Source of the DNA: Spiroplasma endosymbiont of Panorpa germanica
GTDB taxonomy: Bacteria; Bacillota_I; Bacilli_A; Mycoplasmatales; Mycoplasmataceae
DNA length: 64,000 bases
Direction: 5' to 3'
NCBI RefSeq assembly: GCF_964019765.1
Contig: NZ_OZ026461.1
Location: 186,001-250,000 of the forward strand
In this document: piece by piece, positions 1 to 64,000 of the stretch
How positions within the stretch are numbered: position 1 is the stretch's first letter
Layout: each line of letters starts with the position of its first letter
Made by a program: the position numbers and the translations under genes
The notes under the pieces: generated by a model
Told to the model about the DNA's origin: nothing
Seen by the model: the letters and a program-made list of their open reading frames with translations, nothing else
Database searches by the model: none

Positions 1-1
1 T

Positions 2-841
2 ATCATTATGATTACTTTCCTTGGAGGATCGCTATTTACTTCTCATAGTATGGCAACTTTACCCGTAATGCTAAACGCTCTAGATCGCAGACCGTTCTTA
101 AAGGCGCTTTTCGCTACTTTATTGGGTAACATTATTGGTGCTTTAATTGTACCCTTGGTTTTCATGGGGACAGGCGCATTTACCGATACAGCATTTTATA
201 ATGCAATGATAAATACCATAACTCATAAAATGTTTCAATTTGGAGAAGAGTTGGAACACGCCAGTTACGCAGTGCCAGAATTAAAATTTTGAATTATTGC
301 AATGGTTTCATCATTATTCTCAGGAATTTTGTGTAACTTCTTGGTTTCAACAACATTGCCGATTACTTTTTCTTCGAAACACCCAATCGCTTCAATTATT
401 GTTATGTTCTTTAGTTTAAGTTTCTTTGTTATTTCAGGATATAACCATGGTCCAGCCAACTTCTTCTTCTTTTGAAGTTGAATTATAATGTATATCCAGC
501 ATCCAGAAACCTACCATGCCTTTGCGTGATGAGCACCACTAGCCTTCTTATTGGTTAATGTTATTCCAGCACTATTTGGAAACTGATTGGGTGGGGGATT
601 GATTATGCCTTTAATTCTTTATTCAAACAATAAAGATTTAACACAATTATTGGTTAAGAAAATTATATACGAACGTGCTCAAGTTGCATTAAAAGAAGCT
701 AAAGGTCAGGTTGTTATTACATCAACTGGGGCTGCAATTGATGCTGAACTAATTGAGGATATTAAAAAACGTCATTTAGAACAAAACGAACTTTTAAAAG
801 AAGAAAAAAAATCCAAAAAAGAAGATAAGAAATTAGAATAG
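2..841 (+). CDS. FNT-family (formate/nitrite) transporter, 5' truncated
   Basis: The frame is open from the window edge, so the start lies upstream; about 279 residues are visible. It is a polytopic membrane protein of the formate/nitrite transporter family, which moves small monovalent anions across the plasma membrane as a pentameric channel. Family-like segments are visible: a GGSLFTSHSMATLP stretch, GNIIGAL at the end of a helix, ISGYNHGPANFFFF (matching the ISG-x-EHSVANM region of FocA) and GNWLGGGLIMP near the last helix. Several Trp are encoded by TGA. The C-terminus is a charged Lys/Glu-rich cytoplasmic tail. The next gene is a paralogue 10 bp downstream, so the two look like a tandem duplication in one operon. 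The substrate cannot be told from sequence; in a fermenting mollicute formate or lactate export is plausible (inference). Confidence 0.8.
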
Positions 842-851
842 AGGTGAAACT

Positions 852-2108
852 ATGGAAATTAGTAAAAAAAATGCCAAGTTAAAGGCAAAATACGAAAAAC
901 AAATTTCAGATTATGAAAGTATTGATTATTCAACACTAGATGTATCCCATGGTTTTGCAACTGATGGAGTACTTGGTGGATTTAGAGAAGTTGTAAACAA
1001 AATTCGATATACTTTTGCCTTACAATTCTTATTAGGAATTCTTGGAGGTCTATTATTTTCTGTGGCAGTTGTTGCAGCAGTTTATGGGACTAAGGCAATC
1101 GGAACAGATACTAGTCAAGCTGAACGCTTGTGAATCAGAAATATGATATCGGGAATAATTATCCCAGGAGGGGTTATTCTAATGACCTTCCTTGGAGGAG
1201 CTTTATTTACTAGACACTGTTTTGCCACTCTACCAACTATGTTGGGAGTAACAAAAAAAAGATTACTTTTTAAAGGTATGGTGGCTGTGCTTGTTGGGAA
1301 CTTTGTTGGTTCTTTAATTTTGGCCACAATATTTTTAGGTACAGGAGCTTATAAAGATAATGATTTTTCAGCAAGAGTTCTAGAAATTTCTAATCAAAAT
1401 CTATTTGGAGCTGGAAATAAAATCTTCCCATTACTAACAAGTACAGGAGATTTTGATTACTCAGGAGTTAAAACAGGAATTTGATTTCAAGCAATCTTCG
1501 CTTCATTAATATCTGGTTTTCTTTGTGGGATTTTAGCATCAGGAACTGGTGTGGTAACCCATGCTGATAAAAACCCAGTTGTTGGAATTGTGGTAACTTT
1601 CTTCTGTGTGCTGTTTTATGTTTTATCAAATTATAGTCATGGACCAAGTAATATGTTTTACTTCTGAAGTTTACTTTTCATGAAGTGATCTCATCCAGAA
1701 AACTTAACAATATTCAATGAGGTTTCAAATGCTTCAGGAGTTATAAATTCTTGGGGCGGAGTTGATATGAGTTTCTCAATGATTTTCTTAGGAGTAGCTT
1801 TAATTCCATCAATTATTGGTAACTGAATTGGTGGGGGAGTTGTAATGCCTTTCGTTTACTACCTAAACAATAAAGAGTACGTACAGGTTTTAGCTAGAAA
1901 AATGAAACTTGAATATGCTCAAGAAAATTTACGAGAATTGATCGCTTACTACGAGGGACCAATAAATCAAGGACTACCAACTTTAGAATCAACTAATACT
2001 GTTTCAGAACCAAAACTAAATGAAAACTTTGCAAGCAACTTTGAAGTTGAAGAAGTATTTATGAAACCTAAAAAAAGTAAAGTCAAAAGTAAAAAGAAAA
2101 CTGATTAG
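852..2108 (+). CDS. FNT-family (formate/nitrite) transporter, second copy
   Basis: This is a 418-aa polytopic membrane protein of the FNT family and a paralogue of the gene just upstream. The start ATG has GAGGTGAAAC directly in front. Shared segments include FLGGALFTRHCFATLP, GNFVGSL, NYSHGPSNMFYFW (the conserved Asn-rich central region) and GNWIGGGVVMP. The N-terminal ~55 residues are a charged cytoplasmic extension, and the C-terminal ~70 residues are a hydrophilic tail ending in a Lys cluster. It is longer than typical bacterial FNT proteins (about 270-290 aa) because of these tails and a loop near residues 180-205. TGA codes Trp several times. The role is anion channel/export, with the substrate unknown. 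A strong terminator follows. Confidence 0.82.
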
Positions 2109-2118
2109 ATAATTAATT

Positions 2119-2175
2119 AAAGTCTTACTAATTTTTAAGGAAACCGTTCTTTAAAAAGAGGAAGGACTTTTTTAT
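2119..2175 (+). terminator. Intrinsic terminator after FNT pair
   Basis: An AAAGTC/GACTTT outer stem encloses an inner stem (TTTTTAAGGAA with TTCTTTAAAAA, loop ACCG), followed by TTTTATTT. It ends the FNT transcription unit. Confidence 0.8.
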
Positions 2176-2276
2176 TTAAAATTTATATATTTATAGGTTA
2201 AATTCAATTGTATTTTAGGTAATAATAATTTAAAATATATAAAATAAATCATAAGAATTTAATAGAGGGAGATAAA

Positions 2277-4106
2277 ATGGCAAAGTTTGTAAACGATAAA
2301 GCCTTTACTTATTCAAAGTTCAAAGGCTTTTTAAGACCGATTTTTGTTGCGGTCAAAAAAAGTCCTTGACTTTTTACTTTTATAGTACTTTCAGTGGCAT
2401 TGGATGCGATTGCTTTTTCTTTTATCCCTAAATTTTTACAAATGATGATTCAAAAAGTATTGTTAACAGCCCAGCATAAAGTAGATTCAAGTGTTGATTT
2501 AACCCAAGATCTATTTGGTTGAAGTGTCAACATTCCTTGAATTAGTTGACTTTGAGTAATTCTAGCGATTTTTCTTTTTATGATCGCTTGTGAGTATTTT
2601 GGGAACTATACATCTTCTTTATTTGCAAAACAAATTGAAATTAATTTAAGAATTGAATGTCTTGAAAGACTTGTTAAACAAGATGTTAGCTACTACTATG
2701 ATCACCAATTGGGATTAATTATGTCTCGAGTAATTGGAGATACTGAGGGAGTTGGTTTGGGTTTAAACGACTTCTTCTTAAATGCAGTTTATTTAATTTC
2801 AATGTATATAACAACTAGTTGTTTAATGTTGACAATGGATGTTCCGATTGCCTTGATCGCAATTTCGTATACTTTAATAATTTTTATAGCTACTTGAGTT
2901 ATATTCATTTACTATCGTCGAGCAATTTTGGTTTCAGTAGATATCAGACAAAAAATTGATACAGAACTAACCGATCGACTAATGAATGTAAGATTAGTTA
3001 AGGCTAATGGAACAGAAAATTATGAATCTCAAAGAGTTATTGAAAATCATGAACCCTTTAACAGAGCTGCTAACAAAGTTGTTCGTTTGCAAACCACTTT
3101 ACAAATGTTTAACGGATTTGCGGTCTCGATTTTATCAAGTATAATGGTAATCTCAGCTTTCCTGCTTTATAACTCAGAACCTGATAAAGTAATTAATCTA
3201 ATTGTTGGTTTTACAACTTCGATATTTGCCCTAGCAGCACCAATTTCTTATGCTACAATGACATTTAGAGGGGCTACCAAGGCGGCGAACTGTGCAATGC
3301 GTTTATCTGAAATTACCGACCCAGTTCCATTGATAATTCCAGATCCAGAAGGAATTAAAATTGATAAAATTAGTGAAGTAAAATTTGAAAACCTGGGGTT
3401 TGCATATCCGACAAAACCAGATCGTCAAATTTTACCAAATATTGATTTTGTTTTTGAAAAAAATAAAAGTTACGCCTTTGTTGGGGAAACTGGAGTTGGT
3501 AAATCTACATTTGCACAACTTCTATTAAGATTCTACGACCCAACACAGGGAAGAGTATTAATTAATGGAATAGATTTAAGAGAATTGCACTTACCAACCT
3601 ACTTGAGTAATGTTGGTTATGTTGAGCAAGAACCCCAAATATTGTATGGAGACATTTATTATAATGTTGCATATGGACTTGAAAATGTTACAAAAGAAGA
3701 TATTGAAGAAGCTTGTAAAAAAGCCCAACTAGACAAATATGTCCAAACACTTCCAGAAAAGTATGAGACTATTTTAGGAGAACATGGGCTAATGTTTTCT
3801 GGAGGTCAAAAGCAAAGACTTGTAATAGCTCGATTGTTTTTAAAGAACCCACAACTATTGATTTTAGATGAAGCTACTAGTGCGTTGGATAATATTGTTG
3901 AACACGAAATCCAAATGGAATTAGAAAAACTGATGAAAAACCGTACAAGTGTAGTTATCGCTCATAAATTAAGCACAATTAAAAATGTTGATCAAATTAT
4001 TGTTCTTGATAAAGAAAAAGGAATATCTCAAGTAGGAACTTTTGAAGAATTAAAAAACGTTCCGGGAAGATTTAGAAAACTTTATTTAGCAGGACTTATG
4101 GATTAA
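2277..4106 (+). CDS. ABC exporter half-transporter (TMD-NBD, MsbA/LmrA-like)
   Basis: This 609-aa protein fuses an exporter-type transmembrane domain (six helices, about residues 25-320) to a nucleotide-binding domain. The NBD has Walker A GETGVGKST (about 403-411), a Q-loop region, signature FSGGQKQR (about 507), Walker B LLILDEATS and an H-loop IAHKLST, so it looks catalytically intact. Such half-transporters dimerise and export lipids, peptides or drugs. The TMD carries the conserved DVSYYYDHQLGLIMSRV stretch typical of the coupling region. The start ATG follows GAGGGAGATAAA. It stands alone between two terminators. The substrate is unknown. Trp is coded by TGA at several sites. Confidence 0.9.
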
Positions 4107-4108
4107 AA

Positions 4109-4138
4109 AAACTAGAACTTAATGTTCTAGTTTTTTTA
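4109..4138. terminator. Bidirectional terminator
   Basis: A perfect ACTAGAAC/GTTCTAGT stem with loop TTAAT is flanked by A and T tracts. It serves the ABC exporter on + and overlaps the stop of the small membrane-protein gene on -. Confidence 0.88.
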
Positions 4139-4324
4139 ACTCAAGACAATTCCCAAGGAAACAAATAATATAGAGAGGGCTCAACAGACAACGAAAGAAT
4201 AAAATATGAGCTTTCTGTGTCAAAATTTGAATTGCTGCTTCATTTTGTCGTAAAATCTTACAATCATTCATATTAAAAATGGCAAAAGAAAGAAAATAGC
4301 AACAAAAATTGAATAAATTAACAT
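4136..4324 (-). CDS. Small two-helix membrane protein, 62 aa, unknown function
   Basis: This short gene is visible only when TGA is read as Trp (three times). Translation gives MLIYSIFVAIFFLLPFLIW (first hydrophobic helix), a basic central loop with FYDKMKQQFKFWHRKL, then a second helix FVVCWALSILFVSLGIVLS to the stop. Support: a GAGGT Shine-Dalgarno five bases before ATG; a consensus-like promoter (TTGGAT, 17 bp, TATAAT) giving a leader of about 14 nt; and a bidirectional terminator at its stop codon. I do not recognise the family. It is divergent from the GH1 gene and convergent with the ABC exporter; no functional link can be claimed. Confidence 0.68.
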
Positions 4325-4344
4325 AAATACCTCTTTTCTGTATT

Positions 4345-4373
4345 ATTATATAAGAAATGGTTAATAAATCCAA
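4345..4373 (-). promoter_or_regulatory. Promoter of the 62-aa membrane protein gene
   Basis: On the minus strand TTGGAT (-35) and TATAAT (-10) are separated by exactly 17 bp, and the -10 lies 20 bp before the start codon. The intergenic region is shared with the divergent GH1 gene, for which no equally good promoter is seen. Confidence 0.65.
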
Positions 4374-4388
4374 TTGGAAAGAGGAAAT

Positions 4389-5885
4389 ATGAAAAAAAAC
4401 GACTTTATATTTAGTGCGTCAACAAACGCCTTTCAAATTGAAGGAGGTCGAAATCTAGGGGGTCGTACAGACTCGATTTGAGATGAATTCACAAAGAGAA
4501 ACTTTGTTATTCCTCCAACCGGAATTCCGGGTAGAGAAATCAATTCAATTGAAATAGCGGCTGATTTTTACCACAAATACAAAACAGATGCTAAAATAAT
4601 GAATAAAATGGGACTTCAAGGTCTGGTTTACAATATTGATTGAACAAGAATTTTTCCAAAAGATGGAGAATATATTAATCCAGAAGGAATTAAATGACAC
4701 GATGATGTTTTTAAAACTCTTGTTGAAAATGGAGTTAAGCCAATTCCAATTCTCTATCACTGAGATACCCCACTATGGGCCCAACTTCAAGGGGGATTTG
4801 AAAATCGCTCAATCCTAGAGTGATTTAGAAATTATGTAAAAGCTTGTTTTAAATATTTAGGTAAATATACTGATATATGATTTGTAAATGATGAAAACTC
4901 AACTTTTACTTTGAGTGGTTATTTATCAGACTATATGCCACCAGCTAGAAAAGATAAAACAGCCTTTGTTAAAGCGTTGCATCATTTAAATATGACAGCA
5001 GCAATCACCAAAGAAGAATTTCAAATAGCTAAAGAAAAAGGTTATTTGTCAAAAGATGCTATTTTAGGAATTGACCATGACTGAAACCCTCCAATTCCTT
5101 TGCGAGAAAATAATAAAGATGATATCAAGGCTTGCGAAGTTTATAATCAATGATTTAAGAATTTATATTTAGATCCCAATTTAAAAGGGAGCTATCCTAA
5201 AGTTTTTTTAGACTGAATAAAAAGCGAAAATATCGATTTTCAAATTTCAAAAAATGATTTAGATTTCATGAAAAAAAATCCAATGGATTTCATCGGTTGA
5301 AATTACTATCGACCATGCTATATTAGTTCTTATGACTTTGATGACAAGACAATTAAAATCCAAAAGCCAAGTGAAGAGTTCTTTGTCAAAGAGTTTAAAC
5401 AAATTTATCCTCAAGAGAACGTTAAGTATACAGATTGAAATTGAATAATTGACCCATCTCGACTAGTTTCGGGTGCCTTAGAACTTAAAGCAGAATATGG
5501 TGATTTGCCATTTATGATAATTGAAAACGGAATGGGAGACTTTGACGATAAATCAAAAGAACTCATAATAGATACTAAGAGAATTGAGTTCTTGAAAATT
5601 CATATTGCCGAAGTTTTGAAAGCCCGAGATGCCGGTGTGAATTTTATAGGATATTCATTATGAACTTATTGTGATATTTTTTCTCCAAGTGGAGGTTATC
5701 GAAAAGATTATGGTCTTGTTAGTGTTGATTTTAACTCACCAATAAGGGAGAGAAAACCAAAATTAAGTTATGCTTGATACCACCAAGTAATTAAATCTGG
5801 GGGTAAGGATTTATCTATTGACGAAGATAAATTGAAAAAAGATTTGAAGTCAATTTTAGAAGGTTGAGATTTATTTTACAAATAA
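4389..5885 (+). CDS. GH1 glycosidase, probable 6-phospho-beta-glucosidase
   Basis: This 498-aa protein is of glycoside hydrolase family 1. Such enzymes hydrolyse PTS-imported phospho-beta-glucosides in the cytoplasm to glucose-6-P and aglycone. The N-terminus has the family start FIFSASTNAFQIEGG. The nucleophile motif IENG is present (Glu about 379). The acid/base motif, usually NEP, reads D-E-N (Glu about 169 kept, neighbours changed). The C-terminus has YGLVSVDF...R..KLSYAWYHQVI, matching the phosphate-binding region of 6-phospho-glucosidases. Trp is mostly TGA. GAGGAAAT precedes the ATG. The next gene starts 1 bp after its stop and is a DUF3284-like protein. No PTS permease gene is in the window. 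Confidence 0.85.
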
Positions 5886-5886
5886 T

Positions 5887-6510
5887 ATGAAAAAAGAATT
5901 AAAAAATGTAAGGATAACTGATCCTAAAATCATTGAAGAAAATCTGGCTTTTTTTGAAAAAAGTCGAGAAGAAATAAACAAACAAGTCTATACATCTGTC
6001 ATCGAAGAGAGAGCTCGCATTAAAAAATTTATTTGTAAGGCGAAGATAAAAGCAACTATTGAAGATGTTTTTGAGAATTATTTAGATTTAACAGCTAAAG
6101 ATTTGCATCCAAATTTAAATGTTAACGATTTAGAAGAAGGTGGCTTTTATGTAACGAGTAAAAGCAAAAATCGCATAACTTTCTTTCTTAAAAAATTAGA
6201 AAAAGATAAAGAAATTATGGTTGAATGATTTTCAAAAGATCAGTGATTCACTAGAACTGTTGTTTTTTCAACCAATTCCCAAAACACAATAACAAAAATA
6301 AAATATATGGATATATCAAAAGGTAAAAGAAGTATTGCAGGTTTTTTAGAAAGACATGTGGCTAGTGTTTATACTAAAAAACAACAGCTAGGTTTTTTAG
6401 TGAGTATGTTCAAATTAAAAATTAGTTTGGGCATTTATCCGCCTAAAAAAATACCAGCAATTGAGAAAAGAATTGAAAGAGTAATGAATTATTCTCGAGA
6501 TTTGTTTTAG
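5887..6510 (+). CDS. DUF3284-like protein coupled to GH1 gene
   Basis: This 207-aa soluble protein starts 1 bp after the GH1 stop codon, implying translational coupling. Residues about 45-140 resemble a DUF3284/SRPBCC-type domain: a beta strand ending in KIKATIEDVFENYL, a helix, then strands through RITFFLKKL and KEIMVEWFSKDQWFTRTVVF. DUF3284 proteins in Firmicutes are known to sit beside beta-glucoside PTS and phospho-glucosidase genes; their function is not established. The C-terminal ~60 residues are basic and helical. The assignment rests on fold-like pattern and neighbourhood rather than on a firm motif. Confidence 0.55.
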
Positions 6511-6585
6511 TTTTTTAGATTATCTCAAAATACGACGATATTTTTGATAGAATAAAATTAGCGTTTATAAAAAATAAGGAGAAAA

Positions 6586-7596
6586 ATGGAACAAGAAGTA
6601 ACACTTGAAGATTACGTCAGAGAAGACGTAAAGAAAAAATACAAAACACACTTAGAAACTTATAAGAAACCCTCAAAAAAAGGTGTGTTAATTTCGCTTT
6701 TTGGAATAATAGTTTGCATACTAGTATTTGTAATTAATTATTTTTATCTTGGACATAGTTCTCAAATTTGAGCATTAATTGAGACGTTTGTATTATTTGG
6801 GTTAATGCCTGCCTCAGTAGTTTTATTTTTTGTTTTTGGAATAAAATATTTACGAAAAATTAACAGCTTTAAAACAAACTTTGTTAGGTCTTTGGATGCT
6901 GCGAAATACTATTCGATGGAATTAAAAAAACAATCTAACGGAAGAATAACAAACTCTGGACTTTCTTATGCCTTTGATAAGTCGATATTCAATTTAAAAA
7001 ATCGTATTAAAGGTCCATACCGTGTATCGGTAAATGATGTTTTGATAGTTGTAATTGATGATCATATTATTACATATGGAGTAGTAACCTCATATACAAG
7101 AATTCAATATAGTTCAAAAAAGTCACCGACATACGTCCCTCATGTTCAAAACTTTGTTGTTGGGAATTTTCCAAATAAAATAGAGACTCCAACAAATTTA
7201 ACTTTTGCTAAATTTAAAGGTTCCCTAGGTTACAATTATGAAAAAGTGAAATTAGAATCTGAAGAGTTTAACCAAAGAGTTAAGGTTCAATCCAAAGATC
7301 AAATTTTAGTAAGAAAGTTTTTTACACCTAAAAAAATGAATAAACTTCTTGAGGTTACCGACGACAAGAATAAAGCTAAATTTCAATACCTTTTAATGTG
7401 TGACAACGATTTATTAGGCGAAGTTGATCCACGCTTTGCCCGTCATAATGTTGATCATAGTTTCAGAAAATTTAACTTAAGCAAAACTTTATCTAGTTTT
7501 GTGAATACAATCTGTGATAAAGTAAGATTAGAGAGCAAAGATTTTATTAATATTTTATCTGTACTAGATATCCTCGAGTTGTTTCCAACAGATTAA
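6586..7596 (+). CDS. DUF3137-like membrane protein
   Basis: This 336-aa protein has an N-terminal charged segment, two transmembrane helices (about residues 32-55 and 65-90), and a long cytoplasmic part of beta-rich character. The layout (two N-terminal helices, then a ~230-residue soluble domain) and its position directly upstream of lemA fit the DUF3137 family, often encoded next to LemA. An AAGGAG site precedes the ATG. One Trp is encoded by TGA. Function is unknown; a membrane-associated partner of LemA is an inference. Confidence 0.6.
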
Positions 7597-7696
7597 AATA
7601 AAAAATACCAACTTTCTTTAGTAAAAATCAAATTTATTAACATAAAAATATTTATAAAAAAATTACTTAATACAAGTAGTATAGAAGAGGTTTAAA

Positions 7697-8311
7697 ATGG
7701 CTTATGATCCAAAACCAGATAATAATATTATCGCAGTTAGAACAAGTGGATTTAGTAAATTTATTGTTTACATTTCCTTTTTATTAACATTAACAATAAC
7801 ATTGTGATTGTACATTGGTACAAAAAACAAGTTTAAACGTCTCGAACAAGATATTAACGAGACAGCTTCAGGAATTGATGTTCAGTTACAAAGAAGATTT
7901 GATGCTTTGCAAAAATTAGTAGAAACAACTAGATCTGCTATGAATTATGAAAAATCAACATTAGAATCAATTGTAGCTTTGAGAACAACAGGAAAAATTA
8001 ATCCAAAAGATTTTTCAGAATATGAAGCTTTAACTTCAAGCGCTATTAGAGGGGTAAACCTTTCTCTTGAAAGATATCCAGAACTAAGAGCTAATGAAAA
8101 TGTTAAAGAACTTCAAAAAGCTATTGTAGATTGTGAAGACAATATAGCAGCAGCTCGTCGTTTTTATAATACAAACATTAGAAGATTTAATTCTTCAATT
8201 CAAACTTGACCAGCCGTTGTGGCAGCAAGCAATTTAAGATTAGAAACTAAAATGTTTTTTGAAGCATCTGAGAGAAGTCGTCAAGATGTTAAAATGGACT
8301 TAGGTTTTTAA
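7697..8311 (+). CDS. lemA: LemA family protein
   Basis: This 204-aa protein has one N-terminal transmembrane segment (about residues 23-40) followed by the helical LemA domain: NETASGIDVQLQRRFDALQ, then KLVETTRSAMNYEKSTLE, and a C-terminal AAARRFYN.NIRRFNS segment leading to WP.VVAASNLRL. These are the hallmark LemA motifs (the typical 'V.....R.dLipNLv....kgy...E' and 'aRr.YN..v..yN' regions). Family members are membrane-anchored four-helix proteins of unknown biochemical role. The start was chosen for the GAGG site 7 nt upstream. It is followed by a strong terminator. Confidence 0.85.
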
Positions 8312-8324
8312 AATTTAACATACT

Positions 8325-8380
8325 CTCTTGATATTCTTTGAGTTTTAACTCTTGAAATTATCAAGAGTTTTTATTTTTTA
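8325..8380 (+). terminator. Intrinsic terminator after lemA
   Basis: A CTCTTGATA/TATCAAGAG stem with a ~25-nt internal loop is followed by TTTTTATTTTTT. Confidence 0.82.
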
Positions 8381-8498
8381 TTCAATTATTTGTATGAATT
8401 TTGGTGATATTATTTAAGTGTAGATTAATTAAGATTTTTAAAGTAGACAAGATACTTCTATTTTAGACGCTATAATTTTTCTCAAAGAAGGAGTAAAT

Positions 8499-9686
8499 AT
8501 GACTGGATTTATTTTTACTTGCCCAAATTGCGAGTACAAGATTACAGAAAAAGACTTTCAAGAAAATGAAAGCATTCTATCAAACCTGAAGGAAATATTC
8601 AAGAAGCACGAACAAGACTACATTGAGACTATCAAAAGTTCTTTGACATTAGAGTTAAACAGCAAAAACGAAATGCTTTTGAACCAAAAGTTAGCTCAAG
8701 CTGAAAATGAATTTGAAAAAGCTAAGCAAGCTGAAATTAGTAAATTAAAAGATATAATTTCAAAACAACAAAATGATATATCAAATTCAGAGTTACGTTT
8801 TAGTAATGAATTAATTAAGCACAAACATGATTTTGAGACAAAGTCTCTTCAAGAGATTATGAATTTAAAATCTCAAATAACATCTTATGAAGCCCAACTA
8901 AAAACCAATCAAATATTAATCGATCAAGCTAAACTAGAAGTTGAGCAAGAAGGGTTGAAAAAACTAGTTGAAGTAGAAAAAAGACTTAACAGTGAAATCA
9001 ACAATTTAAATAAGCAAATCAAAGACTTAGAACATGCAAATACTTTAAATAAAGTTATTCAAAATAAAACCAAAGGGGAAAATTTTGAGCATGAAGTTGA
9101 AGGAGAACTAAGAAAAGTTTTTGAACCTCAAGATATTATTGAAAAAATAACAGCCATGGACAAAAAGGCTGACTATCTGCAGACCATTAGAATTAATGAA
9201 AAAGAAATCGGTAAAATAGTATATGAAGTTAAAAATGCTGAGTGAAGTAATAACTGAGAAAAGAAATTAACCGAAGATATGGCTCGTCAAAAATCTAAAT
9301 ATGGTATCCTGGTTTCAACTTCATTTAATAAAAAGTTTTCTGGAATACCATTTAAGAGATCGGATGAAAATCCAAATATTTATTTATGTGACCCTGAAAG
9401 TTTTATATTTGTTGGTCAAATAATTAAAACCATTATTTTTGCTGAAAATAAATTTAATGAAAATAAGAATCTTGAAGGTCATCAAGAAAAAATTGAAGTA
9501 TTTAATCAATGAAAAGATACCCAACTGCCGGTTTTGAATAAATTATTTGCTGATAGCTTTGATAGAATTAAAAGTGCAGAATATGGAATCGCTAAACAAG
9601 TTGATGAAATAAGAATATCAAGAGAAAAAATGCAAAACCACTGAATCAAAAATATTAAAGACTACCTGGATGCTTTAATATTCTAG
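8499..9686 (+). CDS. DUF2130 family coiled-coil protein
   Basis: This 395-aa protein has an N-terminal two-Cys knuckle (CPNC, residues about 8-11), a long heptad-rich coiled coil (about residues 30-190), and then a conserved globular C-terminal domain with GENFEHEVEGELRKVF, KADYLQTI, YEVKNAEWSNNWEKKL and RQKSKYGILVS. These match the DUF2130 family, whose C-terminal part has a nuclease-like look (D..YEVKN, i.e. an E-x-K within a strand). Function is not established. A TATAAT element lies 28 bp upstream and AGAAGG precedes the ATG. It is a single-gene unit ending at a bidirectional terminator. Confidence 0.75.
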
Positions 9687-9692
9687 AACATT

Positions 9693-9722
9693 AAAAAACT
9701 CAATCATAAGATTGAGTTTTTT
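9693..9722. terminator. Bidirectional terminator
   Basis: An AAAAAACTCAATC/GATTGAGTTTTTT stem with loop ATAA sits between convergent genes. It overlaps the last codons of the ABC-F gene on the minus strand. Confidence 0.9.
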
Positions 9723-11253
9723 AAATAAGTTTTTCAAAATCTAATATTTTATCAGCTCATTTTGTTGAAAAATTGATATCATGAGTTGTAAGCAAAACAG
9801 TTCCTTCAAATTGCTGAATACTTTCTAGAAGGGCTTCCTTAGCTAAAACATCGATATGGTTTGTTGGTTCATCAAGGATAAGTAAACTACAAGGCACCAA
9901 GCTAGCTTCCGCTAGTCTAACCTTGGTCTGTTCACCCCCAGATAATAAACTCATTGGATTATTCATTAAAGCACTTTTCAAACCAAATTTAGCAATTGTG
10001 GCTCTAATAACTGATTCAGTCATATCTTCGTGCAGATTTTTTAGGTATTGAACTGGTGTTAAATCTGTATTTTTTTCGACCTGTTTGAAATAGGCTACCT
10101 GAACTCCATTGCCCAATTCACAAGTTCCACTAACTGCAGGAATTTCTTTGGCCAGTGTTTTTAAGAAAGTGGTTTTACCGATTCCATTATAACCAGTCAC
10201 AATACACTTTTCACCCTCGCGAAGTTCAAAGTTTAATGGGTGAATTAGGGGAAAATCATAACCGATTTCTAGTTTTTCAGCTTTAACAATTACTGAACTA
10301 GCCGGTCTTTTATATTTAAAACTAAAATGTGGTTTTGCTTGAGAATTTAGTTCTTTTAAAACGTCCATTTTATCTAGTTGCTTTTGACGTGACTGTGCTG
10401 ATTTGGCTGTTGAAGCTCGAGCGGCATTTTTGGCTACATAAGTCTCCAATTTTTTAATTGTTTTTTGTTGACCTTGATATTCTTTAGTATATTGTTCTTT
10501 TCTTAATTCTGATTGTTCAATATACTTATCAAAATTTCCCACATATCGATTTATTTTAAGATTCTCAATTTCGTAAATTATATTACAAGTTTTGTTAATA
10601 AAGTCGCTATCATGGGATACCATAATAAAAGCTGGTTCAAAACTTTGTAAGAATTTGGCTAGTCAATCAACTTGTTCAATATCCAAAAAGTTGGTAGGTT
10701 CATCTAGTAAGAGATAATCGTTCTCACTTAGTAAAAGTTTTGCAAGTAAAACTTTACCTCTTTGACCTCCAGATAAACTTCCCATTTTCTGCTCCAAGCG
10801 TTCGTGCTCAATTCCTAGTCCATCAACTAAACTTCTAATTTTTTTACCAATTATTTCAAAATCGTTTAAGTCAAGATGTTCTTGTAATTTTAAGGCTTTA
10901 ACCAACTCATCTTCTTTATACTCAATTGCCATATTTTCATAAATTTTAGCTATTTGAGCTTCAATATCAAATAATTCCTTGTAAGCGCCTTCTAAATAAT
11001 TATTTACAGTTTGTTCACCATCGACTTTTTGATGCTGATCTAGATAACCAACAGTAACTCTGGGGTGAACTTCGATTGTTCCGTGATCTGGGGTAATCGA
11101 TCCGTTTATTATATTCAAAAGGGTTGTTTTTCCAACACCATTAGCTCCAACTAAAGCGATATGTTCACCTTTATTGATTCTTAGGGTTGCACTTTCATAT
11201 AACTTTTTACCACCATTTGCATGGGTTAATCCATCAATATAAACTAAACTCAT
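9721..11253 (-). CDS. ABC-F family ATPase (ribosome-associated type)
   Basis: This 510-aa soluble protein has two ATP-binding cassettes and no membrane segments. NBD1: Walker A GANGVGKTT (36-44), signature LSGGQRGK, Walker B YLLLDEPT. The linker of about 80 residues is basic and helical (KEQYTKEYQGQQKTIKKLE onward). NBD2: GYNGIGKTT, LSGGEQTKV, LLILDEPTNHID. ABC-F proteins act on the ribosome as translation factors or in antibiotic protection; which subfamily this is cannot be decided by eye. The ATG at 11253 is chosen because GGAGAAA lies 8 nt before it; an upstream in-frame ATG lies inside that ribosome-binding site. A TATAAT on the minus strand near 11306 is a likely -10. Confidence 0.88.
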
Positions 11254-11522
11254 TATTATTTTCTCCATTCGTATAAAAGATTCTTAAATCTAACCGTATT
11301 ATTATATACTATTAGGCGATATAAAATAAAGGTCTTAAAGCAATTTTTTAAATAAGCAATCAGGATACTTAATAATAAAAATCATAATTTTACAAAATAA
11401 AATTTCTTCAAATTTTGCAAATTATCCCCAAACCGTTAATAAAGTTATTTTTTTAACTGAAAGTGTGTAAAAAAAGACCATTTTTAGGTTATATTTATAT
11501 TAGAGAGAGAGAATTCTTTAAA

Positions 11523-12563
11523 ATGTCAAAAGAAAAAAATGAAATAAATATTTTTGGTTTATCAGCAAGCCAAGAATTAACAAAAGAAATCTGCAAAATT
11601 TTGGAAATTGAGCAAAAAAGGGCTAAAAAAATTGTGTTCGCCGATGGTGAAATTTTAATGCAATCAGAGGATTCTGTTAGGGGTAAAGAAGTCTACATTA
11701 TTCAGTCAACGAGCCAACCGGTTAATGAAAATTTAATGGAATTATTAATTGCAGTGGATATGTTCAAAAGAGCTAGTGCTCAAAAAATTAACGTGGTTAT
11801 TCCGTATTTTGGTTATGCTCGCCAAGATCGTAAAGCTAAAGGTCGCCAACCAATTACTGCTAAATTGGTAGCTAATTTAATCGAAAAAGCAGGAGCAGAC
11901 AGAGTGATAATTGTTGACTTACATTCAGCACAAACAATGGGATTCTTTGATATCCCAGTTGACAATTTTCATTCAGCACAAACAATGGCAAATGAAATTA
12001 TCAATACAATTATTGATAACAATTTAGATCAAAACAAATGTATCTTAGTTTCTCCCGATCATGGGGGACTGACCAGAGTTCATGAGGTAGCTAAATATAC
12101 TGCAGGACTAACTAACGGAATCGCTGTAATTGCTAAGAGAAGACCAGAACCCAACAAAGCAAATGTGGAATTTGTTCTAGGAGATATCCAAGATAAAGTC
12201 TGTTTTATTGTTGATGATATGATTGACACTGGTGGAACTATTGTTTCAGCCGCTAAAGCTTTAAAAGAAAATGGTGCAAAAGAGGTTTATATCTTTGGGG
12301 GTCACGGACTTTTCAACGGTGATGCTGTTAATAAAATTACTGAAGCACTGAAAGAAAAAGTTGTTGAAAAAGTTGTTGTTACTAACACAATCGAAATTCC
12401 AGCTGAAAAACGTTTTGAAGGATTGAAGATAATTTCTGTTGCAAACCTATTAGCTACCATGATAAAAGCTTCGGTTTCAAGAGACTCGTTATCTGAGGTC
12501 TATGGGGATTTTCAAGAAGAGACTTTATTAAGAATCAAGAAATTTTTAAAGGTTAAAAAATAA
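11523..12563 (+). CDS. prs: Ribose-phosphate pyrophosphokinase (PRPP synthase)
   Basis: This 346-aa enzyme makes PRPP from ribose-5-P and ATP, feeding purine salvage (Hpt, encoded downstream) and nucleotide synthesis. Motifs: PYFGYARQDRK (ATP-binding loop), DLHSAQTMGFFDIPVDN (catalytic/Mg region) and the PRPP-binding signature FIVDDMIDTGGT. Start ATG at 11523 fits the family N-terminus better than an upstream in-frame ATG at 11463. The site in front is GAGAGAGAG, about 10 nt away. It is the first gene of the prs-pth-purA-purB-hpt-metG run, with pth beginning directly after its stop. Confidence 0.95.
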   Translation: MSKEKNEINIFGLSASQELTKEICKILEIEQKRAKKIVFADGEILMQSEDSVRGKEVYIIQSTSQPVNENLMELLIAVDMFKRASAQKINVVIPYFGYARQDRKAKGRQPITAKLVANLIEKAGADRVIIVDLHSAQTMGFFDIPVDNFHSAQTMANEIINTIIDNNLDQNKCILVSPDHGGLTRVHEVAKYTAGLTNGIAVIAKRRPEPNKANVEFVLGDIQDKVCFIVDDMIDTGGTIVSAAKALKENGAKEVYIFGGHGLFNGDAVNKITEALKEKVVEKVVVTNTIEIPAEKRFEGLKIISVANLLATMIKASVSRDSLSEVYGDFQEETLLRIKKFLKVKK

Positions 12564-13124
12564 GTGAAAATAATTTTTGGATTAGGAAATCCTGGAACCC
12601 AATATCAAAGAACTCGCCATAACGCTGGTTTTTTGCTTTTAGATGAAATTATCAGCCGTTACCAAGCCGACTTAGTTGGTGAAAAATTTAAATCACAAAT
12701 TTATAGCGCATCTATTGGAGGAGAAAAAGTCTTAATGATCAAACCGCTAACTTTTATGAACCTTTCAGGGGAAGCTGTTTCCCAATTTGTAAATTTTTAT
12801 AAATTGGATTTGAATGACTTTATTGTCATCCATGATGAAAAAGATTTTTCAATTGAAAAACAACAATTTAAAAATTCTGGTAGTGCTGCAGGTCATAATG
12901 GTCTTAAAAATATTATTACTCATTTTCACACAACAGATTTTCAAAGACTGAGAATCGGAGTTGGCAATCCAGAACCTGGATGAAAAATTGTGGATTGAGT
13001 CTTATCAAAAATGAGTGATACAGAAATCAGTTCAATGGTTTCAATTTTTAATTCAAAAATAAACTGAGTTAAGGACTGAGCTAGTGGTGTTGATTTCAAA
13101 AATATAATGAACAAATATAATTAG
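12564..13124 (+). CDS. pth: Peptidyl-tRNA hydrolase
   Basis: This 186-aa enzyme releases peptides from prematurely dissociated peptidyl-tRNA. The N-terminus has FGLGNPGTQYQRTRHNAGF, carrying the family Asn and the catalytic His. The middle has the MIKPLTFMNLSGEAV stretch and HDEKDF (canonical HDDLDLP, here degenerate after the first Asp), then GHNGLKNI with the conserved Asn. GTG is taken as the start directly after the prs stop, with AAAGG about 10 nt upstream; translation probably depends on prs translation. Four Trp in the C-terminal third are TGA. Confidence 0.93.
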
Positions 13125-13133
13125 GAGGTAAAT

Positions 13134-14423
13134 ATGAAACAATATAAAAGTTTAATCGTCGTTGGTTCTCAATGAGGAGATGAAGGAAAGGGTAAAATAA
13201 CAGATTATTATGCTCAAAAAGCCGATATGGTGGTACGATTCTCAGGTGGAGACAATGCCGGTCATATAATAGTTAGCAAGGGTGTAAAACACAAAGTCAC
13301 AATTGTTCCTTCAGGAATTTTGAATCCCAAAGTTATTAATGTGATAGCAAACGGAGCCGTTGTTAATTTAACAAGATTAGTTTCTGAGCTTGAAATCCTG
13401 AGAAATTCAGGAATTGATACCAAGAATTTATTTTTATCAAATCGTGCTCACGTTGTTTTGCCATATCACATGGTGATAGATGAGCTACAAGAAGAATCTC
13501 GTGGAGTTAACAAAATTGGTACAACAAAAAGAGGAATTGGACCTGCTTACCAAGATAAAGTTGATCGCTTAGGAATTAGAGTTTGTGATTTGTTTGACCC
13601 AACATTTAAAGATAAGCTTAAAAAAATTGTGGAATTTAAAAACCAAGTCATTACCAAAATTTATAATGGTAATCAACTAAATTTTGAAGAAATTTATAAA
13701 GAATTAATGGATAATTTTGAAATACTAAAAAATCAAGTTGTGGAAACTTCATCAATGATTGAGTCAGCAATAAAATCTGGTAAATATGTTTTATTCGAAG
13801 GAGCTCAAGGAGCTTTACTAGATATTGATCATGGAACTTATCCTTATGTTACAAGTTCAAATACCAGCGCCAACAATGCCTCACTAGGATCAGGAATAAA
13901 TCATAACTTAATTACAACAAGCTTAGGAATTGTTAAGGCATATTGTACAAGAGTTGGAACCGGAGGGTTTCCAACTGAACTAAACAATAAGATTGGAGAG
14001 GGAATCAGAGAAAGGGGTCATGAATATGGTTCTAATACCGGAAGACCTCGCCGTGTTGGTTGATTGGACATAGTAGCTTTAAAATATGCAATTAGAACTA
14101 CTGGTTTGGATAAAATTTTTATAACCCTTCTAGATGTTCTATCAGGAGAACCTGTTGTTAAAATTTGTACAAGCTACTTGCTTAATGGTGAAAAAATTTC
14201 AACAATTCCACCTCTAAATGATGATTACCAAAAATGTCAACCAGAGTTTATTGAAATGCCAGGTTGAAATGAGGATATTACAAAAGTTAAATCATTTAAG
14301 GACCTGCCTTTAAATGCTCAGAATTATTTGAATAAAATTAAAGAGCTTTGCGAAATTGATATTACAGGTTTCTCGGTTGGACCAGACCGCCTACAAACTA
14401 TTTTGATGGAGTCAGAATTTTAA
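13134..14423 (+). CDS. purA: Adenylosuccinate synthetase
   Basis: This 429-aa enzyme converts IMP, Asp and GTP to adenylosuccinate. The N-terminus VVGSQWGDEGKGK is the diagnostic GDEGKGK P-loop, followed by [10 protein letters not shown]. Further family blocks: [32 protein letters not shown] and GFPTEL. An AGGAGG site lies in front of the ATG. With purB, whose ATG overlaps its stop codon (TAATG), it forms the IMP-to-AMP branch. Confidence 0.96.
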
Positions 14424-15730
14424 TGATAAATAGATACTCAGTAAAAGAAATCGAACAGATATGAAGCGAACAAAATAAGCTAGACACCTGATTGTTGGTT
14501 GAAAATTTAGTTGTTCAAGCCTGAACAAAACTTAAAGTAATTCCTCAAATTGACTGTGATAAAATTTTAAAAAATTCCAAAGTTAATATACCACGAATGT
14601 TAGAAATTGAAAAGGAAACAAAACATGATGTTGTCGCCTTTACCAGAATGCTTTCTGAAAATCTTGGTGATGAAAAGAAATGAATTCATTTGGGATTAAC
14701 TTCAACAGATGTTGTGGACACCGCTCAAAATTACTTGATTTCAAAAAGTAACGATGTTCTTAGAGAAAGTTTGAAAAAATTGCAGATTGAACTTTTAACT
14801 AAAGCAAAAGAAAACCAAAGTGTCTTAATAATGGGTAGAACTCATGGAATATATGGAGAACCAACTTCGCTAGGACTAAAATTTTTACTTTGATACGATG
14901 AGATAAAAAGACAACTCCAAAGATTTGAACTAGCGTGTAGTCAAATTGAGGTAAGTAAAATTTCAGGAAGTATGGGTAATTATGCCAACTTGGAATTAGA
15001 AGTAGAAACTTATGTAGCCCGAAAATTAAATTTAGAAGTTGATAGCTTATCAACTCAAGTTACCCAAAGAGATCGTCACGCATTTTTAATTTCAGTATTT
15101 GCTAATATTGCCTCAACTTTAGAGAAAATTGCGATTGAAATTCGTAGCTTTCAAAGAAGTGAAGTTCAAGAAATGATGGAAGGTTTTGCTAAGGGTCAAA
15201 AAGGATCTAGCTCAATGCCTCATAAAAAGAACCCAATTAGTTTGGAAAACATTTCGGGGCTAGCTAGATATATTCGTACTTTTGTTAGCATGGGATTTGA
15301 AAATAATCTCTTGTGACACGAAAGAGATATCTCTCACAGTTCTAATGAAAGAATTGTTTTGCCAGACATTTTTCATAGTATAATTTATGTAGTACAAAGA
15401 TTAACAGAGACTATCAAAAACTTATTTATAAATAAGGAAAGAATGCAAGAAAATATTGATTCTCAAAACAATATTTTCTACTCACAACCAATACTCACAC
15501 AAATAATTAAGAATTCAAATTATTCAAGAGAAGAAGTTTATGACTTTATCCAAAATTGTACGTTAGAAACCCAAGAAACTAAAAGAGATTTTAAAGAAGT
15601 TCTTTTAAAAAACAATATTGAGAAATATATTAATCTAAAAGATTTTGAAAAACTTTTTGATAAGAAATATTTTTTGAGAAATGTCCCAAAAATTTATGAA
15701 AGGATTTTAAATGATGAGCGAAGTAACTAA
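14423..15730 (+). CDS. purB: Adenylosuccinate lyase
   Basis: This 435-aa fumarase/aspartase-superfamily enzyme catalyses the second step from IMP to AMP. Motifs: [14 protein letters not shown] (conserved H-x-G-x-T-S-x-D), [13 protein letters not shown] (catalytic His), and the superfamily signature [11 protein letters not shown] (mobile loop with catalytic Ser). The ATG overlaps the purA stop by one base, indicating translational coupling. Its 3' end overlaps hpt by 20 nt. TGA encodes many of its Trp residues. Confidence 0.96.
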
Positions 15731-16259
15731 ATTGTTAACAGTAATAACAGAAGACGAAATAAAGAGTGCGATAGCCAATGAGGCAAGGAATTTATCTAAA
15801 AAATTTGAGGGTCAACCACTTGTAATTGTTGCTAAACTATCGGGAGTTTTTATTTTCATTTCAGACTTAATTCGTCAATTAAAAATTGACGCAGGAGTTC
15901 AATTTGTTGTTAATTTAAATGAAGATGTCGAAAATGAAATTCGTAAAGAAAAAGTTAAATTTGGAATTGGTTTGGAAAATAGCTTAAAAGATAAAAATAT
16001 ATTAATTGTCGAAGATATTTTAGACGCAGGAAATTCAATTCAAGCTCTATATGATTTTGTATCTAGTGAAAAACCAAAAGAAATTATGGTACTAACTTTA
16101 CTTGATAAATTTAAAACAAAAAGAAGTATCAACTTTGAATACAATACTTTATTCAAAGTTGAAAGTGATTATTTTGTAGGTTATGGTTTAGACCATAACG
16201 AAAGTTATCGAGGACTAAGAGATATTTATAAATTTACAAATGAAAATGAGGCGGAGTAA
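15711..16259 (+). CDS. hpt: Hypoxanthine-guanine phosphoribosyltransferase
   Basis: This 182-aa purine-salvage enzyme uses PRPP to turn hypoxanthine/guanine into IMP/GMP. The PRPP-binding motif ILIVEDILDAGNS is clear (canonical VEDIIDTG), as are VAKLSGVFIFISDLIRQL at the N-terminal half and VGYGLDHNESYR at the C-terminus. Two adjacent ATGs (15711 and 15714) are possible; GAAAGGA lies 7 nt before the first. It overlaps purB and is followed immediately by the metG ATG. Supply of PRPP by prs in the same run is consistent. Confidence 0.93.
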   Translation: MMSEVTKLLTVITEDEIKSAIANEARNLSKKFEGQPLVIVAKLSGVFIFISDLIRQLKIDAGVQFVVNLNEDVENEIRKEKVKFGIGLENSLKDKNILIVEDILDAGNSIQALYDFVSSEKPKEIMVLTLLDKFKTKRSINFEYNTLFKVESDYFVGYGLDHNESYRGLRDIYKFTNENEAE

Positions 16260-17780
16260 ATGAAGAAAAATTTTTATGTCACTACTCCAATTTATTACGC
16301 AAGTGGGGACTTACACATTGGTCACACTTACACAACTACTCTAGCAGATATTTTAAATCGTTTTAAAAAATCTATGGGAATGGAAACTTTTTTTCTAACC
16401 GGTTCAGATGAACATGGTCAAAAAATTGAAACCAAAGCTAAAGAGGCTGGGATTGAACCCAAAAAATATGTTGACGAAATTGTCAAAAAATTTAAAAATT
16501 TATGAGAATTATTAGACATTAAGTATGATAAATTTATTCGTACAACTGATGATAATCATAAAAAATCTGTTCGTGAAATATTTTCAACATTATTAAATAA
16601 AGACTTAATTTATAAAGGCAACTATGAAGGTCTGTACTGTGTTAGTTGTGAGGAGTTTTTAATTGCTGATCAAATTGATGATGAAGGCAATTGTAAGGTT
16701 TCTCAAACTAAACCCAAAATGCTTGCAGAGGAAACCTATTTTTTAAGAGTCTCAAAATTTGCAGATTTTCTGACTACCTTATTTGGAAATGATTTTTTAA
16801 AACCAGATTCTAGAAAAAACGAAATGTTTAAAAACTTTATTGAACCTGGTTTAGAAGATTTATCTGTCACAAGAATTTCTCTTAAGTGAGGAATACCCAC
16901 AAAAGAAAATCCCGAACATGTAATCTACGTTTGGCTTGATGCGCTTTCTAACTATATTACAGCTTTAGGATATCCAGATACCAATAATGAATTATTTAAA
17001 AAGTTCTGATCTGAGGATACTCAAATTGTTCAGTATGTTGGAAAGGAAATAACTCGTTTTCACTCAATCTACTGACCAGTAATTTTGAACGGATTGGGAT
17101 TGAGAATGCCTGATAAATTAATTTCTCACGGTTGAATTTTGGCTAAGGACACAAAAATGTCAAAATCTTTGGGTAATGTAATTGATCCAATTGCCATAAT
17201 CAATGGTTTCTCAAGTGATGCTTTAAGATTTTATATCGCCAAAGAATTACCAACTGAGAGAGACGGGAATTTTACAGAAGAATTATTCGTTGAATGTTTT
17301 AATACTAATTTAGCTAACAATATTGGAAACCTAATTTCAAGAACTAATAATATGATTACTAAATATTTTGATGGAATGATAACTTCAAAGGCTGACTTAT
17401 CAAAACATAGCTTAACAGTTTCAGGATTAAAATTAATTGATGATTACGTTCAAGAAATGAATGATTTTCAAATTAATAAAGCTGTTGATAAAATTATGAA
17501 ATTTAGCCAAGAATTAAATAAATTTATTGAAGAAGAAAAACCATGAGTTCTAGAAAAAGAAGGTAAGCTTGAAAAGTTGGCAGAAGTTTTATTGATTCTT
17601 CAAAACAGTATTACAATCGTAACTCACCTATTAGCTCCGATACTGACCAAAAGTTATCAAGATATGTTAGACCAAATCGGTTTTGAAGGAAAACTTTTAA
17701 GTATTGAGGAATTGAAAAAAAATCAATTAACGTTTTCAAAAATAACAAGCAGAAAAATTATTTTCGAAAGAATAAATTAA
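16260..17780 (+). CDS. metG: Methionyl-tRNA synthetase
   Basis: This 506-aa class I synthetase begins directly after the hpt stop. HIGH is at residues 19-22 and KMSKS at about 299-303, with [14 protein letters not shown] and [13 protein letters not shown] also conserved. Only one CxxC pair (CVSC) is visible in the connective peptide, so the zinc knuckle is reduced. There is no C-terminal tRNA-binding (Trbp111) extension; the length matches the short form. Many active-site Trp are TGA. It is last in the prs-metG operon and followed by a terminator. Confidence 0.95.
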
Positions 17781-17817
17781 GATCAAAATCTTTATCAAAA
17801 AGGTTTTGATTTTTTTT
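17781..17817 (+). terminator. Intrinsic terminator after metG
   Basis: An ATCAAAATC/GGTTTTGAT stem is followed by eight T. The T-tract runs into the -35 hexamer of the mnmG promoter. Confidence 0.85.
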
Positions 17818-17844
17818 GACCAGCACCATATTTTCTATTATAAT
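17816..17844 (+). promoter_or_regulatory. mnmG promoter
   Basis: TTGACC (-35) and TATAAT (-10) are separated by exactly 17 bp; the predicted start site is about 40 bp before the mnmG ATG. The -35 overlaps the end of the metG terminator. Confidence 0.85.
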
Positions 17845-17893
17845 AAATTTAGTTAATTAGATGTCAAAGATTTTTTTAACATAAGGAGGAAAT

Positions 17894-19768
17894 ATGAAAG
17901 GAAATATTTTTGACATCATCGTAATTGGGGCTGGCCATGCCGGTGTTGAAGCTGCTCTATCAAGTGCTAGACTTGGTAAAAAAGTGGGCTTATTTAATAT
18001 ATATGAAGATAAAATTGCAGCTATGCCTTGTAATCCGTCTATTGGGGGACCAGCAAAAGGAATTGTTGTTCGTGAAATTGATGCTCTAGGTGGAGAAATG
18101 GGAAAAGCTGCTGACAAAACAGCTTTACAAATAAAATTACTAAACTCTTCAAGAGGTCCGGGGGTTTGGGCTCTAAGAGCACAATCAGATAAAATTGAAT
18201 ATTCAAAGTATATGCAAAAGATTGTAAAATTACAAGCAAATTTAGAATTGATTACCAAAATTGTGGCGGACTTTATTATCAAAGATAAACAAATTATTGG
18301 TGTCAAAACAGAAGATGGAGAAGATTTTTTTGCCCAAGCAGTTATTCTAACTACGGGCACTTATTTAAAAAGCCAAATTTTAAGAGGTAAGGAAAATTAT
18401 CAAGCCGGTCCAAATGATGAACAAACTACTTCAGGAATCAGTAGAGCTTTGAAAAAAAATGGTGTTGAGTTAATGAGATTCAAAACCGGAACTCCTCCAA
18501 GAGTTAAAAAAAGTTCAATTGATTTATCTAAACTAATGATTGAACCAGGAACAGATTTACCCTTAAGTTTTAGTTCGAGTACCAAAAACTATTTGAAAAT
18601 CAATGATCAAGAAGTTTGCTACTTAGTTCATTCAACAAAAGAAACTAAAAAAATAATTGAAGAAAACTTACAACATTCAGCAATGTATTCAGGAGAAGTT
18701 AGGGGCGCTGGTCCAAGATATTGTCCAAGTTTTGAAGACAAAATTGTCAGATTTGCAGATAAAGATAAACACCAAATTTTTTTAGAACCAGAATCTAAAG
18801 AGTTGGATACTTTTTATGTACAAGGTTTTTCAACCTCAATGCCAATTGAGATTCAAGATAAAATGCTAAAAAGTTTACCAGGATTTGAAAATGTTGTCGT
18901 TGATAAATGGGCCTATGCCATTGAATATGATTGCTTAGATCCGATGCAATTAAATTTAAGTTTGGAATTAAAGCAAATAAAAAATTTATTTACTGCAGGT
19001 CAAATTAATGGAACAAGTGGATATGAAGAAGCAGCCGGACAAGGTTTAATTGCTGGTATTAACGCTGTGAGAAAAATAAACAACGAAGAGCCGTTAATTT
19101 TACGCAGGGATGAAGCTTACATTGGTGTCATGATTGATGACCTAATTAATAAGGGAACAATTGAACCCTACCGACTTTTAACTAGTCGAGCTGAAAGAAG
19201 AATGCTTTTAAGAAATGATAACGCCGAGCAGAGATTGAAAGAATATGGCTACAAAGTTGGGCTAGTTTCTCAAAAAGATTGAGACTCATTTTTAGGTAAT
19301 GAAAAAGAAAAAGCAATAGCAGTCGAGGAGCTCAAAACTAACCGCTTTGGTCCGAAAACCGATTTAGCCATCGAGTTGTCCCGAACTAATCAAGCACACC
19401 TGGTGAATGGTTTGAGTGGTTATGAAATTTTAAAGCAACCTGGAGTAAATATCCAAACTTTGGTAAAATATATAAGTGAATTAAGTAAACTTTCTTTAAA
19501 TTCGTTGCAAAGTATTGTTATTGAATGTAGATTTGAAGGCTATGTTACTAAAGAAAAACAAACTGTTGAAAGACTGAAAAAGTTAGAAAGCAAACAAATA
19601 CCATTAGACATTAACTACGACTTGGTTGAAAATCTCGCAATCGAAGCGAAGCAAAAATTAAAAAAAATTAGACCACTATCTATTGGTCAAGCTAGTCGAA
19701 TCTCGGGAGTAAATCCCGCTGACATTCAGATGCTGTTATTCTATCTAAAAAAACATTATAATAAATAA
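17894..19768 (+). CDS. mnmG: tRNA uridine-5-carboxymethylaminomethyl modification enzyme MnmG (GidA)
   Basis: This 624-aa FAD-dependent enzyme, with MnmE, modifies the wobble U34 of certain tRNAs. The FAD dinucleotide-binding motif [11 protein letters not shown] is at residues 11-21. The family signatures [20 protein letters not shown] and [13 protein letters not shown] are present, as is [17 protein letters not shown]. The C-terminal helical domain contains [30 protein letters not shown] precedes the ATG. mnmE is not in the window. A permease gene separates mnmG from rsmG, unlike the usual gidA-gidB adjacency. Confidence 0.96.
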
Positions 19769-19785
19769 AGGGAAATGAGGTAATC

Positions 19786-21264
19786 ATGTCAAATCTTAGC
19801 AAAAAACAAAAAGCAAACAAGAGGACAAATAAAGCGTTCGAATTTCTTACGCTTTTTAGTTTGGTTTTTGGCCTAATGGTTGGTTCGGGTATATACTTGA
19901 AAAATCGAAATACATCTGGGGGTGTGCTTGGTGAAGCTGGGCAGAATCCTTATTTAGCCATTATAATGTGACTTGTGATTGGTTTGGTTTCAACCTTGAT
20001 GATTCTGGTTTTCGTTGAGGCGGCCTCGGCAACAAAAGTTAGTGGTCACTCAACAATTCAAACTTGGGGATCAAGATTTTTGGGCAGAAAAGTTGGATCT
20101 TTTTATGCAATATTTTTTATTATGTTCTATGTTCCAGTTTTGACAGGAATTGGAGCATTATTTGCTGTCAAAACTGTCATTGATGCTGCAGATAAGTTAT
20201 CAGGACCGGAATGATTAAGTCATGAAGGTAAATTAGCGATTCAAGGAACGTTTGCCATTTTAATGATGGTTGGCTTCATGACTTTGAATATGCTAACAAC
20301 CAAACCCGGTCATTTAATTCAAACTATTTTTACATTTTTTAAATTCATTCCTTTGGCAATTGTAATAATTGGAGGATTTGTTTTAAATTTCCAAGGTCAC
20401 GACAATGCATTTGATAACTCCAGCGGGGAATGAAAAACTGAGTATTTTTTCCTAACACTTGCTCCAATTTTGTTTTCTTTTGATGGATTCATTTTTGCAG
20501 CAGCGTTACAAAAAGATGTTGAGCATAAAGAGGTTGTAGCTCCAGGATTATTTTTTGGAGTTCTAGGGGTTTCTCTATTTTATGTTTTAATTTCTGTTGC
20601 AATATTTTTTGGGAGTATTGATGGAAATGTGTTTACTCTTTTTGATAACCTATTTGCCAGCGCTCCAGGGTGGGCCTTCTTCTTCAAAACTGTTGTAGCT
20701 TGTACAATAATGACAATTGTGAACGGTTATAGTATTGTCGGACCAAAGGGAGTTCAAGCCAGTATTGACGACCATTTAATATTTTCAAAAAGCGGTGAAG
20801 TTATACCGCATAAGAAAGCTTGCATAGTTCAGGGAATAATCAGCATTTCGCTGGTGACAATTTTGATGATTTTCTCAGCAGTTCTTAAAAACAATTTAAT
20901 CGATATAATCGATTTCACTTCCAATACAATTACAGTTATGGCATTCACAACTTATCTTTCGGTTTTAATCGGGGTTCTATTTAATCGAAAAACTAAAAAA
21001 GTTGAAGTTGAAAAAGTTAAGGGAGTTTTTTGGTATTCAATTTTACCAATAGTATTTTTAACAATTTCAATGAGTTATGTTTATTATGATTTATTTAAAA
21101 AATTAGGAAGTGTTGATACTATGTTCGACCCCTTATTCTTTATTTTTTCACTAATAGTAATGTTTTCTTTGTGAGCTATAAATGAAAAGATGTTGAAGAA
21201 ATACAACCCCGTCTTGGATAAAAATTTAGAGACACACAAAAAGATTGAAAAAAATAATATTTAA
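19786..21264 (+). CDS. APC-superfamily amino acid permease
   Basis: This 492-aa polytopic protein has about 12 hydrophobic segments. The first carries VFGLMVGSGIYLKN, matching the conserved G-S-G-I unwound region of APC transporters, and EAASATKVSGHSTIQTWG resembles the E-(L/A)-x-x-x-(Y/x)-P region. A large charged N-terminus (Lys-rich) is cytoplasmic. The substrate is probably an amino acid; it cannot be named. It starts 17 bp after mnmG with GGGAAATGAGG in front, so it is likely cotranscribed with mnmG. A short terminator follows. Confidence 0.82.
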
Positions 21265-21284
21265 ACTCCGTTTGGAGTTTTTTG
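21263..21284 (+). terminator. Intrinsic terminator after permease
   Basis: An AAACTCC/GGAGTTT stem with loop GTTT is followed by a T-run; it begins inside the stop codon. Confidence 0.82.
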
Positions 21285-21306
21285 CTTTATTGATTAATAA
21301 TTTATA

Positions 21307-21336
21307 TTGGTAATCGTGTCATTTTTTTGATAAAAT
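21307..21336 (+). promoter_or_regulatory. Putative rsmG promoter (leaderless arrangement)
   Basis: TTGGTA, 18 bp, TAAAAT. The -10 ends 6 bp before the rsmG ATG, so the transcript would begin at or next to the start codon; no Shine-Dalgarno is present. Confidence 0.5.
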
Positions 21337-21342
21337 TATCTT

Positions 21343-22053
21343 ATGAGTAAATTTGAGAATTGAGAACTATTTGATAAAATATCAAACGTTCAACTAAATG
21401 ATAAAATAAAAGACCAATTGGATAAATATTTCAGCTTTTTGATATCCGAAAACCAAAAATATAATCTCACCTCAATTGTTGAACAAGAAGCTGTTTTTCT
21501 TAAGCATTTTTTGGACTCATTATTTTTTACAAATATTTTCAAGCTAGAAAACCAAAAAATTTGTGATATTGGAACGGGAGCTGGATTTCCCGGAGTGGTT
21601 TTAAAAATCTTCTTTCCCCAACTTGAGGTTCACTTAGTTGAAAGCAATAACAAAAAAATAAATTTTTTGAATGAGCTGATTAAGATTTTGGATTTAGATA
21701 ATATCAAGACCCATTATAGCAGAGCAGAAGATTTTTGCATAGATAACACAGAGAAATTTGATGTTGTTGTGACTAGGGCAGTAAGTGAATTAAATATCAT
21801 TTTAGAACTAGGCGCACAATTGATTAGTTTGAATGGTCATTTTGTTTGTTTGAAGGGGCCCAAGGCTGAAGAAGAAATTGAAAATCTTAAAGGTTGCGAG
21901 ACAAAATTGGGATTAAAATTTGAGAAAAAAGATGTACTTTTCGATGAATTTTTAGGTACAAGAATTAATTTGGTTTATAAAAAAATCGCTCACACTCCAA
22001 ATCAGTATCCAAGACAGTACTCTCAAATTAAAAAGAAACCATTGGGAAAATAA
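21343..22053 (+). CDS. rsmG: 16S rRNA (guanine-N7) methyltransferase RsmG (GidB)
   Basis: This 236-aa SAM-dependent enzyme methylates G527 (E. coli numbering) of 16S rRNA. Motifs: SFLISENQKYNLTSI, HFLDSLFF, then the SAM-binding loop ICDIGTGAGFPGVVLKI and VVTRAVSELNIILELG. The start at 21343 gives MSKFENWELFDKI, with one Trp as TGA. No ribosome-binding site is visible before this ATG. The C-terminus is basic. It is followed by parA, as in many Firmicutes. Confidence 0.94.
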
Positions 22054-22089
22054 GATATAATAAGTATGTTATGTAAGAGAGGATAAAAT

Positions 22090-22860
22090 ATGGGAAAGAT
22101 CATATCGGTTGCAAACCAAAAGGGTGGTGTTGGTAAAACAACAACCTCAATCAGTCTTGCTTGTGGATTAGCAATGCACGGAAAAAAAGTATTATTAATT
22201 GACTTAGACCCACAATTTAATGCTTCAACTGGAATCGGAGTGGATATTGATAATTCCACAAAAAGCATGTACAATGTTTTAATTGGACAAGAGAGTTTAG
22301 AAAACATTATTATTAAAAACTTAAAGCCTGGAGTCGATTTGGCGCCAAGTTCAATTGACTTAGCAGCAGCTGACCTTTATCTTTTAGAACAAAAGGATAA
22401 TAATCAGAACATTCTAAAAAAACAATTAGAAACTATTAAGGAAAAATATGATTTCATCATTATTGATTGTCCTCCAAGTTTAGGATTAATTAATAGAAAC
22501 GGTTTATCAAGTAGTGATTCAGTGCTAATACCAATCCAAGCAGAGCATTACGCAATGCACGGGGTAGCACAACTATTAAGAACTATTAAGAAAGTTAAAG
22601 AAACTATTAACCCCAGATTAACAATCGAAGGTGTTTTAGTTACAATGTTTGATTCTCGAACCAGATTAGCTCACGATATTCTAGAAGAAGTTAGAAAAAC
22701 ATTTGATACAAAAGTGTACAGTTCTTATATACCAAGGAACATCAGAATTTCTGAATCATCACTTGAGGGTAAATCTATTTTCGAGCATGATCCAAAAGGT
22801 CCAGGAGCTTTAGCTTACGGAGATTTTGTCAGAGAGGTAATTGAGCAAAATGGCAAATAA
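22090..22860 (+). CDS. parA: Chromosome-partitioning ATPase ParA/Soj
   Basis: This 256-aa ParA-type ATPase has the deviant Walker A KGGVGKTT (residues 11-18), DLDPQFNASTGIG (A'), and FIIIDCPPSLGL (Walker B). It works with ParB in origin segregation and replication control. AGAGAGGATAAAAT precedes the ATG. The gene overlaps parB by 11 nt and sits in the rsmG-parA-parB-ychF block usual near oriC in Firmicutes, although dnaA is not in this window. Confidence 0.95.
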   Translation: MGKIISVANQKGGVGKTTTSISLACGLAMHGKKVLLIDLDPQFNASTGIGVDIDNSTKSMYNVLIGQESLENIIIKNLKPGVDLAPSSIDLAAADLYLLEQKDNNQNILKKQLETIKEKYDFIIIDCPPSLGLINRNGLSSSDSVLIPIQAEHYAMHGVAQLLRTIKKVKETINPRLTIEGVLVTMFDSRTRLAHDILEEVRKTFDTKVYSSYIPRNIRISESSLEGKSIFEHDPKGPGALAYGDFVREVIEQNGK

Positions 22861-23728
22861 AAAATATAAGTTTAAAGGTTTAGATGAAATTTTTGGGGAA
22901 AGTGTTAGTGACATGGTTAATAACATTGAAGGCAATCCCAATATAAACAATCCTAAAACCAAAATTTTACTAGATAATTTAAAAGTAAACCCTTACCAAC
23001 CAAGAAGGATTTTTAATGATGGGGAAATTAATGAGTTAGCAGAGTCGATTAAAATCCACGGAATTATTCAGCCGATAATTGTGCGTAAAAAACAAAATGA
23101 TTATGAAATAATTGCCGGGGAAAGAAGAAGTCGTGCAGCTAGAATTGCTGGTCTTGTTGAAGTTCCTGTGGTTATTTTAGACATTGATGACAAACAAATG
23201 CAAGAATTTGCTATCATTGAAAATATTCAAAGGGTAGATTTGTTAGATATTGAAGAAGCAATCGCATATAAAAAATTAGTAGATATCTTAGGATTAAAGC
23301 AAGAAGAAATTGCGCAAAGAGTTGGTAAATCAAGAAGTCATGTTGCCAATATTATGCGTCTTTTGAACTTGCCAAAATATGTTCAAGAGGCCTTAATGGC
23401 AAATGGAATTACTATGGGACAAGCAAAACCTTTGTTAACAATTTTGAGTCAAGAGGATAAATTAAAAATGGTTTTTGACGAAATTATGTCAAAAAATTTA
23501 ACAGCTCGTGATGTTGAAAATCTGGTTAAAAAATCAGTGGCCAACAATAATAATGAAGCACCAGTTGAGAAGGCTAAAGATGTTCACTTGGAAGCTGTTG
23601 AAAAGATTGCTATGAGAAAACTGGGAACGAAAGTTGTCATTGACAATGGAAGGATAACTATTCGTTATGAAGGAGATCATGATTTGAACAGAGTCTTAGA
23701 AATATTGGGGTTAAATAATGAAATATAA
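22850..23728 (+). CDS. parB: Chromosome-partitioning protein ParB/Spo0J
   Basis: This 292-aa protein has the ParB N-terminal CTP-binding domain with VNPYQPRRIF, HGIIQPIIVRK and the GERRSRAA motif, then ENIQRVDLLDIEEA and the central helix-turn-helix (QEEIAQRVGKSRSHVANIMRLL) that reads parS. The C-terminal part carries the dimerisation region (RKLGTKVVIDNGRITI). ATG at 22850 was chosen; a TTG nine bases earlier sits only about 3 nt from the GAGG site. It overlaps parA by 11 nt and the next gene by 11 nt. No canonical parS was spotted by eye. Confidence 0.94.
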   Translation: MANKKYKFKGLDEIFGESVSDMVNNIEGNPNINNPKTKILLDNLKVNPYQPRRIFNDGEINELAESIKIHGIIQPIIVRKKQNDYEIIAGERRSRAARIAGLVEVPVVILDIDDKQMQEFAIIENIQRVDLLDIEEAIAYKKLVDILGLKQEEIAQRVGKSRSHVANIMRLLNLPKYVQEALMANGITMGQAKPLLTILSQEDKLKMVFDEIMSKNLTARDVENLVKKSVANNNNEAPVEKAKDVHLEAVEKIAMRKLGTKVVIDNGRITIRYEGDHDLNRVLEILGLNNEI

Positions 23729-23903
23729 TATTGGTGATATTGTGACTTTGAGAAAACCTCATCCCAGCAAAACTGAAAAATGAGAAATCATTAGGGTTGG
23801 GGCTGTAGTAAAACTAAAAAGTCTTTCTGTTGAAAATTTGATAATCGAATTAAAACCAAAAATATTTGAAAATAATGCAAAAGTTGTAGAAAGTAGTGAG
23901 TAA
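23718..23903 (+). CDS. DUF951 (YyzM-like) small protein
   Basis: This 61-aa protein reads MKYNIGDIVTLRKPHPSKTE then KWEIIRVGAVVKLKSLSVENLIIEL. It matches the DUF951 pattern (a beta-rich domain with GD.V...KPHPC...W.I.R.GAD..IKC). The family's two Cys are absent here (Ser/Leu replace them). It overlaps the parB end by 11 nt and is followed by ychF after 2 bp, the same position as yyzM in Bacillus. One Trp is TGA. Biochemical function is unknown. Confidence 0.85.
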
Positions 23904-23905
23904 AT

Positions 23906-25003
23906 ATGAGTTTTAAAGTTGGAATTGTTGGGTTACCCAACGTTGGTAAGTCGACTCTTTTTAATGCCATAACAAATTCAAAAGTTGAAGCTGCTAATTA
24001 TCCCTTTGCAACTATTCAACCAAACTTTGGAACAGTGGCTGTTCCCGATGAGCGCTTAGAAAAAATGGCTGCAATAATGAGTAGTAAAAAATTAGTGCCA
24101 ACCACTATTGAGTTTGTTGATATTGCTGGTTTGATTGCCGGGGCTAGTAAAGGTGAAGGTTTGGGAAATGCTTTCTTAGCCAATATTAGAGAAACTGATT
24201 TGATTTGTGAAGTAATCCGTTGTTTTGATGACAAAAGCATTACTCATGTTGAGGGTAATGTCGACCCAATCAGAGACATTGAAATAATAAATTTAGAACT
24301 TATTTTGGCAGACGAAGCAACTGTAAAAAAACGCCTTGAAAGAATCGAAGGAAAAGCTAAAAGTAGCAAAGACAAAGAAATGCTAGCAGAAGTTGATTTA
24401 CTAACAAGACTGCGTGAATGTTTGGCCGATGGAAAGTTACTAAATACTTTAGATTACAATGAAGATGAAGCTAAAATTTTAAAATCATTTCAACTATTAA
24501 CTTGTAAGAAATTTATTTATGTGGCCAATGTTTCAGAAAGTGAAGTAGCTGAAGAAAATGACTATGTTAAAAAAGTTCGTCAATTTGCTTTAGAAAATAG
24601 TGCAGCTGTTGTGAAAATCTCAGCGCGTATCGAAGAAGAGCTTTCAGAGTTAGACCATCAAGAAAAAACTATTTTCTTAAATGATTTGGGAATACCTAAT
24701 TCAGGTTTAGATGATTTAATAGCAACAGCTTATAAAACTTTGGATTTACAAACTTTCTTTACTGTGGGACCTCAAGAAGCTCACGCCTGACAATTTCCAA
24801 AAGGAGCAACAGCTCCTCAAGCAGCTGGAATTATTCATACTGACTTTGAAAAAGGATTTATTAAGGCAGATGTTTATAATTGTGAAGATTTAATTGCTTT
24901 GGGTTCTGAACAAAATGTAAAAAATGCTGGAAAAGTTCGTCTTGAAGGAAAAGCTTATGTTTTAAATGATGGAGATGTTTGTTTCTTCAAGTTTAATAAT
25001 TAG
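23906..25003 (+). CDS. ychF: Ribosome-binding ATPase YchF (Obg-related)
   Basis: This 365-aa P-loop protein has G1 GLPNVGKST (residues 9-17), the G2/G3 regions [13 protein letters not shown] and [19 protein letters not shown], and a C-terminal TGS domain with [32 protein letters not shown] split across shorter blocks. The G4 position is altered (NVSE) as in YchF, which prefers ATP. It is associated with ribosomes. AGTGAG lies in the preceding gene's end and no strong SD is visible, so coupling to DUF951 is likely. A weak terminator follows. Confidence 0.95.
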
Positions 25004-25024
25004 TCCACAATGTGGATTTTTTTA
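25001..25024 (+). terminator. Short terminator after ychF
   Basis: A TCCAC/GTGGA stem with a 3-nt loop overlaps the stop codon and is followed by T7. The stem is short, so it may be leaky. Confidence 0.55.
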
Positions 25025-25030
25025 ATTTAT

Positions 25031-25059
25031 TTGGGTTTTTATAATTAAATGTTTATAAT
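25031..25059 (+). promoter_or_regulatory. Promoter of ispF-gltX
   Basis: TTGGGT, 17 bp, TATAAT; the ispF ATG lies 23 bp after the -10. Confidence 0.7.
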
Positions 25060-25081
25060 AATTTAAAAGAGGGGTAATTTG

Positions 25082-26999
<1,918 letters not shown>

Positions 27000-27012
27000 G
27001 GAGGTAGTGATT

Positions 27013-28218
27013 ATGTTCAATAAATTCATCAGAGATAGTGTCCACGGAGATATTCATTTAAAAGAAAAAGTGATTTATGAATTAATCAATACTTACGAAT
27101 ATCAAAGATTAAGACGAATTACCCAATTGGGTGGAGGACAATTTGTTTTTCCTTCAGCTAATCATACTAGATTTAGTCACGGTCTGGGAGTTTATCACTT
27201 GATTTGTAAATTTTTAGAAAATCTTGATTTTCAAAAATTAACTGATGAAGAGAAAATTGAAGTAAAAGTAGCTGGATTACTACACGATATCGGACATGGT
27301 CCTTTTTCGCACTCCTTTGAAGGGGTTATTACCACTAAACACGAACAGATTTCCCAAGATATTATAATGGGTGCAACCCAAATTAACGCGATTCTAGAAA
27401 ATTATAATGTTAGTCAGAAAAATGTTGCAGACATAATTGTTGGAAAGCATAAAAATGGAGTTTTGAATGCCTTAGTAAGCAGTCAACTTGATGCAGACCG
27501 TTTGGATTATTTGATGCGAGATAGTTACAATTGTGGGGTAAATTATTCAAAACTAGATATTGACTGGATTATTCGACACGCAATGATTAATGGTGATAAA
27601 ATCGTTTATCCTAAAAAAACTATTTATGCGATAGAATCATATCTTCTAGGTAGATATCATATGTACCAACAAGTTTATCGTCATCCAGTTTCGATTTCCT
27701 TTGACGTCATAATAAAAAAGTGATTTCAAAGACTTAAAGATTTATATGAAGAAAAATATTGTTTTAAAAATAAAGAGGATTTAAAGTTATTCATACCAAT
27801 TTTCAACGAAAAGAAATTGGATCTAGAAAACTATCTTAAATTAGATGACTATACTTTTATAGATTTTATTAAAAAATGCATAAATGAAGATGATAAAATA
27901 TTATCAGATTTAAGTAATCGAATCATTACTAGAAATTTCTTTGGTTTTTTCAAAGAATCAGAGTATAACAAATTGAGACAAAGTTTTGAGAAGTTAAATC
28001 TTGATAAGAAATATTATTTTCATAATTTAGAACTAAAACCAGTATTAATGTATAATGCGGATTTAGATTCAAAAAAAGATGAAACAATATATATTATTGA
28101 TAATAGTGGCTTGGTTCAAAGTTTTGATCAGATTTCAGAAATTATTGATTATAGTAGTAAAAATAAAGATAAAAAATTAAATTCACAAAATATATATATT
28201 TTTCCCAAAATAATGTAA
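27013..28218 (+). CDS. HD-domain phosphohydrolase (dGTPase-like)
   Basis: This 401-aa metal-dependent phosphohydrolase has HTRFSHGLGVYHL (first His), LLHDIGHGPFSHSFE (HD pair) and LDADRLDYLMRDS (final Asp), the full H...HD...D set. This layout is typical of the YwfO/dNTP triphosphohydrolase-like HD proteins, which can be involved in nucleotide pools. The C-terminal third is helical and charged, without a known motif. ATG at 27013 is chosen because AAGGAGGT lies 7 nt before it; a GTG at 27007 would be too close. It follows gltX closely and is probably cotranscribed. Confidence 0.88.
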
Positions 28219-28244
28219 AATAGTGATTGTTAGAGGTGTAAAAA

Positions 28245-28724
28245 ATGGCTATAAAATTATCAAATATAGAGATGGCTTATGATTATTTGAAAAATAATAA
28301 AGAAAGTGCCAATTTCGAGGAAATTTGAAATAGCATTGCAAATGAAATTCATGAAGACAATGTTAAAAAAAATGAAATAATCGCAGAACTGTATACTGAT
28401 CTAGTTTTAGATAATCGTTTCGCACTTACTTCTTCGGGAGAATGAGGTTTACGAGACTATTTAAAATTTGATGACGTTAAGAAGCAATATGATTATGTTG
28501 ATAAATTTGAAACTACAGAAGAGTTTGAAGATTTAGATGCATACTTAGCGACAGACATTTATGATACAGATGATATTGAAAACGCGGGTCCAAAAATTAT
28601 CAGGGAAATCAATCAAAACGAAATTGATGAAGAGGATATAGATGACGACGACGATTATTTAGATGACGATGATGACGACGACGAACCAATCGATGAAGAC
28701 ATCTATGATGACGTTGACAATTAA
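28245..28724 (+). CDS. rpoE: DNA-directed RNA polymerase delta subunit
   Basis: This 159-aa protein is visible when TGA is read as Trp (residues EEIWNSI and SGEWGLRDY). The N-terminal ~75 residues form a HARE-HTH-type winged helix: MAYDYLKNNKESANFEEIW, then LYTDLVLDNRFALTSSGEWG. The C-terminal half is extremely acidic, ending in long Asp runs (DDDDDYLDDDDDDDE), as in Firmicute delta, which stimulates RNA polymerase recycling. AGAGGTG precedes the ATG by 7 nt. Its position just upstream of pyrG is the same as in Bacillus. Confidence 0.93.
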
Positions 28725-28738
28725 TTATAATTTTAAAA

Positions 28739-28772
28739 TGTCGTAAATTTTTTACGACAATTTTACTTTTAA
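28739..28772 (+). terminator. Terminator/attenuator between rpoE and pyrG
   Basis: A perfect TGTCGTAAA/TTTACGACA stem is followed by ATTTTACTTTT. It lies just 13 bp before the pyrG start with no room for a separate promoter, so it probably acts as a leaky terminator or attenuator for pyrG. Confidence 0.7.
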
Positions 28773-28784
28773 GGGGGTAAGTTT

Positions 28785-30374
<1,590 letters not shown>

Positions 30375-30400
30375 ATGTGTAAATTTATAATAAAAAAGTT

Positions 30401-30406
30401 TATAAT
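30401..30406 (+). promoter_or_regulatory. Likely -10 element of fba
   Basis: TATAAT lies 26 bp before the fba ATG; no convincing -35 is visible. Confidence 0.45.
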
Positions 30407-30432
30407 TAAATAGATGAGAAAAGAGGAAGAAA

Positions 30433-31323
30433 ATGTCAAAAATTTATCACAAGCGTCTAGTTAACGCTGATGCAATGGTTAAGGCTGCTCACAAAAATAA
30501 ATATGCAATTGGGCACTTTAACATTAACAACTTAGAATGAACAAAAGCAATTTTAAGTGCAGCTCAAGAAACTAAAACTCCAACTATTATAGCAACTTCA
30601 GAAGGTGCTATGAAATATATGGGAGGACCTGCAACTGTTGTTGGTTTAGTAAATGGATTATTAGATGAATTAAACATCACAGTTCCAGTTGCTTTACACT
30701 TAGACCACGGTCAATCAGTTGAAATGGCTAAAAAATGTATTTTAGCTGGTTACTCTTCAGTTATGTTTGATGGAAGTCATTTCCCATACGCTGAAAACTT
30801 GGCAAAAACAAAAGAAGTAATTGATTTTGCTAAAAAATATGAAGTATCAGTTGAAGCTGAAATTGGTTCAATTGGTGGTGAAGAAGATGGTGTTGTTGGA
30901 AACGGTGAACTTGGAGATCCAACTGAAGCTGGAGAAATGGCTAAAACAGGAATTTCAATGTTAGCCGCAGGTATTGGAAACATTCACGGTAAATACCCAG
31001 AATGATGAAAAACTCTATCTTTTGAAACTTTGGAAAAACTTCAAAGTGCAGCTAAAATGCCAATGGTATTACATGGTGGAAGTGGAATCCCTCAAGATCA
31101 AGTTAAAAAAGCTATTTCTTTAGGAATTTCAAAAATCAATGTTAACACTGAATTACAATTAGCATTTAGAGATGCAACAAGAAAATATATCGAAGAGAAA
31201 AAAGACTTAGATGACGCAGGAAAAGGATTTGACCCTCGTAAGTTACTAGCTCCTGGTTACAAAGCATTAGTTGATACTTTTAAAGAATTAACTGGATGAT
31301 TTGGAAGCCAAGGAAAAGCTTAA
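30433..31323 (+). CDS. fba: Fructose-bisphosphate aldolase, class II
   Basis: This 296-aa zinc-dependent glycolytic aldolase has IGHFNINNLEW at the N-terminus, ALHLDHGQSVE (zinc His), SVEAEIGSIGGEEDG, AGIGNIHGKYPEWW, MVLHGGSGIP and INVNTELQLAFRDA, which cover the metal and phosphate sites. Codon use is strongly biased (high-expression look). AGAGGAAGAAA precedes the ATG. It is a monocistronic unit ending at a strong terminator. Confidence 0.97.
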
Positions 31324-31324
31324 A

Positions 31325-31355
31325 TTAAAAAAACAGCTATAAAGTTGTTTTTTTA
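31325..31355 (+). terminator. Intrinsic terminator after fba
   Basis: An 11-bp stem of AAAAAAACAGC with GTTGTTTTTTT (one G-T pair) and loop TATAAA. Confidence 0.85.
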
Positions 31356-31450
31356 ATTTATTTTAAATTTATTAAATTTTTTATAGAATTATAACAAAAA
31401 AGTGGTATTATTAATTTTGGTACAAAAAACATAGTTAAGGAGTGTAAACT

Positions 31451-31747
31451 ATGCCAAGAAAAGATATTCATCCAAAGTATTTTGATGCAAAATTCATCTG
31501 TACAACTTGTAGTAAAGAATTTGTTGGAGGTTCAACAAAGGGAGAAGAGATCAGATTAGACACTTGTTCTAATTGTCATCCTTTCTACACTGGTAACCAA
31601 CAATATAGCAATGCTGCTGGACGTATTGAGAGATTTAACACAAAATTTGTGAAGAAAGAAGAAACTGCTAAAAAAATTGCAATGGATTCAGAAGCACAAA
31701 AAGCACAAAACGCTAAGACAAAAAAAGCTACAAAACCTGAAGCTTAG
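31451..31747 (+). CDS. rpmE: 50S ribosomal protein L31 (bL31)
   Basis: This 98-aa protein begins MPRKDIHPKYFDAKFICTTC. Cys17, Cys20, Cys39 and Cys42 form two CxxC pairs, so this is the zinc-binding C+ form. The core is followed by NAAGRIERFNTKF, a standard bL31 ending, and then an extra Lys/Ala-rich tail of about 30 residues. AAGGAGTGT precedes the ATG. It is monocistronic with its own terminator. Confidence 0.96.
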   Translation: MPRKDIHPKYFDAKFICTTCSKEFVGGSTKGEEIRLDTCSNCHPFYTGNQQYSNAAGRIERFNTKFVKKEETAKKIAMDSEAQKAQNAKTKKATKPEA

Positions 31748-31751
31748 TTTT

Positions 31752-31778
31752 AAGGGGCCTAAAAAGGTCCTTTTTTTA
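31752..31778 (+). terminator. Intrinsic terminator after rpmE
   Basis: An AAGG-GGCC/GGTCCTT stem (one bulge) with loop TAAAAA is followed by T7. Confidence 0.82.
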
Positions 31779-31822
31779 ATTAAATTATTAAATTCAAGTA
31801 TAATAAGATAAAGGTGATTGAA

Positions 31823-33682
31823 ATGAGTATTAAATTTGAAAATGTTAAAGTAACAACAAAAAAACAAAAACAATGAAATATTGATTTCAATGCCCAATCG
31901 GGAAAGGTTACTAGCTTTCTTTGTGAGGAAAGAATTGTTAGAACAGAGTTTAAAAAGATAATGAAGGGCTTAGGCCATGTAAGTTCAGGACGCACTTTGA
32001 TAAATAATAATGACATGATTAACTACAAGTTAAATCAAAATCAAATCGCTGATTTAACAAAAGATAGTTATATTGAAAGGATTGTCCCACCGAGATTAAG
32101 TCTATTTATTTCGCTTCTATTTAATCGAGATTTTATCAGAGATGGTAAAACCAAAATCATTAAGGCTCGCTATGAATACTTATCATACAAGACTTCAAAA
32201 AATAATCAAAGTGATTTACAAATGCGACAAGAGATTCAAAGAATTATTCATATTTTTGTTGAAAATTCAATCAGGGTCGAAAAAGAACTTTTAGATATTT
32301 TTTTCAAGCAGATTACAGAATTTAACAATTCAAGAGCTGATAGCAAGATTAACGGTGTCAGTGGTAATCTAGCGATTTTACTAAAACGATTCAATCTATT
32401 AAAAGAAATTAATGCAAATAAGGAATTACTTTTGACGTTCATGCAATCTCTTTGAGATAAGGTTTATGCTTTTATAGAACTGAGATATTCTTGTGATTGC
32501 GAATATAATAGTGGTAGAATAAAAGCGAAAATCTCAAGGAAATTAAGATTTTACGAGCACGAATGAATTGTTAAGGAACAGTTGAAATTAATTGATTTGG
32601 ATGTTAGTCAGTTAAAGTCTTCAATCCAACACAATAAAATTGAAATAAAGAATCTAGCTAGAAAAATTAACAAGATATTAAATGGTTACAAAAAATTAGA
32701 TAGTCAAGTTGGCTTAAATTTAATTTCTGAACTTAAAATTTGAAATAATCTTTCAGCAGATCAAAGATTTGAATTTAGACGCAAACAAGAAAACCTATTC
32801 TTCAAGATCCTTTTAGATGAATCAAACATTATCAAAGGTAAAATAGTTGAAATAGTTCACAGGTATCACGAACTAGTTTTGGAAGGCAAAACCGAACAAG
32901 GAGAAAAGAAAAATTTCAGATCTATTTGCAAAATTAAAAGATCACAAATTCCAACCCTTTACTCTTTGTCGCATTCTTGAACACAAGATATTTTAAATAA
33001 ACTTGAAATTAAGTTTGATTGATTTATAAGTTCTTTCAAAGTAAGTTCGTTAGCCCAAATTTATTTACAAATAATCAGAGCGATTCATTTAAAAAAGAAA
33101 AACATTATTATCGACAACAAATTTCATATGCTAACAAAAAACGATGCAAATTCGTTGATAAACACAATCAGAAGAATAAATGCTTTCTTCCCCAAGGTCT
33201 CTATTATTATTATGGAAAGCAATTTGAAAAACCTTCCAAATCTTAACGAACCTTTTTATTCAATTAACAATAGTGATTTAGAATACGTTTCGTTGAATAA
33301 TGAGTTTTCAAAAAACAACAGCCCTTATCTGAAGGAATTTAATTACAAAAACTTCACCACTAATATTCAGTTAGAAAAAAACTTGTTAAAAATATTAGAT
33401 CAAAGTTTGAAATTGCCTGATAAAAAATCAACAATTGATTCAAAAGTGGCGATTATTAATCCCTTCGCCATAGAAGTTTTAAATGAAAAAAATGCAAAAA
33501 ATTCTATGCAATTTGCTGCCAAAATAATTAGTGATTCCAATTTTGTGGACCCCAGCCTTTATTTGGCGGAGATAAATCCAAATGTATCATTGTACTTCTA
33601 TGAAAATCAAAATATTAACGAGAACAAAGCTGTAAAAATTGCTATCAGTCAAGAGGCTATTTTTATACCCGAAGGGAATTAA
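31823..33682 (+). CDS. Degenerate ABC-type ATPase-like protein (motifs lost)
   Basis: This 619-aa protein is read through five or more TGA-Trp. The first ~110 residues follow the order of an ABC NBD: strand IKFENVKV, then WNIDFNAQSGKVTSFLCEE where a P-loop should be, then KIMKGLGHVSSGRTLINNND (like GL..p.sG.i..ng.d) and VPPRLSLFISLLF (like the P-L-T-V block). A helical insertion of about 270 residues follows. Then SLAQIYLQIIRAI occupies the LSGGQ...RA position and KKKNIIIDNKFHML the Walker B position, with VSIIIMES in place of the H-loop. Walker A Gly/Lys, the signature Gly pair and the catalytic Glu are all missing, so ATP hydrolysis is unlikely. The frame is intact over 1.86 kb, so it is maintained. 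nrnA starts 5 bp after its stop. Confidence 0.62.
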
Positions 33683-33687
33683 AATAA

Positions 33688-34632
33688 ATGAGAGAAAAAT
33701 ACCTAAAATTAGAAAACAAAATTAAAGAATTTGATACAATAATTATTGCAAAACATGTTAATCCAGACTTTGATGCAATTGGTAGTGCTTTTGGACTAAA
33801 ATTTATTATTGAAGATAATTTTAAAGACAAAAAAGTATTTGTTGTTGGTTCTAAAATTGATGAAGGAAAATACGAAAATCCTCAATTAACTGAAGCGGTA
33901 ATTAAAAAGTCAATTTTAATTACTTGTGATACTGCAAACAAGGAAAGAGTTGATTTTGAATTTATTAATGAAGCAAAGGAGATTTTCAAAATTGATCACC
34001 ATGTTGATGGGGATGATTTTGGACATTGCGAACTTGTTGATTCTTCAGCAATTGCCTGTTGTCAAATGATTGCTATTTGATCAAAAGAAATGAATCTGAA
34101 AATATCAAAAGAGGCTGCAAGTCATCTATACAAAGGGTTAATTACAGATTCAAACCGATTCTTGTATAAAAATACAAATGCTCAAACATTTGAAGCAGCT
34201 CAATTTTTAATCAGCACAGGCATTGATTTTGTTGGAATTTATGATAGCTTATATATCAGAAGCTTGGAAGTGCAAAAATGGATTAATAAATGTTTTTCAA
34301 AAGCTGAATTTATCAATGGTGTTGCTCACATAAAAATATTTAAAAAAGAATATGAAGATTTGAGTTTAACATTAGAGGAAGTCAAATCAAGTTTGGGAAG
34401 CATTTGTGGAATTAAAGAAATCAAGATTTCAATTTTAGCTATTGAAGTTGAGGACCAAATTAAGATCTCTCTTAGAAGCTCAAATTATTCAGTAAATCAA
34501 ATTGCTAATAAATTTGGGGGTGGAGGTCACAGACTAGCGGCAGCTTGTAAAATAGCTTCTTGAGATGATTTCTCACAAGTTTTAGAAGCAGCTCAAATTT
34601 TAATTAAAAGCGAGGAAAAAAATGTTAACTAA
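33688..34632 (+). CDS. nrnA: DHH/DHHA1 phosphoesterase (NrnA-like nanoRNase/pAp phosphatase)
   Basis: This 314-aa protein has IIAKHVNPDFDAIGSAFGLK (motif with the N-x-D-x-D-x-x-G metal ligands), LITCDTAN, the DHH motif in FKIDHHVDGDDF, and the DHHA1 substrate motif GGGGHRLAAA near the C-terminus. NrnA-type enzymes degrade 2-5 nt RNA and dephosphorylate pAp. Its end overlaps tdk by 11 nt. Confidence 0.9.
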
Positions 34633-35221
34633 AAATTTACAAAATAAATTAGGATGAATTGAATTAATTACTGGATGTATGTTTGCTGGTAAAACAGAGG
34701 AATTCATTAAAAGATTGCGTCGTCACAGCTATGCTAAGCGTAATGTTGTAGCCTTTAAACCAATAATTGATGATAGATACTCAATTGATAAAATATCTTC
34801 TCATTCGGGTTCTCAATTTGAATCATACCCAGTTAAAGATAGCTTGCAAATGGTTGAAAAAATAAAAGAGTTGACTAAAATTAAGAAAATTGATGTCTTG
34901 GGAATAGACGAAATTCAGTTTTTTGATGAAGGAATTGTTAATTTAGTACAAGAATACGCTGACAAGGGTATAATAGTAATTGTTAATGGTTTGGACAAAG
35001 ATTTCAAGTGCGAACCATTTAAAAACGTTGATAAACTGCTTGTTCAAGCTGAATATGTAGATAAACTTTCAGCGATTTGCCATAATTGTGGTTCAAATGC
35101 AAGTAGAACACAAAGAATAGTAAATGGCAAACCAGCTGCTGCTAACGAACCTGTTATATTAGTTTCAGGAGAAGAACAGTACGAAGCTCGTTGTCGCCAT
35201 TGTTACATAAAACCAAAGTAA
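34622..35221 (+). CDS. tdk: Thymidine kinase
   Basis: This 199-aa type II thymidine kinase has P-loop GCMFAGKTEEF (residues 18-28), the VLGIDEIQFFDEG Walker B-like block, a lasso region ending in EEQYEARCRHC, and zinc ligands in CHNCG and CRHC. It phosphorylates salvaged thymidine. The start ATG at 34622 lies inside the end of nrnA with GCGAGGAAAAA in front; the TGA at codon 12 is Trp. Confidence 0.95.
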
Positions 35222-35230
35222 GGAGAAAAC

Positions 35231-36313
35231 ATGAATAGTAAAACCCTTGAAGCATTACAAGTAATGCAAAAAAGAATGCAGCAAATCGATGCAGATTTGC
35301 AAAATGAAGAAATCCTAAAAGATATCAAAAAGGTTATGGAATTAAATAAAGAACGTTCAAACTTAGAAGAACCGGTTGAACTACTTAAAAAATTTGAAGC
35401 CAATATCAACAACATCAAAGAAGCGCGAGAAGTTTTAGAAAATGAAAAAGATGCTGAACTAAGAGAAATGGCGAAAGCGATTTTAGAAGAAGAGGAAGTT
35501 AAAACCCCTTCAATAGAATCAGAAATCGATTTAATATTAATGCCTAAAGATCCAAACGATGATAAAAACGTTATTGTTGAAATTCGTGGAGCTGCCGGAG
35601 GAGACGAAGCAAATATCTTTGCTGGGGATTTGTACAAAATGTACACAAAATATTGTGAAAAGAATAATTGAAAAATTGATTTACTAGACACTTCTCCATC
35701 AGAGGCCGGAGGATTCTCACAAATATCTTTTATGGTCAAAGGTGATAAAGTTTATTCAAAATTAAAATTTGAATCAGGAAGTCATAGAGTTCAAAGGGTT
35801 CCGAAAACAGAATCAAAAGGACGAATTCAAACTTCCACAGCAACAGTAGTTGTTTTACCTGAAGTAAGTGACATTGAAGTTGAAATCAGACCTTCAGATT
35901 TAAGAATCGATACTTATCGCTCGGGAGGAGCTGGAGGTCAGCATGTTAATACAACTGATTCTGCTGTTAGAATAACTCATATCCCCACAGGGGTTGTGGC
36001 ATCATCTCAAGATGGAAGAAGTCAACATGATAACAAAGATATTGCGATGACAATGTTAAGAGCCAGAATTTATGAAGCAGAACTTGAGAAACAAAACTCT
36101 GAAACTGCTGGAATTCGTAAAAGTGCAGTTGGCACTGGAGCTAGAAGTGAAAAAATTAGAACATATAACTATGCTCAAAATAGAGTAACTGATCACAGAA
36201 TCAATTTAACCTTGCAAAAATTAGATCAGGTTATGGAAGGTGCTATTGAAGAATTTATTTCAGAACTTATTAATAATGAACAAAAAGAGAAAGTAGCACA
36301 ACACCTTCAATAA
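35231..36313 (+). CDS. prfA: Peptide chain release factor 1
   Basis: This 360-aa class I release factor reads UAA and UAG. It has the N-terminal helical domain, [20 protein letters not shown], the domain with the anticodon-like loop, and the catalytic GGQ in [18 protein letters not shown] (about residue 235). prfB is not in this window, and with UGA reassigned to Trp an RF2 should be dispensable. prmC, which methylates the GGQ Gln, starts immediately after the stop. Confidence 0.97.
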
Positions 36314-37162
36314 ATGCTAATAAGTGAATTTGCAAAATCTCAGAAACTGGACTTTAGTAATAAAGATGAAATAAAAGCCTTTAATCAAATTTTTTCAAAC
36401 ATTTTAGGATTTGAGTTTAAGGATTTGATTACAAAATGGGACTACGAACTGTCTAAAAAACAAATGAAGCTTTTTTCAAAAAAGTGAAAAGTTTTTAAAA
36501 ACGGTAAACCGCTAGCCTATATAACCAAAAGTAGTTATTTTTACAACACAGAAATTTCGGTCAACAAAAATGTTTTAATACCGCGTCTAGAAACAGAATA
36601 CTTAGTTAGTCAAAGTTTAGAATTTGCTCAAAAAAACTTTTTGGATTCCGAACTAATATTGGCTGATATTTGCACTGGTAGTGGAGCTATTGGCGTTTCG
36701 TTTTTGAGCGATTGGGAAAAGGTTTTAGTTTTCAGTAGCGATATTTCGCAAAAGGCTATCAAGGTTGCCCGAAAAAACTTTTCTCGTTTTGATAAAGATA
36801 ACTTTATCATCGAAAGAGGTAATTTTCTCAATCCACTAATTAAAAGCGGCTTAAAAGCAAATATTTTAACCATCAATCCTCCTTATATTGATCAAGAAGA
36901 TCAAAACGTTGATCCAAAAACTTTTAAGAATGAACCTCATTTGGCGCTTTTTGCCAAAAATAAGGGAATGCATTTTTATGAAGAATTTTTCAAATATTGG
37001 GAACAGGTGATTAATTTTGAAAAGCCGTTCTTTGTTATTATGGAGTTTGGATTTGATCAAAAAGAAAAGATCGAGTCCTTAGCTAAAGAAAACCTTGGAA
37101 ATTATAATTGAAAAATCCAGGCAGATTATTTTAACAATTGAAGGTACTTAATTATTAGTTAG
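36314..37162 (+). CDS. prmC: Release factor glutamine methyltransferase PrmC (HemK)
   Basis: This 282-aa SAM-dependent methyltransferase modifies the Gln of the release-factor GGQ loop. It has a helical N-terminal domain, LAYITKSSYFYNTEISVNKN then VLIPRLETEYLV, the SAM loop LADICTGSGAIGVSF and the catalytic NPPY motif (TINPPYID, about residue 186). The ATG is adjacent to the prfA stop codon, so it is translationally coupled to its substrate's gene. Confidence 0.94.
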
Positions 37163-37172
37163 GGGCAAGGTT

Positions 37173-38648
37173 ATGGAAAAAGTTGATATAGACCAGGTTA
37201 GTTTAAAAAGAAAATATACGAGTATAATTTCTTTAATTATATTTTTTTCAATTATTATTTCGATTCCTTCAATAGTATTTATTTTTATTACCTATGCAAA
37301 TATTAATTTAACTTTGTATAGCAGTAGTTATGAAGTGATTAAACCAATCATCTCACCAAAGCTATTAAATCCTAATTTAATTTTCATTTTTGAATGAATT
37401 GGTTTTTCGTGTTTTGCAATTTTCTTGGTAATGATGCTGTTCGTTGGATTATTATTTAATAACCAAAAAATATCGATAAATAGGAAAATAGTTTATATTT
37501 CATTTATGTTATTAATGTTGATTGCATGAATTTTATTAATTAGTGTAGCTCAAAACGAGTATGCCAACTTTCAACTATTTTTTAAATATCAAAACTTAAC
37601 CAATCATTATACGAGTAGTGAATCACATAGCGAAAATAAAGAAGCTTGAGCTGCAATGGAAAATATCAAAACCCAGTTTACAAGTAATTTCGAAAACAAC
37701 TATATTTTTGGATGATTATCAAATAATAACGTTTGATGAATGTTGTTTGTACAACTTTCTGTGGCAATTATTTCTTTTATTACCTTGCAAGATTATTTGT
37801 TCAAGAAAACTGATATAGAGGAAAACATCGATAGAATAATTAGTATTAATATTAAAAGAAGTGAATTTGGGGAGTCTTTCTTAAAAAAAATTTATAACCG
37901 TTTATTTGTTGTCACTGAGAAAAATATTTCTGTCTTAATGATAATTTCTTCGACTCTTTTAATATTACCTCAGTTGATTTACACGATTTCAATATCATCG
38001 GGGGAAAGTAAGGTGGCAAGTTTTGCCAACTGAAATTATTTTATACCCAAAATAGTTACCGATGATAGTAATTTCAGTGACTACATTAATTCAGCAAACA
38101 AGATTCCGTTCTCTTATTTCACTCTAATCCAACTACCTGTTATTGCTATTGGTTTGACAATGTCAACCATGATAATTTTTATTTCGATCTACTTCAAAAA
38201 TGATAAATATACTGATGGACTTTATTTATCACAGTTTATTATATTTATTGGTGAGTTATTTTTCACCATTATTGTTACGGTCGTTTCTAAATACCAGCTG
38301 CAAAAATTAGAGTTAATTTGAAATAGCGATTCAGAAGTGAAGAAAAATTTCTTGTCATTATACCGAAGTTTTTTAGACTCAGAAAATCTAGAAGGTGATC
38401 AAAAGATTTTTCATCAGAACTTTTACAATTTAATTATTGGAGAGCAGGCAATATTCCCAATTTCATTTATTGACTTAAATAACCCAGACCCAAAAATAGG
38501 CAGTCTTTGATTAAGTAAGGGACAATACATAGCAGAGTCAATAATTTCCTTTTCTTTTGCAATTGTTGCCACTACAGTAATTGGAAATAAGGTTCACCTT
38601 ATTAGAAATGAGAAAGTAAAATTAATGCAAAAACGTAAGGTCGAATAG
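37173..38648 (+). CDS. Polytopic membrane protein, unknown function
   Basis: This 491-aa protein is read through many TGA-Trp. I see about eight to ten hydrophobic helices (the first at about residues 15-42, with others near 70-95, 105-125, 185-205, 245-270, 325-350, 360-385 and 450-470) and two larger extracytoplasmic loops (about 125-180 and 390-450). The N- and C-termini are charged. No family motif is recognised. It follows prmC by 10 bp with GGGGCAAGG before ATG, so it is likely in the tdk-prfA-prmC unit. A terminator overlaps its stop codon. Confidence 0.75.
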
Positions 38649-38659
38649 GCCTTTTTTTT
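38637..38659 (+). terminator. Terminator overlapping a stop codon
   Basis: An AAGGTC/GGCCTT stem with loop GAATA is followed by T8; it includes the TAG stop of the membrane protein gene. The T-tract abuts a TATAAT (38661-38666) likely used by tsaC. Confidence 0.75.
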
Positions 38660-38688
38660 GTATAATATTAAAAAGATTGAGGATTTTT

Positions 38689-39195
38689 ATGACTAAAACA
38701 GAAGTTAAGCTTGCAATTGAGCTATTAAAAAATAATAAAATAATAATATTGCCAACTGACACAATTTACGGACTTTCAGGATCGGTAAGCAAGGAAAATC
38801 AGATAAAAATCAACAACATTAAAGGCAGTCCTAAGGAAAAACCGCTGATTGTACTTATTTCTTCGTTAAAACAGCTTCCAGTTGAGGTTTTTAGAGATAA
38901 GAAGTTATTAAACATTTTGAAACTAAAAAAACCAACAACCGTTATAATACCAATGATCGACTCTTCTGAATCAATTGCCATTAGGTTGGTAAAAAGTAAT
39001 CCAATAAAAAAAATTATTTCAAAAGTGGGGCCGATATTTTCTACCAGCGCCAATAAATCAAAAATTAAATACAAGGAAGGTGAAGTTATCTTCAATAACA
39101 TAAGTCCAGCAGTTGAAAGGGTATTTTATGCTGGTAACTTAGAAAATGAACCGTCCACAATCATTAATTTCTCAGATATGTCTAAAAAAAGATAA
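38689..39195 (+). CDS. tsaC: Threonylcarbamoyl-AMP synthase (TsaC/Sua5/YrdC family)
   Basis: This 168-aa YrdC-domain protein carries out the first step of tRNA t6A37 biosynthesis from Thr, bicarbonate and ATP. It has ILPTDTIYGLSGSVS, KEKPLIVLISS, ESIAIRLVKSNP and GPIFSTSANKS, the conserved binding groove. It lacks the C-terminal Sua5 domain. The TATAAT 23 bp upstream, TTGAGGA before ATG and a preceding terminator suggest its own promoter. ATG at 38689 fits better than an upstream in-frame TTG. Confidence 0.92.
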   Translation: MTKTEVKLAIELLKNNKIIILPTDTIYGLSGSVSKENQIKINNIKGSPKEKPLIVLISSLKQLPVEVFRDKKLLNILKLKKPTTVIIPMIDSSESIAIRLVKSNPIKKIISKVGPIFSTSANKSKIKYKEGEVIFNNISPAVERVFYAGNLENEPSTIINFSDMSKKR

Positions 39196-39213
39196 AGAAT
39201 ATAATACCAAACA

Positions 39214-39229
39214 TTGCGATGCATTGCAA
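39214..39229. promoter_or_regulatory. Near-perfect 16-bp palindrome, possible operator
   Basis: TTGCGATGCATTGCAA is palindromic except for one pair of mismatched positions. It lies 9 bp upstream of the putative -35 of the giant-protein cluster. The protein that would bind is unknown. Confidence 0.4.
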
Positions 39230-39238
39230 CATTAATCG

Positions 39239-39266
39239 TTAAAAAACAGCAAATATATGTTATAAT
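39239..39266 (+). promoter_or_regulatory. Putative promoter of the giant-protein cluster
   Basis: TTAAAA, 16 bp, TATAAT; followed 28 bp later by the start of the first gene. The -10 is consensus and the -35 weak. Confidence 0.5.
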
Positions 39267-39293
39267 TATAAATGAAGTATGGAGGGTCTATCT

Positions 39294-40679
39294 ATGAGTA
39301 GTAAATTTAAAAAGGCCGCTTTAGAAAAGAATTACAAGTACAATCGCCCCGAAGGTGAAAATATAAATTCAAAAGGCAGCAATACAAAAAAGGGTATTAA
39401 CGATTATAAATCAGCTCGTAATGGAGGAGTAAATTTGAAAACGATTTCTGTTGATGAGGTTATCAACGCCTTAAGAAACTCTAGTGTTAAGAAACAATTC
39501 TTTGCTTTACTGGGAAACCAAGATGAAGTAGCAAATGAAATTTTTACAATAAAAGCTGGTGCCGGAACTATTAATATGATTAATATCGAAGCTAAAAAGG
39601 TATACCTTTATAATGGACCCTTTTCCTTCTTTATAAAACAAATTATCAATCATCTCCCAGTAGTTAAAATCGAGGATAAAAAAGTTCTTTGAGAAAGAAT
39701 TTCGATTTTACTTTCAGCACTGAACTACGGGAAAGGCGATACTGATTTTTGTTATGACTTTGAAGAAAGCTTGGACTTTGATGATCCTTTAGAAGCTATT
39801 AGATTAGAGTTCAATGAAGTTTTTGAAGCCTATGGTTTTCGCGAACCACTAGTTATTTTAATTAGAGACTTTAGAGGTTTGGCGTTTGAAGATGTTAATT
39901 CTATGGTTTCATTTGTGACAACTATTTTTGATAGGGTTTCAAATATTAAAGTTTTAATAGAAATCAACCCTAATTTAATAACTGCTCATTACCAAAATTA
40001 TATTGGTGATTACATTCAAAATTGATACACACTTTTTGATGGATTAATTGATTGTCGTAACCTACTAGAACCATATGAATTAGATAATAATGAAACCATT
40101 TTCTTTGAACAGTTTGATGAATTTAATGATAAAACTCAACCGTTAAATGAATTAAAAGAAGTTCAATTTGACACGGTTAATCAAAAGAACCCACCAAAAA
40201 ATAATTTTAAAGAAGATGAATTAGCTAGAGAAATAGCAGACCAGTTAGTTCAAGAAACAATTGAGCTCCCTGATAAAAAACAAAAAATTAACAAATTATT
40301 AAATGTAAAAATCCCAGACTTTAGTTTAGATAGTACCATGGAGGTTCCTAAAGAAATTAGCAAATTCGCAGACTTGAAAGATCTAAGCTCACTTAAAAAC
40401 AATAGAAAAAATGAATTTAAAAACAATAAAAATTTGGATGAAGAGGCCAAAACAATAACAAATCTTAACTTAGGTGCACTATTTGGTGATTACACAGTCG
40501 AAGAAGATGACGAAGATTTTGAACCAATTAAAAAAGAGCCTAAGGTTGCTAGATCTTCATTTTTAAGACGCAGCGATGGTGTTGAAGAAACAATATTTGA
40601 TCCAGAAATTTTAATGGATTCAGTAAATTCATCTAATGCAAGAAGTGGTTTTCAAAACCCTTTTAAAAATAAAAAGTAG
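39294..40679 (+). CDS. Unknown soluble protein, first gene of giant-protein cluster
   Basis: This 461-aa protein has no membrane segment or signal peptide. The first ~55 residues are basic and low in hydrophobics. Residues about 60-260 look globular (mixed alpha/beta; note PLVILIRDFRGLAFEDVNSMVSFV and NIKVLIEINPNLI, which resemble alternating strand-helix units). Residues about 290-461 are acidic, Lys/Asn-rich and probably disordered. GGAGGG is 7 nt before ATG 39294; an in-frame ATG at 39279 overlaps that site. No family is recognised. It lies upstream of a small membrane protein and the 3111-aa protein, suggesting a common structure. Confidence 0.7.
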
Positions 40680-40712
40680 GAACTTAAAGGATTTATAGAA
40701 AGGTAGAAAAGT

Positions 40713-41342
40713 ATGTTTGTATTAGTAGCGGTAATGTCTTGGGTTATAGTATTTATTGCCGCAATTATTTTTATAATTGGGGGAGCTGTGATTTTAGTTT
40801 CTTTTACTCTAGAAGAAGGTAATTTCCTGGAGGGAATTAAAAAAATAATAACAAATCAGTTGGTCGGTGCCGATATTTTGAAATATAGCAACGGAGAAAA
40901 ATGGGGTTATGAATTTTATTATTATGTTTTACCAATTCTTTTAATGGTAATCGGTGCTGTTCTTATTAGTATTTGTATTATCGAATTTGTTAGAATTAGA
41001 AAACGTCAAAAAATTTCGCTACCTTTTATTAAAACCTTAATTTTGCTTCTTATAGTTTTCTGTTTCATATTTGGATTTTTAATTTTAATAGTACCTGCCA
41101 TCTTGCTAATAGTTGCCTTAATTGCTCAGGAAATAATTTTATTTGATGTTGAGGCTATTAACAATTACTCAGAGGAAAGAAATTTATTAATCATTTATAA
41201 AGAAGAAAGAAAATTTGAAAAAGAAGTCAATAAAGAAGGAAAGCGTAGCTGAAAGAAAAGATTTGGATCTTGAGAATCAAAAAAAGAACTTGGAAAAAAC
41301 AAGTATAAGAAAAGTTATTTTGAAGACGAAAAAGAATGATAG
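40713..41342 (+). CDS. Membrane protein with three to four helices, unknown
   Basis: This 209-aa protein starts with a strongly hydrophobic segment (residues about 3-32), has a loop containing NGEKWGYEFYYY, two further helix clusters (about 70-92 and 105-145), and a highly charged cytoplasmic tail rich in Lys/Glu with three TGA-Trp. GAAAGG precedes ATG. It sits 33 bp after the unknown soluble protein and 32 bp before the giant gene. A membrane anchor for the cluster is an inference. Confidence 0.7.
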
Positions 41343-41374
41343 TTTCACTTTTTAAAGAAAGGGCGTATTAGAAA

Positions 41375-44300
41375 ATGAAAAACTCACCTATAAAAACTTA
41401 CACCAAAAATTTAATAAAAGAAGCTAATCAAGTAAATTTAGAAAAAGTAAGTTTAAAAGATATAAAGTGGCCTGTTAATGAGCCTTGAAATATAAATAAC
41501 TCAAGATATCAAAAACTATATATAAGTTGAATGGATAAAGTTGAATTCCTTCATATCTTAAACAACAAAAATATTTCAAAAATAAAAATTCAAAATTTAA
41601 AAGTTAACCAACTAACAAGAATGCAAAATGTTCATAATGATATGGCTTATGCTGTGAACAAAATTGCTAAATCTTTAAAGTTGGCTGACTCTTTTTTAAT
41701 TGCCTATGTTGATTATGTAAATAGCGTTTTCTCTGTAGGTAATGAAATGATCGCGACAACAGAAACTTACGTAAATCGACGTATTTCTTTTGAAGATATT
41801 CAAGGTCCAGTTCATGAACCTGCTAAAATACTATGTAATAAATATCAAAAAGTTTATATAGATTGATTAGAACTAATTAATCAGATCAAAAAAATAAATA
41901 ATTTTAATATTACTATGATTCGTCAAGGTAAATGAGACATCATGAAAATTAGACGTGAATCAGCACTTTATAATCAAAAAGTTGATAAAGTAAATCAAAT
42001 TGCTAAATATTTACAGTTGGCTGAAAATTTTGTAGTTGCCAAAGTGGACTATCTAAATCCAGACTACATTAAGAAGGCTCAAATTGATAAAACAATTATT
42101 TCATCAAAAGATGAAATAAGATTTAGAGAAATTGTTGGCCCAATTTATGATCCTTCAAGAGTAAATAATAGTAAATACCAAAGACTTTACTCATACTGAT
42201 TAGAAGAAATTAATAACTTGAAAATTATTCACAACCGTAATATTGATTTAATTAGTGATGGGATGATTTCTGAAAGAAAAATTGAGAAATTGCAAAATGA
42301 ATACAATTATTTGGTGAGAGATGTAAATGATTTGTTCGAAGATTTAAAGTTAGCTGAACGTTATCGTGTCGCTAGAGTGAACTACTTTATTAACGTCTAC
42401 GAGAAAAAATATTATCAAGAAGATGCTGGCGAAATTACTTACAACGAAATGAGAATTGAAGAATCAGGCGTACCATTCCTAACAATTGATAAGCCTTTGG
42501 AATTAGATTTATCAGAAAAAACTCATGTTGAGAGAATGGAAGCTGAAGAAATAAAATATAAAAAAGTTGTAAAAGATATCCAAGATACTCAAAAGGTTTT
42601 GGATGATTTTGTAAACTTTGAGGAAGTTAATGAGGAATTAATAATCCCTGAACAAACAAAAGAAGAATTTATTTTAACTGAAAAAGTTGTTGAGGAAGAT
42701 GATACTGATTACACAATCACAGATGAAAATTTTGATATAACTTTACAAAGCATCACTGAAGCTGTTGATGAAGAAGAATTAAAAGACCGAGAAGATGTTA
42801 CGGCAACCTTCATCAAAGAACATGCACTTTTTGATTGAAATGGAAGACCGGTTTACAATGAGCAAAAACAACAATTAATTGCAAACCCTGAAATTTTGAA
42901 ATTGGATATCACAAATGTTTATGATGAAAATTTCAGACCACTATTTAGCAATGATAAAGAATTGCCTTACGGATATTCTTTATTTGATTGATTGGGAGAT
43001 CAAGTTTATGATGAACTTGGTAATTTTATAGTTGAAGAAGTGAAAATCAATTTTGATGCCAAAAAACCAAAATACAAAAAAGATGATACTCAATTTATAA
43101 AATTTATTCCTCAACCTAAAGATCCAAAAGGAACTAAACTTTATGATTGACACGGGAATCCGGTTTTTGACAAACAAGGAAAACAACTTGAAACAGATGG
43201 CGAAAATGCTCAGATCTTAGATACAGAAATTTTTGATGTTAATGGAAATAAATTTACTTTAGAAAAAAACAAATTGCCATACACAAAGGCGTTGTTCAAT
43301 AAAAATGGATTTAAGTCTCTTGATGTTTTACAAGACAGTGATGCAAAAGAGTCTAAAGGTGTTCCCGCCAAAGAATACTACGCTAAGATAAATAAACCAC
43401 TTCCTTTAAATTCAACTGAGTTAGAAAAAATTGAAGAAAACAAAGAAGTTAATTTACCAGATAATGATGAACAACTAATTGTTGTTAAAAAACCTTCATC
43501 TAATAATGTAGCGCTATTATTTGACAGAAATAAAAAACTTGTTTTTAGTCCCAACAAAGAACCATTAGAACTTAATTCAGATCTTGGTGCAGTGGACTAC
43601 TCGATTATTTTAAATAGCGCTGGGAAACCTCTTGCTAGCTCAACAAAGTCTCCGATTGTCTTATTTGATAGCCAAGGAAACGTTGTCTTTGATAAAGATG
43701 GTTTTTTAGTTGAACAAGAATTAACAGTTCCGAGAGAATTGAAAAACAAAATTAGTTTCAAAACTAAACCAGTAAAAGAAAAAAGTACATTGTTATTTGA
43801 TATAAATAGCAAACCAGTTTTTGACAAAAACAAGAAGCAACTTACAGTTGAATCTGTAAAAGATAAAGTTGATTTTAAAAATGTTTTTGATAACAAGGGG
43901 AAAAGCGTACTAAAAAACAAAGAAAACCAAATTTATGGATTGGCACTTTTTGCTGCGGACAAAGAACAAGTCTACACAAAAGATGGTCAACTGATTTACA
44001 AAGAATTTGTAGAAGTTAATAATTTTGAAAAACCGTTAGAAAATTTAGTTGAAAATGATATCTCTAAAAAAGATGATGATTTTATTTTAATCTTTGATAA
44101 AAATAACGAACCACTTTTTGACGCCTCAGGAAATCAATTAAATACAGGAATGGATTTTTCAGAGTTTTATCCAAGCAAGATTTTTACAAAACATAAAGAA
44201 CCTGCCTTTCATGATAAAAAAAATATCGATTTATATGACGCCTCAGGAAATCCTTTAAATGAAGTTAAAGAAAAAATTGGAGAGCAACCTTTGACTTGCA

Positions 44301-47300
44301 GCTTACCTCCTGATTATCAAGAAAAATTAAATTCAGATAGACAAGAGCAATATCCTAGTGTAGGAACTCTGATGTTTGATAAAAAAGGTAACCCTTTATT
44401 TTTTGAAAACAAAGAACATGCATTCATTGATGAAGAAAATTTTGATATTAAAGAAAAAGTTATTTTAAACGAAAAGGGACAACCATTATTTAATACTAAA
44501 AAATTAGACAAAGTTGATTTTGCTGTATTTGATTCAGCTAAAAATGAAATCATAAATAAAGATGGAAAATTAAATAAAATTAAAAACAAATCACTTGAGG
44601 AATCATCTCAAATATTTGACATAGATGGAAATCAATTATTTAATAAAGATAAGCAACCTTTGCATGTAGACAACTCTAATTTAAAAGAGATTTTATCTGG
44701 TCAATTATATGATAAAAAAGGGAAACCATATAAATTAAAAGAAAATCAAAGAGCAATCTTTGACATAGATGGAAATCAATTAACAAATAAACAAGGTGCG
44801 CCGCTTATTGAAAAGTCTTTGGATTCTAAAATTGCTTCAGATGATAAAATTCTAGTTAAATTTGAAGAACCAATTGCTCCAGCAGGGACTCAGTTATTTT
44901 CAAAAAAAGGGGAACAACTATTTAACAGTGAGGGACAATTATTTGTAACCGATGGTAAACTAAATCCAATTTCTGATAAATTATTTAATGAACATGGAGA
45001 TTTAGTAATTGATCCAACTAACAAGTTACAGGATGCTACTTTGTTTGATAAAAACAATAACAAAGTCTATAACGAAAATGGAGATCTTATTACAGAAGAT
45101 AAATTTTTAGAGGTAAGTTCAGATAATTTAGCTAAAAAAGTTTTAGATAATGGTGATACAGTTGATGTAATTAAGAGACCAATAGTTAAAATGAATGAAA
45201 ATTTATTCTTAACTGATGGAACAGAATTATTTGATGAAAACCAAAATCCAATCACTTTAAATTCAGTTAATCAAAAAGCACCTGAAAGAATTTTCTCAAA
45301 AAATGGCAGCGAAATTAAATACCCAGACAACAACAAAACTATAATTGATAGTAATGGATTAGTAGCTTTTGATAAAAAAGGTAACTTAAAATTCAATGAA
45401 ATCCCATTTGAAAAAGTGGAAAGTAATAAAAATGATGTAGCTTTTGATATCGAAAAAACAAATGAAAATCTTTTTGAAGAAAAACCAAATCAGACAGTTG
45501 AAAATCAAAAATTATTTTTATTAGATGGAACAGAATTATTTGATGAAAACCAAAACCCCATTACTTTAAATTCAGTTAATCAAAAAGCACCTGAAAGAAT
45601 TTTCTCAAAAAATGGTAGCGAAATTAAATACCCAGATAATAACAAAACATTAGTTGACGATTCTGGAATAGTAGCTTTTGATAAAAAAGGTAACCTAAAA
45701 TTAAGTCAAAATTATTTTGATGAAACTTATGGTTTAAAAGATAACAAAAATTCTAAACAAGATGGAAATGAATCGGGTGAAATTAAAAACCAGGAACAAC
45801 TAGAAGTGGTTGAAAAATTAATTAAGAAACCAATGGCCCAAGAAGGCGAACAATTATTTAATAAAAAAGGAAAACCCGTTTACAACAAGGACGGAGAAAA
45901 AATTACTTTCGATGCTATTAATGAAAAATTTGATGGGGAAATCTTTGATAAAAATGGTAAATCAATTTCAGATAAAAAAGATTCACAGTCAGATAAAACT
46001 CTTTACAATAAAAAAGGAACTAAAGTCTTTGATGAAAACGGAGATGCCATTTTTAACACTGAAGTCATTTCTATAAATCCTGATAAAATAAAAATCAAAG
46101 AGCTGGAAGATGGCAATACAATTGAAATACTTTCAGAACCATTAATTAAAAATGAAGAATTATTATTTACACAAAATGGAGAACCTGTATTTGATGAATA
46201 TCATCAACAGTTAAGAACTTCTCAAGACGAAAATGATCAATCTCCTGAAACTGTTTTTGACAAAAAAGGGAGAGATATATCACATAAATTGGATAATATC
46301 CGTGTATTGTTTGATAAAAATGGTAACCCAGCTTATGACCGAAGTGGTGATCGTTTAAAAGATGAAAAAATTTTAAATGACTTAGCGGAAAACAAAACTA
46401 AATCAGATAATCTATCACAAAATATCAAACCACAAAAAGAGACAGAAGAAGTTTTAGTGACAATACAAGAACCATTGGCACCAAAAAACACGCCCCTATT
46501 TACTAAAGATAAAAAACCTTTATTCAATAGAGAGGGTGAACAAATTTTAACTGACGGAAGAATGGAAAAATTTAGTCAGCCTGTTTACAGCGAAAATGGT
46601 GAAATTGTATTTGATGCAGCGGAAGAAAACATCGATAAAACTTTATATGATGAATTTGGTAAGGAAATATTTGATAAAAATGGATCACCGATTTTATTAT
46701 CTAAAAATATCAATGTAAAACCTGAGGAAGTAAAAACTAAAAAAACATCAGATGGCAGCGAAGTGAAATATATTCAAAAACCTTTAGTAAAAAATGATGA
46801 GCAACTTTATTTAACTAACAAAGAACCTGTTTACAAATCTGATGGTACACCTTTATTATTCAAAGATGATTTATCATCGGCACCTGAAGAATTATATTCA
46901 CAAGATGGTAAATTATTAAATAATCTAATTGATTCAAAAACTTTAGTAAATAAAGATGGAATAATAGCGTTTAACCGAAACGGTGATTTAAATATTATTG
47001 AAACTCCAGTTGTGGCATTAGAGAAATCAATATCAAATGAAAATGTAAGTACTGATTTGGAATTAAAAGAATCAGATTACAAAAATTCATATTCACAAGA
47101 TTCTTATGACAACAATCCAAATCAAGATATCACTGAAGGTCAACAAATATTTTTAGCTAACAATCAACCAGTTTATAACCGAAACGGTGATATTTTAAAA
47201 ACCACAAAAGACATGGAACATTTTTCAGATGAGATGTTTGACGAAAAAGGAAATTCAATTCCCGAAGCACCCAATCAATCACTTTACATAAGTGATGGAA

Positions 47301-50300
47301 CTAAAGTTTTAGACAGAAGAGAAAATGCTAAAAATATTAGTCCCGAAAAATCTTTTGTCGAAAAACCATCAGAAGATAAAAATTTAGAAGAAAATGTTAT
47401 AGCTGAAATAAAAGTCACTTCAGTAAGCCCAGGAGCTCAGTTATATACAAAAGATAAACGCCCAGTCTTTAATTCTAAGGGTAAACAGTTGCTTAACAAT
47501 GGTAAACTTTCAAAAATTAATGAGACAGTTTTTGACGAAAAAGGAAAAATAATTTTTGATCCTAAAGACGAAAATTCTGATAAATCACTTTTTGATAAAG
47601 ATGGAAATCAAGCTTACAAGGAAAATGGTAAACCATTACTTAAAAACAAAGAGGTTAAGATTAAATCTGGCGATATCAAAAAAACGGTTCTCCCTTCTGG
47701 AGAAAAAATTAAATTTATTGAGAAACCTGTAGTTGATTTCAATGAACCGCTATATCTAGATGACAATACTCCAGTATTTAAATTTGATGGTAGTCCACTT
47801 ATATTCAATGATGTTTTAAGTGAATCCCCAGAAAATTTCTATTCTTCTAACGGAATAAAAATCAAAAATGATGACGAAACTAAATCTTTATTTGATAAAA
47901 ATGGTTTAGAGGTTTTTGATAAAAATGGTAAACTTAAAACCGTTAAAGAACCAATCGTCAAAATATTAGATAGTGAACATGAAAACAATAAATTTGAAAA
48001 TAAAGAACTTGAAAACAATGAAATTGAAAACAATGAACTTGAAAACAATGAACTTGAAAACAATGAACTTGAAGATGAGCAAGAAGAAAAAAATGAGCGA
48101 GAAATTGAATCAGTTAAAGTGGAAAAAATAATAAATAGTCCAGTAGCGCCTATTGGTACTTTGTTATTCTCAAAAGATAATACTCCAATTTACGAATTAA
48201 GTGGAAAAAGATTAAAATTATCAGAAAATAAAAATCCTTGAGAAGAGGGAATTTATAATTCAAATCTTCAACCAATTTTAGAATTAGATAACAAAAATCT
48301 TTATGATGCTGAGGGTAATGAAATTTTCAACAGCGATGGTAATTTGATTTTAAAACATAAAAAAGTTCTTGTTGACAAAAAAGATATCGAAACTAAAGTT
48401 CTACCTAACGGAGAAAAAGTTGAAACAATTAAGTCTGCAAATGTGGACAAGGGACAGTTTTTATTCTTGAAAGATAACACACAAGTTTACGATAAAAATG
48501 GAAGTCCAATATTATCAACTGGTACTGATGAACCTTTAAGAGGTGATGTTTTTGATAGAAGTGGTAAAAATCTTTTCAAAGATCCAAAGTATTACGAAAA
48601 CGGAAAATCACTTTTCACAAAAGAAGGCGTACCAGTTTATGATATGAGTGGTTCAGCTGTTACAAATGAAAGTCAGATTATTGACGAGGCTGATATAAAT
48701 AACAATTTGGAAGCTAAAACTGCCAAAATTCCAGATTTAAAATCTGAAAAAGTGAAAGCTAAAATAAAGACTCCGATTGCAAAAGTTGGAACCCCATTAT
48801 TTACAAAAGATCAAGAGCCAGTATTTACTAGCGAAGGTCAACCATTGAAATCTGATGGACAGGTTTCAAGAATAACCTCACCAGTTTTTGATAAATCAGG
48901 TAATTTGTTATTTGCATTAGATGATCAAGAAAAAGACAAATCATTGTTTGATAAAGAGGGTCGTAAATTATATTCTGAAACAGGAAAACCTGTTTTAGAA
49001 ACAGTTGAGTTAGAAATTAACCCTGAAGAAGTTAAAACTAAAAAATTACCTTCAGGAGATACTGTCAACTATATTGAAAAACCTCTTGTTGAAACAGGGC
49101 AACAGTTGTTCTTGAAAGATGGAACCCCAGTTTATAAAGCTGATAAAACCCCATTAACAATGGAAGATTTTATGACCAAAACACCAGAAAAAATATTTGA
49201 TATTCAAAGTCGTGAAATTGATCAAAAAGACAACAAAGCTTTATTTGATAAAAACCAACAAATGGGATTTGACGATAAGGGTAATCGTAAAACAATTAAG
49301 AGCCCAATTGTAAAACTTTTAGATGAAACTAAAAGGGAAACAGATACACCAAAAGCAAAAAATGATTCCAAAGAAGATAAAAATATTTTAAAAACTCATG
49401 AAAATGAAGAAATTATTTTATTGGAACCAACCGTTGAAGAAGGAACTTTATTATTTGATAAAAAAGGTCGTCCGGTATTTGATGTCAATGGAAATCAATT
49501 AACTCAAGGAAAAGTTAACGAAGTTGTTGCTAAAGAAATCTTTGATGTGAATGGTGAAATTCTAAATAAAGATGCTCAGGAAAAAAATATCAAACCTTAC
49601 TTGTTTGATGAATCAGGTAAAAAAGCTACTGAAATCGATGGAACACCAATTGTCAAAGAGGTTTTAATTGATTTAAGTAATCCAATTCAAAAAGACAAGG
49701 AAATTGAAATTATTATCGTACCTATTGCTAAAATAGGAACTAAACTTTACACAGAAAATGGTTCACCAGTATTTTATTCTTCAGGCCAACCCGTAGTTGT
49801 AAATTATGAAATAGAAAAATATGATTTCTCAGATATTTACGACAATGATGGAGAGTTAGTAGCTGAACAAAATGAAAATCAAGAACTTTTTGATTTTGAA
49901 GGAACCCACGTTATTGAAGATGGAGAGCTTATCAAAGTTAAAAGAGCTGTTAAGAAAAACAAAGAAATCAAAAAAGACGATAAAGCAAATCGAAAAGCTA
50001 AAGTTAAAGAAAATATAGATAAGTTTAAAAATTCTCAAAAACATGCAAAGAAAGATTTAGACAATGTTTTTGATGAGGCAAATAGTAGACTTGAAAAAAT
50101 CAAAGAAGAATTAAAAGAGATTACTGATAATACTCAAGCTAAACGTCAACCTAAATCAGTCTTTGATAAATTAACAGAGGAATATGAGGATGACTATGAT
50201 ACTGAATATGACTTATTAGAATCAAGAAGAAAACCTAATAAATCCAAATCAATAAATGATGATTTAGAGCCTTTACCAAGTATGCAACAAAGCTTTGTTC

Positions 50301-50710
50301 CAAAAGAAAACAATTTCTTTAATAAGATTGAGGATAGAATGAATTCAATTGAACAAATGCTAGCAATTTTAACAAATCAAGATAAAACTATGGATTCAAG
50401 CAAAATTAGAATATTAAAAGATGATATCGACAGAATCTATGCAGATATAAATAATATTAGTTCTAGCGTTCCAAGTTTTACTTATAATAATCAGTTTAAT
50501 CGCAAACCTCATGATTTTGATATTTGCGGCTGCAAAAATGATTGTGGATCTTCAAAAAGAAGACACCATGTTTATAATTCTGGAAACAACTTTTCACAAA
50601 GAGGTAATGATTTTAAAGTAGCTAACTTTAGTCACCACCATAATTGTCACCACAAAAAAAATGATGGTCATCAAATTTGTGAACACTGTGGAAACAACTT
50701 TAATTATTAA
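41375..50710 (+). CDS. Giant repetitive intracellular protein (3111 aa)
   Basis: This is one open frame of 9336 nt when TGA is Trp. No signal peptide or membrane helix is seen. Residues 1-~480: three copies of a ~120-residue unit ending in the pattern GP(I/V)(Y/H)(D/E)P...NKYQ(K/R)(V/L)Y..WLE.IN and containing LKLAE..(V/I)A.VDY. Residues ~484-2850: over 60 short units of the type LFDKNGNPVFDKNG, each with a Gly turn, grouped in supermodules that begin P(I/L/V)AP.GT.LF at nt ~44870, 45829, 46470, 47418, 48137, 48770, 49425 and 49721. Residues ~2855-2925: basic coiled region. C-terminus (from ~3048): six Cys and many His (CGCKNDC, HHHNCHH, CEHC), a likely metal site. Overall acidic and almost Cys-free elsewhere. 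It may be a cytoskeletal or scaffold protein (inference). AAAGGG lies about 12 nt upstream. Confidence 0.85.
45202..45393 (+). repeat. Direct repeat in giant gene, copy 1
   Basis: About 190 nt nearly identical to 45511-45702, offset by 309 nt (103 codons). Encodes DGTELFDENQNPITLNSV and following residues. In-frame internal duplication. Confidence 0.88.
45511..45702 (+). repeat. Direct repeat in giant gene, copy 2
   Basis: Second copy of the 309-nt-period duplication; differences from copy 1 are mostly third-position changes (for example AATCCAATC versus AACCCCATT), plus divergence near the 3' end. Confidence 0.88.
47981..48073 (+). repeat. 15-bp tandem repeat in giant gene
   Basis: About six copies of GAACTTGAAAACAAT, the first ones imperfect and the last three exact, encode (E-L-E-N-N)n. 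This is a candidate variable-number tandem repeat; the 15-bp unit keeps the frame. Confidence 0.9.
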
Positions 50711-50718
50711 TTTAAATA

Positions 50719-50776
50719 AAATCTTTGAGTATAAATAAATGTTCGCCCGTTTATTTTATACTTAGAGATTTTTTTA
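50719..50776 (+). terminator. Strong terminator after the giant gene
   Basis: A stem of about 19 bp (ATCTTTGAGTATAAATAAA with the complementary strand, a few G-T pairs and one bulge) and loop around GTTCGCCCG, followed by T7. Confidence 0.9.
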
Positions 50777-50793
50777 TTATGATTTTAAAGTGT

Positions 50794-50799
50794 TATAAT
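50794..50799 (+). promoter_or_regulatory. Likely -10 of the 50817 gene
   Basis: TATAAT lies 17 bp before the ATG with AAGAGG in between; the -35 is unclear. Confidence 0.45.
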
Positions 50800-50816
50800 T
50801 ATTAAAAGAGGTATTT

Positions 50817-51470
50817 ATGAAAAAAGATTTTAATTTTATTAAGTGAGATAAGGAAGGTAGACAATTTAAGGTAACAGGTAAAACAAATGATTCATTTTTA
50901 AAATCTTTTATAAATCAAGACAACTTTACAATGACAACAACCCAAGATATTGTTAATGGTTTATTTCCATATATTGACTTGAAACTAAAAGAAGAGCAAG
51001 TGCTAAATTCCATCGAAAGAGAGACTTGCGTCAAAAAAATTTTACAAGATTCAATTTCTAAAAAGACTAAAACAATTCCATTCGTTCTAAATGAATGTGA
51101 GGATAAATTTCATCAGCAAATTGCTAAAAGAATAATTACAGAGTTCAACCAAATTATCTATAAATATGATGTTAGTAAAATTGAAACAGATTTTATAAAC
51201 ATATTGGAAGGGGAATGCCCTTTTATCGGAATGATTCCTTTTATTTTCCAAACAAAATATGGTGATTTAATTGTTGATATTCGAGCGGGACAAACACATT
51301 TTGAAGAAAGAACTACAGCACTTTGTTTTTTGTATGAGCAGTTATGAATTAATAATACTAATTCAAAAGTAATTAAAAAAATTATTATTAACCCACGTTG
51401 AGAAAAAGCTGTTCAGGAGTTAGAAAATCCCAGCAAAAGCATCGCTTGAAAATTACTTAATTTTTGCTAA
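50817..51470 (+). CDS. Unknown 217-aa protein, possibly PD-(D/E)XK nuclease-like
   Basis: This soluble protein is read through five TGA-Trp. The N-terminal ~40 residues include WDKEGRQFKVTG, followed by a helical part. Residues about 100-175 show the order of a RecB/Cas4-type fold: a Glu in a helix (KIETDF), then GECPFIGMIPFIFQTKYGDL, then a strand IVDIRAG and TALCFLYEQL, resembling the 'G-x-D ... hhhDhK-x-(G) ... QL..Y' pattern. The catalytic Lys would be Arg here, so activity is doubtful. No family can be named with confidence. It is a single gene with its own TATAAT. Confidence 0.6.
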
Positions 51471-51773
51471 AAAAATTTGAAAATTCGAATCGCACTAAAA
51501 TTACATACAAGTTAGCCCTCAAAAGAATGATACCAGGTAATTTTTTAAAAGGGGATTTTGTTTTTAATTTGACTTAAAATTTTTGTCAAATAAATGATTG
51601 TAAATTTGGGCAATAACTTGTTATATTTTGTCATCTTAAACCCGAAAAATTCCTCAAATAATCGTATAGTTATTAATAAATTTAAATATTTAAAATTTAA
51701 TGTAATTATATATTGCATTCAAGTAGGTTTAATCATTTATAATTGAACTATAAGAAAGAAAAAGAGGTTCAAT
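51471..51773. other. Intergenic region, 303 bp
   Basis: AT-rich spacer with no convincing gene on either strand. It contains an inverted repeat TTTGAC (51568-51573) / GTCAAA (51585-51590) without a T-tract and, at its right end, a TATAAT (51738-51743) that probably serves the aldo/keto reductase. TTGCAT lies 19 bp before it, which is long spacing. Confidence 0.5.
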
Positions 51774-52760
<987 letters not shown>

Positions 52761-52772
52761 AATCAGACAAAT

Positions 52773-52801
52773 AAAAATCCAGAAATATCTGGATTTTTTT
52801 T
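52773..52801 (+). terminator. Intrinsic terminator after aldo/keto reductase
   Basis: An AATCCAGA/TCTGGATT stem with loop AATA and a long T-tract. Confidence 0.9.
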
Positions 52802-53020
52802 GCACTTAAACCCTATACCAATATTGTAAAAATTTGGTTTTGGTTTCTAGCTATTAGCCATTAGTTGCTACAATTGTTGAATTTGAAAACAATAAAATGC
52901 TTACTTTTTTTATTTTTTAAAATAGTTATTTAATACAAGATTATTTAGCTATTTAAATATGTTTTCTTAATAAGAAAGTGAGGGAAATATTAAATATTAA
53001 TTTGATTTACCATTTTTATC
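52802..53020. other. Intergenic region between convergent genes
   Basis: About 220 bp of AT-rich sequence between the terminators of the aldo/keto reductase and the lipoprotein; I see no gene, repeat family or RNA in it. Confidence 0.5.
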
Positions 53021-53056
53021 AAAAAAAATTTTCAATCATGAATGATTGAAAATTTT
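53021..53056 (-). terminator. Terminator of the minus-strand lipoprotein
   Basis: A 15-bp perfect stem AAAATTTTCAATCAT with its complement and a 2-nt centre; eight A on the plus strand give a T-tract for minus-strand transcription. Confidence 0.88.
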
Positions 53057-53067
53057 ATGTATAAATA

Positions 53068-53964
53068 TTAATTTGATTTTTGTTTCGGAAAACCTCAAAT
53101 AGCGGAAAAATCAGTGGTATAAACAGTGTTTATAAAGTCCATCCTACCTGAAACCTTAGCAAAAACTCAATCATCATTTTCATTTTCTAGAACTTCTACG
53201 TTTAATTTATCCCCCCATACCTTAAATTTATAAAATTCGTAAATAGGACCGTGATGACTACTCATAAAAGTCCCGTATGGATTACCCATATTATTAAGAT
53301 CTTTTCGAATTCTTTCCTCAGCACCCCTTATATTGTCTTTTTCCAAATCTTCTGCCACTCCTTTAAAACTATCAGTAGTTTCCACAAAGCCTTTAACTCA
53401 CTTAAAACGTATATTTTTATCGTTATTAATACCACCAAATCAGTATTTTAAAAATCTTTCCATGACTTTTTCGTTATCGCTTTTTTCCTTAATGGTATTT
53501 GTTTGTTTAAAATTAAACTTTAAACCATCTAGTTCAGTAATTTTAGTTCCATCAGCATCTTTAACTATTATGGGCTCGTAATTAAAACTATGATTTTCTC
53601 CGCTTTTAATATTGCCTCTCAAACCTGATTCTCTAGTCTTACTAAGATCAATATCGTAAAATTTTGCGTCTGAAAGATTTATGGTTTTTGACATTTCCTC
53701 TAGGATGGTCTCTATGAATAATGAGTTTAAAATATCTTTTGATGGTCTTTCCGGATTAAAATCCCAATCCGGATTAGTTGTTGGTTCATCGATAAAAATA
53801 AAATCTCCTTCATAAGTAAATTCTTTATTTTCAGCAAAGAATTCTTCCACATTTGCGATGTTTAATTCTAATTTTTCAACTTCGGGACTCCCGCACGATA
53901 CTACACTAATTGTTGAGGTAGTTAATAGCGATAATGATCCCAATATACTTAGTAATTTTTTCAT
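53068..53964 (-). CDS. Lipoprotein, unknown function
   Basis: This 298-aa protein has a classic mollicute lipoprotein signal: MKKLLSILGSLSLLTTSTIS then VVSC, with Cys24 as lipidation site. The mature part is hydrophilic and acidic. Blocks FTYEGDFIFID and GLKFNFKQTN are shared in pattern with the plus-strand lipoprotein at 55201 (IKYEGPYIFAK and LYFTFKQTN), so they are paralogues. AAGGAGAG lies 6 nt before ATG and a TATATT-rich promoter region is shared with the divergent gene. Several Trp are TGA. It is anchored on the outer face of the membrane. Confidence 0.82.
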
Positions 53965-54039
53965 TTTGTCTCTCCTTTTAAATAATATATAATATCACCT
54001 TTGCATATTATATACTATAAATGAAAGATAATAAATATT

Positions 54040-54894
54040 GTGAAATCAAGAAATAACAATAAACAAAAAGTGTTAACAATAGGAATGTTGCTATTTTTAT
54101 TAACCAGTTCAGCACTTTTAGTACCTCAAAAAAGTGGTTATTTTTACAATTTTGAAGGGCGAAGTTTTTCAAATCAATCACAAGTTGTTGATTATGCTAT
54201 GACCAAGGCTAATAAGAAAATTGAACAAGAAGACCACTACTACTATAAATACAATAATAAAATTTACTCTTTAGAAGAAAAAAATCGTGCCCTAGAAGAC
54301 ATGATTAATGATGCTAAAATAAAAAAAGAGCTTACATATAGAAATCCTTCAGATCATATTATTTCAAATTCGGGGGAACTTTCTGCTCAAGTTAGACAAG
54401 CTTACAACGACAAGTTAGTTAACGTTTATAAGGGTAAAAACGGTAATTCTTATATAGATTTAGATGAAGCAGTTCAATCATATTTTGATTATGACGAAGT
54501 TTTATTAACTGAAAACCTAAATAAAGATTCAAGTGTTCCAATTGAATTCTATAATGAAAGTGAAATGATTCAGTATTTGGAAAATAACAAAAGAGAATCT
54601 TCAGAACAAGGAGAGAAAAGTGACTGCTACTTAGTTGGAGGACTTTGTCAAGATGAAAGTTCAGTTAAAAAATGATTGAAAAGTACCTCTGATTACAAAT
54701 ACCGTTACAAGGATTATGAATGAAGCAACTTTTTTCCTGCAGAAATAGAAAAAATTGATTTAAACACAAAAGACAAAGTTTATATAGATAATATTTTCAA
54801 GCATGATGCTAGTAAAAATGCTTATTGATTAGGTATTGATAATAAAAACAAGACATCTTTTCTTAATGAAATTTTATTTTCAGGATTAGACTAG
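54040..54894 (+). CDS. Putative secreted or membrane-anchored protein, unknown
   Basis: This 284-aa protein is read from GTG. Residues about 12-30 (VLTIGMLLFLLTSSALLV) form a signal/anchor helix after a basic N-terminus. There is no lipobox Cys. The rest is hydrophilic, Tyr/Lys/Asn-rich, with a Cys pair (CYLVGGLC) that could form a disulfide outside the cell. No Shine-Dalgarno is visible; a TATACT at 54011 would give a short leader. An ATG at 54021 is in another frame and reads only 11 codons. No family is recognised. The start is uncertain. Confidence 0.6.
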
Positions 54895-55200
54895 TATTTT
54901 TTTTCGAAGATTGATCACGCCACTTAGACCACCTCTTAGTGACTGCCAACATCATATGTAAATATAAGTCCTTGATTTTTAAATCTAACTCTTTCATTCT
55001 TAATTGTTAAGCTTTTTGGATTATTTAGAAGGGGGCATTTCAATAATAAAGTAATCGTTATTATATTTTATAGTTAGTTTTTTTACTCAAATTAAACTTA
55101 TTTTTAATTAAAATATCTTCATTTCATAATTTTAATTAATTCCAAAAAATATAATTTGGTTATGATACAATATAAATGTTATTAAAAAGGAGAAACATCC
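54895..55200. other. Intergenic region, ~300 bp
   Basis: No gene seen. It contains an imperfect hairpin near 54927-54950 (CACTTAG / CTTAGTG) and, at the right end, an extended -10 (TGATACAAT, 55163-55171) for the lipoprotein at 55201. Confidence 0.45.
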
Positions 55201-56136
55201 ATGAGGAAATTATTATCAATTTTAGCTGCCCTAACTCTAGTGGGAACTTCAGCTAGTAGTGTAGTTGCTTGCGACATGTTTGGAGGCGGTGGCGAAACTA
55301 CCGAACCTGAACCTGAAGAAGAAGTGGAAGAAGTGGAAGTTGACGAACCAATTGGAAGAGAATTAAACATCAAAAGTTTTGAAAGATTTTTGAGAGAAAC
55401 TGAAATAAAATATGAGGGACCATATATCTTTGCTAAAAACCAGGATGAATGACTAATAAACAATAGTACTGCAAAAAGAATAATAGATCATAAATTAGAA
55501 GTTTATATTCTTGAATTATTAAATGAGCAATTTGATTTTGACTTTGACGATCGATATGAGATTGCAGTTAATATTTCCGGAGAAGATAAAAATCAAATCA
55601 CTAAACAAAAACCATTTGAAGTAAATAAAGAATATAGATTTAAATATTATGCTAGCATTCGTTCAGCACAATCAACTAATTGACAAGATGCTGTAGATAT
55701 ATCAGATTTATATTTTACTTTCAAACAGACCAATGAACCAGAAAGAAATAATATCACAAATGAAATCCTAAATGATTCTATTAGTACTTATAAAGGTATG
55801 AACATTAATGAAGAAAACTATTTTAATTGGGATAATAAAACAAATGATAAATATTATAGAAACATAAGAGAATTAATAAAAAAAGATTTCTCTGAACAAT
55901 TACGTTCAGAATTGATTTTCATAGTTGAAAATGAATTTGATGAAAATACTAAGGCTAGTCATTTTGAGTCACTACCTTATCATGAATTAAAATCTTCAAA
56001 TGAAGTCACTGAAATTGAAGTTGTTGATAAACCTATGAAACACGGAGAAGTGATAATTAAAATATATAACACCTCAACCTTTTTCAACTTAGAGGATAAA
56101 CCCACAATTTCTTGATCAACCTATTGAATAATTTAA
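55201..56136 (+). CDS. Lipoprotein, unknown function
   Basis: This 311-aa protein has signal MRKLLSILAALTLVGTSASS then VVAC, with Cys at 25. A short Gly run (MFGGGG) and an acidic linker of Glu/Val/Pro follow before the folded part, a typical surface-display arrangement. The blocks KYEGPYIFAK and LYFTFKQTN are shared with the minus-strand lipoprotein at 53068. AAAAGGAGAAAC precedes ATG. A decayed copy of this gene lies at 57121-57456. Function is unknown; membrane-anchored on the outside. Confidence 0.82.
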
Positions 56137-56160
56137 AATTATCATAATTAGCAAAATTTG

Positions 56161-56200
56161 AATAATCCTTAAACTCTAAATAGTTTAAGGATTATTTTTA
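56161..56200 (+). terminator. Terminator after lipoprotein (copy A of a repeated module)
   Basis: An AATAATCCTTAAACT/AGTTTAAGGATTATT stem followed by TTTATTTAATAG. Nearly the same module, including downstream bases, recurs at 57457. Confidence 0.88.
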
Positions 56201-56313
56201 TTTAATAGTAGTTCGGTCTTTTTATAAAACAAATAAGCTATTAATGACTCCTAAAGATAATAACTGGTCTAATGACACTAAATATTTTTCAAGGGGTAAC
56301 GTTTTTATTTCTC

Positions 56314-56347
56314 AAAATTATAAAAAACACGGAAATTTTATAATTTT
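56314..56347. repeat. 12-bp inverted repeat upstream of a lipoprotein promoter
   Basis: AAAATTATAAAA and TTTTATAATTTT are perfect complements separated by 10 bp; they lie 6 bp upstream of the -35 at 56354. A possible operator. Confidence 0.5.
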
Positions 56348-56353
56348 AAGATG

Positions 56354-56382
56354 TTGCTTTTAAGTGTTATTTTTTGTATAAT
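56354..56382 (+). promoter_or_regulatory. Promoter of the frameshifted lipoprotein gene
   Basis: TTGCTT, 17 bp, TATAAT. It is followed by AAAGGAG and the ATG at 56417. Confidence 0.75.
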
Positions 56383-56416
56383 GAAAATGGGATTAGCCCC
56401 AATAAAAGGAGTCAAT

Positions 56417-56964
56417 ATGAAAAAATAATATCTCTATTAGCTGCTTTCGGTTTAACAACTTCAGCATCAATCAGCGCTGTTGCTTGTAATACAGATTCAA
56501 AAAATCCTGGTGAACCCGGTCTACCAGATTCAGTTGAAGATGAAGCTTACTTAGAATATAAAATACCAGAAACTTTAGAAGAAATTGAGAAACTTTTATC
56601 AGAATACAACACCAAAATAAATAATGTTGTAAAGGAGTTGTGTTTAGAAGTTTATGGTCAAGAATCATTTCCAAAGGATGCAACTGCAGAACAAAACAAA
56701 ACTTTCGTAAATCACGAAAATGCTCAGTTGTATTTAGCGAATCAAATTATTAAATATCACATGGAAGGTTTAAAGTTTATAATTGAGGGCAACAAGACTC
56801 AAGCTTCAAATACCGTTATTGCTATGAAAAGTTTGCCAGGAAAATTAGGATTAAATAATCCAGATGATGAAGATCAATTAATCTTATTTGTCTTTTCTGA
56901 ATCAAACAAAGTTAATTTAACCAAATTAACAAACGACTTAGAAAATAGAATATCTAAAATATAG
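56417..56964 (+). pseudogene. Lipoprotein gene, out of frame in a poly-A run after the start
   Basis: From the ATG (AAAGGAG 5 nt upstream) the sequence reads ATG, six A, then TAA, giving only MKK. With one more A it would read MKKIISLLAAFGLTTSAS and then ISAVAC, a complete lipoprotein signal with Cys24, followed by an intact 158-codon hydrophilic body to TAG at 56962. The body is rich in Glu/Asn/Lys and unlike the 55201 family. The promoter, SD and terminator are all intact, which argues for a switchable (phase-off) gene or a very recent loss rather than an old pseudogene. A sequencing error in the A-run cannot be excluded. Confidence 0.72.
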
Positions 56965-56996
56965 ATACTAAAAACTAATAAGCGAATATATTGTTT

Positions 56997-57024
56997 AAAA
57001 AAGGCTTTCAACAGCCTTTTTTTA
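56997..57024 (+). terminator. Intrinsic terminator after frameshifted lipoprotein
   Basis: An AAAAGGCT/AGCCTTTT stem with loop TTCAAC, then T-tract. Confidence 0.88.
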
Positions 57025-57120
57025 TATGTTTCTTTGAGCACTTATTTTAAAATAGCTATGGTATTTTCATATGTTTATGCGATTTTGTTATTATATCTAA
57101 TAATTATCACAGGTGGGGTT

Positions 57121-57456
57121 AATTAGGAGAAAATTATTATCAATATTAACTGCTTTTTGAGTTAGCTATATCATTTGTATTTAATGTAGCTAAGTGATGA
57201 TTGTTTGAGGGTAGTGGTTAGATATTTGGATTAAAAGAAGTGAGAAAAATAGAAGAACAATTTGAAAAGAATTTAGTATTTGAGACTAGGAAATATTTTT
57301 GAGAGAAACTTAAATAAAGTTAGAGAAACCTAATGCCCTTACTAAAAAATGATGAATGAAAAATAAACTACATAAGGTTTCAGATTACAGGACAAACCTA
57401 CAACTTTTTTACCCACTTATTTGATATTTTAAAATTATTTCAAACAAGAAGTTTTT
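57121..57456 (+). pseudogene. Decayed copy of the 55201 lipoprotein
   Basis: The start matches AAATTATTATCAATTTTAGC of the intact gene with ATG changed to ATT. Then TGTAGCTAAGTGATGATTGT mirrors the VVAC/DMFGG region with stops. TTTTTGAGAGAAACTTAAAT mirrors TTTTTGAGAGAAACTGAAAT (FLRET-I). The sequence then jumps to a stretch resembling the intact gene's last 60 bases, and ends in the same terminator. About 600 bp of the middle is missing and several stops interrupt all frames. A remnant of tandem lipoprotein duplication. Confidence 0.75.
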
Positions 57457-57500
57457 AATAACCCTTAAACTATTTAGATTTTAAGGGTTATTTTTATTTA
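57457..57500 (+). terminator. Terminator (copy B of the repeated module)
   Basis: An AATAACCCTTAAA/TTTAAGGGTTATT stem then TTTTATTTAATAG, homologous to the terminator at 56161 including flanking bases. Confidence 0.85.
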
Positions 57501-57537
57501 ATAGAGTCGCTGACTTTGTAAAACTAATAAGTTGTTT

Positions 57538-57568
57538 AATATATTAACACTTAAAGTGTTAATATATT
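57538..57568. promoter_or_regulatory. Perfect 15-bp inverted repeat, probable operator or leader hairpin
   Basis: The arm AATATATTAACACTT is repeated in perfect inverse orientation around a single A. A possible TTGTAA (57515) and TAATAT (-10) place it over the -10/start site of the 57611 operon. A second small hairpin (TGGAG/CTCCA, 57571-57590) follows just before the ribosome-binding site. Confidence 0.6.
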
Positions 57569-57610
57569 TATGGAGCTAGAATTAACTCCAGAAAAGAGGA
57601 ATTTAAAGTT

Positions 57611-58543
57611 ATGAACATTTGAGCAATTGCTGCAGCAGCTTCGCTGAGTGTAGGCACTCCTGTAAATTTTTCAAATAACTTATTAATTACAACCAGAGAT
57701 AACAATAGTATTTTTATTGATAAAATGGATTTATCAAAATATCAAAATACTTTGCTAGATAATAAAGATATTATAGTAAATTTAGATGAGGACTATTCAC
57801 TTAAAGGAGTCACAAATCAATTTAAAGACAAAATTTTATTTGAGATTGAAGATCTTTTAATTTCCAAAGGTAACTATGAAGCATCGGGCGCTTTTATTGA
57901 CCACAAAAATGATTTTGAGTTTAAAGTACTTTATGAAGAGAATTTCAAAAATCAATATTCAAAAAAAATGATTCTTCAAATAGAGGCAAAACAAACAAAT
58001 AAATACTTTTTTGAAGGGACAAGTCTAGAATTTTGATTTAATTCTAATTTTATAAATGAATCAAAAATTTCATCTCATGGATATTTGGATTTCCACTATA
58101 AACTTAAAGCAAATTGGTCTACAAAATATCAATATGATTTATCAGGATCCAAAAAAGATATCATTTATTATGAGGATTATGCTTTGGATAAAACAGACTT
58201 TCTTCGAAAATATAAAAGTGTGGCTGTATACTATAATGCATATGCAATTAACTATAAAAATGAAAGTGTTTTAAAGTATCCAAATGAGGTCAACAGAGTT
58301 CAAGGTGTTAGAAACCCAGCAAGTACTAATCCTGATGACAGCAGTTTTTTAATTGCAGATTCGGAATTAAAATCCTGAGGACTTCAAAGTGGTTATAAAA
58401 TCGTTATGAGCATTCCCATTATTGTTGGAAATACATATATTTCCATAGACACAAGAGCTCGTGGTTATGTAAAAGGGTATGGGGCGCCGTGAAAAGAAAT
58501 AGAAGTAGGAATTTATGTTAATTATTTTAGATTACAAACTTAG
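57611..58543 (+). CDS. Putative exported protein linked to ABC transporter, unknown
   Basis: This 310-aa protein is read through TGA-Trp. The N-terminus MNIWAIAAAASLSVGTP looks like a short, uncharged signal-like helix without a lipobox. The rest is beta-rich and Tyr/Asn-rich, with patches such as GYLDFHYKLKANWSTKYQYD, and ends YVNYFRLQT. GAGG lies about 11 nt upstream. It is followed after 9 bp by an ABC ATPase and then a permease, so it may be the exported cargo or a partner of that transporter (inference). No family is recognised. Confidence 0.65.
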
Positions 58544-58552
58544 GTTAATAAC

Positions 58553-59305
58553 ATGCTAGAGATAAAAAATATAACAAAATTATTTAAAAACGGAGCTGGT
58601 ATCAAAAATGTTTCGTTTCAAATCCCAGAAAAATCAATTTGTGGTTTTGTTGGTGATAATGGAATGGGTAAAACAACTACTATTAGATGTATTTTTCAAG
58701 AGTATCAAACTTCCCAGGGAGAAGTTACCTATAAAGGCAAAACTTTAAAGAGTCGTAATAATTTAATTAAAATCGGATTGTTTCCCGACACAAATTCAAT
58801 CCCCTTGGACTACCAGCTAAAAGATTATGTTACCTATTTAGCGTTGCTATACAAGATTCCTCCCAAAGTTGCGATAGAAAAGCTAAGTGAATTAACAAAA
58901 ATATTTAATCTTGAAGGTTATGAAAATAAAAAATTAAAAACTTTATCAGCGGGTATGCTAAAACGCGCCATGTTATTGGCTATTATGATATTGGACTTAG
59001 AAGTTATTATTTTAGATGAGCCTACAGCTAATTTAGATGTTAATAGCCGACAAGAGTTTATGGAAATTTTGTTATTTCTAAACAGTCAAGGGAAAACAAT
59101 CATAATAACAAGTCATATTATTGAAGAGCTACAAGAAATAATCGACTTTTTAGTATTTATTGACAATGGGGAAATCAAATACTCAAAACCAATAGATAAT
59201 AAAAAAGAGTCTATTAAGGAAATCTATAACAAATATCGCTCCCAAAATATTAGTACTAGAGTGGGGGATTTAAAAAAATATGTTAAATCAAGTCAAGAAA
59301 AATAA
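58553..59305 (+). CDS. ABC transporter ATP-binding protein (ABC-2/drug type)
   Basis: This 250-aa single-NBD protein has Walker A GDNGMGKTT (34-42), signature LSAGMLKR, Walker B VIILDEPTANLD and H-loop ITSHIIEEL. It resembles CcmA/NatA-type ATPases of exporters. It overlaps the following permease by 26 nt. AGGT upstream is a weak SD, so coupling to the previous gene is likely. The partner is the permease at 59280. Confidence 0.9.
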   Translation: MLEIKNITKLFKNGAGIKNVSFQIPEKSICGFVGDNGMGKTTTIRCIFQEYQTSQGEVTYKGKTLKSRNNLIKIGLFPDTNSIPLDYQLKDYVTYLALLYKIPPKVAIEKLSELTKIFNLEGYENKKLKTLSAGMLKRAMLLAIMILDLEVIILDEPTANLDVNSRQEFMEILLFLNSQGKTIIITSHIIEELQEIIDFLVFIDNGEIKYSKPIDNKKESIKEIYNKYRSQNISTRVGDLKKYVKSSQEK

Positions 59306-60866
59306 TCAACCCCGCTTAAATAAAATTACTGAAAACTTCCCAGTATTTAGTTTTAATTGAAATTGAATCTGAAAAAGTATTACTTTGTGAATTGTCAATG
59401 CAGTTTTTGGAATCATGATTGTTATTTTTTCAATATTGTTCGCCCTAGGAATGAAACAAAATATGGTTGTCTATAATGGCGTGTACCAGGTGCACCAAAA
59501 CTGAGGACAAAGTTTATGAGCTTTTCAGACCATAAAAACTAGTTTGGTTATTTTATTTATCACGGTTTGAATTGTATTATCAACTTATGAATTATTTGTA
59601 AAACAAAAAAAAGCCCTGATGTTTCAACTAGAAATTAGAACGGGAAATAGGTTATGGATTTCATATTGAAGTCGCTTTCTAATTATCTTTTTAACATTAA
59701 TAATTATTATAACCTTCTTGTTAATTTGTGATTCATTTATTGCCCTTAGTTTTAAAAATTTTGGAAAACCGTTTTTTGAGGCTTTTGGATTGGCAAATTA
59801 TCCGTTCTTCTATCTTTTAGCTATCGTTTTATTTAGTTTTTCATTGTTTTTCAATGCAGTTTTAAATCCCGTTCTTTCAACTCTATTTTTAATGTCGATA
59901 ATGAGCTTTGTATTCATTAACCCATTTGGTTGAGTTCCAATTTTTCAAGGAGTCATGTCTGCAAAAAATGTTTACAGTTTAAATGATAAAATTAGAGGGC
60001 TGAATTTTGAGTTTAGCTTTGCTAAAAACTTTAATGATTATTTTGCAAATAAAACGGAAATTGACTATTTGCAAAAAGACTTAAAAGAAATGGACATTTA
60101 CAACTATTATTGATTCTTTGAACAAGATAATATATTTGAAGCAAACGAAGAAAATATTATGGATCCTTATTTATCTGCTAAGTCTTATGAGACATTATTA
60201 AAATGAAATGATAAAATAAAATCTCCTGATAATAAAATAGCAGATTTTACTAACTTAACAAATCAATTAATTAAATCTGAAGTCGACGAAAATTTGAAAG
60301 ATTTTTTAGAATTTTACAAAATTTGAGGTGAAAAATATTTGACCGCCTCAATTTTTGACGGTACATATATTCATTCAAATACAGCTAGACAAATTTTTGG
60401 ACCTGGTAAATATTTTAGTTTCTTGTTAAATGTCCTTAAAAACAGTATGCAAATTAATAAAAATAACATTTTGAATTTAGATGATTATAACAAAACAATT
60501 AATTTTAACGAAAGTAATAACCACTGAAATCCGATTAATCATTTTGAATGATTAAAACGCGGCAAAATTTACAATACAGAAGACATCTTTTTAAGAGAAC
60601 TTGTCTTTCCTACAATTTATGGAACAAATTGAACTATCGCCTCATTTGATTGAAACATTACTAATCAAACAGAATTTGATAAAATATTGAATAGTCAGGA
60701 CTCATTGAGACAAATCAAAGATACAAGTGAGTATGAATCTGTAATTCAAATAGGGAAAGTTATTAACAACCCTTTATACGAACTATTTTATTCATTATGA
60801 CTTCTAACATCGGCTTTATTCTTTGCACTAGCCTTTTTAATATTTAAAAAATTTTACTTTAACTAA
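59280..60866 (+). CDS. ABC transporter permease with large extracytoplasmic domain
   Basis: This 528-aa protein is read through many TGA-Trp. Helices lie at about residues 30-55, 78-100, 118-145 and 158-200; a soluble domain of about 270 residues (225-500) follows; the last helix is at about 500-524 (LWLLTSALFFALAFLIF). Its ATG lies 26 bases inside the end of the ATPase gene. The soluble domain is hydrophilic, Asn/Asp/Lys-rich and lies between the two membrane halves, presumably outside the cell. With the ATPase it forms an ABC-2-like exporter; the substrate is unknown. Confidence 0.75.
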
Positions 60867-60934
60867 GAATTAAATAATAACTACTAATTAAAATAAGTCA
60901 AAAACTAGAACTTAATACTTTTAGTAGATAAAAC

Positions 60935-60977
60935 AAAAAAACATTCATATTGTTTAAGACAATTTGAATGTTTTTTT
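60935..60977. terminator. Bidirectional terminator
   Basis: AAAAAACATTCA, an inner ATTGT/ACAAT pair and TGAATGTTTTTT make a long stem between the convergent permease and merR genes. Confidence 0.9.
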
Positions 60978-60997
60978 GATGATGAAATATCGGGTTT

Positions 60998-61369
60998 TTA
61001 CCTATTTTTAATCTTATCTTCGTAAAACTGCTTTTTATATTCAATAAAATCAATTTGCTCTTGAATATCTTTTTGATTTTTTAAGACTACTTTTTCTTGC
61101 TTTAAAATCATTGCTTGACGTTCTGCTAAGCTTTCATCTCCAAGATCTACCAAACCTATGTATTTTATTATTTCCTTTAAGGGCATACTTGTCTTTTTTA
61201 AACAAATAATTGTTTCTACAAAACGTAAGTCATCTTCTAATAAATAACGATAGTTGTTTTCATCTCGTTTGAACTTATTAATTACGCCTTTTTCATCATA
61301 AAACCTTAGTTGTGACTCTGAAATATTGAATTTCAAAGCAATGTCTTTTAAATAATACTTTAAAATCAT
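60998..61369 (-). CDS. MerR-family transcriptional regulator
   Basis: This 123-aa protein has an N-terminal winged HTH (YLKDIALKFNISESQLRFYD then EKGVINKFKRDENNYR), followed by the dimerisation coiled coil (AERQAMILKQEKVVLKNQKD). No Cys cluster for metal sensing is visible. ATG at 61369 was chosen because AGGAG lies 8 nt before it; an earlier ATG sits directly on the AGGAG. TATAAT on the minus strand lies just upstream. It faces the ABC operon across a shared terminator; whether it regulates it is unknown. Confidence 0.85.
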   Translation of the reverse strand: MILKYYLKDIALKFNISESQLRFYDEKGVINKFKRDENNYRYLLEDDLRFVETIICLKKTSMPLKEIIKYIGLVDLGDESLAERQAMILKQEKVVLKNQKDIQEQIDFIEYKKQFYEDKIKNR

Positions 61370-61454
61370 AGCAATCATCTCCTAAATAAATTATAAACCA
61401 TTATTTGGATCTTTTAATCTGCAAATAGGGAACAAACAAAGTTGAATTTCAGCG

Positions 61455-61485
61455 AAAAAAAATGACTTTAAAAAGTCATTTTAAA
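61455..61485 (-). terminator. Terminator of the DEAD-box helicase gene
   Basis: An AATGACTTT/AAAGTCATT stem with the A-run on the plus strand gives a T-tract on the minus strand, just after the helicase stop. Confidence 0.82.
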
Positions 61486-61491
61486 TGTTTT

Positions 61492-62916
61492 TTAGTTTCA
61501 GTTTGATTTACTTTTTGATGGCTTACTACTTCCAAAACTTCTTTTTGGTTTAGCTGCTCCAAAGTCGCGTTTACGACGGTCTTTTCCAGCCGCCCCTTTA
61601 TCAAATGAGTTTGATTTAAAATCTCCTGATTTTGCAAATGGTTTATCAGCAGAGAAACCTTCTTTTCTTGGTCCAGAATTGCGTTCTGAACCACGATTAT
61701 TATCTGAAAAACTTCTTGAGCGATTTCCATTTGAAGAACCTCTTCTAAATCCGTCGCCTCTTGAAGATCCACCACCACTACGACGTTCAACAATCGGTAG
61801 TTCTCAACTGTCAACATCCATTTTTTCAATTTCTTTGTTTTGGTATTTTTCTAAATCTTTCATATGGAAAAAGTTGTTACGATTTCCTACTAATGAAATT
61901 GAATTTCCCTTTGAACCTGCACGAGCAGTTCTACCGATTCGGTGAATGTAATATTCGTGATCATGAGGTAAGTCGTAATTGATTACATAATCAATTCCAG
62001 GAACATCAATTCCTCTAGCAGCAACATCGGTCGCTACTAATACTTTAGTTGCTGATGTTTTAAAAGCTTTTAAAGCACGATTTCTTTCGCTTTGTCTTTT
62101 GTCTCCATTGATAACAAATGATCTGACTCCATTTTTATAAAGTAGATTACTAATTTCCTCTGTTTGAGATTTTGTATTAGCAAAAATAATGCTTAATTCA
62201 GGTTTAATGTTATTATAAATTGCTACAAGCGCATCTTCTTTATTGTGAGTTTTTGTATCAATAAAGTATTGCTTAATATTAGAACCACTTAAAGCAGTTC
62301 TCTCTACTGAAATTTCTACAGGATCTTTTAGGTATTTGTTTGCTATTTCAATAACTTGTTTATTCATAGTTGCTGAAAATAAAAGTGTTTGATGTTCTTC
62401 GGGAACTACTCTAAAAAGATTGTCAATATCTTGTTTAAATCCCATTTTCAGCATTTCATCAGCTTCGTCTAATACAACAGTTCTAACTTGGTCAAGTTTC
62501 AGCACTTTTCTATTTAATAAATCAGTGATTCTTCCTGGTGTTCCAACAACAATGTTGGTTCTCTTTAAAGCTTGAATCTGGCGAGAAATATTAGCTCCCC
62601 CAGTTACACCAGTTGAGGTAATTCCCTCTAAATACATTGATAAGTCGCGTACTTTATCTAAAACCTGTAAAGATAGTTCTCTAGTTGGTGTTACGATAAT
62701 TGCTTGAACAAAGTTCACATTTGGAGTGATTCTTTCAAGAATTGGTAATAAAAAAGCGGCTGTTTTTCCAGTTCCGGTTTGAGATTTTCCAATAATATCT
62801 TTATTTTCTAAGGCAACAGGAATTGTTTTTTCTTGTATTTCTGTTGCTATAGTTAAGTTGTGTTTTGCAAGAGCTTTTTGCAATTGCGGTTTTAAGTTTA
62901 TTTCGTTAAAATTCAT
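61492..62916 (-). CDS. DEAD-box RNA helicase (CshA-like)
   Basis: This 474-aa protein has the Q-motif at the N-terminus (FNEINLKPQLQKALAKHN), Walker A SQTGTGKT, PTRELS, TGG, TPGR, DEAD, SAT, and in domain 2 IIFANTK, VATDVAARGIDVPG and HRIGRTARAG: the complete set. After a TGA-Trp at about residue 371 the tail is basic and low-complexity, rich in Arg/Gly/Ser (RRSGGGSSRGDGFRR) and Lys/Ser, as in CshA and DeaD. It acts in mRNA decay, ribosome assembly or cold adaptation. AAAGGA precedes ATG. A consensus promoter gives a 5' leader of about 115 nt. Confidence 0.93.
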
Positions 62917-63039
62917 TTGAATTTCCTTTCTGTCAGTTGGAGGAATAAGGTATGACCATTTTTAAAATTTAAAAATCCTTAATACTTGAAAAAATTCTCA
63001 GACCAAACGAACAGAAATCAAGTTTTCTACAACTTATTA

Positions 63040-63068
63040 AGTATAGTTTATTTAACTCCTTATGTCAA
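63040..63068 (-). promoter_or_regulatory. Promoter of the DEAD-box helicase gene
   Basis: On the minus strand TTGACA, 17 bp, TATACT. It lies about 125 bp before the ATG, leaving a long untranslated leader. Confidence 0.8.
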
Positions 63069-63191
63069 ATGATTAATCACCTTTTTTACAAAAAATATTG
63101 CACATAATCGACAAAAAGTTTGGAAAATATAGCTAAAAATAGTAAAATAATAATGATTTGGTTTACCAAAGATTAGATAAGAGGAAGCGAA

Positions 63192-63962
63192 ATGAGCGAT
63201 AATAAATATAAACCAGTTGATTATGCTGAGATAATTATTTCAGAAGTTGATTCAGCATACAAAAATTTTATAAAAAATAATTCTAAATTATTTGTTTTAC
63301 CCGAGGAAATTGCAACTTTCATTAAAAACACTAAAAAAATCAGTGACCGTGAAAACCTAGAAAGATATACAGTTGTTTTAGAAAAGAATTTCATAAAAAT
63401 TACTTGTAAGCCAGAAAAAGAAAATTTTGCTATTTTCTTAAACCACCATTTCTATTTGGTTAGAAACTCACTGATAAATATAAAATCAATTGATGCTAAT
63501 TTAGAGGAGCAAAAATTAGAAACTTCAGTAATTAGCGAACCAATGGGAATGGATATTGTAGCACTTACAGCAGTTCATATGCTAGGAGCTAATGCATCTC
63601 AACTGCAAGAAACTTATAAAAAATTAGAATTGCAAAATGATGATCAATCAGTTTACAAAAGTCTAATTAAATTTCTTGAGGACACTTTGAATTTAGATGG
63701 AGAATCTGCTTTTAAAATGCTTTTAGATAACATTGCAAATTACCTACAAAAATATAATGAAGTATACAAGGTAATCTCAGATTTACCCGAAGATGAAATG
63801 AGTGCAAAGAGAATCGAAATGTTCATGTACTGCACTGATGCTTACTTCCTTTTAGGAATTATTTACAAAATTTTACTAAAAACACCATTAAATAGCGGTG
63901 TAATTGACCAAGATATTTACGATCGATTATCACCAGAACTTGATGCTTTTAAAAATATTTAA
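63192..63962 (+). CDS. Unknown soluble protein
   Basis: This 256-aa protein has no signal peptide or membrane helix. It is mainly helical and acidic, with a short beta stretch (RYTVVLEKNFIKITCKP) in the first third and a helical second half containing VYKSLIKFLEDTLNLDGESAFKMLLDNIANYL shown here only as region residues 150-200. No family motif is recognised. AAGAGGAAG precedes ATG. It is divergent from the helicase gene across a 275-bp region. Confidence 0.72.
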   Translation: MSDNKYKPVDYAEIIISEVDSAYKNFIKNNSKLFVLPEEIATFIKNTKKISDRENLERYTVVLEKNFIKITCKPEKENFAIFLNHHFYLVRNSLINIKSIDANLEEQKLETSVISEPMGMDIVALTAVHMLGANASQLQETYKKLELQNDDQSVYKSLIKFLEDTLNLDGESAFKMLLDNIANYLQKYNEVYKVISDLPEDEMSAKRIEMFMYCTDAYFLLGIIYKILLKTPLNSGVIDQDIYDRLSPELDAFKNI

Positions 63963-63971
63963 ATAATCAAT

Positions 63972-63999
63972 TAACTTCAAAGAAATTTGAAGTTTTATT
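63972..63999 (+). terminator. Terminator at the right edge
   Basis: An AACTTCAAA/TTTGAAGTT stem followed by TTATTT at the window end. Confidence 0.78.
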
Positions 64000-64000
64000 T

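Follow-up and report, generated by a model that had tools for sequence, protein, structure and literature searches.

A degenerate MalK/UgpC-type ABC protein encoded beside nrnA in Spiroplasma and its relatives: lost ATP motifs and a candidate zinc site in a helical insert

INTRODUCTION

What is left for an ABC-type protein to do once the residues that handle ATP are gone? This question is raised by gene X, an intact frame of 619 codons in a 64,000-nt stretch of DNA from the Spiroplasma endosymbiont of Panorpa germanica; the whole stretch analysed is called the window here. It is Mollicute DNA, forms part of a 1.05-Mb genome and is read with code 4. The frame of gene X is open only with this code, its six TGA codons being read as Trp. 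Here, we describe the ancestry of the X protein, the parts that have been lost and conserved, and the role that these suggest.

RESULTS

Gene X is conserved in three families and is under purifying selection

We performed whole-genome searches with the X protein and, later, with a 27-row alignment. Gene X was found in 60/60 genomes sampled from the same family (f1, which we take to include Spiroplasma and Mesoplasma), two of them with a frameshifted copy, as well as in 5/5 f9 genomes and in the f5 genomes sampled. In the rest of the order the matches were short and weak, as with ordinary NBDs. A contig scan with the single X protein gave no match, and the only named match of a second contig scan was Williamsoniiplasma lucivorax. 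Identity across genera is ∼30%.

The pN/pS ratios of gene X against two congeners are 0.20 and 0.33, near those of the neighbouring nrnA (0.25 and 0.35), synonymous sites being saturated in these comparisons. The frame is under purifying selection, as the first-pass annotation had argued. In two f1 genomes of a single genus gene X is broken by a single frameshift, which may reflect a recent loss (the gene being dispensable somewhere) or an assembly error. These frameshifts (2 of ∼70 genomes) and the fast divergence are what would be expected of a decaying gene retained by chance. We consider this very improbable, because the gene is full-length in nearly all genomes of the three families, its pN/pS is well below 1, four of its residues are invariant and, by synteny, it has been retained in a synthetic minimal genome (see below).

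X is a MalK/UgpC-type NBD with an OB/TOBE domain

When searched singly, the X protein of the window gave weak Pfam and NCBIfam ABC matches and no match to the Pfam OB domain. The f5 and f9 orthologues matched UgpC, GlcV and PotA models (down to 1e-19), and the UgpC and GlcV matches extended through the C-terminus. The X family profile aligned with intact insert-bearing Mollicute UgpC-type NBDs over 593 columns (hhalign, 99.4% probability, E 5.8e-21) and with solved NBDs at E ∼1e-11. An AlphaFold2 model built on the family alignment (pLDDT 86, pTM 0.78) found nearly exclusively MalK-class ATPases as its best PDB matches in Foldseek, with low TM-scores of 0.2–0.37. The OB/TOBE domain has its strands at 512–609 in this model, and the alignment spans the C-terminus. 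X is a MalK/UgpC-type ABC NBD followed by an OB/TOBE domain, in the order NBD-N, helical insert, NBD-C and OB/TOBE (Table 1). Profile E-values and MalK-class fold matches also led us to reject a chance resemblance to NBDs. The NBD fold proposed in the first-pass annotation is borne out by the profiles and, with low TM-scores, by the model; the OB/TOBE domain had not been mentioned there. The NBD plus OB fold is shared with the MalK/CUT1 class (MalK, MsmX, GlcV, CysA, PotA), whose members, unlike X, have no insert, hydrolyse ATP and are encoded with permeases.

Table 1. Coordinates of gene X, its parts and its neighbours in the window
Feature	Position	Strand	Basis
rpmE (L31), usual upstream neighbour of X	31451..31747	+	locus comparison
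Gene X, 619-aa pseudo-NBD protein (ATG to stop)	31823..33682	+	code 4 frame, genome searches, orthologue alignment
N-terminal half, MalK/UgpC-type NBD, residues ∼1–88	31823..32086	+	hhalign vs intact paralogues, E 5.3e-14
Former Walker A: CEERIVRTE where intact paralogues have GPSGCGKST	31922..31948	+	paralogue alignment
Former Q-loop Gln: K80	32060..32062	+	paralogue alignment
Helical insert, residues ∼89–398	32087..33016	+	AlphaFold2 model; homologous insert in active paralogues
D212, invariant 72/72	32456..32458	+	orthologue alignment
C224-x-C226, Cys pair invariant 72/72, candidate metal ligands	32492..32500	+	orthologue alignment
H346-x-Y-H349, H349 invariant 72/72	32858..32869	+	orthologue alignment
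C-terminal half of NBD, residues 399–505	33017..33337	+	hhalign; f5/f9 model matches
Former ABC signature: VSSLA for LSGGQ	33041..33055	+	paralogue alignment
Former Walker B: IIIDN; D431-N432, catalytic Glu absent	33104..33118	+	paralogue alignment
Former H-loop His: S466	33218..33220	+	paralogue alignment
MalK-type OB/TOBE domain, residues 506–619	33338..33679	+	hhalign of C-terminal part, E 2.9e-8
nrnA (DHH oligoribonuclease/pAp phosphatase), 5 nt downstream of X	33688..34632	+	domain match, locus comparison

The ATP-handling motifs are lost throughout the family

Motif positions were read off an alignment of X to intact paralogues. The Walker A, Q-loop Gln, LSGGQ, Walker B Glu and H-loop His, by which a functional ABC ATPase is recognized, are all replaced in the window protein and are kept in none of the 72 distinct orthologues aligned (58 f1, 9 f5 and 5 f9 rows). 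The loss of the Walker A, LSGGQ, Walker B Glu and H-loop, which had been noticed earlier in the window protein, therefore extends to all three families; orthologues with intact motifs were sought and none was found. The pseudo-NBDs are monophyletic (support 100/98), so a single loss of catalysis suffices. The tree, which has long branches, did not separate three placements of the sister clade among the intact NBDs (AU p 0.48, 0.37 and 0.32). Purifying selection on a protein devoid of every ATP motif points to a role independent of nucleotides. We infer from the sequences that X does not bind nucleotides; it may retain some residual binding.

The helical insert is shared with active UgpC-type ATPases

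The insert splits the NBD after the Q-loop and comprises ∼310 aa, ∼265–290 aa more than a plain MalK has there; the first-pass annotation had recognized it and given its length as ∼270 aa. The AlphaFold2 model places its helices at 90–99, 102–124, 129–176, 181–215, 247–292, 294–353, 362–374 and 379–394. An insert of comparable length interrupts, at the identical site, the intact UgpC-type ATPases of related Mollicutes (L087–L093 and L103–L132; PRK11650 UgpC is their best NCBIfam match), which resemble X in domain order, predicted helices and OB/TOBE. The predicted positions of the first three helices in an active paralogue (91–100, 103–126 and 130–177) are within two residues of those of X. 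Alignment of the insert alone with that of active paralogues scored 27.6 over 265 columns, compared to 20.9 for the best of 60 block shuffles. The idea of an insert unique to gene X was hence rejected; this kinship had been overlooked.

The active insert-bearing paralogues differ from X in several respects. They retain the Walker A, LSGGQ (LSWGQ in one), a DEP-type Walker B and THD, are followed directly by a BPD_transp_1 permease gene in the loci checked, have neither CxC nor HxYH, and are absent from the window genome and from most genomes that carry X. Three of the intact UgpC-type ATPases (L087–L089) have an even larger helical insert, the distance from Walker A to LSGGQ being 451–531 aa.

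A helical excursion with a Cys motif also parts the NBD halves of Rad50/SbcC-type zinc-hook ATPases, which gave weak fold matches. Rad50 has long coiled coils, a CxxC apex that bridges two molecules and intact ATP sites. X has short helices, a CxC plus His motif, no ATP motifs and sequence homology to MalK, and a Rad50/SMC relation was rejected.

The only invariant residues form a candidate zinc site in the insert

Across the 72 orthologues, no position other than D212, C224, C226 and H349 is invariant, and these four all lie within the insert; the earlier reading had missed this set. H346 is present in 58/58 f1 rows. The five f9 rows have Tyr at this position and their loop reads C-x-C-H, while the nine f5 rows have Lys or Glu and the loop reads C-x-C-x-C. 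The putative fourth ligand thus swaps by lineage, as a tetrahedral zinc site would show, and as far as sequence can tell the pattern is that of a zinc protein, with four conserved ligands of which one is exchanged. C224, C226 and H349, together with the switching fourth ligand, apparently constitute a zinc site; zinc is the most likely metal. Alternatively, the invariant Cys and His residues could form a disulfide, act in redox chemistry or bind metal in some other role, CxC being a short motif. In the predicted order of helices, the CxC loop (216–246) comes after helix 181–215, and helix 294–353 ends with HxYH; the two might therefore come together at the insert's base.

X is basic and is always encoded next to nrnA

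The X protein of the window has a pI of 9.6 and a net charge of +28, the highest pI among the window proteins compared. All orthologues measured are basic (mean pI 9.4, range 8.2–9.9). The charge of NBD-N is +9.3 per 100 aa in X versus +1.9 in the active paralogues.

The gene order in the window is rpmE, X, nrnA, tdk, prfA, prmC. X immediately precedes nrnA in 56/56 loci examined, mostly with rpmE before the pair and tdk and prfA after it, and in 55 of them the two genes are spaced by −17 to +33 nt. This fixed pairing had gone unnoticed. An outgroup locus from family f8 reads pyrG-fba-rpmE-tdk-prfA, without X or nrnA, which suggests that X and nrnA may have joined the cluster together. One f1 genome has no tdk between nrnA and prfA, with X and nrnA still paired.

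Further along the window lies a 3111-aa protein (41375–50710, + strand) with many diverged LFDKNGNPVFDKNGxxL-type repeats, a Cys/His-rich C-terminus and a match to the Pfam 'Bflower' (4-fold beta flower) family at 1.1e-6. The region 53068–60866 holds a cluster of lipoprotein-like genes and, after it, an intact ABC ATPase (58553–59305) and a 528-aa probable membrane protein.

The neighbourhood bears on two specific roles. In one, a narrower form of the scaffold reading favoured below, X is an accessory to RNA decay or translation that binds RNA or the ribosome and feeds NrnA or tethers it. The position of X-nrnA inside the rpmE-tdk-prfA-prmC cluster, where an outgroup lacks them, the short or overlapping spacing and the basic pI of the orthologues are consistent with it, but nrnA homologues exist without X in other Mollicutes and the fixed order may reflect inheritance frozen by descent rather than functional linkage. 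We regard this role as possible, with the odds clearly against it.

In the other, X supplies the pseudo-ATPase to a heterodimeric ABC transporter. It would sit on a permease pair together with a catalytic NBD of the MalK/PotA type, and one composite ATP site would be dead, a design known from BmrCD-like or TAP-like transporters. X has kept the MalK-class NBD and OB/TOBE folds, heterodimeric ABC proteins often have degenerate ATP sites, and the window genome does contain intact MalK- and PotA-type NBDs without the insert. However, the degenerate half of known heterodimers usually retains its Walker A and binds ATP, whereas X keeps nothing of the ATP site, and its highest conservation falls in the insert and not in the NBD parts. 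A functional ABC transporter is encoded with permeases; among the 56 loci none has a permease gene as an immediate neighbour of X, these places being taken by rpmE and nrnA. An insert-bearing active paralogue is also an improbable catalytic partner, as it is absent from the window genome and many others with X. We consider a transporter half unlikely, and of the two options left by the first-pass annotation, a pseudo-ATPase partner or a nucleotide-independent structural protein, the latter fits better.

X very probably corresponds to the minimal-cell gene MMSYN1_0138

In syn3A, rpmE is locus 0137, an NrnA-like protein is 0139 and the thymidine kinase gene tdk is 0140 (PMC6609329). This order places X, which likewise lies between rpmE and nrnA and upstream of tdk, at MMSYN1_0138. 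By position and published description, MMSYN1_0138 of JCVI-syn3.0/syn3A (Mycoplasma mycoides) is very probably the X orthologue, an identity missed earlier. Antczak et al. (2019) described 0138 of the minimal cell as ABC-like with a non-conserved ATP site (PMC6609329), so that the core point of the first-pass annotation was already known for the probable orthologue. The main text of that paper makes no mention of the invariant Cys/His set, the insert-bearing relatives or the nrnA pairing (PMC6609329). In the literature that we searched, the clade-wide loss, the shared insert, the ligand-exchanging invariant residues and the nrnA pairing of X were not found.

DISCUSSION

Loss of the ATP motifs under selection, the basic charge and the lack of permease neighbours together favour a cytosolic, metal-pinned scaffold over a transporter partner. 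As a whole, we propose, with a probability of roughly 0.6, that X is a nucleotide-independent, metal-pinned scaffold derived from an insert-bearing UgpC-type ATPase. Its ancestor would have been a sugar-transporter ABC ATPase of the insert-bearing MalK/UgpC type. The ability to bind and hydrolyse ATP would have disappeared a single time, early in the clade that unites Spiroplasma, Mesoplasma and the Mycoides group, with the protein then retained as a scaffold. The helical insert would be the working part, with a metal, most likely zinc, held in the window protein by C224, C226, H349 and H346, and with D212 as a ligand or second-shell residue. The NBD and OB parts may form a platform that is rigid and strongly basic.

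As X lies next to nrnA in every locus examined and next to a permease gene in none, a cytosolic partner (NrnA, RNA or the ribosome) is more likely than a transporter. Gene order and basic composition faintly suggest a tentative link to NrnA and RNA turnover. It is somewhat more doubtful that X is a former transporter ATPase rebuilt on a new zinc site as a basic RNA- or ribosome-associated adaptor working with NrnA.

Genes of unknown function leave a main gap in what is understood of the synthetic minimal cell; X is, by synteny, one of them. With the present analysis, the description 'ABC-like, ATP site not conserved' gives way to a picture that can be tested: an ancestor class, a single clade-wide loss, four invariant residues, a switching ligand and a fixed nrnA neighbour. 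X is also a clear-cut example of an ABC ATPase that has apparently become nucleotide-independent while gaining a metal site. If the adaptor role were true, such a protein would count among the conserved core components of both the Spiroplasma-Mycoides clade and the synthetic minimal cell.

Follow-up and report, generated by a model that had tools for sequence, protein, structure and literature searches.

The window analysed here, a 64,000-nt stretch of the genome of the Spiroplasma endosymbiont of Panorpa germanica, contains three consecutive genes, termed A, B and C, which follow tsaC and are separated by 33 and 32 nt (Table 1). The third, directly downstream of A and B, encodes a giant protein. 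A promoter-like element precedes the unit and a terminator-like hairpin closes it. For gene A, a start at 39294, after a GGAGGG, is more likely than the one tabulated.

Table 1 Features of the A-B-C unit (positions in the window).
Feature	Position	Strand	Remarks
Promoter-like element before gene A, TTAAAA-16-TATAAT with a TG ahead of it	39239..39266	+	Consensus match only
Gene A, 466 aa, predicted degenerate AAA+/STAND P-loop fold	39279..40679	+	First gene of the unit
Gene B, 209-aa membrane protein, ~four predicted TM helices	40713..41342	+	
Gene C, giant protein, 3,111 aa	41375..50710	+	Code 4 ORF, kept in congeners
N-terminal helical repeat 1, aa 31-120	41465..41734	+	Repeat profile
N-terminal helical repeat 2, aa 142-231	41798..42067	+	Repeat profile; DNA repeat D4
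N-terminal helical repeat 3, aa 253-342	42131..42400	+	Repeat profile
Tandem beta-hairpin module array, aa 481-2919 (~2,440 aa)	42815..50131	+	Profile
Recent internal duplication D2, two copies of 208 nt each (88% identity), separated by 309 nt	45194..45710	+	
Two consecutive supermodules, aa 2251-2645, fold predicted	48125..49309	+	AlphaFold2
C-terminal coil region, aa 2974-3030	50294..50464	+	Profile of the giants' C-terminus, matches g9 and g7
Cys/His tail, aa 3046-3111, ending CxxC	50510..50707	+	Six Cys and several His
Terminator-like hairpin and T run, closing the unit	50718..50776	+	-21.1 kcal/mol, z = -8.7

Gene C is a single intact gene

The initial annotation had described the giant as a single 3111-aa frame when TGA is decoded as Trp, and this description holds: under code 4 one ORF spans 41375-50710 and includes nine TGA codons. 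Translation with table 11 splits the frame into several ORFs, which is the sole point in favour of the explanation that the giant is not one protein and instead represents an artefact of the reading frame, a run of several genes or a pseudogene in decay. At the base composition of the window, the probability of a random stop-free run of this length is ~10^-93. The gene is present as one copy in the 1.054-Mb, one-contig genome, and intact orthologues occur in both sampled congeners (3,280 aa in G001 and 2,305 aa in G002). A comparison with the G001 orthologue, for which the dN/dS values are rough and synonymous sites are near saturation, gives ~0.06 for residues 1-420, indicative of strong purifying selection, ~0.19 for residues 2860-3111, where constraint is intermediate, and ~0.33 for the late modules, where it is weaker. 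Both ends of the protein are conserved across the three species, and the number of modules is variable. Because the frame is intact in the congeners, is under purifying selection and is conserved at its ends, the giant is one real, intact gene. The possibility of several separate genes, which the annotation had named as grounds for abandoning its reading, is thereby ruled out; with end-to-end conservation, an intact frame in three species and dN/dS well below 1, the artefact and pseudogene explanations are refuted and retain a negligible probability.

Architecture of the giant protein

The three N-terminal helical repeats start at residues 31, 142 and 253. Their number agrees with that proposed originally, and the proposed size of ~120 residues is replaced by a spacing of 111 residues. 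A repeat-module region of about 2400 residues, with seven or eight supermodules, was likewise recognized at the outset; it spans residues 481-2919, and a 180-residue supermodule profile gives 15 matches in the giant, six of them full 180-residue supermodules accompanied by half units, along with 15 matches in the G001 orthologue and 10 in that of G002. The P-x-x-G-T-x-L-F marker occurs ~8-12 times, depending on strictness. A 15-nt tandem repeat coding for (E)LENN at 47961-48095 forms a low-complexity linker between supermodules.

An AlphaFold2 model of two consecutive supermodules, run with 15 family rows, is all-beta with a disordered linker (pLDDT 83.9). Its low pTM of 0.42 is consistent with two separate all-beta units on a disordered linker. 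A Foldseek search with this model, at E ≤ 0.001, matched neither PDB entries nor viral models, and a search of PDB sequences with the module profile returned nothing. Strong matches to the modules are confined to the host genus of the giant; matches elsewhere in the order (E 1e-6 to 5e-4) belong to unrelated proteins, one of them NusG-like, and were rejected as sources of the modules.

At the C-terminus, a basic coiled stretch precedes the Cys/His tail. In agreement with the initial description of a terminus that holds six of very few Cys residues and many His residues, six of the eight Cys residues of the giant lie within residues 3051-3105. All six, together with several His residues, are invariant in the three species. 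This conserved pattern is what supports the suggestion of a metal-binding-like tail, and the tail is probably a zinc knuckle.

The statement that no named family has this architecture is also upheld. No NCBIfam, PADLOC, PHROGs or PDB family fits the giant, apart from one negligible PHROGs match, and a phage or defence origin was rejected on the lack of any PADLOC match and this negligible PHROGs match. In Pfam, the whole-protein score for Bflower (PF21784) is 29.4 relative to a cut-off of 25, a diffuse match summed from many weak repeat matches. Membership in this family was rejected: only one of 19 modules matches, weakly (E 0.017), and no single stretch exceeds the cut-off.

Relatives of the A-B-C set

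In most of the relatives that were read, the A-B-C order comes after prfA-prmC-TM protein-tsaC. The arrangement of the three genes differs between lineages. In g9, the third gene encodes a separate protein of 624 aa. Most Spiroplasma have B and C as one protein, mostly of 750-1,240 aa, and this holds for g7, g8 and g12; the genera g7 and g8 are Spiroplasma, and the latter includes S. phoeniceum and S. poulsonii. In genome G072, loss of the stop of A has joined A, B and C into a single open frame of 1,708 aa (L124:3639-8762, minus strand). Genome G007 combines A with a C-like gene of 565 aa and has no recognisable B.

A profile of the N-terminal repeats of the giant finds a single YxxW helical domain in these shorter relatives, with E-values, scaled to a nominal 20,000-protein search, of 1.5e-13 in g9, 1.2e-12 in g7 and 6.5e-5 to 1.4e-2 in g12 and g8. 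In the fused proteins, this domain directly follows the B part; where C is a protein of its own, it lies close to the N-terminus. A profile of the C-terminal coil of the giants matches g9 (E 5.9e-9) and g7 (E 3e-4), and a CxxC end is seen by eye in g9 and g8 and is not seen in g7 or g12. From synteny, the helical-domain profile and the C-terminal coil matches, it therefore follows that the giant is gene C of the set, split from B, with its helical domain tripled and its spacer replaced or expanded by beta modules. The uncharacterised B-C fusions of other Spiroplasma (949 aa in S. poulsonii and ~900 aa in S. phoeniceum) share with the giant its locus, a helical domain and, in several lineages, a coiled C-terminus. 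They differ in having one helical domain instead of three, in being fused to B, in lacking the beta-module array and in being approximately three to four times shorter. Such shorter relatives without beta modules occur across Spiroplasma; the ends of C are conserved, and the middle differs in length and type between lineages. Relative to the first reading of the giant, what is new is that it is one part of a three-gene set and that shorter, module-less relatives exist. A-B-C is a previously unnamed gene set found almost only in corkscrew-shaped Spiroplasma.

Two further proteins of the window have conserved surroundings. A 217-aa protein (50817-51470) adjoins the tsaC region across Spiroplasma and Mycoplasma-like genera, and its other members are recovered at E 3e-8 to 4e-36 by a profile built on three g1 sequences. 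Its VDIRxGQxxFEER motif is reminiscent of a possible degenerate PD-(D/E)XK fold. A 622-aa protein (31814-33682) without a Pfam family has relatives in g12, g7 and g9 that are similarly placed, upstream of a DHH-family gene and tdk.

Gene A has a predicted P-loop fold without Walker A

Searches with the gene A product in Pfam, NCBIfam, PHROGs, PADLOC and PDB sequences returned nothing. Its AlphaFold2 model, based on an alignment of 19 relatives, has a pTM of 0.77 and the strand-helix order of a P-loop domain. The best Foldseek matches are RdrA (E 1.4e-4, probability 1.00) and ORC/Cdc6. These proteins resemble the gene A product in predicted fold and strand order and differ from it in sequence, with an identity of ~12%; the gene A product also lacks Walker A. 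In all 19 members, this motif is absent from the loop after the first strand, and the GK[ST] matches in the g12 proteins sit outside the P-loop position. No match to RADAR or other defence systems was found for gene A. Because the predicted P-loop fold lacks Walker A, the product of gene A is probably a pseudo-NTPase.

Gene B is predicted to place gene C at the inner face of the membrane

The product of gene B has a basic tail and, joining helices 2 and 3, the positively charged loop RKRQK; both ends of this protein should thus lie inside the cell. Its cytosolic tail contains the conserved sequence NNYxEERNLxxIYxEExKFExEVxKEG. In fused relatives, the C part continues directly from the cytosolic tail of B. 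As B is predicted to have both ends inside and relatives fuse B to C, the product of gene C should be cytosolic, start at the membrane and work there. The giant itself has no hydrophobic segment, the best 19-residue Kyte-Doolittle mean being 1.19 relative to a cut-off of 1.6, and neither a signal peptide nor a membrane anchor was found on it, as had been noted from the outset.

This topology bears on whether the giant is a surface adhesin or a host-interaction repeat protein. Many of the large repeat proteins of mollicutes are adhesins, and the number of modules differs between species, as such a role would allow. However, gene C has no signal peptide or membrane segment, fused relatives place it after the cytosolic tail of B, and the N-terminus is the most constrained part of the giant. 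An adhesin is accordingly the least credible of the functional assignments considered.

The combination of a membrane protein with a STAND/AAA-like fold, in a set restricted to Spiroplasma genera, could also be read as a polar signalling complex in which B is a sensor, A a STAND-like integrator and C a scaffold that signals to the ribbon and sets the start of kinks. Such a complex would be part of the chemotaxis route of Spiroplasma, and chemotaxis without two-component genes has been reported (PMC5289999). In genome G045, probably S. eriocheiris, a 468-aa substrate-binding lipoprotein is encoded just downstream of the set (L147:336-1742), which would suit this role; it matches SPE-0075 in length and annotation, a protein found in the Triton-insoluble internal structure of S. 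eriocheiris (PMC5289999 Table 1). Nevertheless, B has short loops and no sensor domain, Walker A is absent from every A member, and the lipoprotein neighbour is found only in g8. Signalling of this kind is considered unlikely.

Distribution relative to MreB and fibril

Gene A is present in 40 of the 60 genomes of the family and gene B in 39. In an order-wide search of 298 genomes, gene B is strong only in its own family, with four borderline matches outside. Genomes with A hold 5-9 MreB-model matches, and 18 of the 20 without A hold 1-3, counts that include one DnaK-type match. The genera with A-B-C are also those to which the Spiroplasma fibril and the five or more MreB paralogues are restricted, or in which they are expanded, and the fibril and MreB ribbon are cytoplasmic and membrane-associated, as is predicted for the set. 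They differ from A-B-C in having no sequence relation to it and another locus, and in that the set is retained where the fibril is broken.

The set is absent from a Mycoplasma-like clade (g2, g3, g4, g5 and g10), in which fibril matches are only of nucleosidase length and full-length fibril is absent. There, tsaC is followed directly by a relative of the 217-aa gene in all of the six loci read except that of g3. In a prfA/prmC/tsaC tree, this clade is nested among Spiroplasma genera with 99% support, and deeper nodes are weak. The absence is most simply explained by one loss. Because the set-less Mycoplasma-like genomes form one clade, the co-occurrence of the set with MreB and fibril amounts to approximately one independent event, and it is suggestive, not statistically strong.

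The family search found no recognisable A or B in g11, which keeps fibril (37-43% identity) and 3-5 MreB. A membrane-type protein lies after tsaC in these genomes, where A-B-C would sit (L127:6924-7943 and L128:6796-8370); the B profile matches the 525-aa g11 protein of this type at a borderline level (E 0.0086 of 1,000).

The fib gene is intact in the endosymbiont and in G001 (520 aa). In G002, the fibril gene (C1:366283-367842, L107) has a premature stop that leaves 341 aa, and in G064 it lies in two overlapping pieces (C1:424281-425815); both genomes keep A-B-C. Retention of the set is therefore not simply tied to an intact fibril gene. The idea that the set replaces a lost fibril was rejected, as fib is intact in the endosymbiont and G001 and prematurely stopped only in G002. 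The broken genes of G002 and G064 match reports on S. sabaudiense and S. helicoides, which lack an intact fibril and are still helical. A probable stop in the fibril gene is reported for S. sabaudiense Ar-1343 (PMC7609405), and helical swimming persists in the two species with defective fibril (PMC9582952, PMC7609405).

A scaffold for cell division or chromosome partition, expendable in the Mycoplasma-like clade, would also be in keeping with the AAA-like A and the coiled C, both common in such roles, and with the housekeeping genes that adjoin the set. Against it, relatives without the set divide, and no division family matches, which leaves this assignment quite improbable.

A predicted membrane tether for the internal cytoskeleton

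We favour, with a probability of roughly 55%, the interpretation that the giant acts as a cytosolic, membrane-tethered spacer or scaffold within a three-gene unit specific to Spiroplasma, of which it is component C. In this proposal, the A-B-C set would anchor the internal cytoskeleton to the membrane. The N-terminal helical repeats would dock C on B at the inner membrane face, and A, with an AAA-like fold that lacks the ATP-binding loop, would be a structural or regulatory partner. The beta-module array would serve as a long, length-tolerant spacer, and the C-terminal coil and probable zinc knuckle may oligomerise or grip either the MreB/fibril ribbon or the tip core. Constrained ends on either side of a middle that tolerates change and differs by lineage are more in keeping with a tether or spacer than with an enzyme. 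The cytoskeletal scaffold first put forward gains support from the cytosolic topology, the membrane-protein fusion of relatives and a distribution with the expanded MreB set; the internal tip structure put forward with it is considered next.

The attachment-organelle proteins of Mycoplasma pneumoniae (HMW1/HMW3/P65 type) are large, cytosolic mollicute proteins that are coiled or repeat-built, as is the giant. A core component of the cell tip, or 'dumbbell', analogous to the core of that organelle, would account for a C that is cytosolic, very large, coiled, membrane-linked and restricted to polar helical cells. Yet the named terminal-organelle family models in Pfam and NCBIfam do not match the giant, and the M. 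pneumoniae proteins have other neighbours and domain types. Furthermore, a relative is unreported in the dumbbell-containing Triton-insoluble fraction (PMC5289999). A tip-core role therefore stands alongside polar signalling as an outside prospect, and the membrane anchor or scaffold is ranked above both because of the topology, the pattern of ends and middle, the species with broken fibril and observations on recombinant cells (PMC9663586). That study notes that recombinant mollicute cells carrying MreBs and fibril form kinks yet fail to swim; they show neither polarisation nor a dumbbell core, and the ribbon may not be firmly fixed to their poles.

The Triton-insoluble fraction also bears on the anchor. 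In S. eriocheiris, 16 proteins were identified in the dumbbell/ribbon fraction (PMC5289999 Table 1), and the 985-aa B-C protein of G045 is absent from them. This absence is weak evidence against an anchor, because only 14 stained bands were analysed. Identity of B-C with SPE-1201, a 769-aa membrane protein of the same fraction, was rejected by gene number: SPE-1201 is expected near the MreB cluster (~1.35 Mb in G045), and A-B-C lies at 71 kb.

A more far-reaching version of the anchor is offered tentatively. A-B-C may be an undescribed membrane-anchoring machine of the Spiroplasma helical cytoskeleton, composed of a pseudo-AAA protein, a tetraspan and a cytosolic scaffold and without counterpart in other bacteria, in which the scaffold of one genus has become a titin-like ruler built from a beta-module fold with no PDB match.

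Implications

The identity of the giant emerges from its neighbourhood; its function we infer. The protein adds a beta-module fold without a PDB match and exemplifies a spacer that has grown rapidly although the genome is small. The A-B-C set bears on how the Spiroplasma ribbon attaches to the membrane and the poles, and on the make-up of the tip core. All sampled genomes of the main Spiroplasma genera carry the set, and the Mycoplasma-like clade that branches within them lacks it; its genes are named candidates for ribbon attachment.
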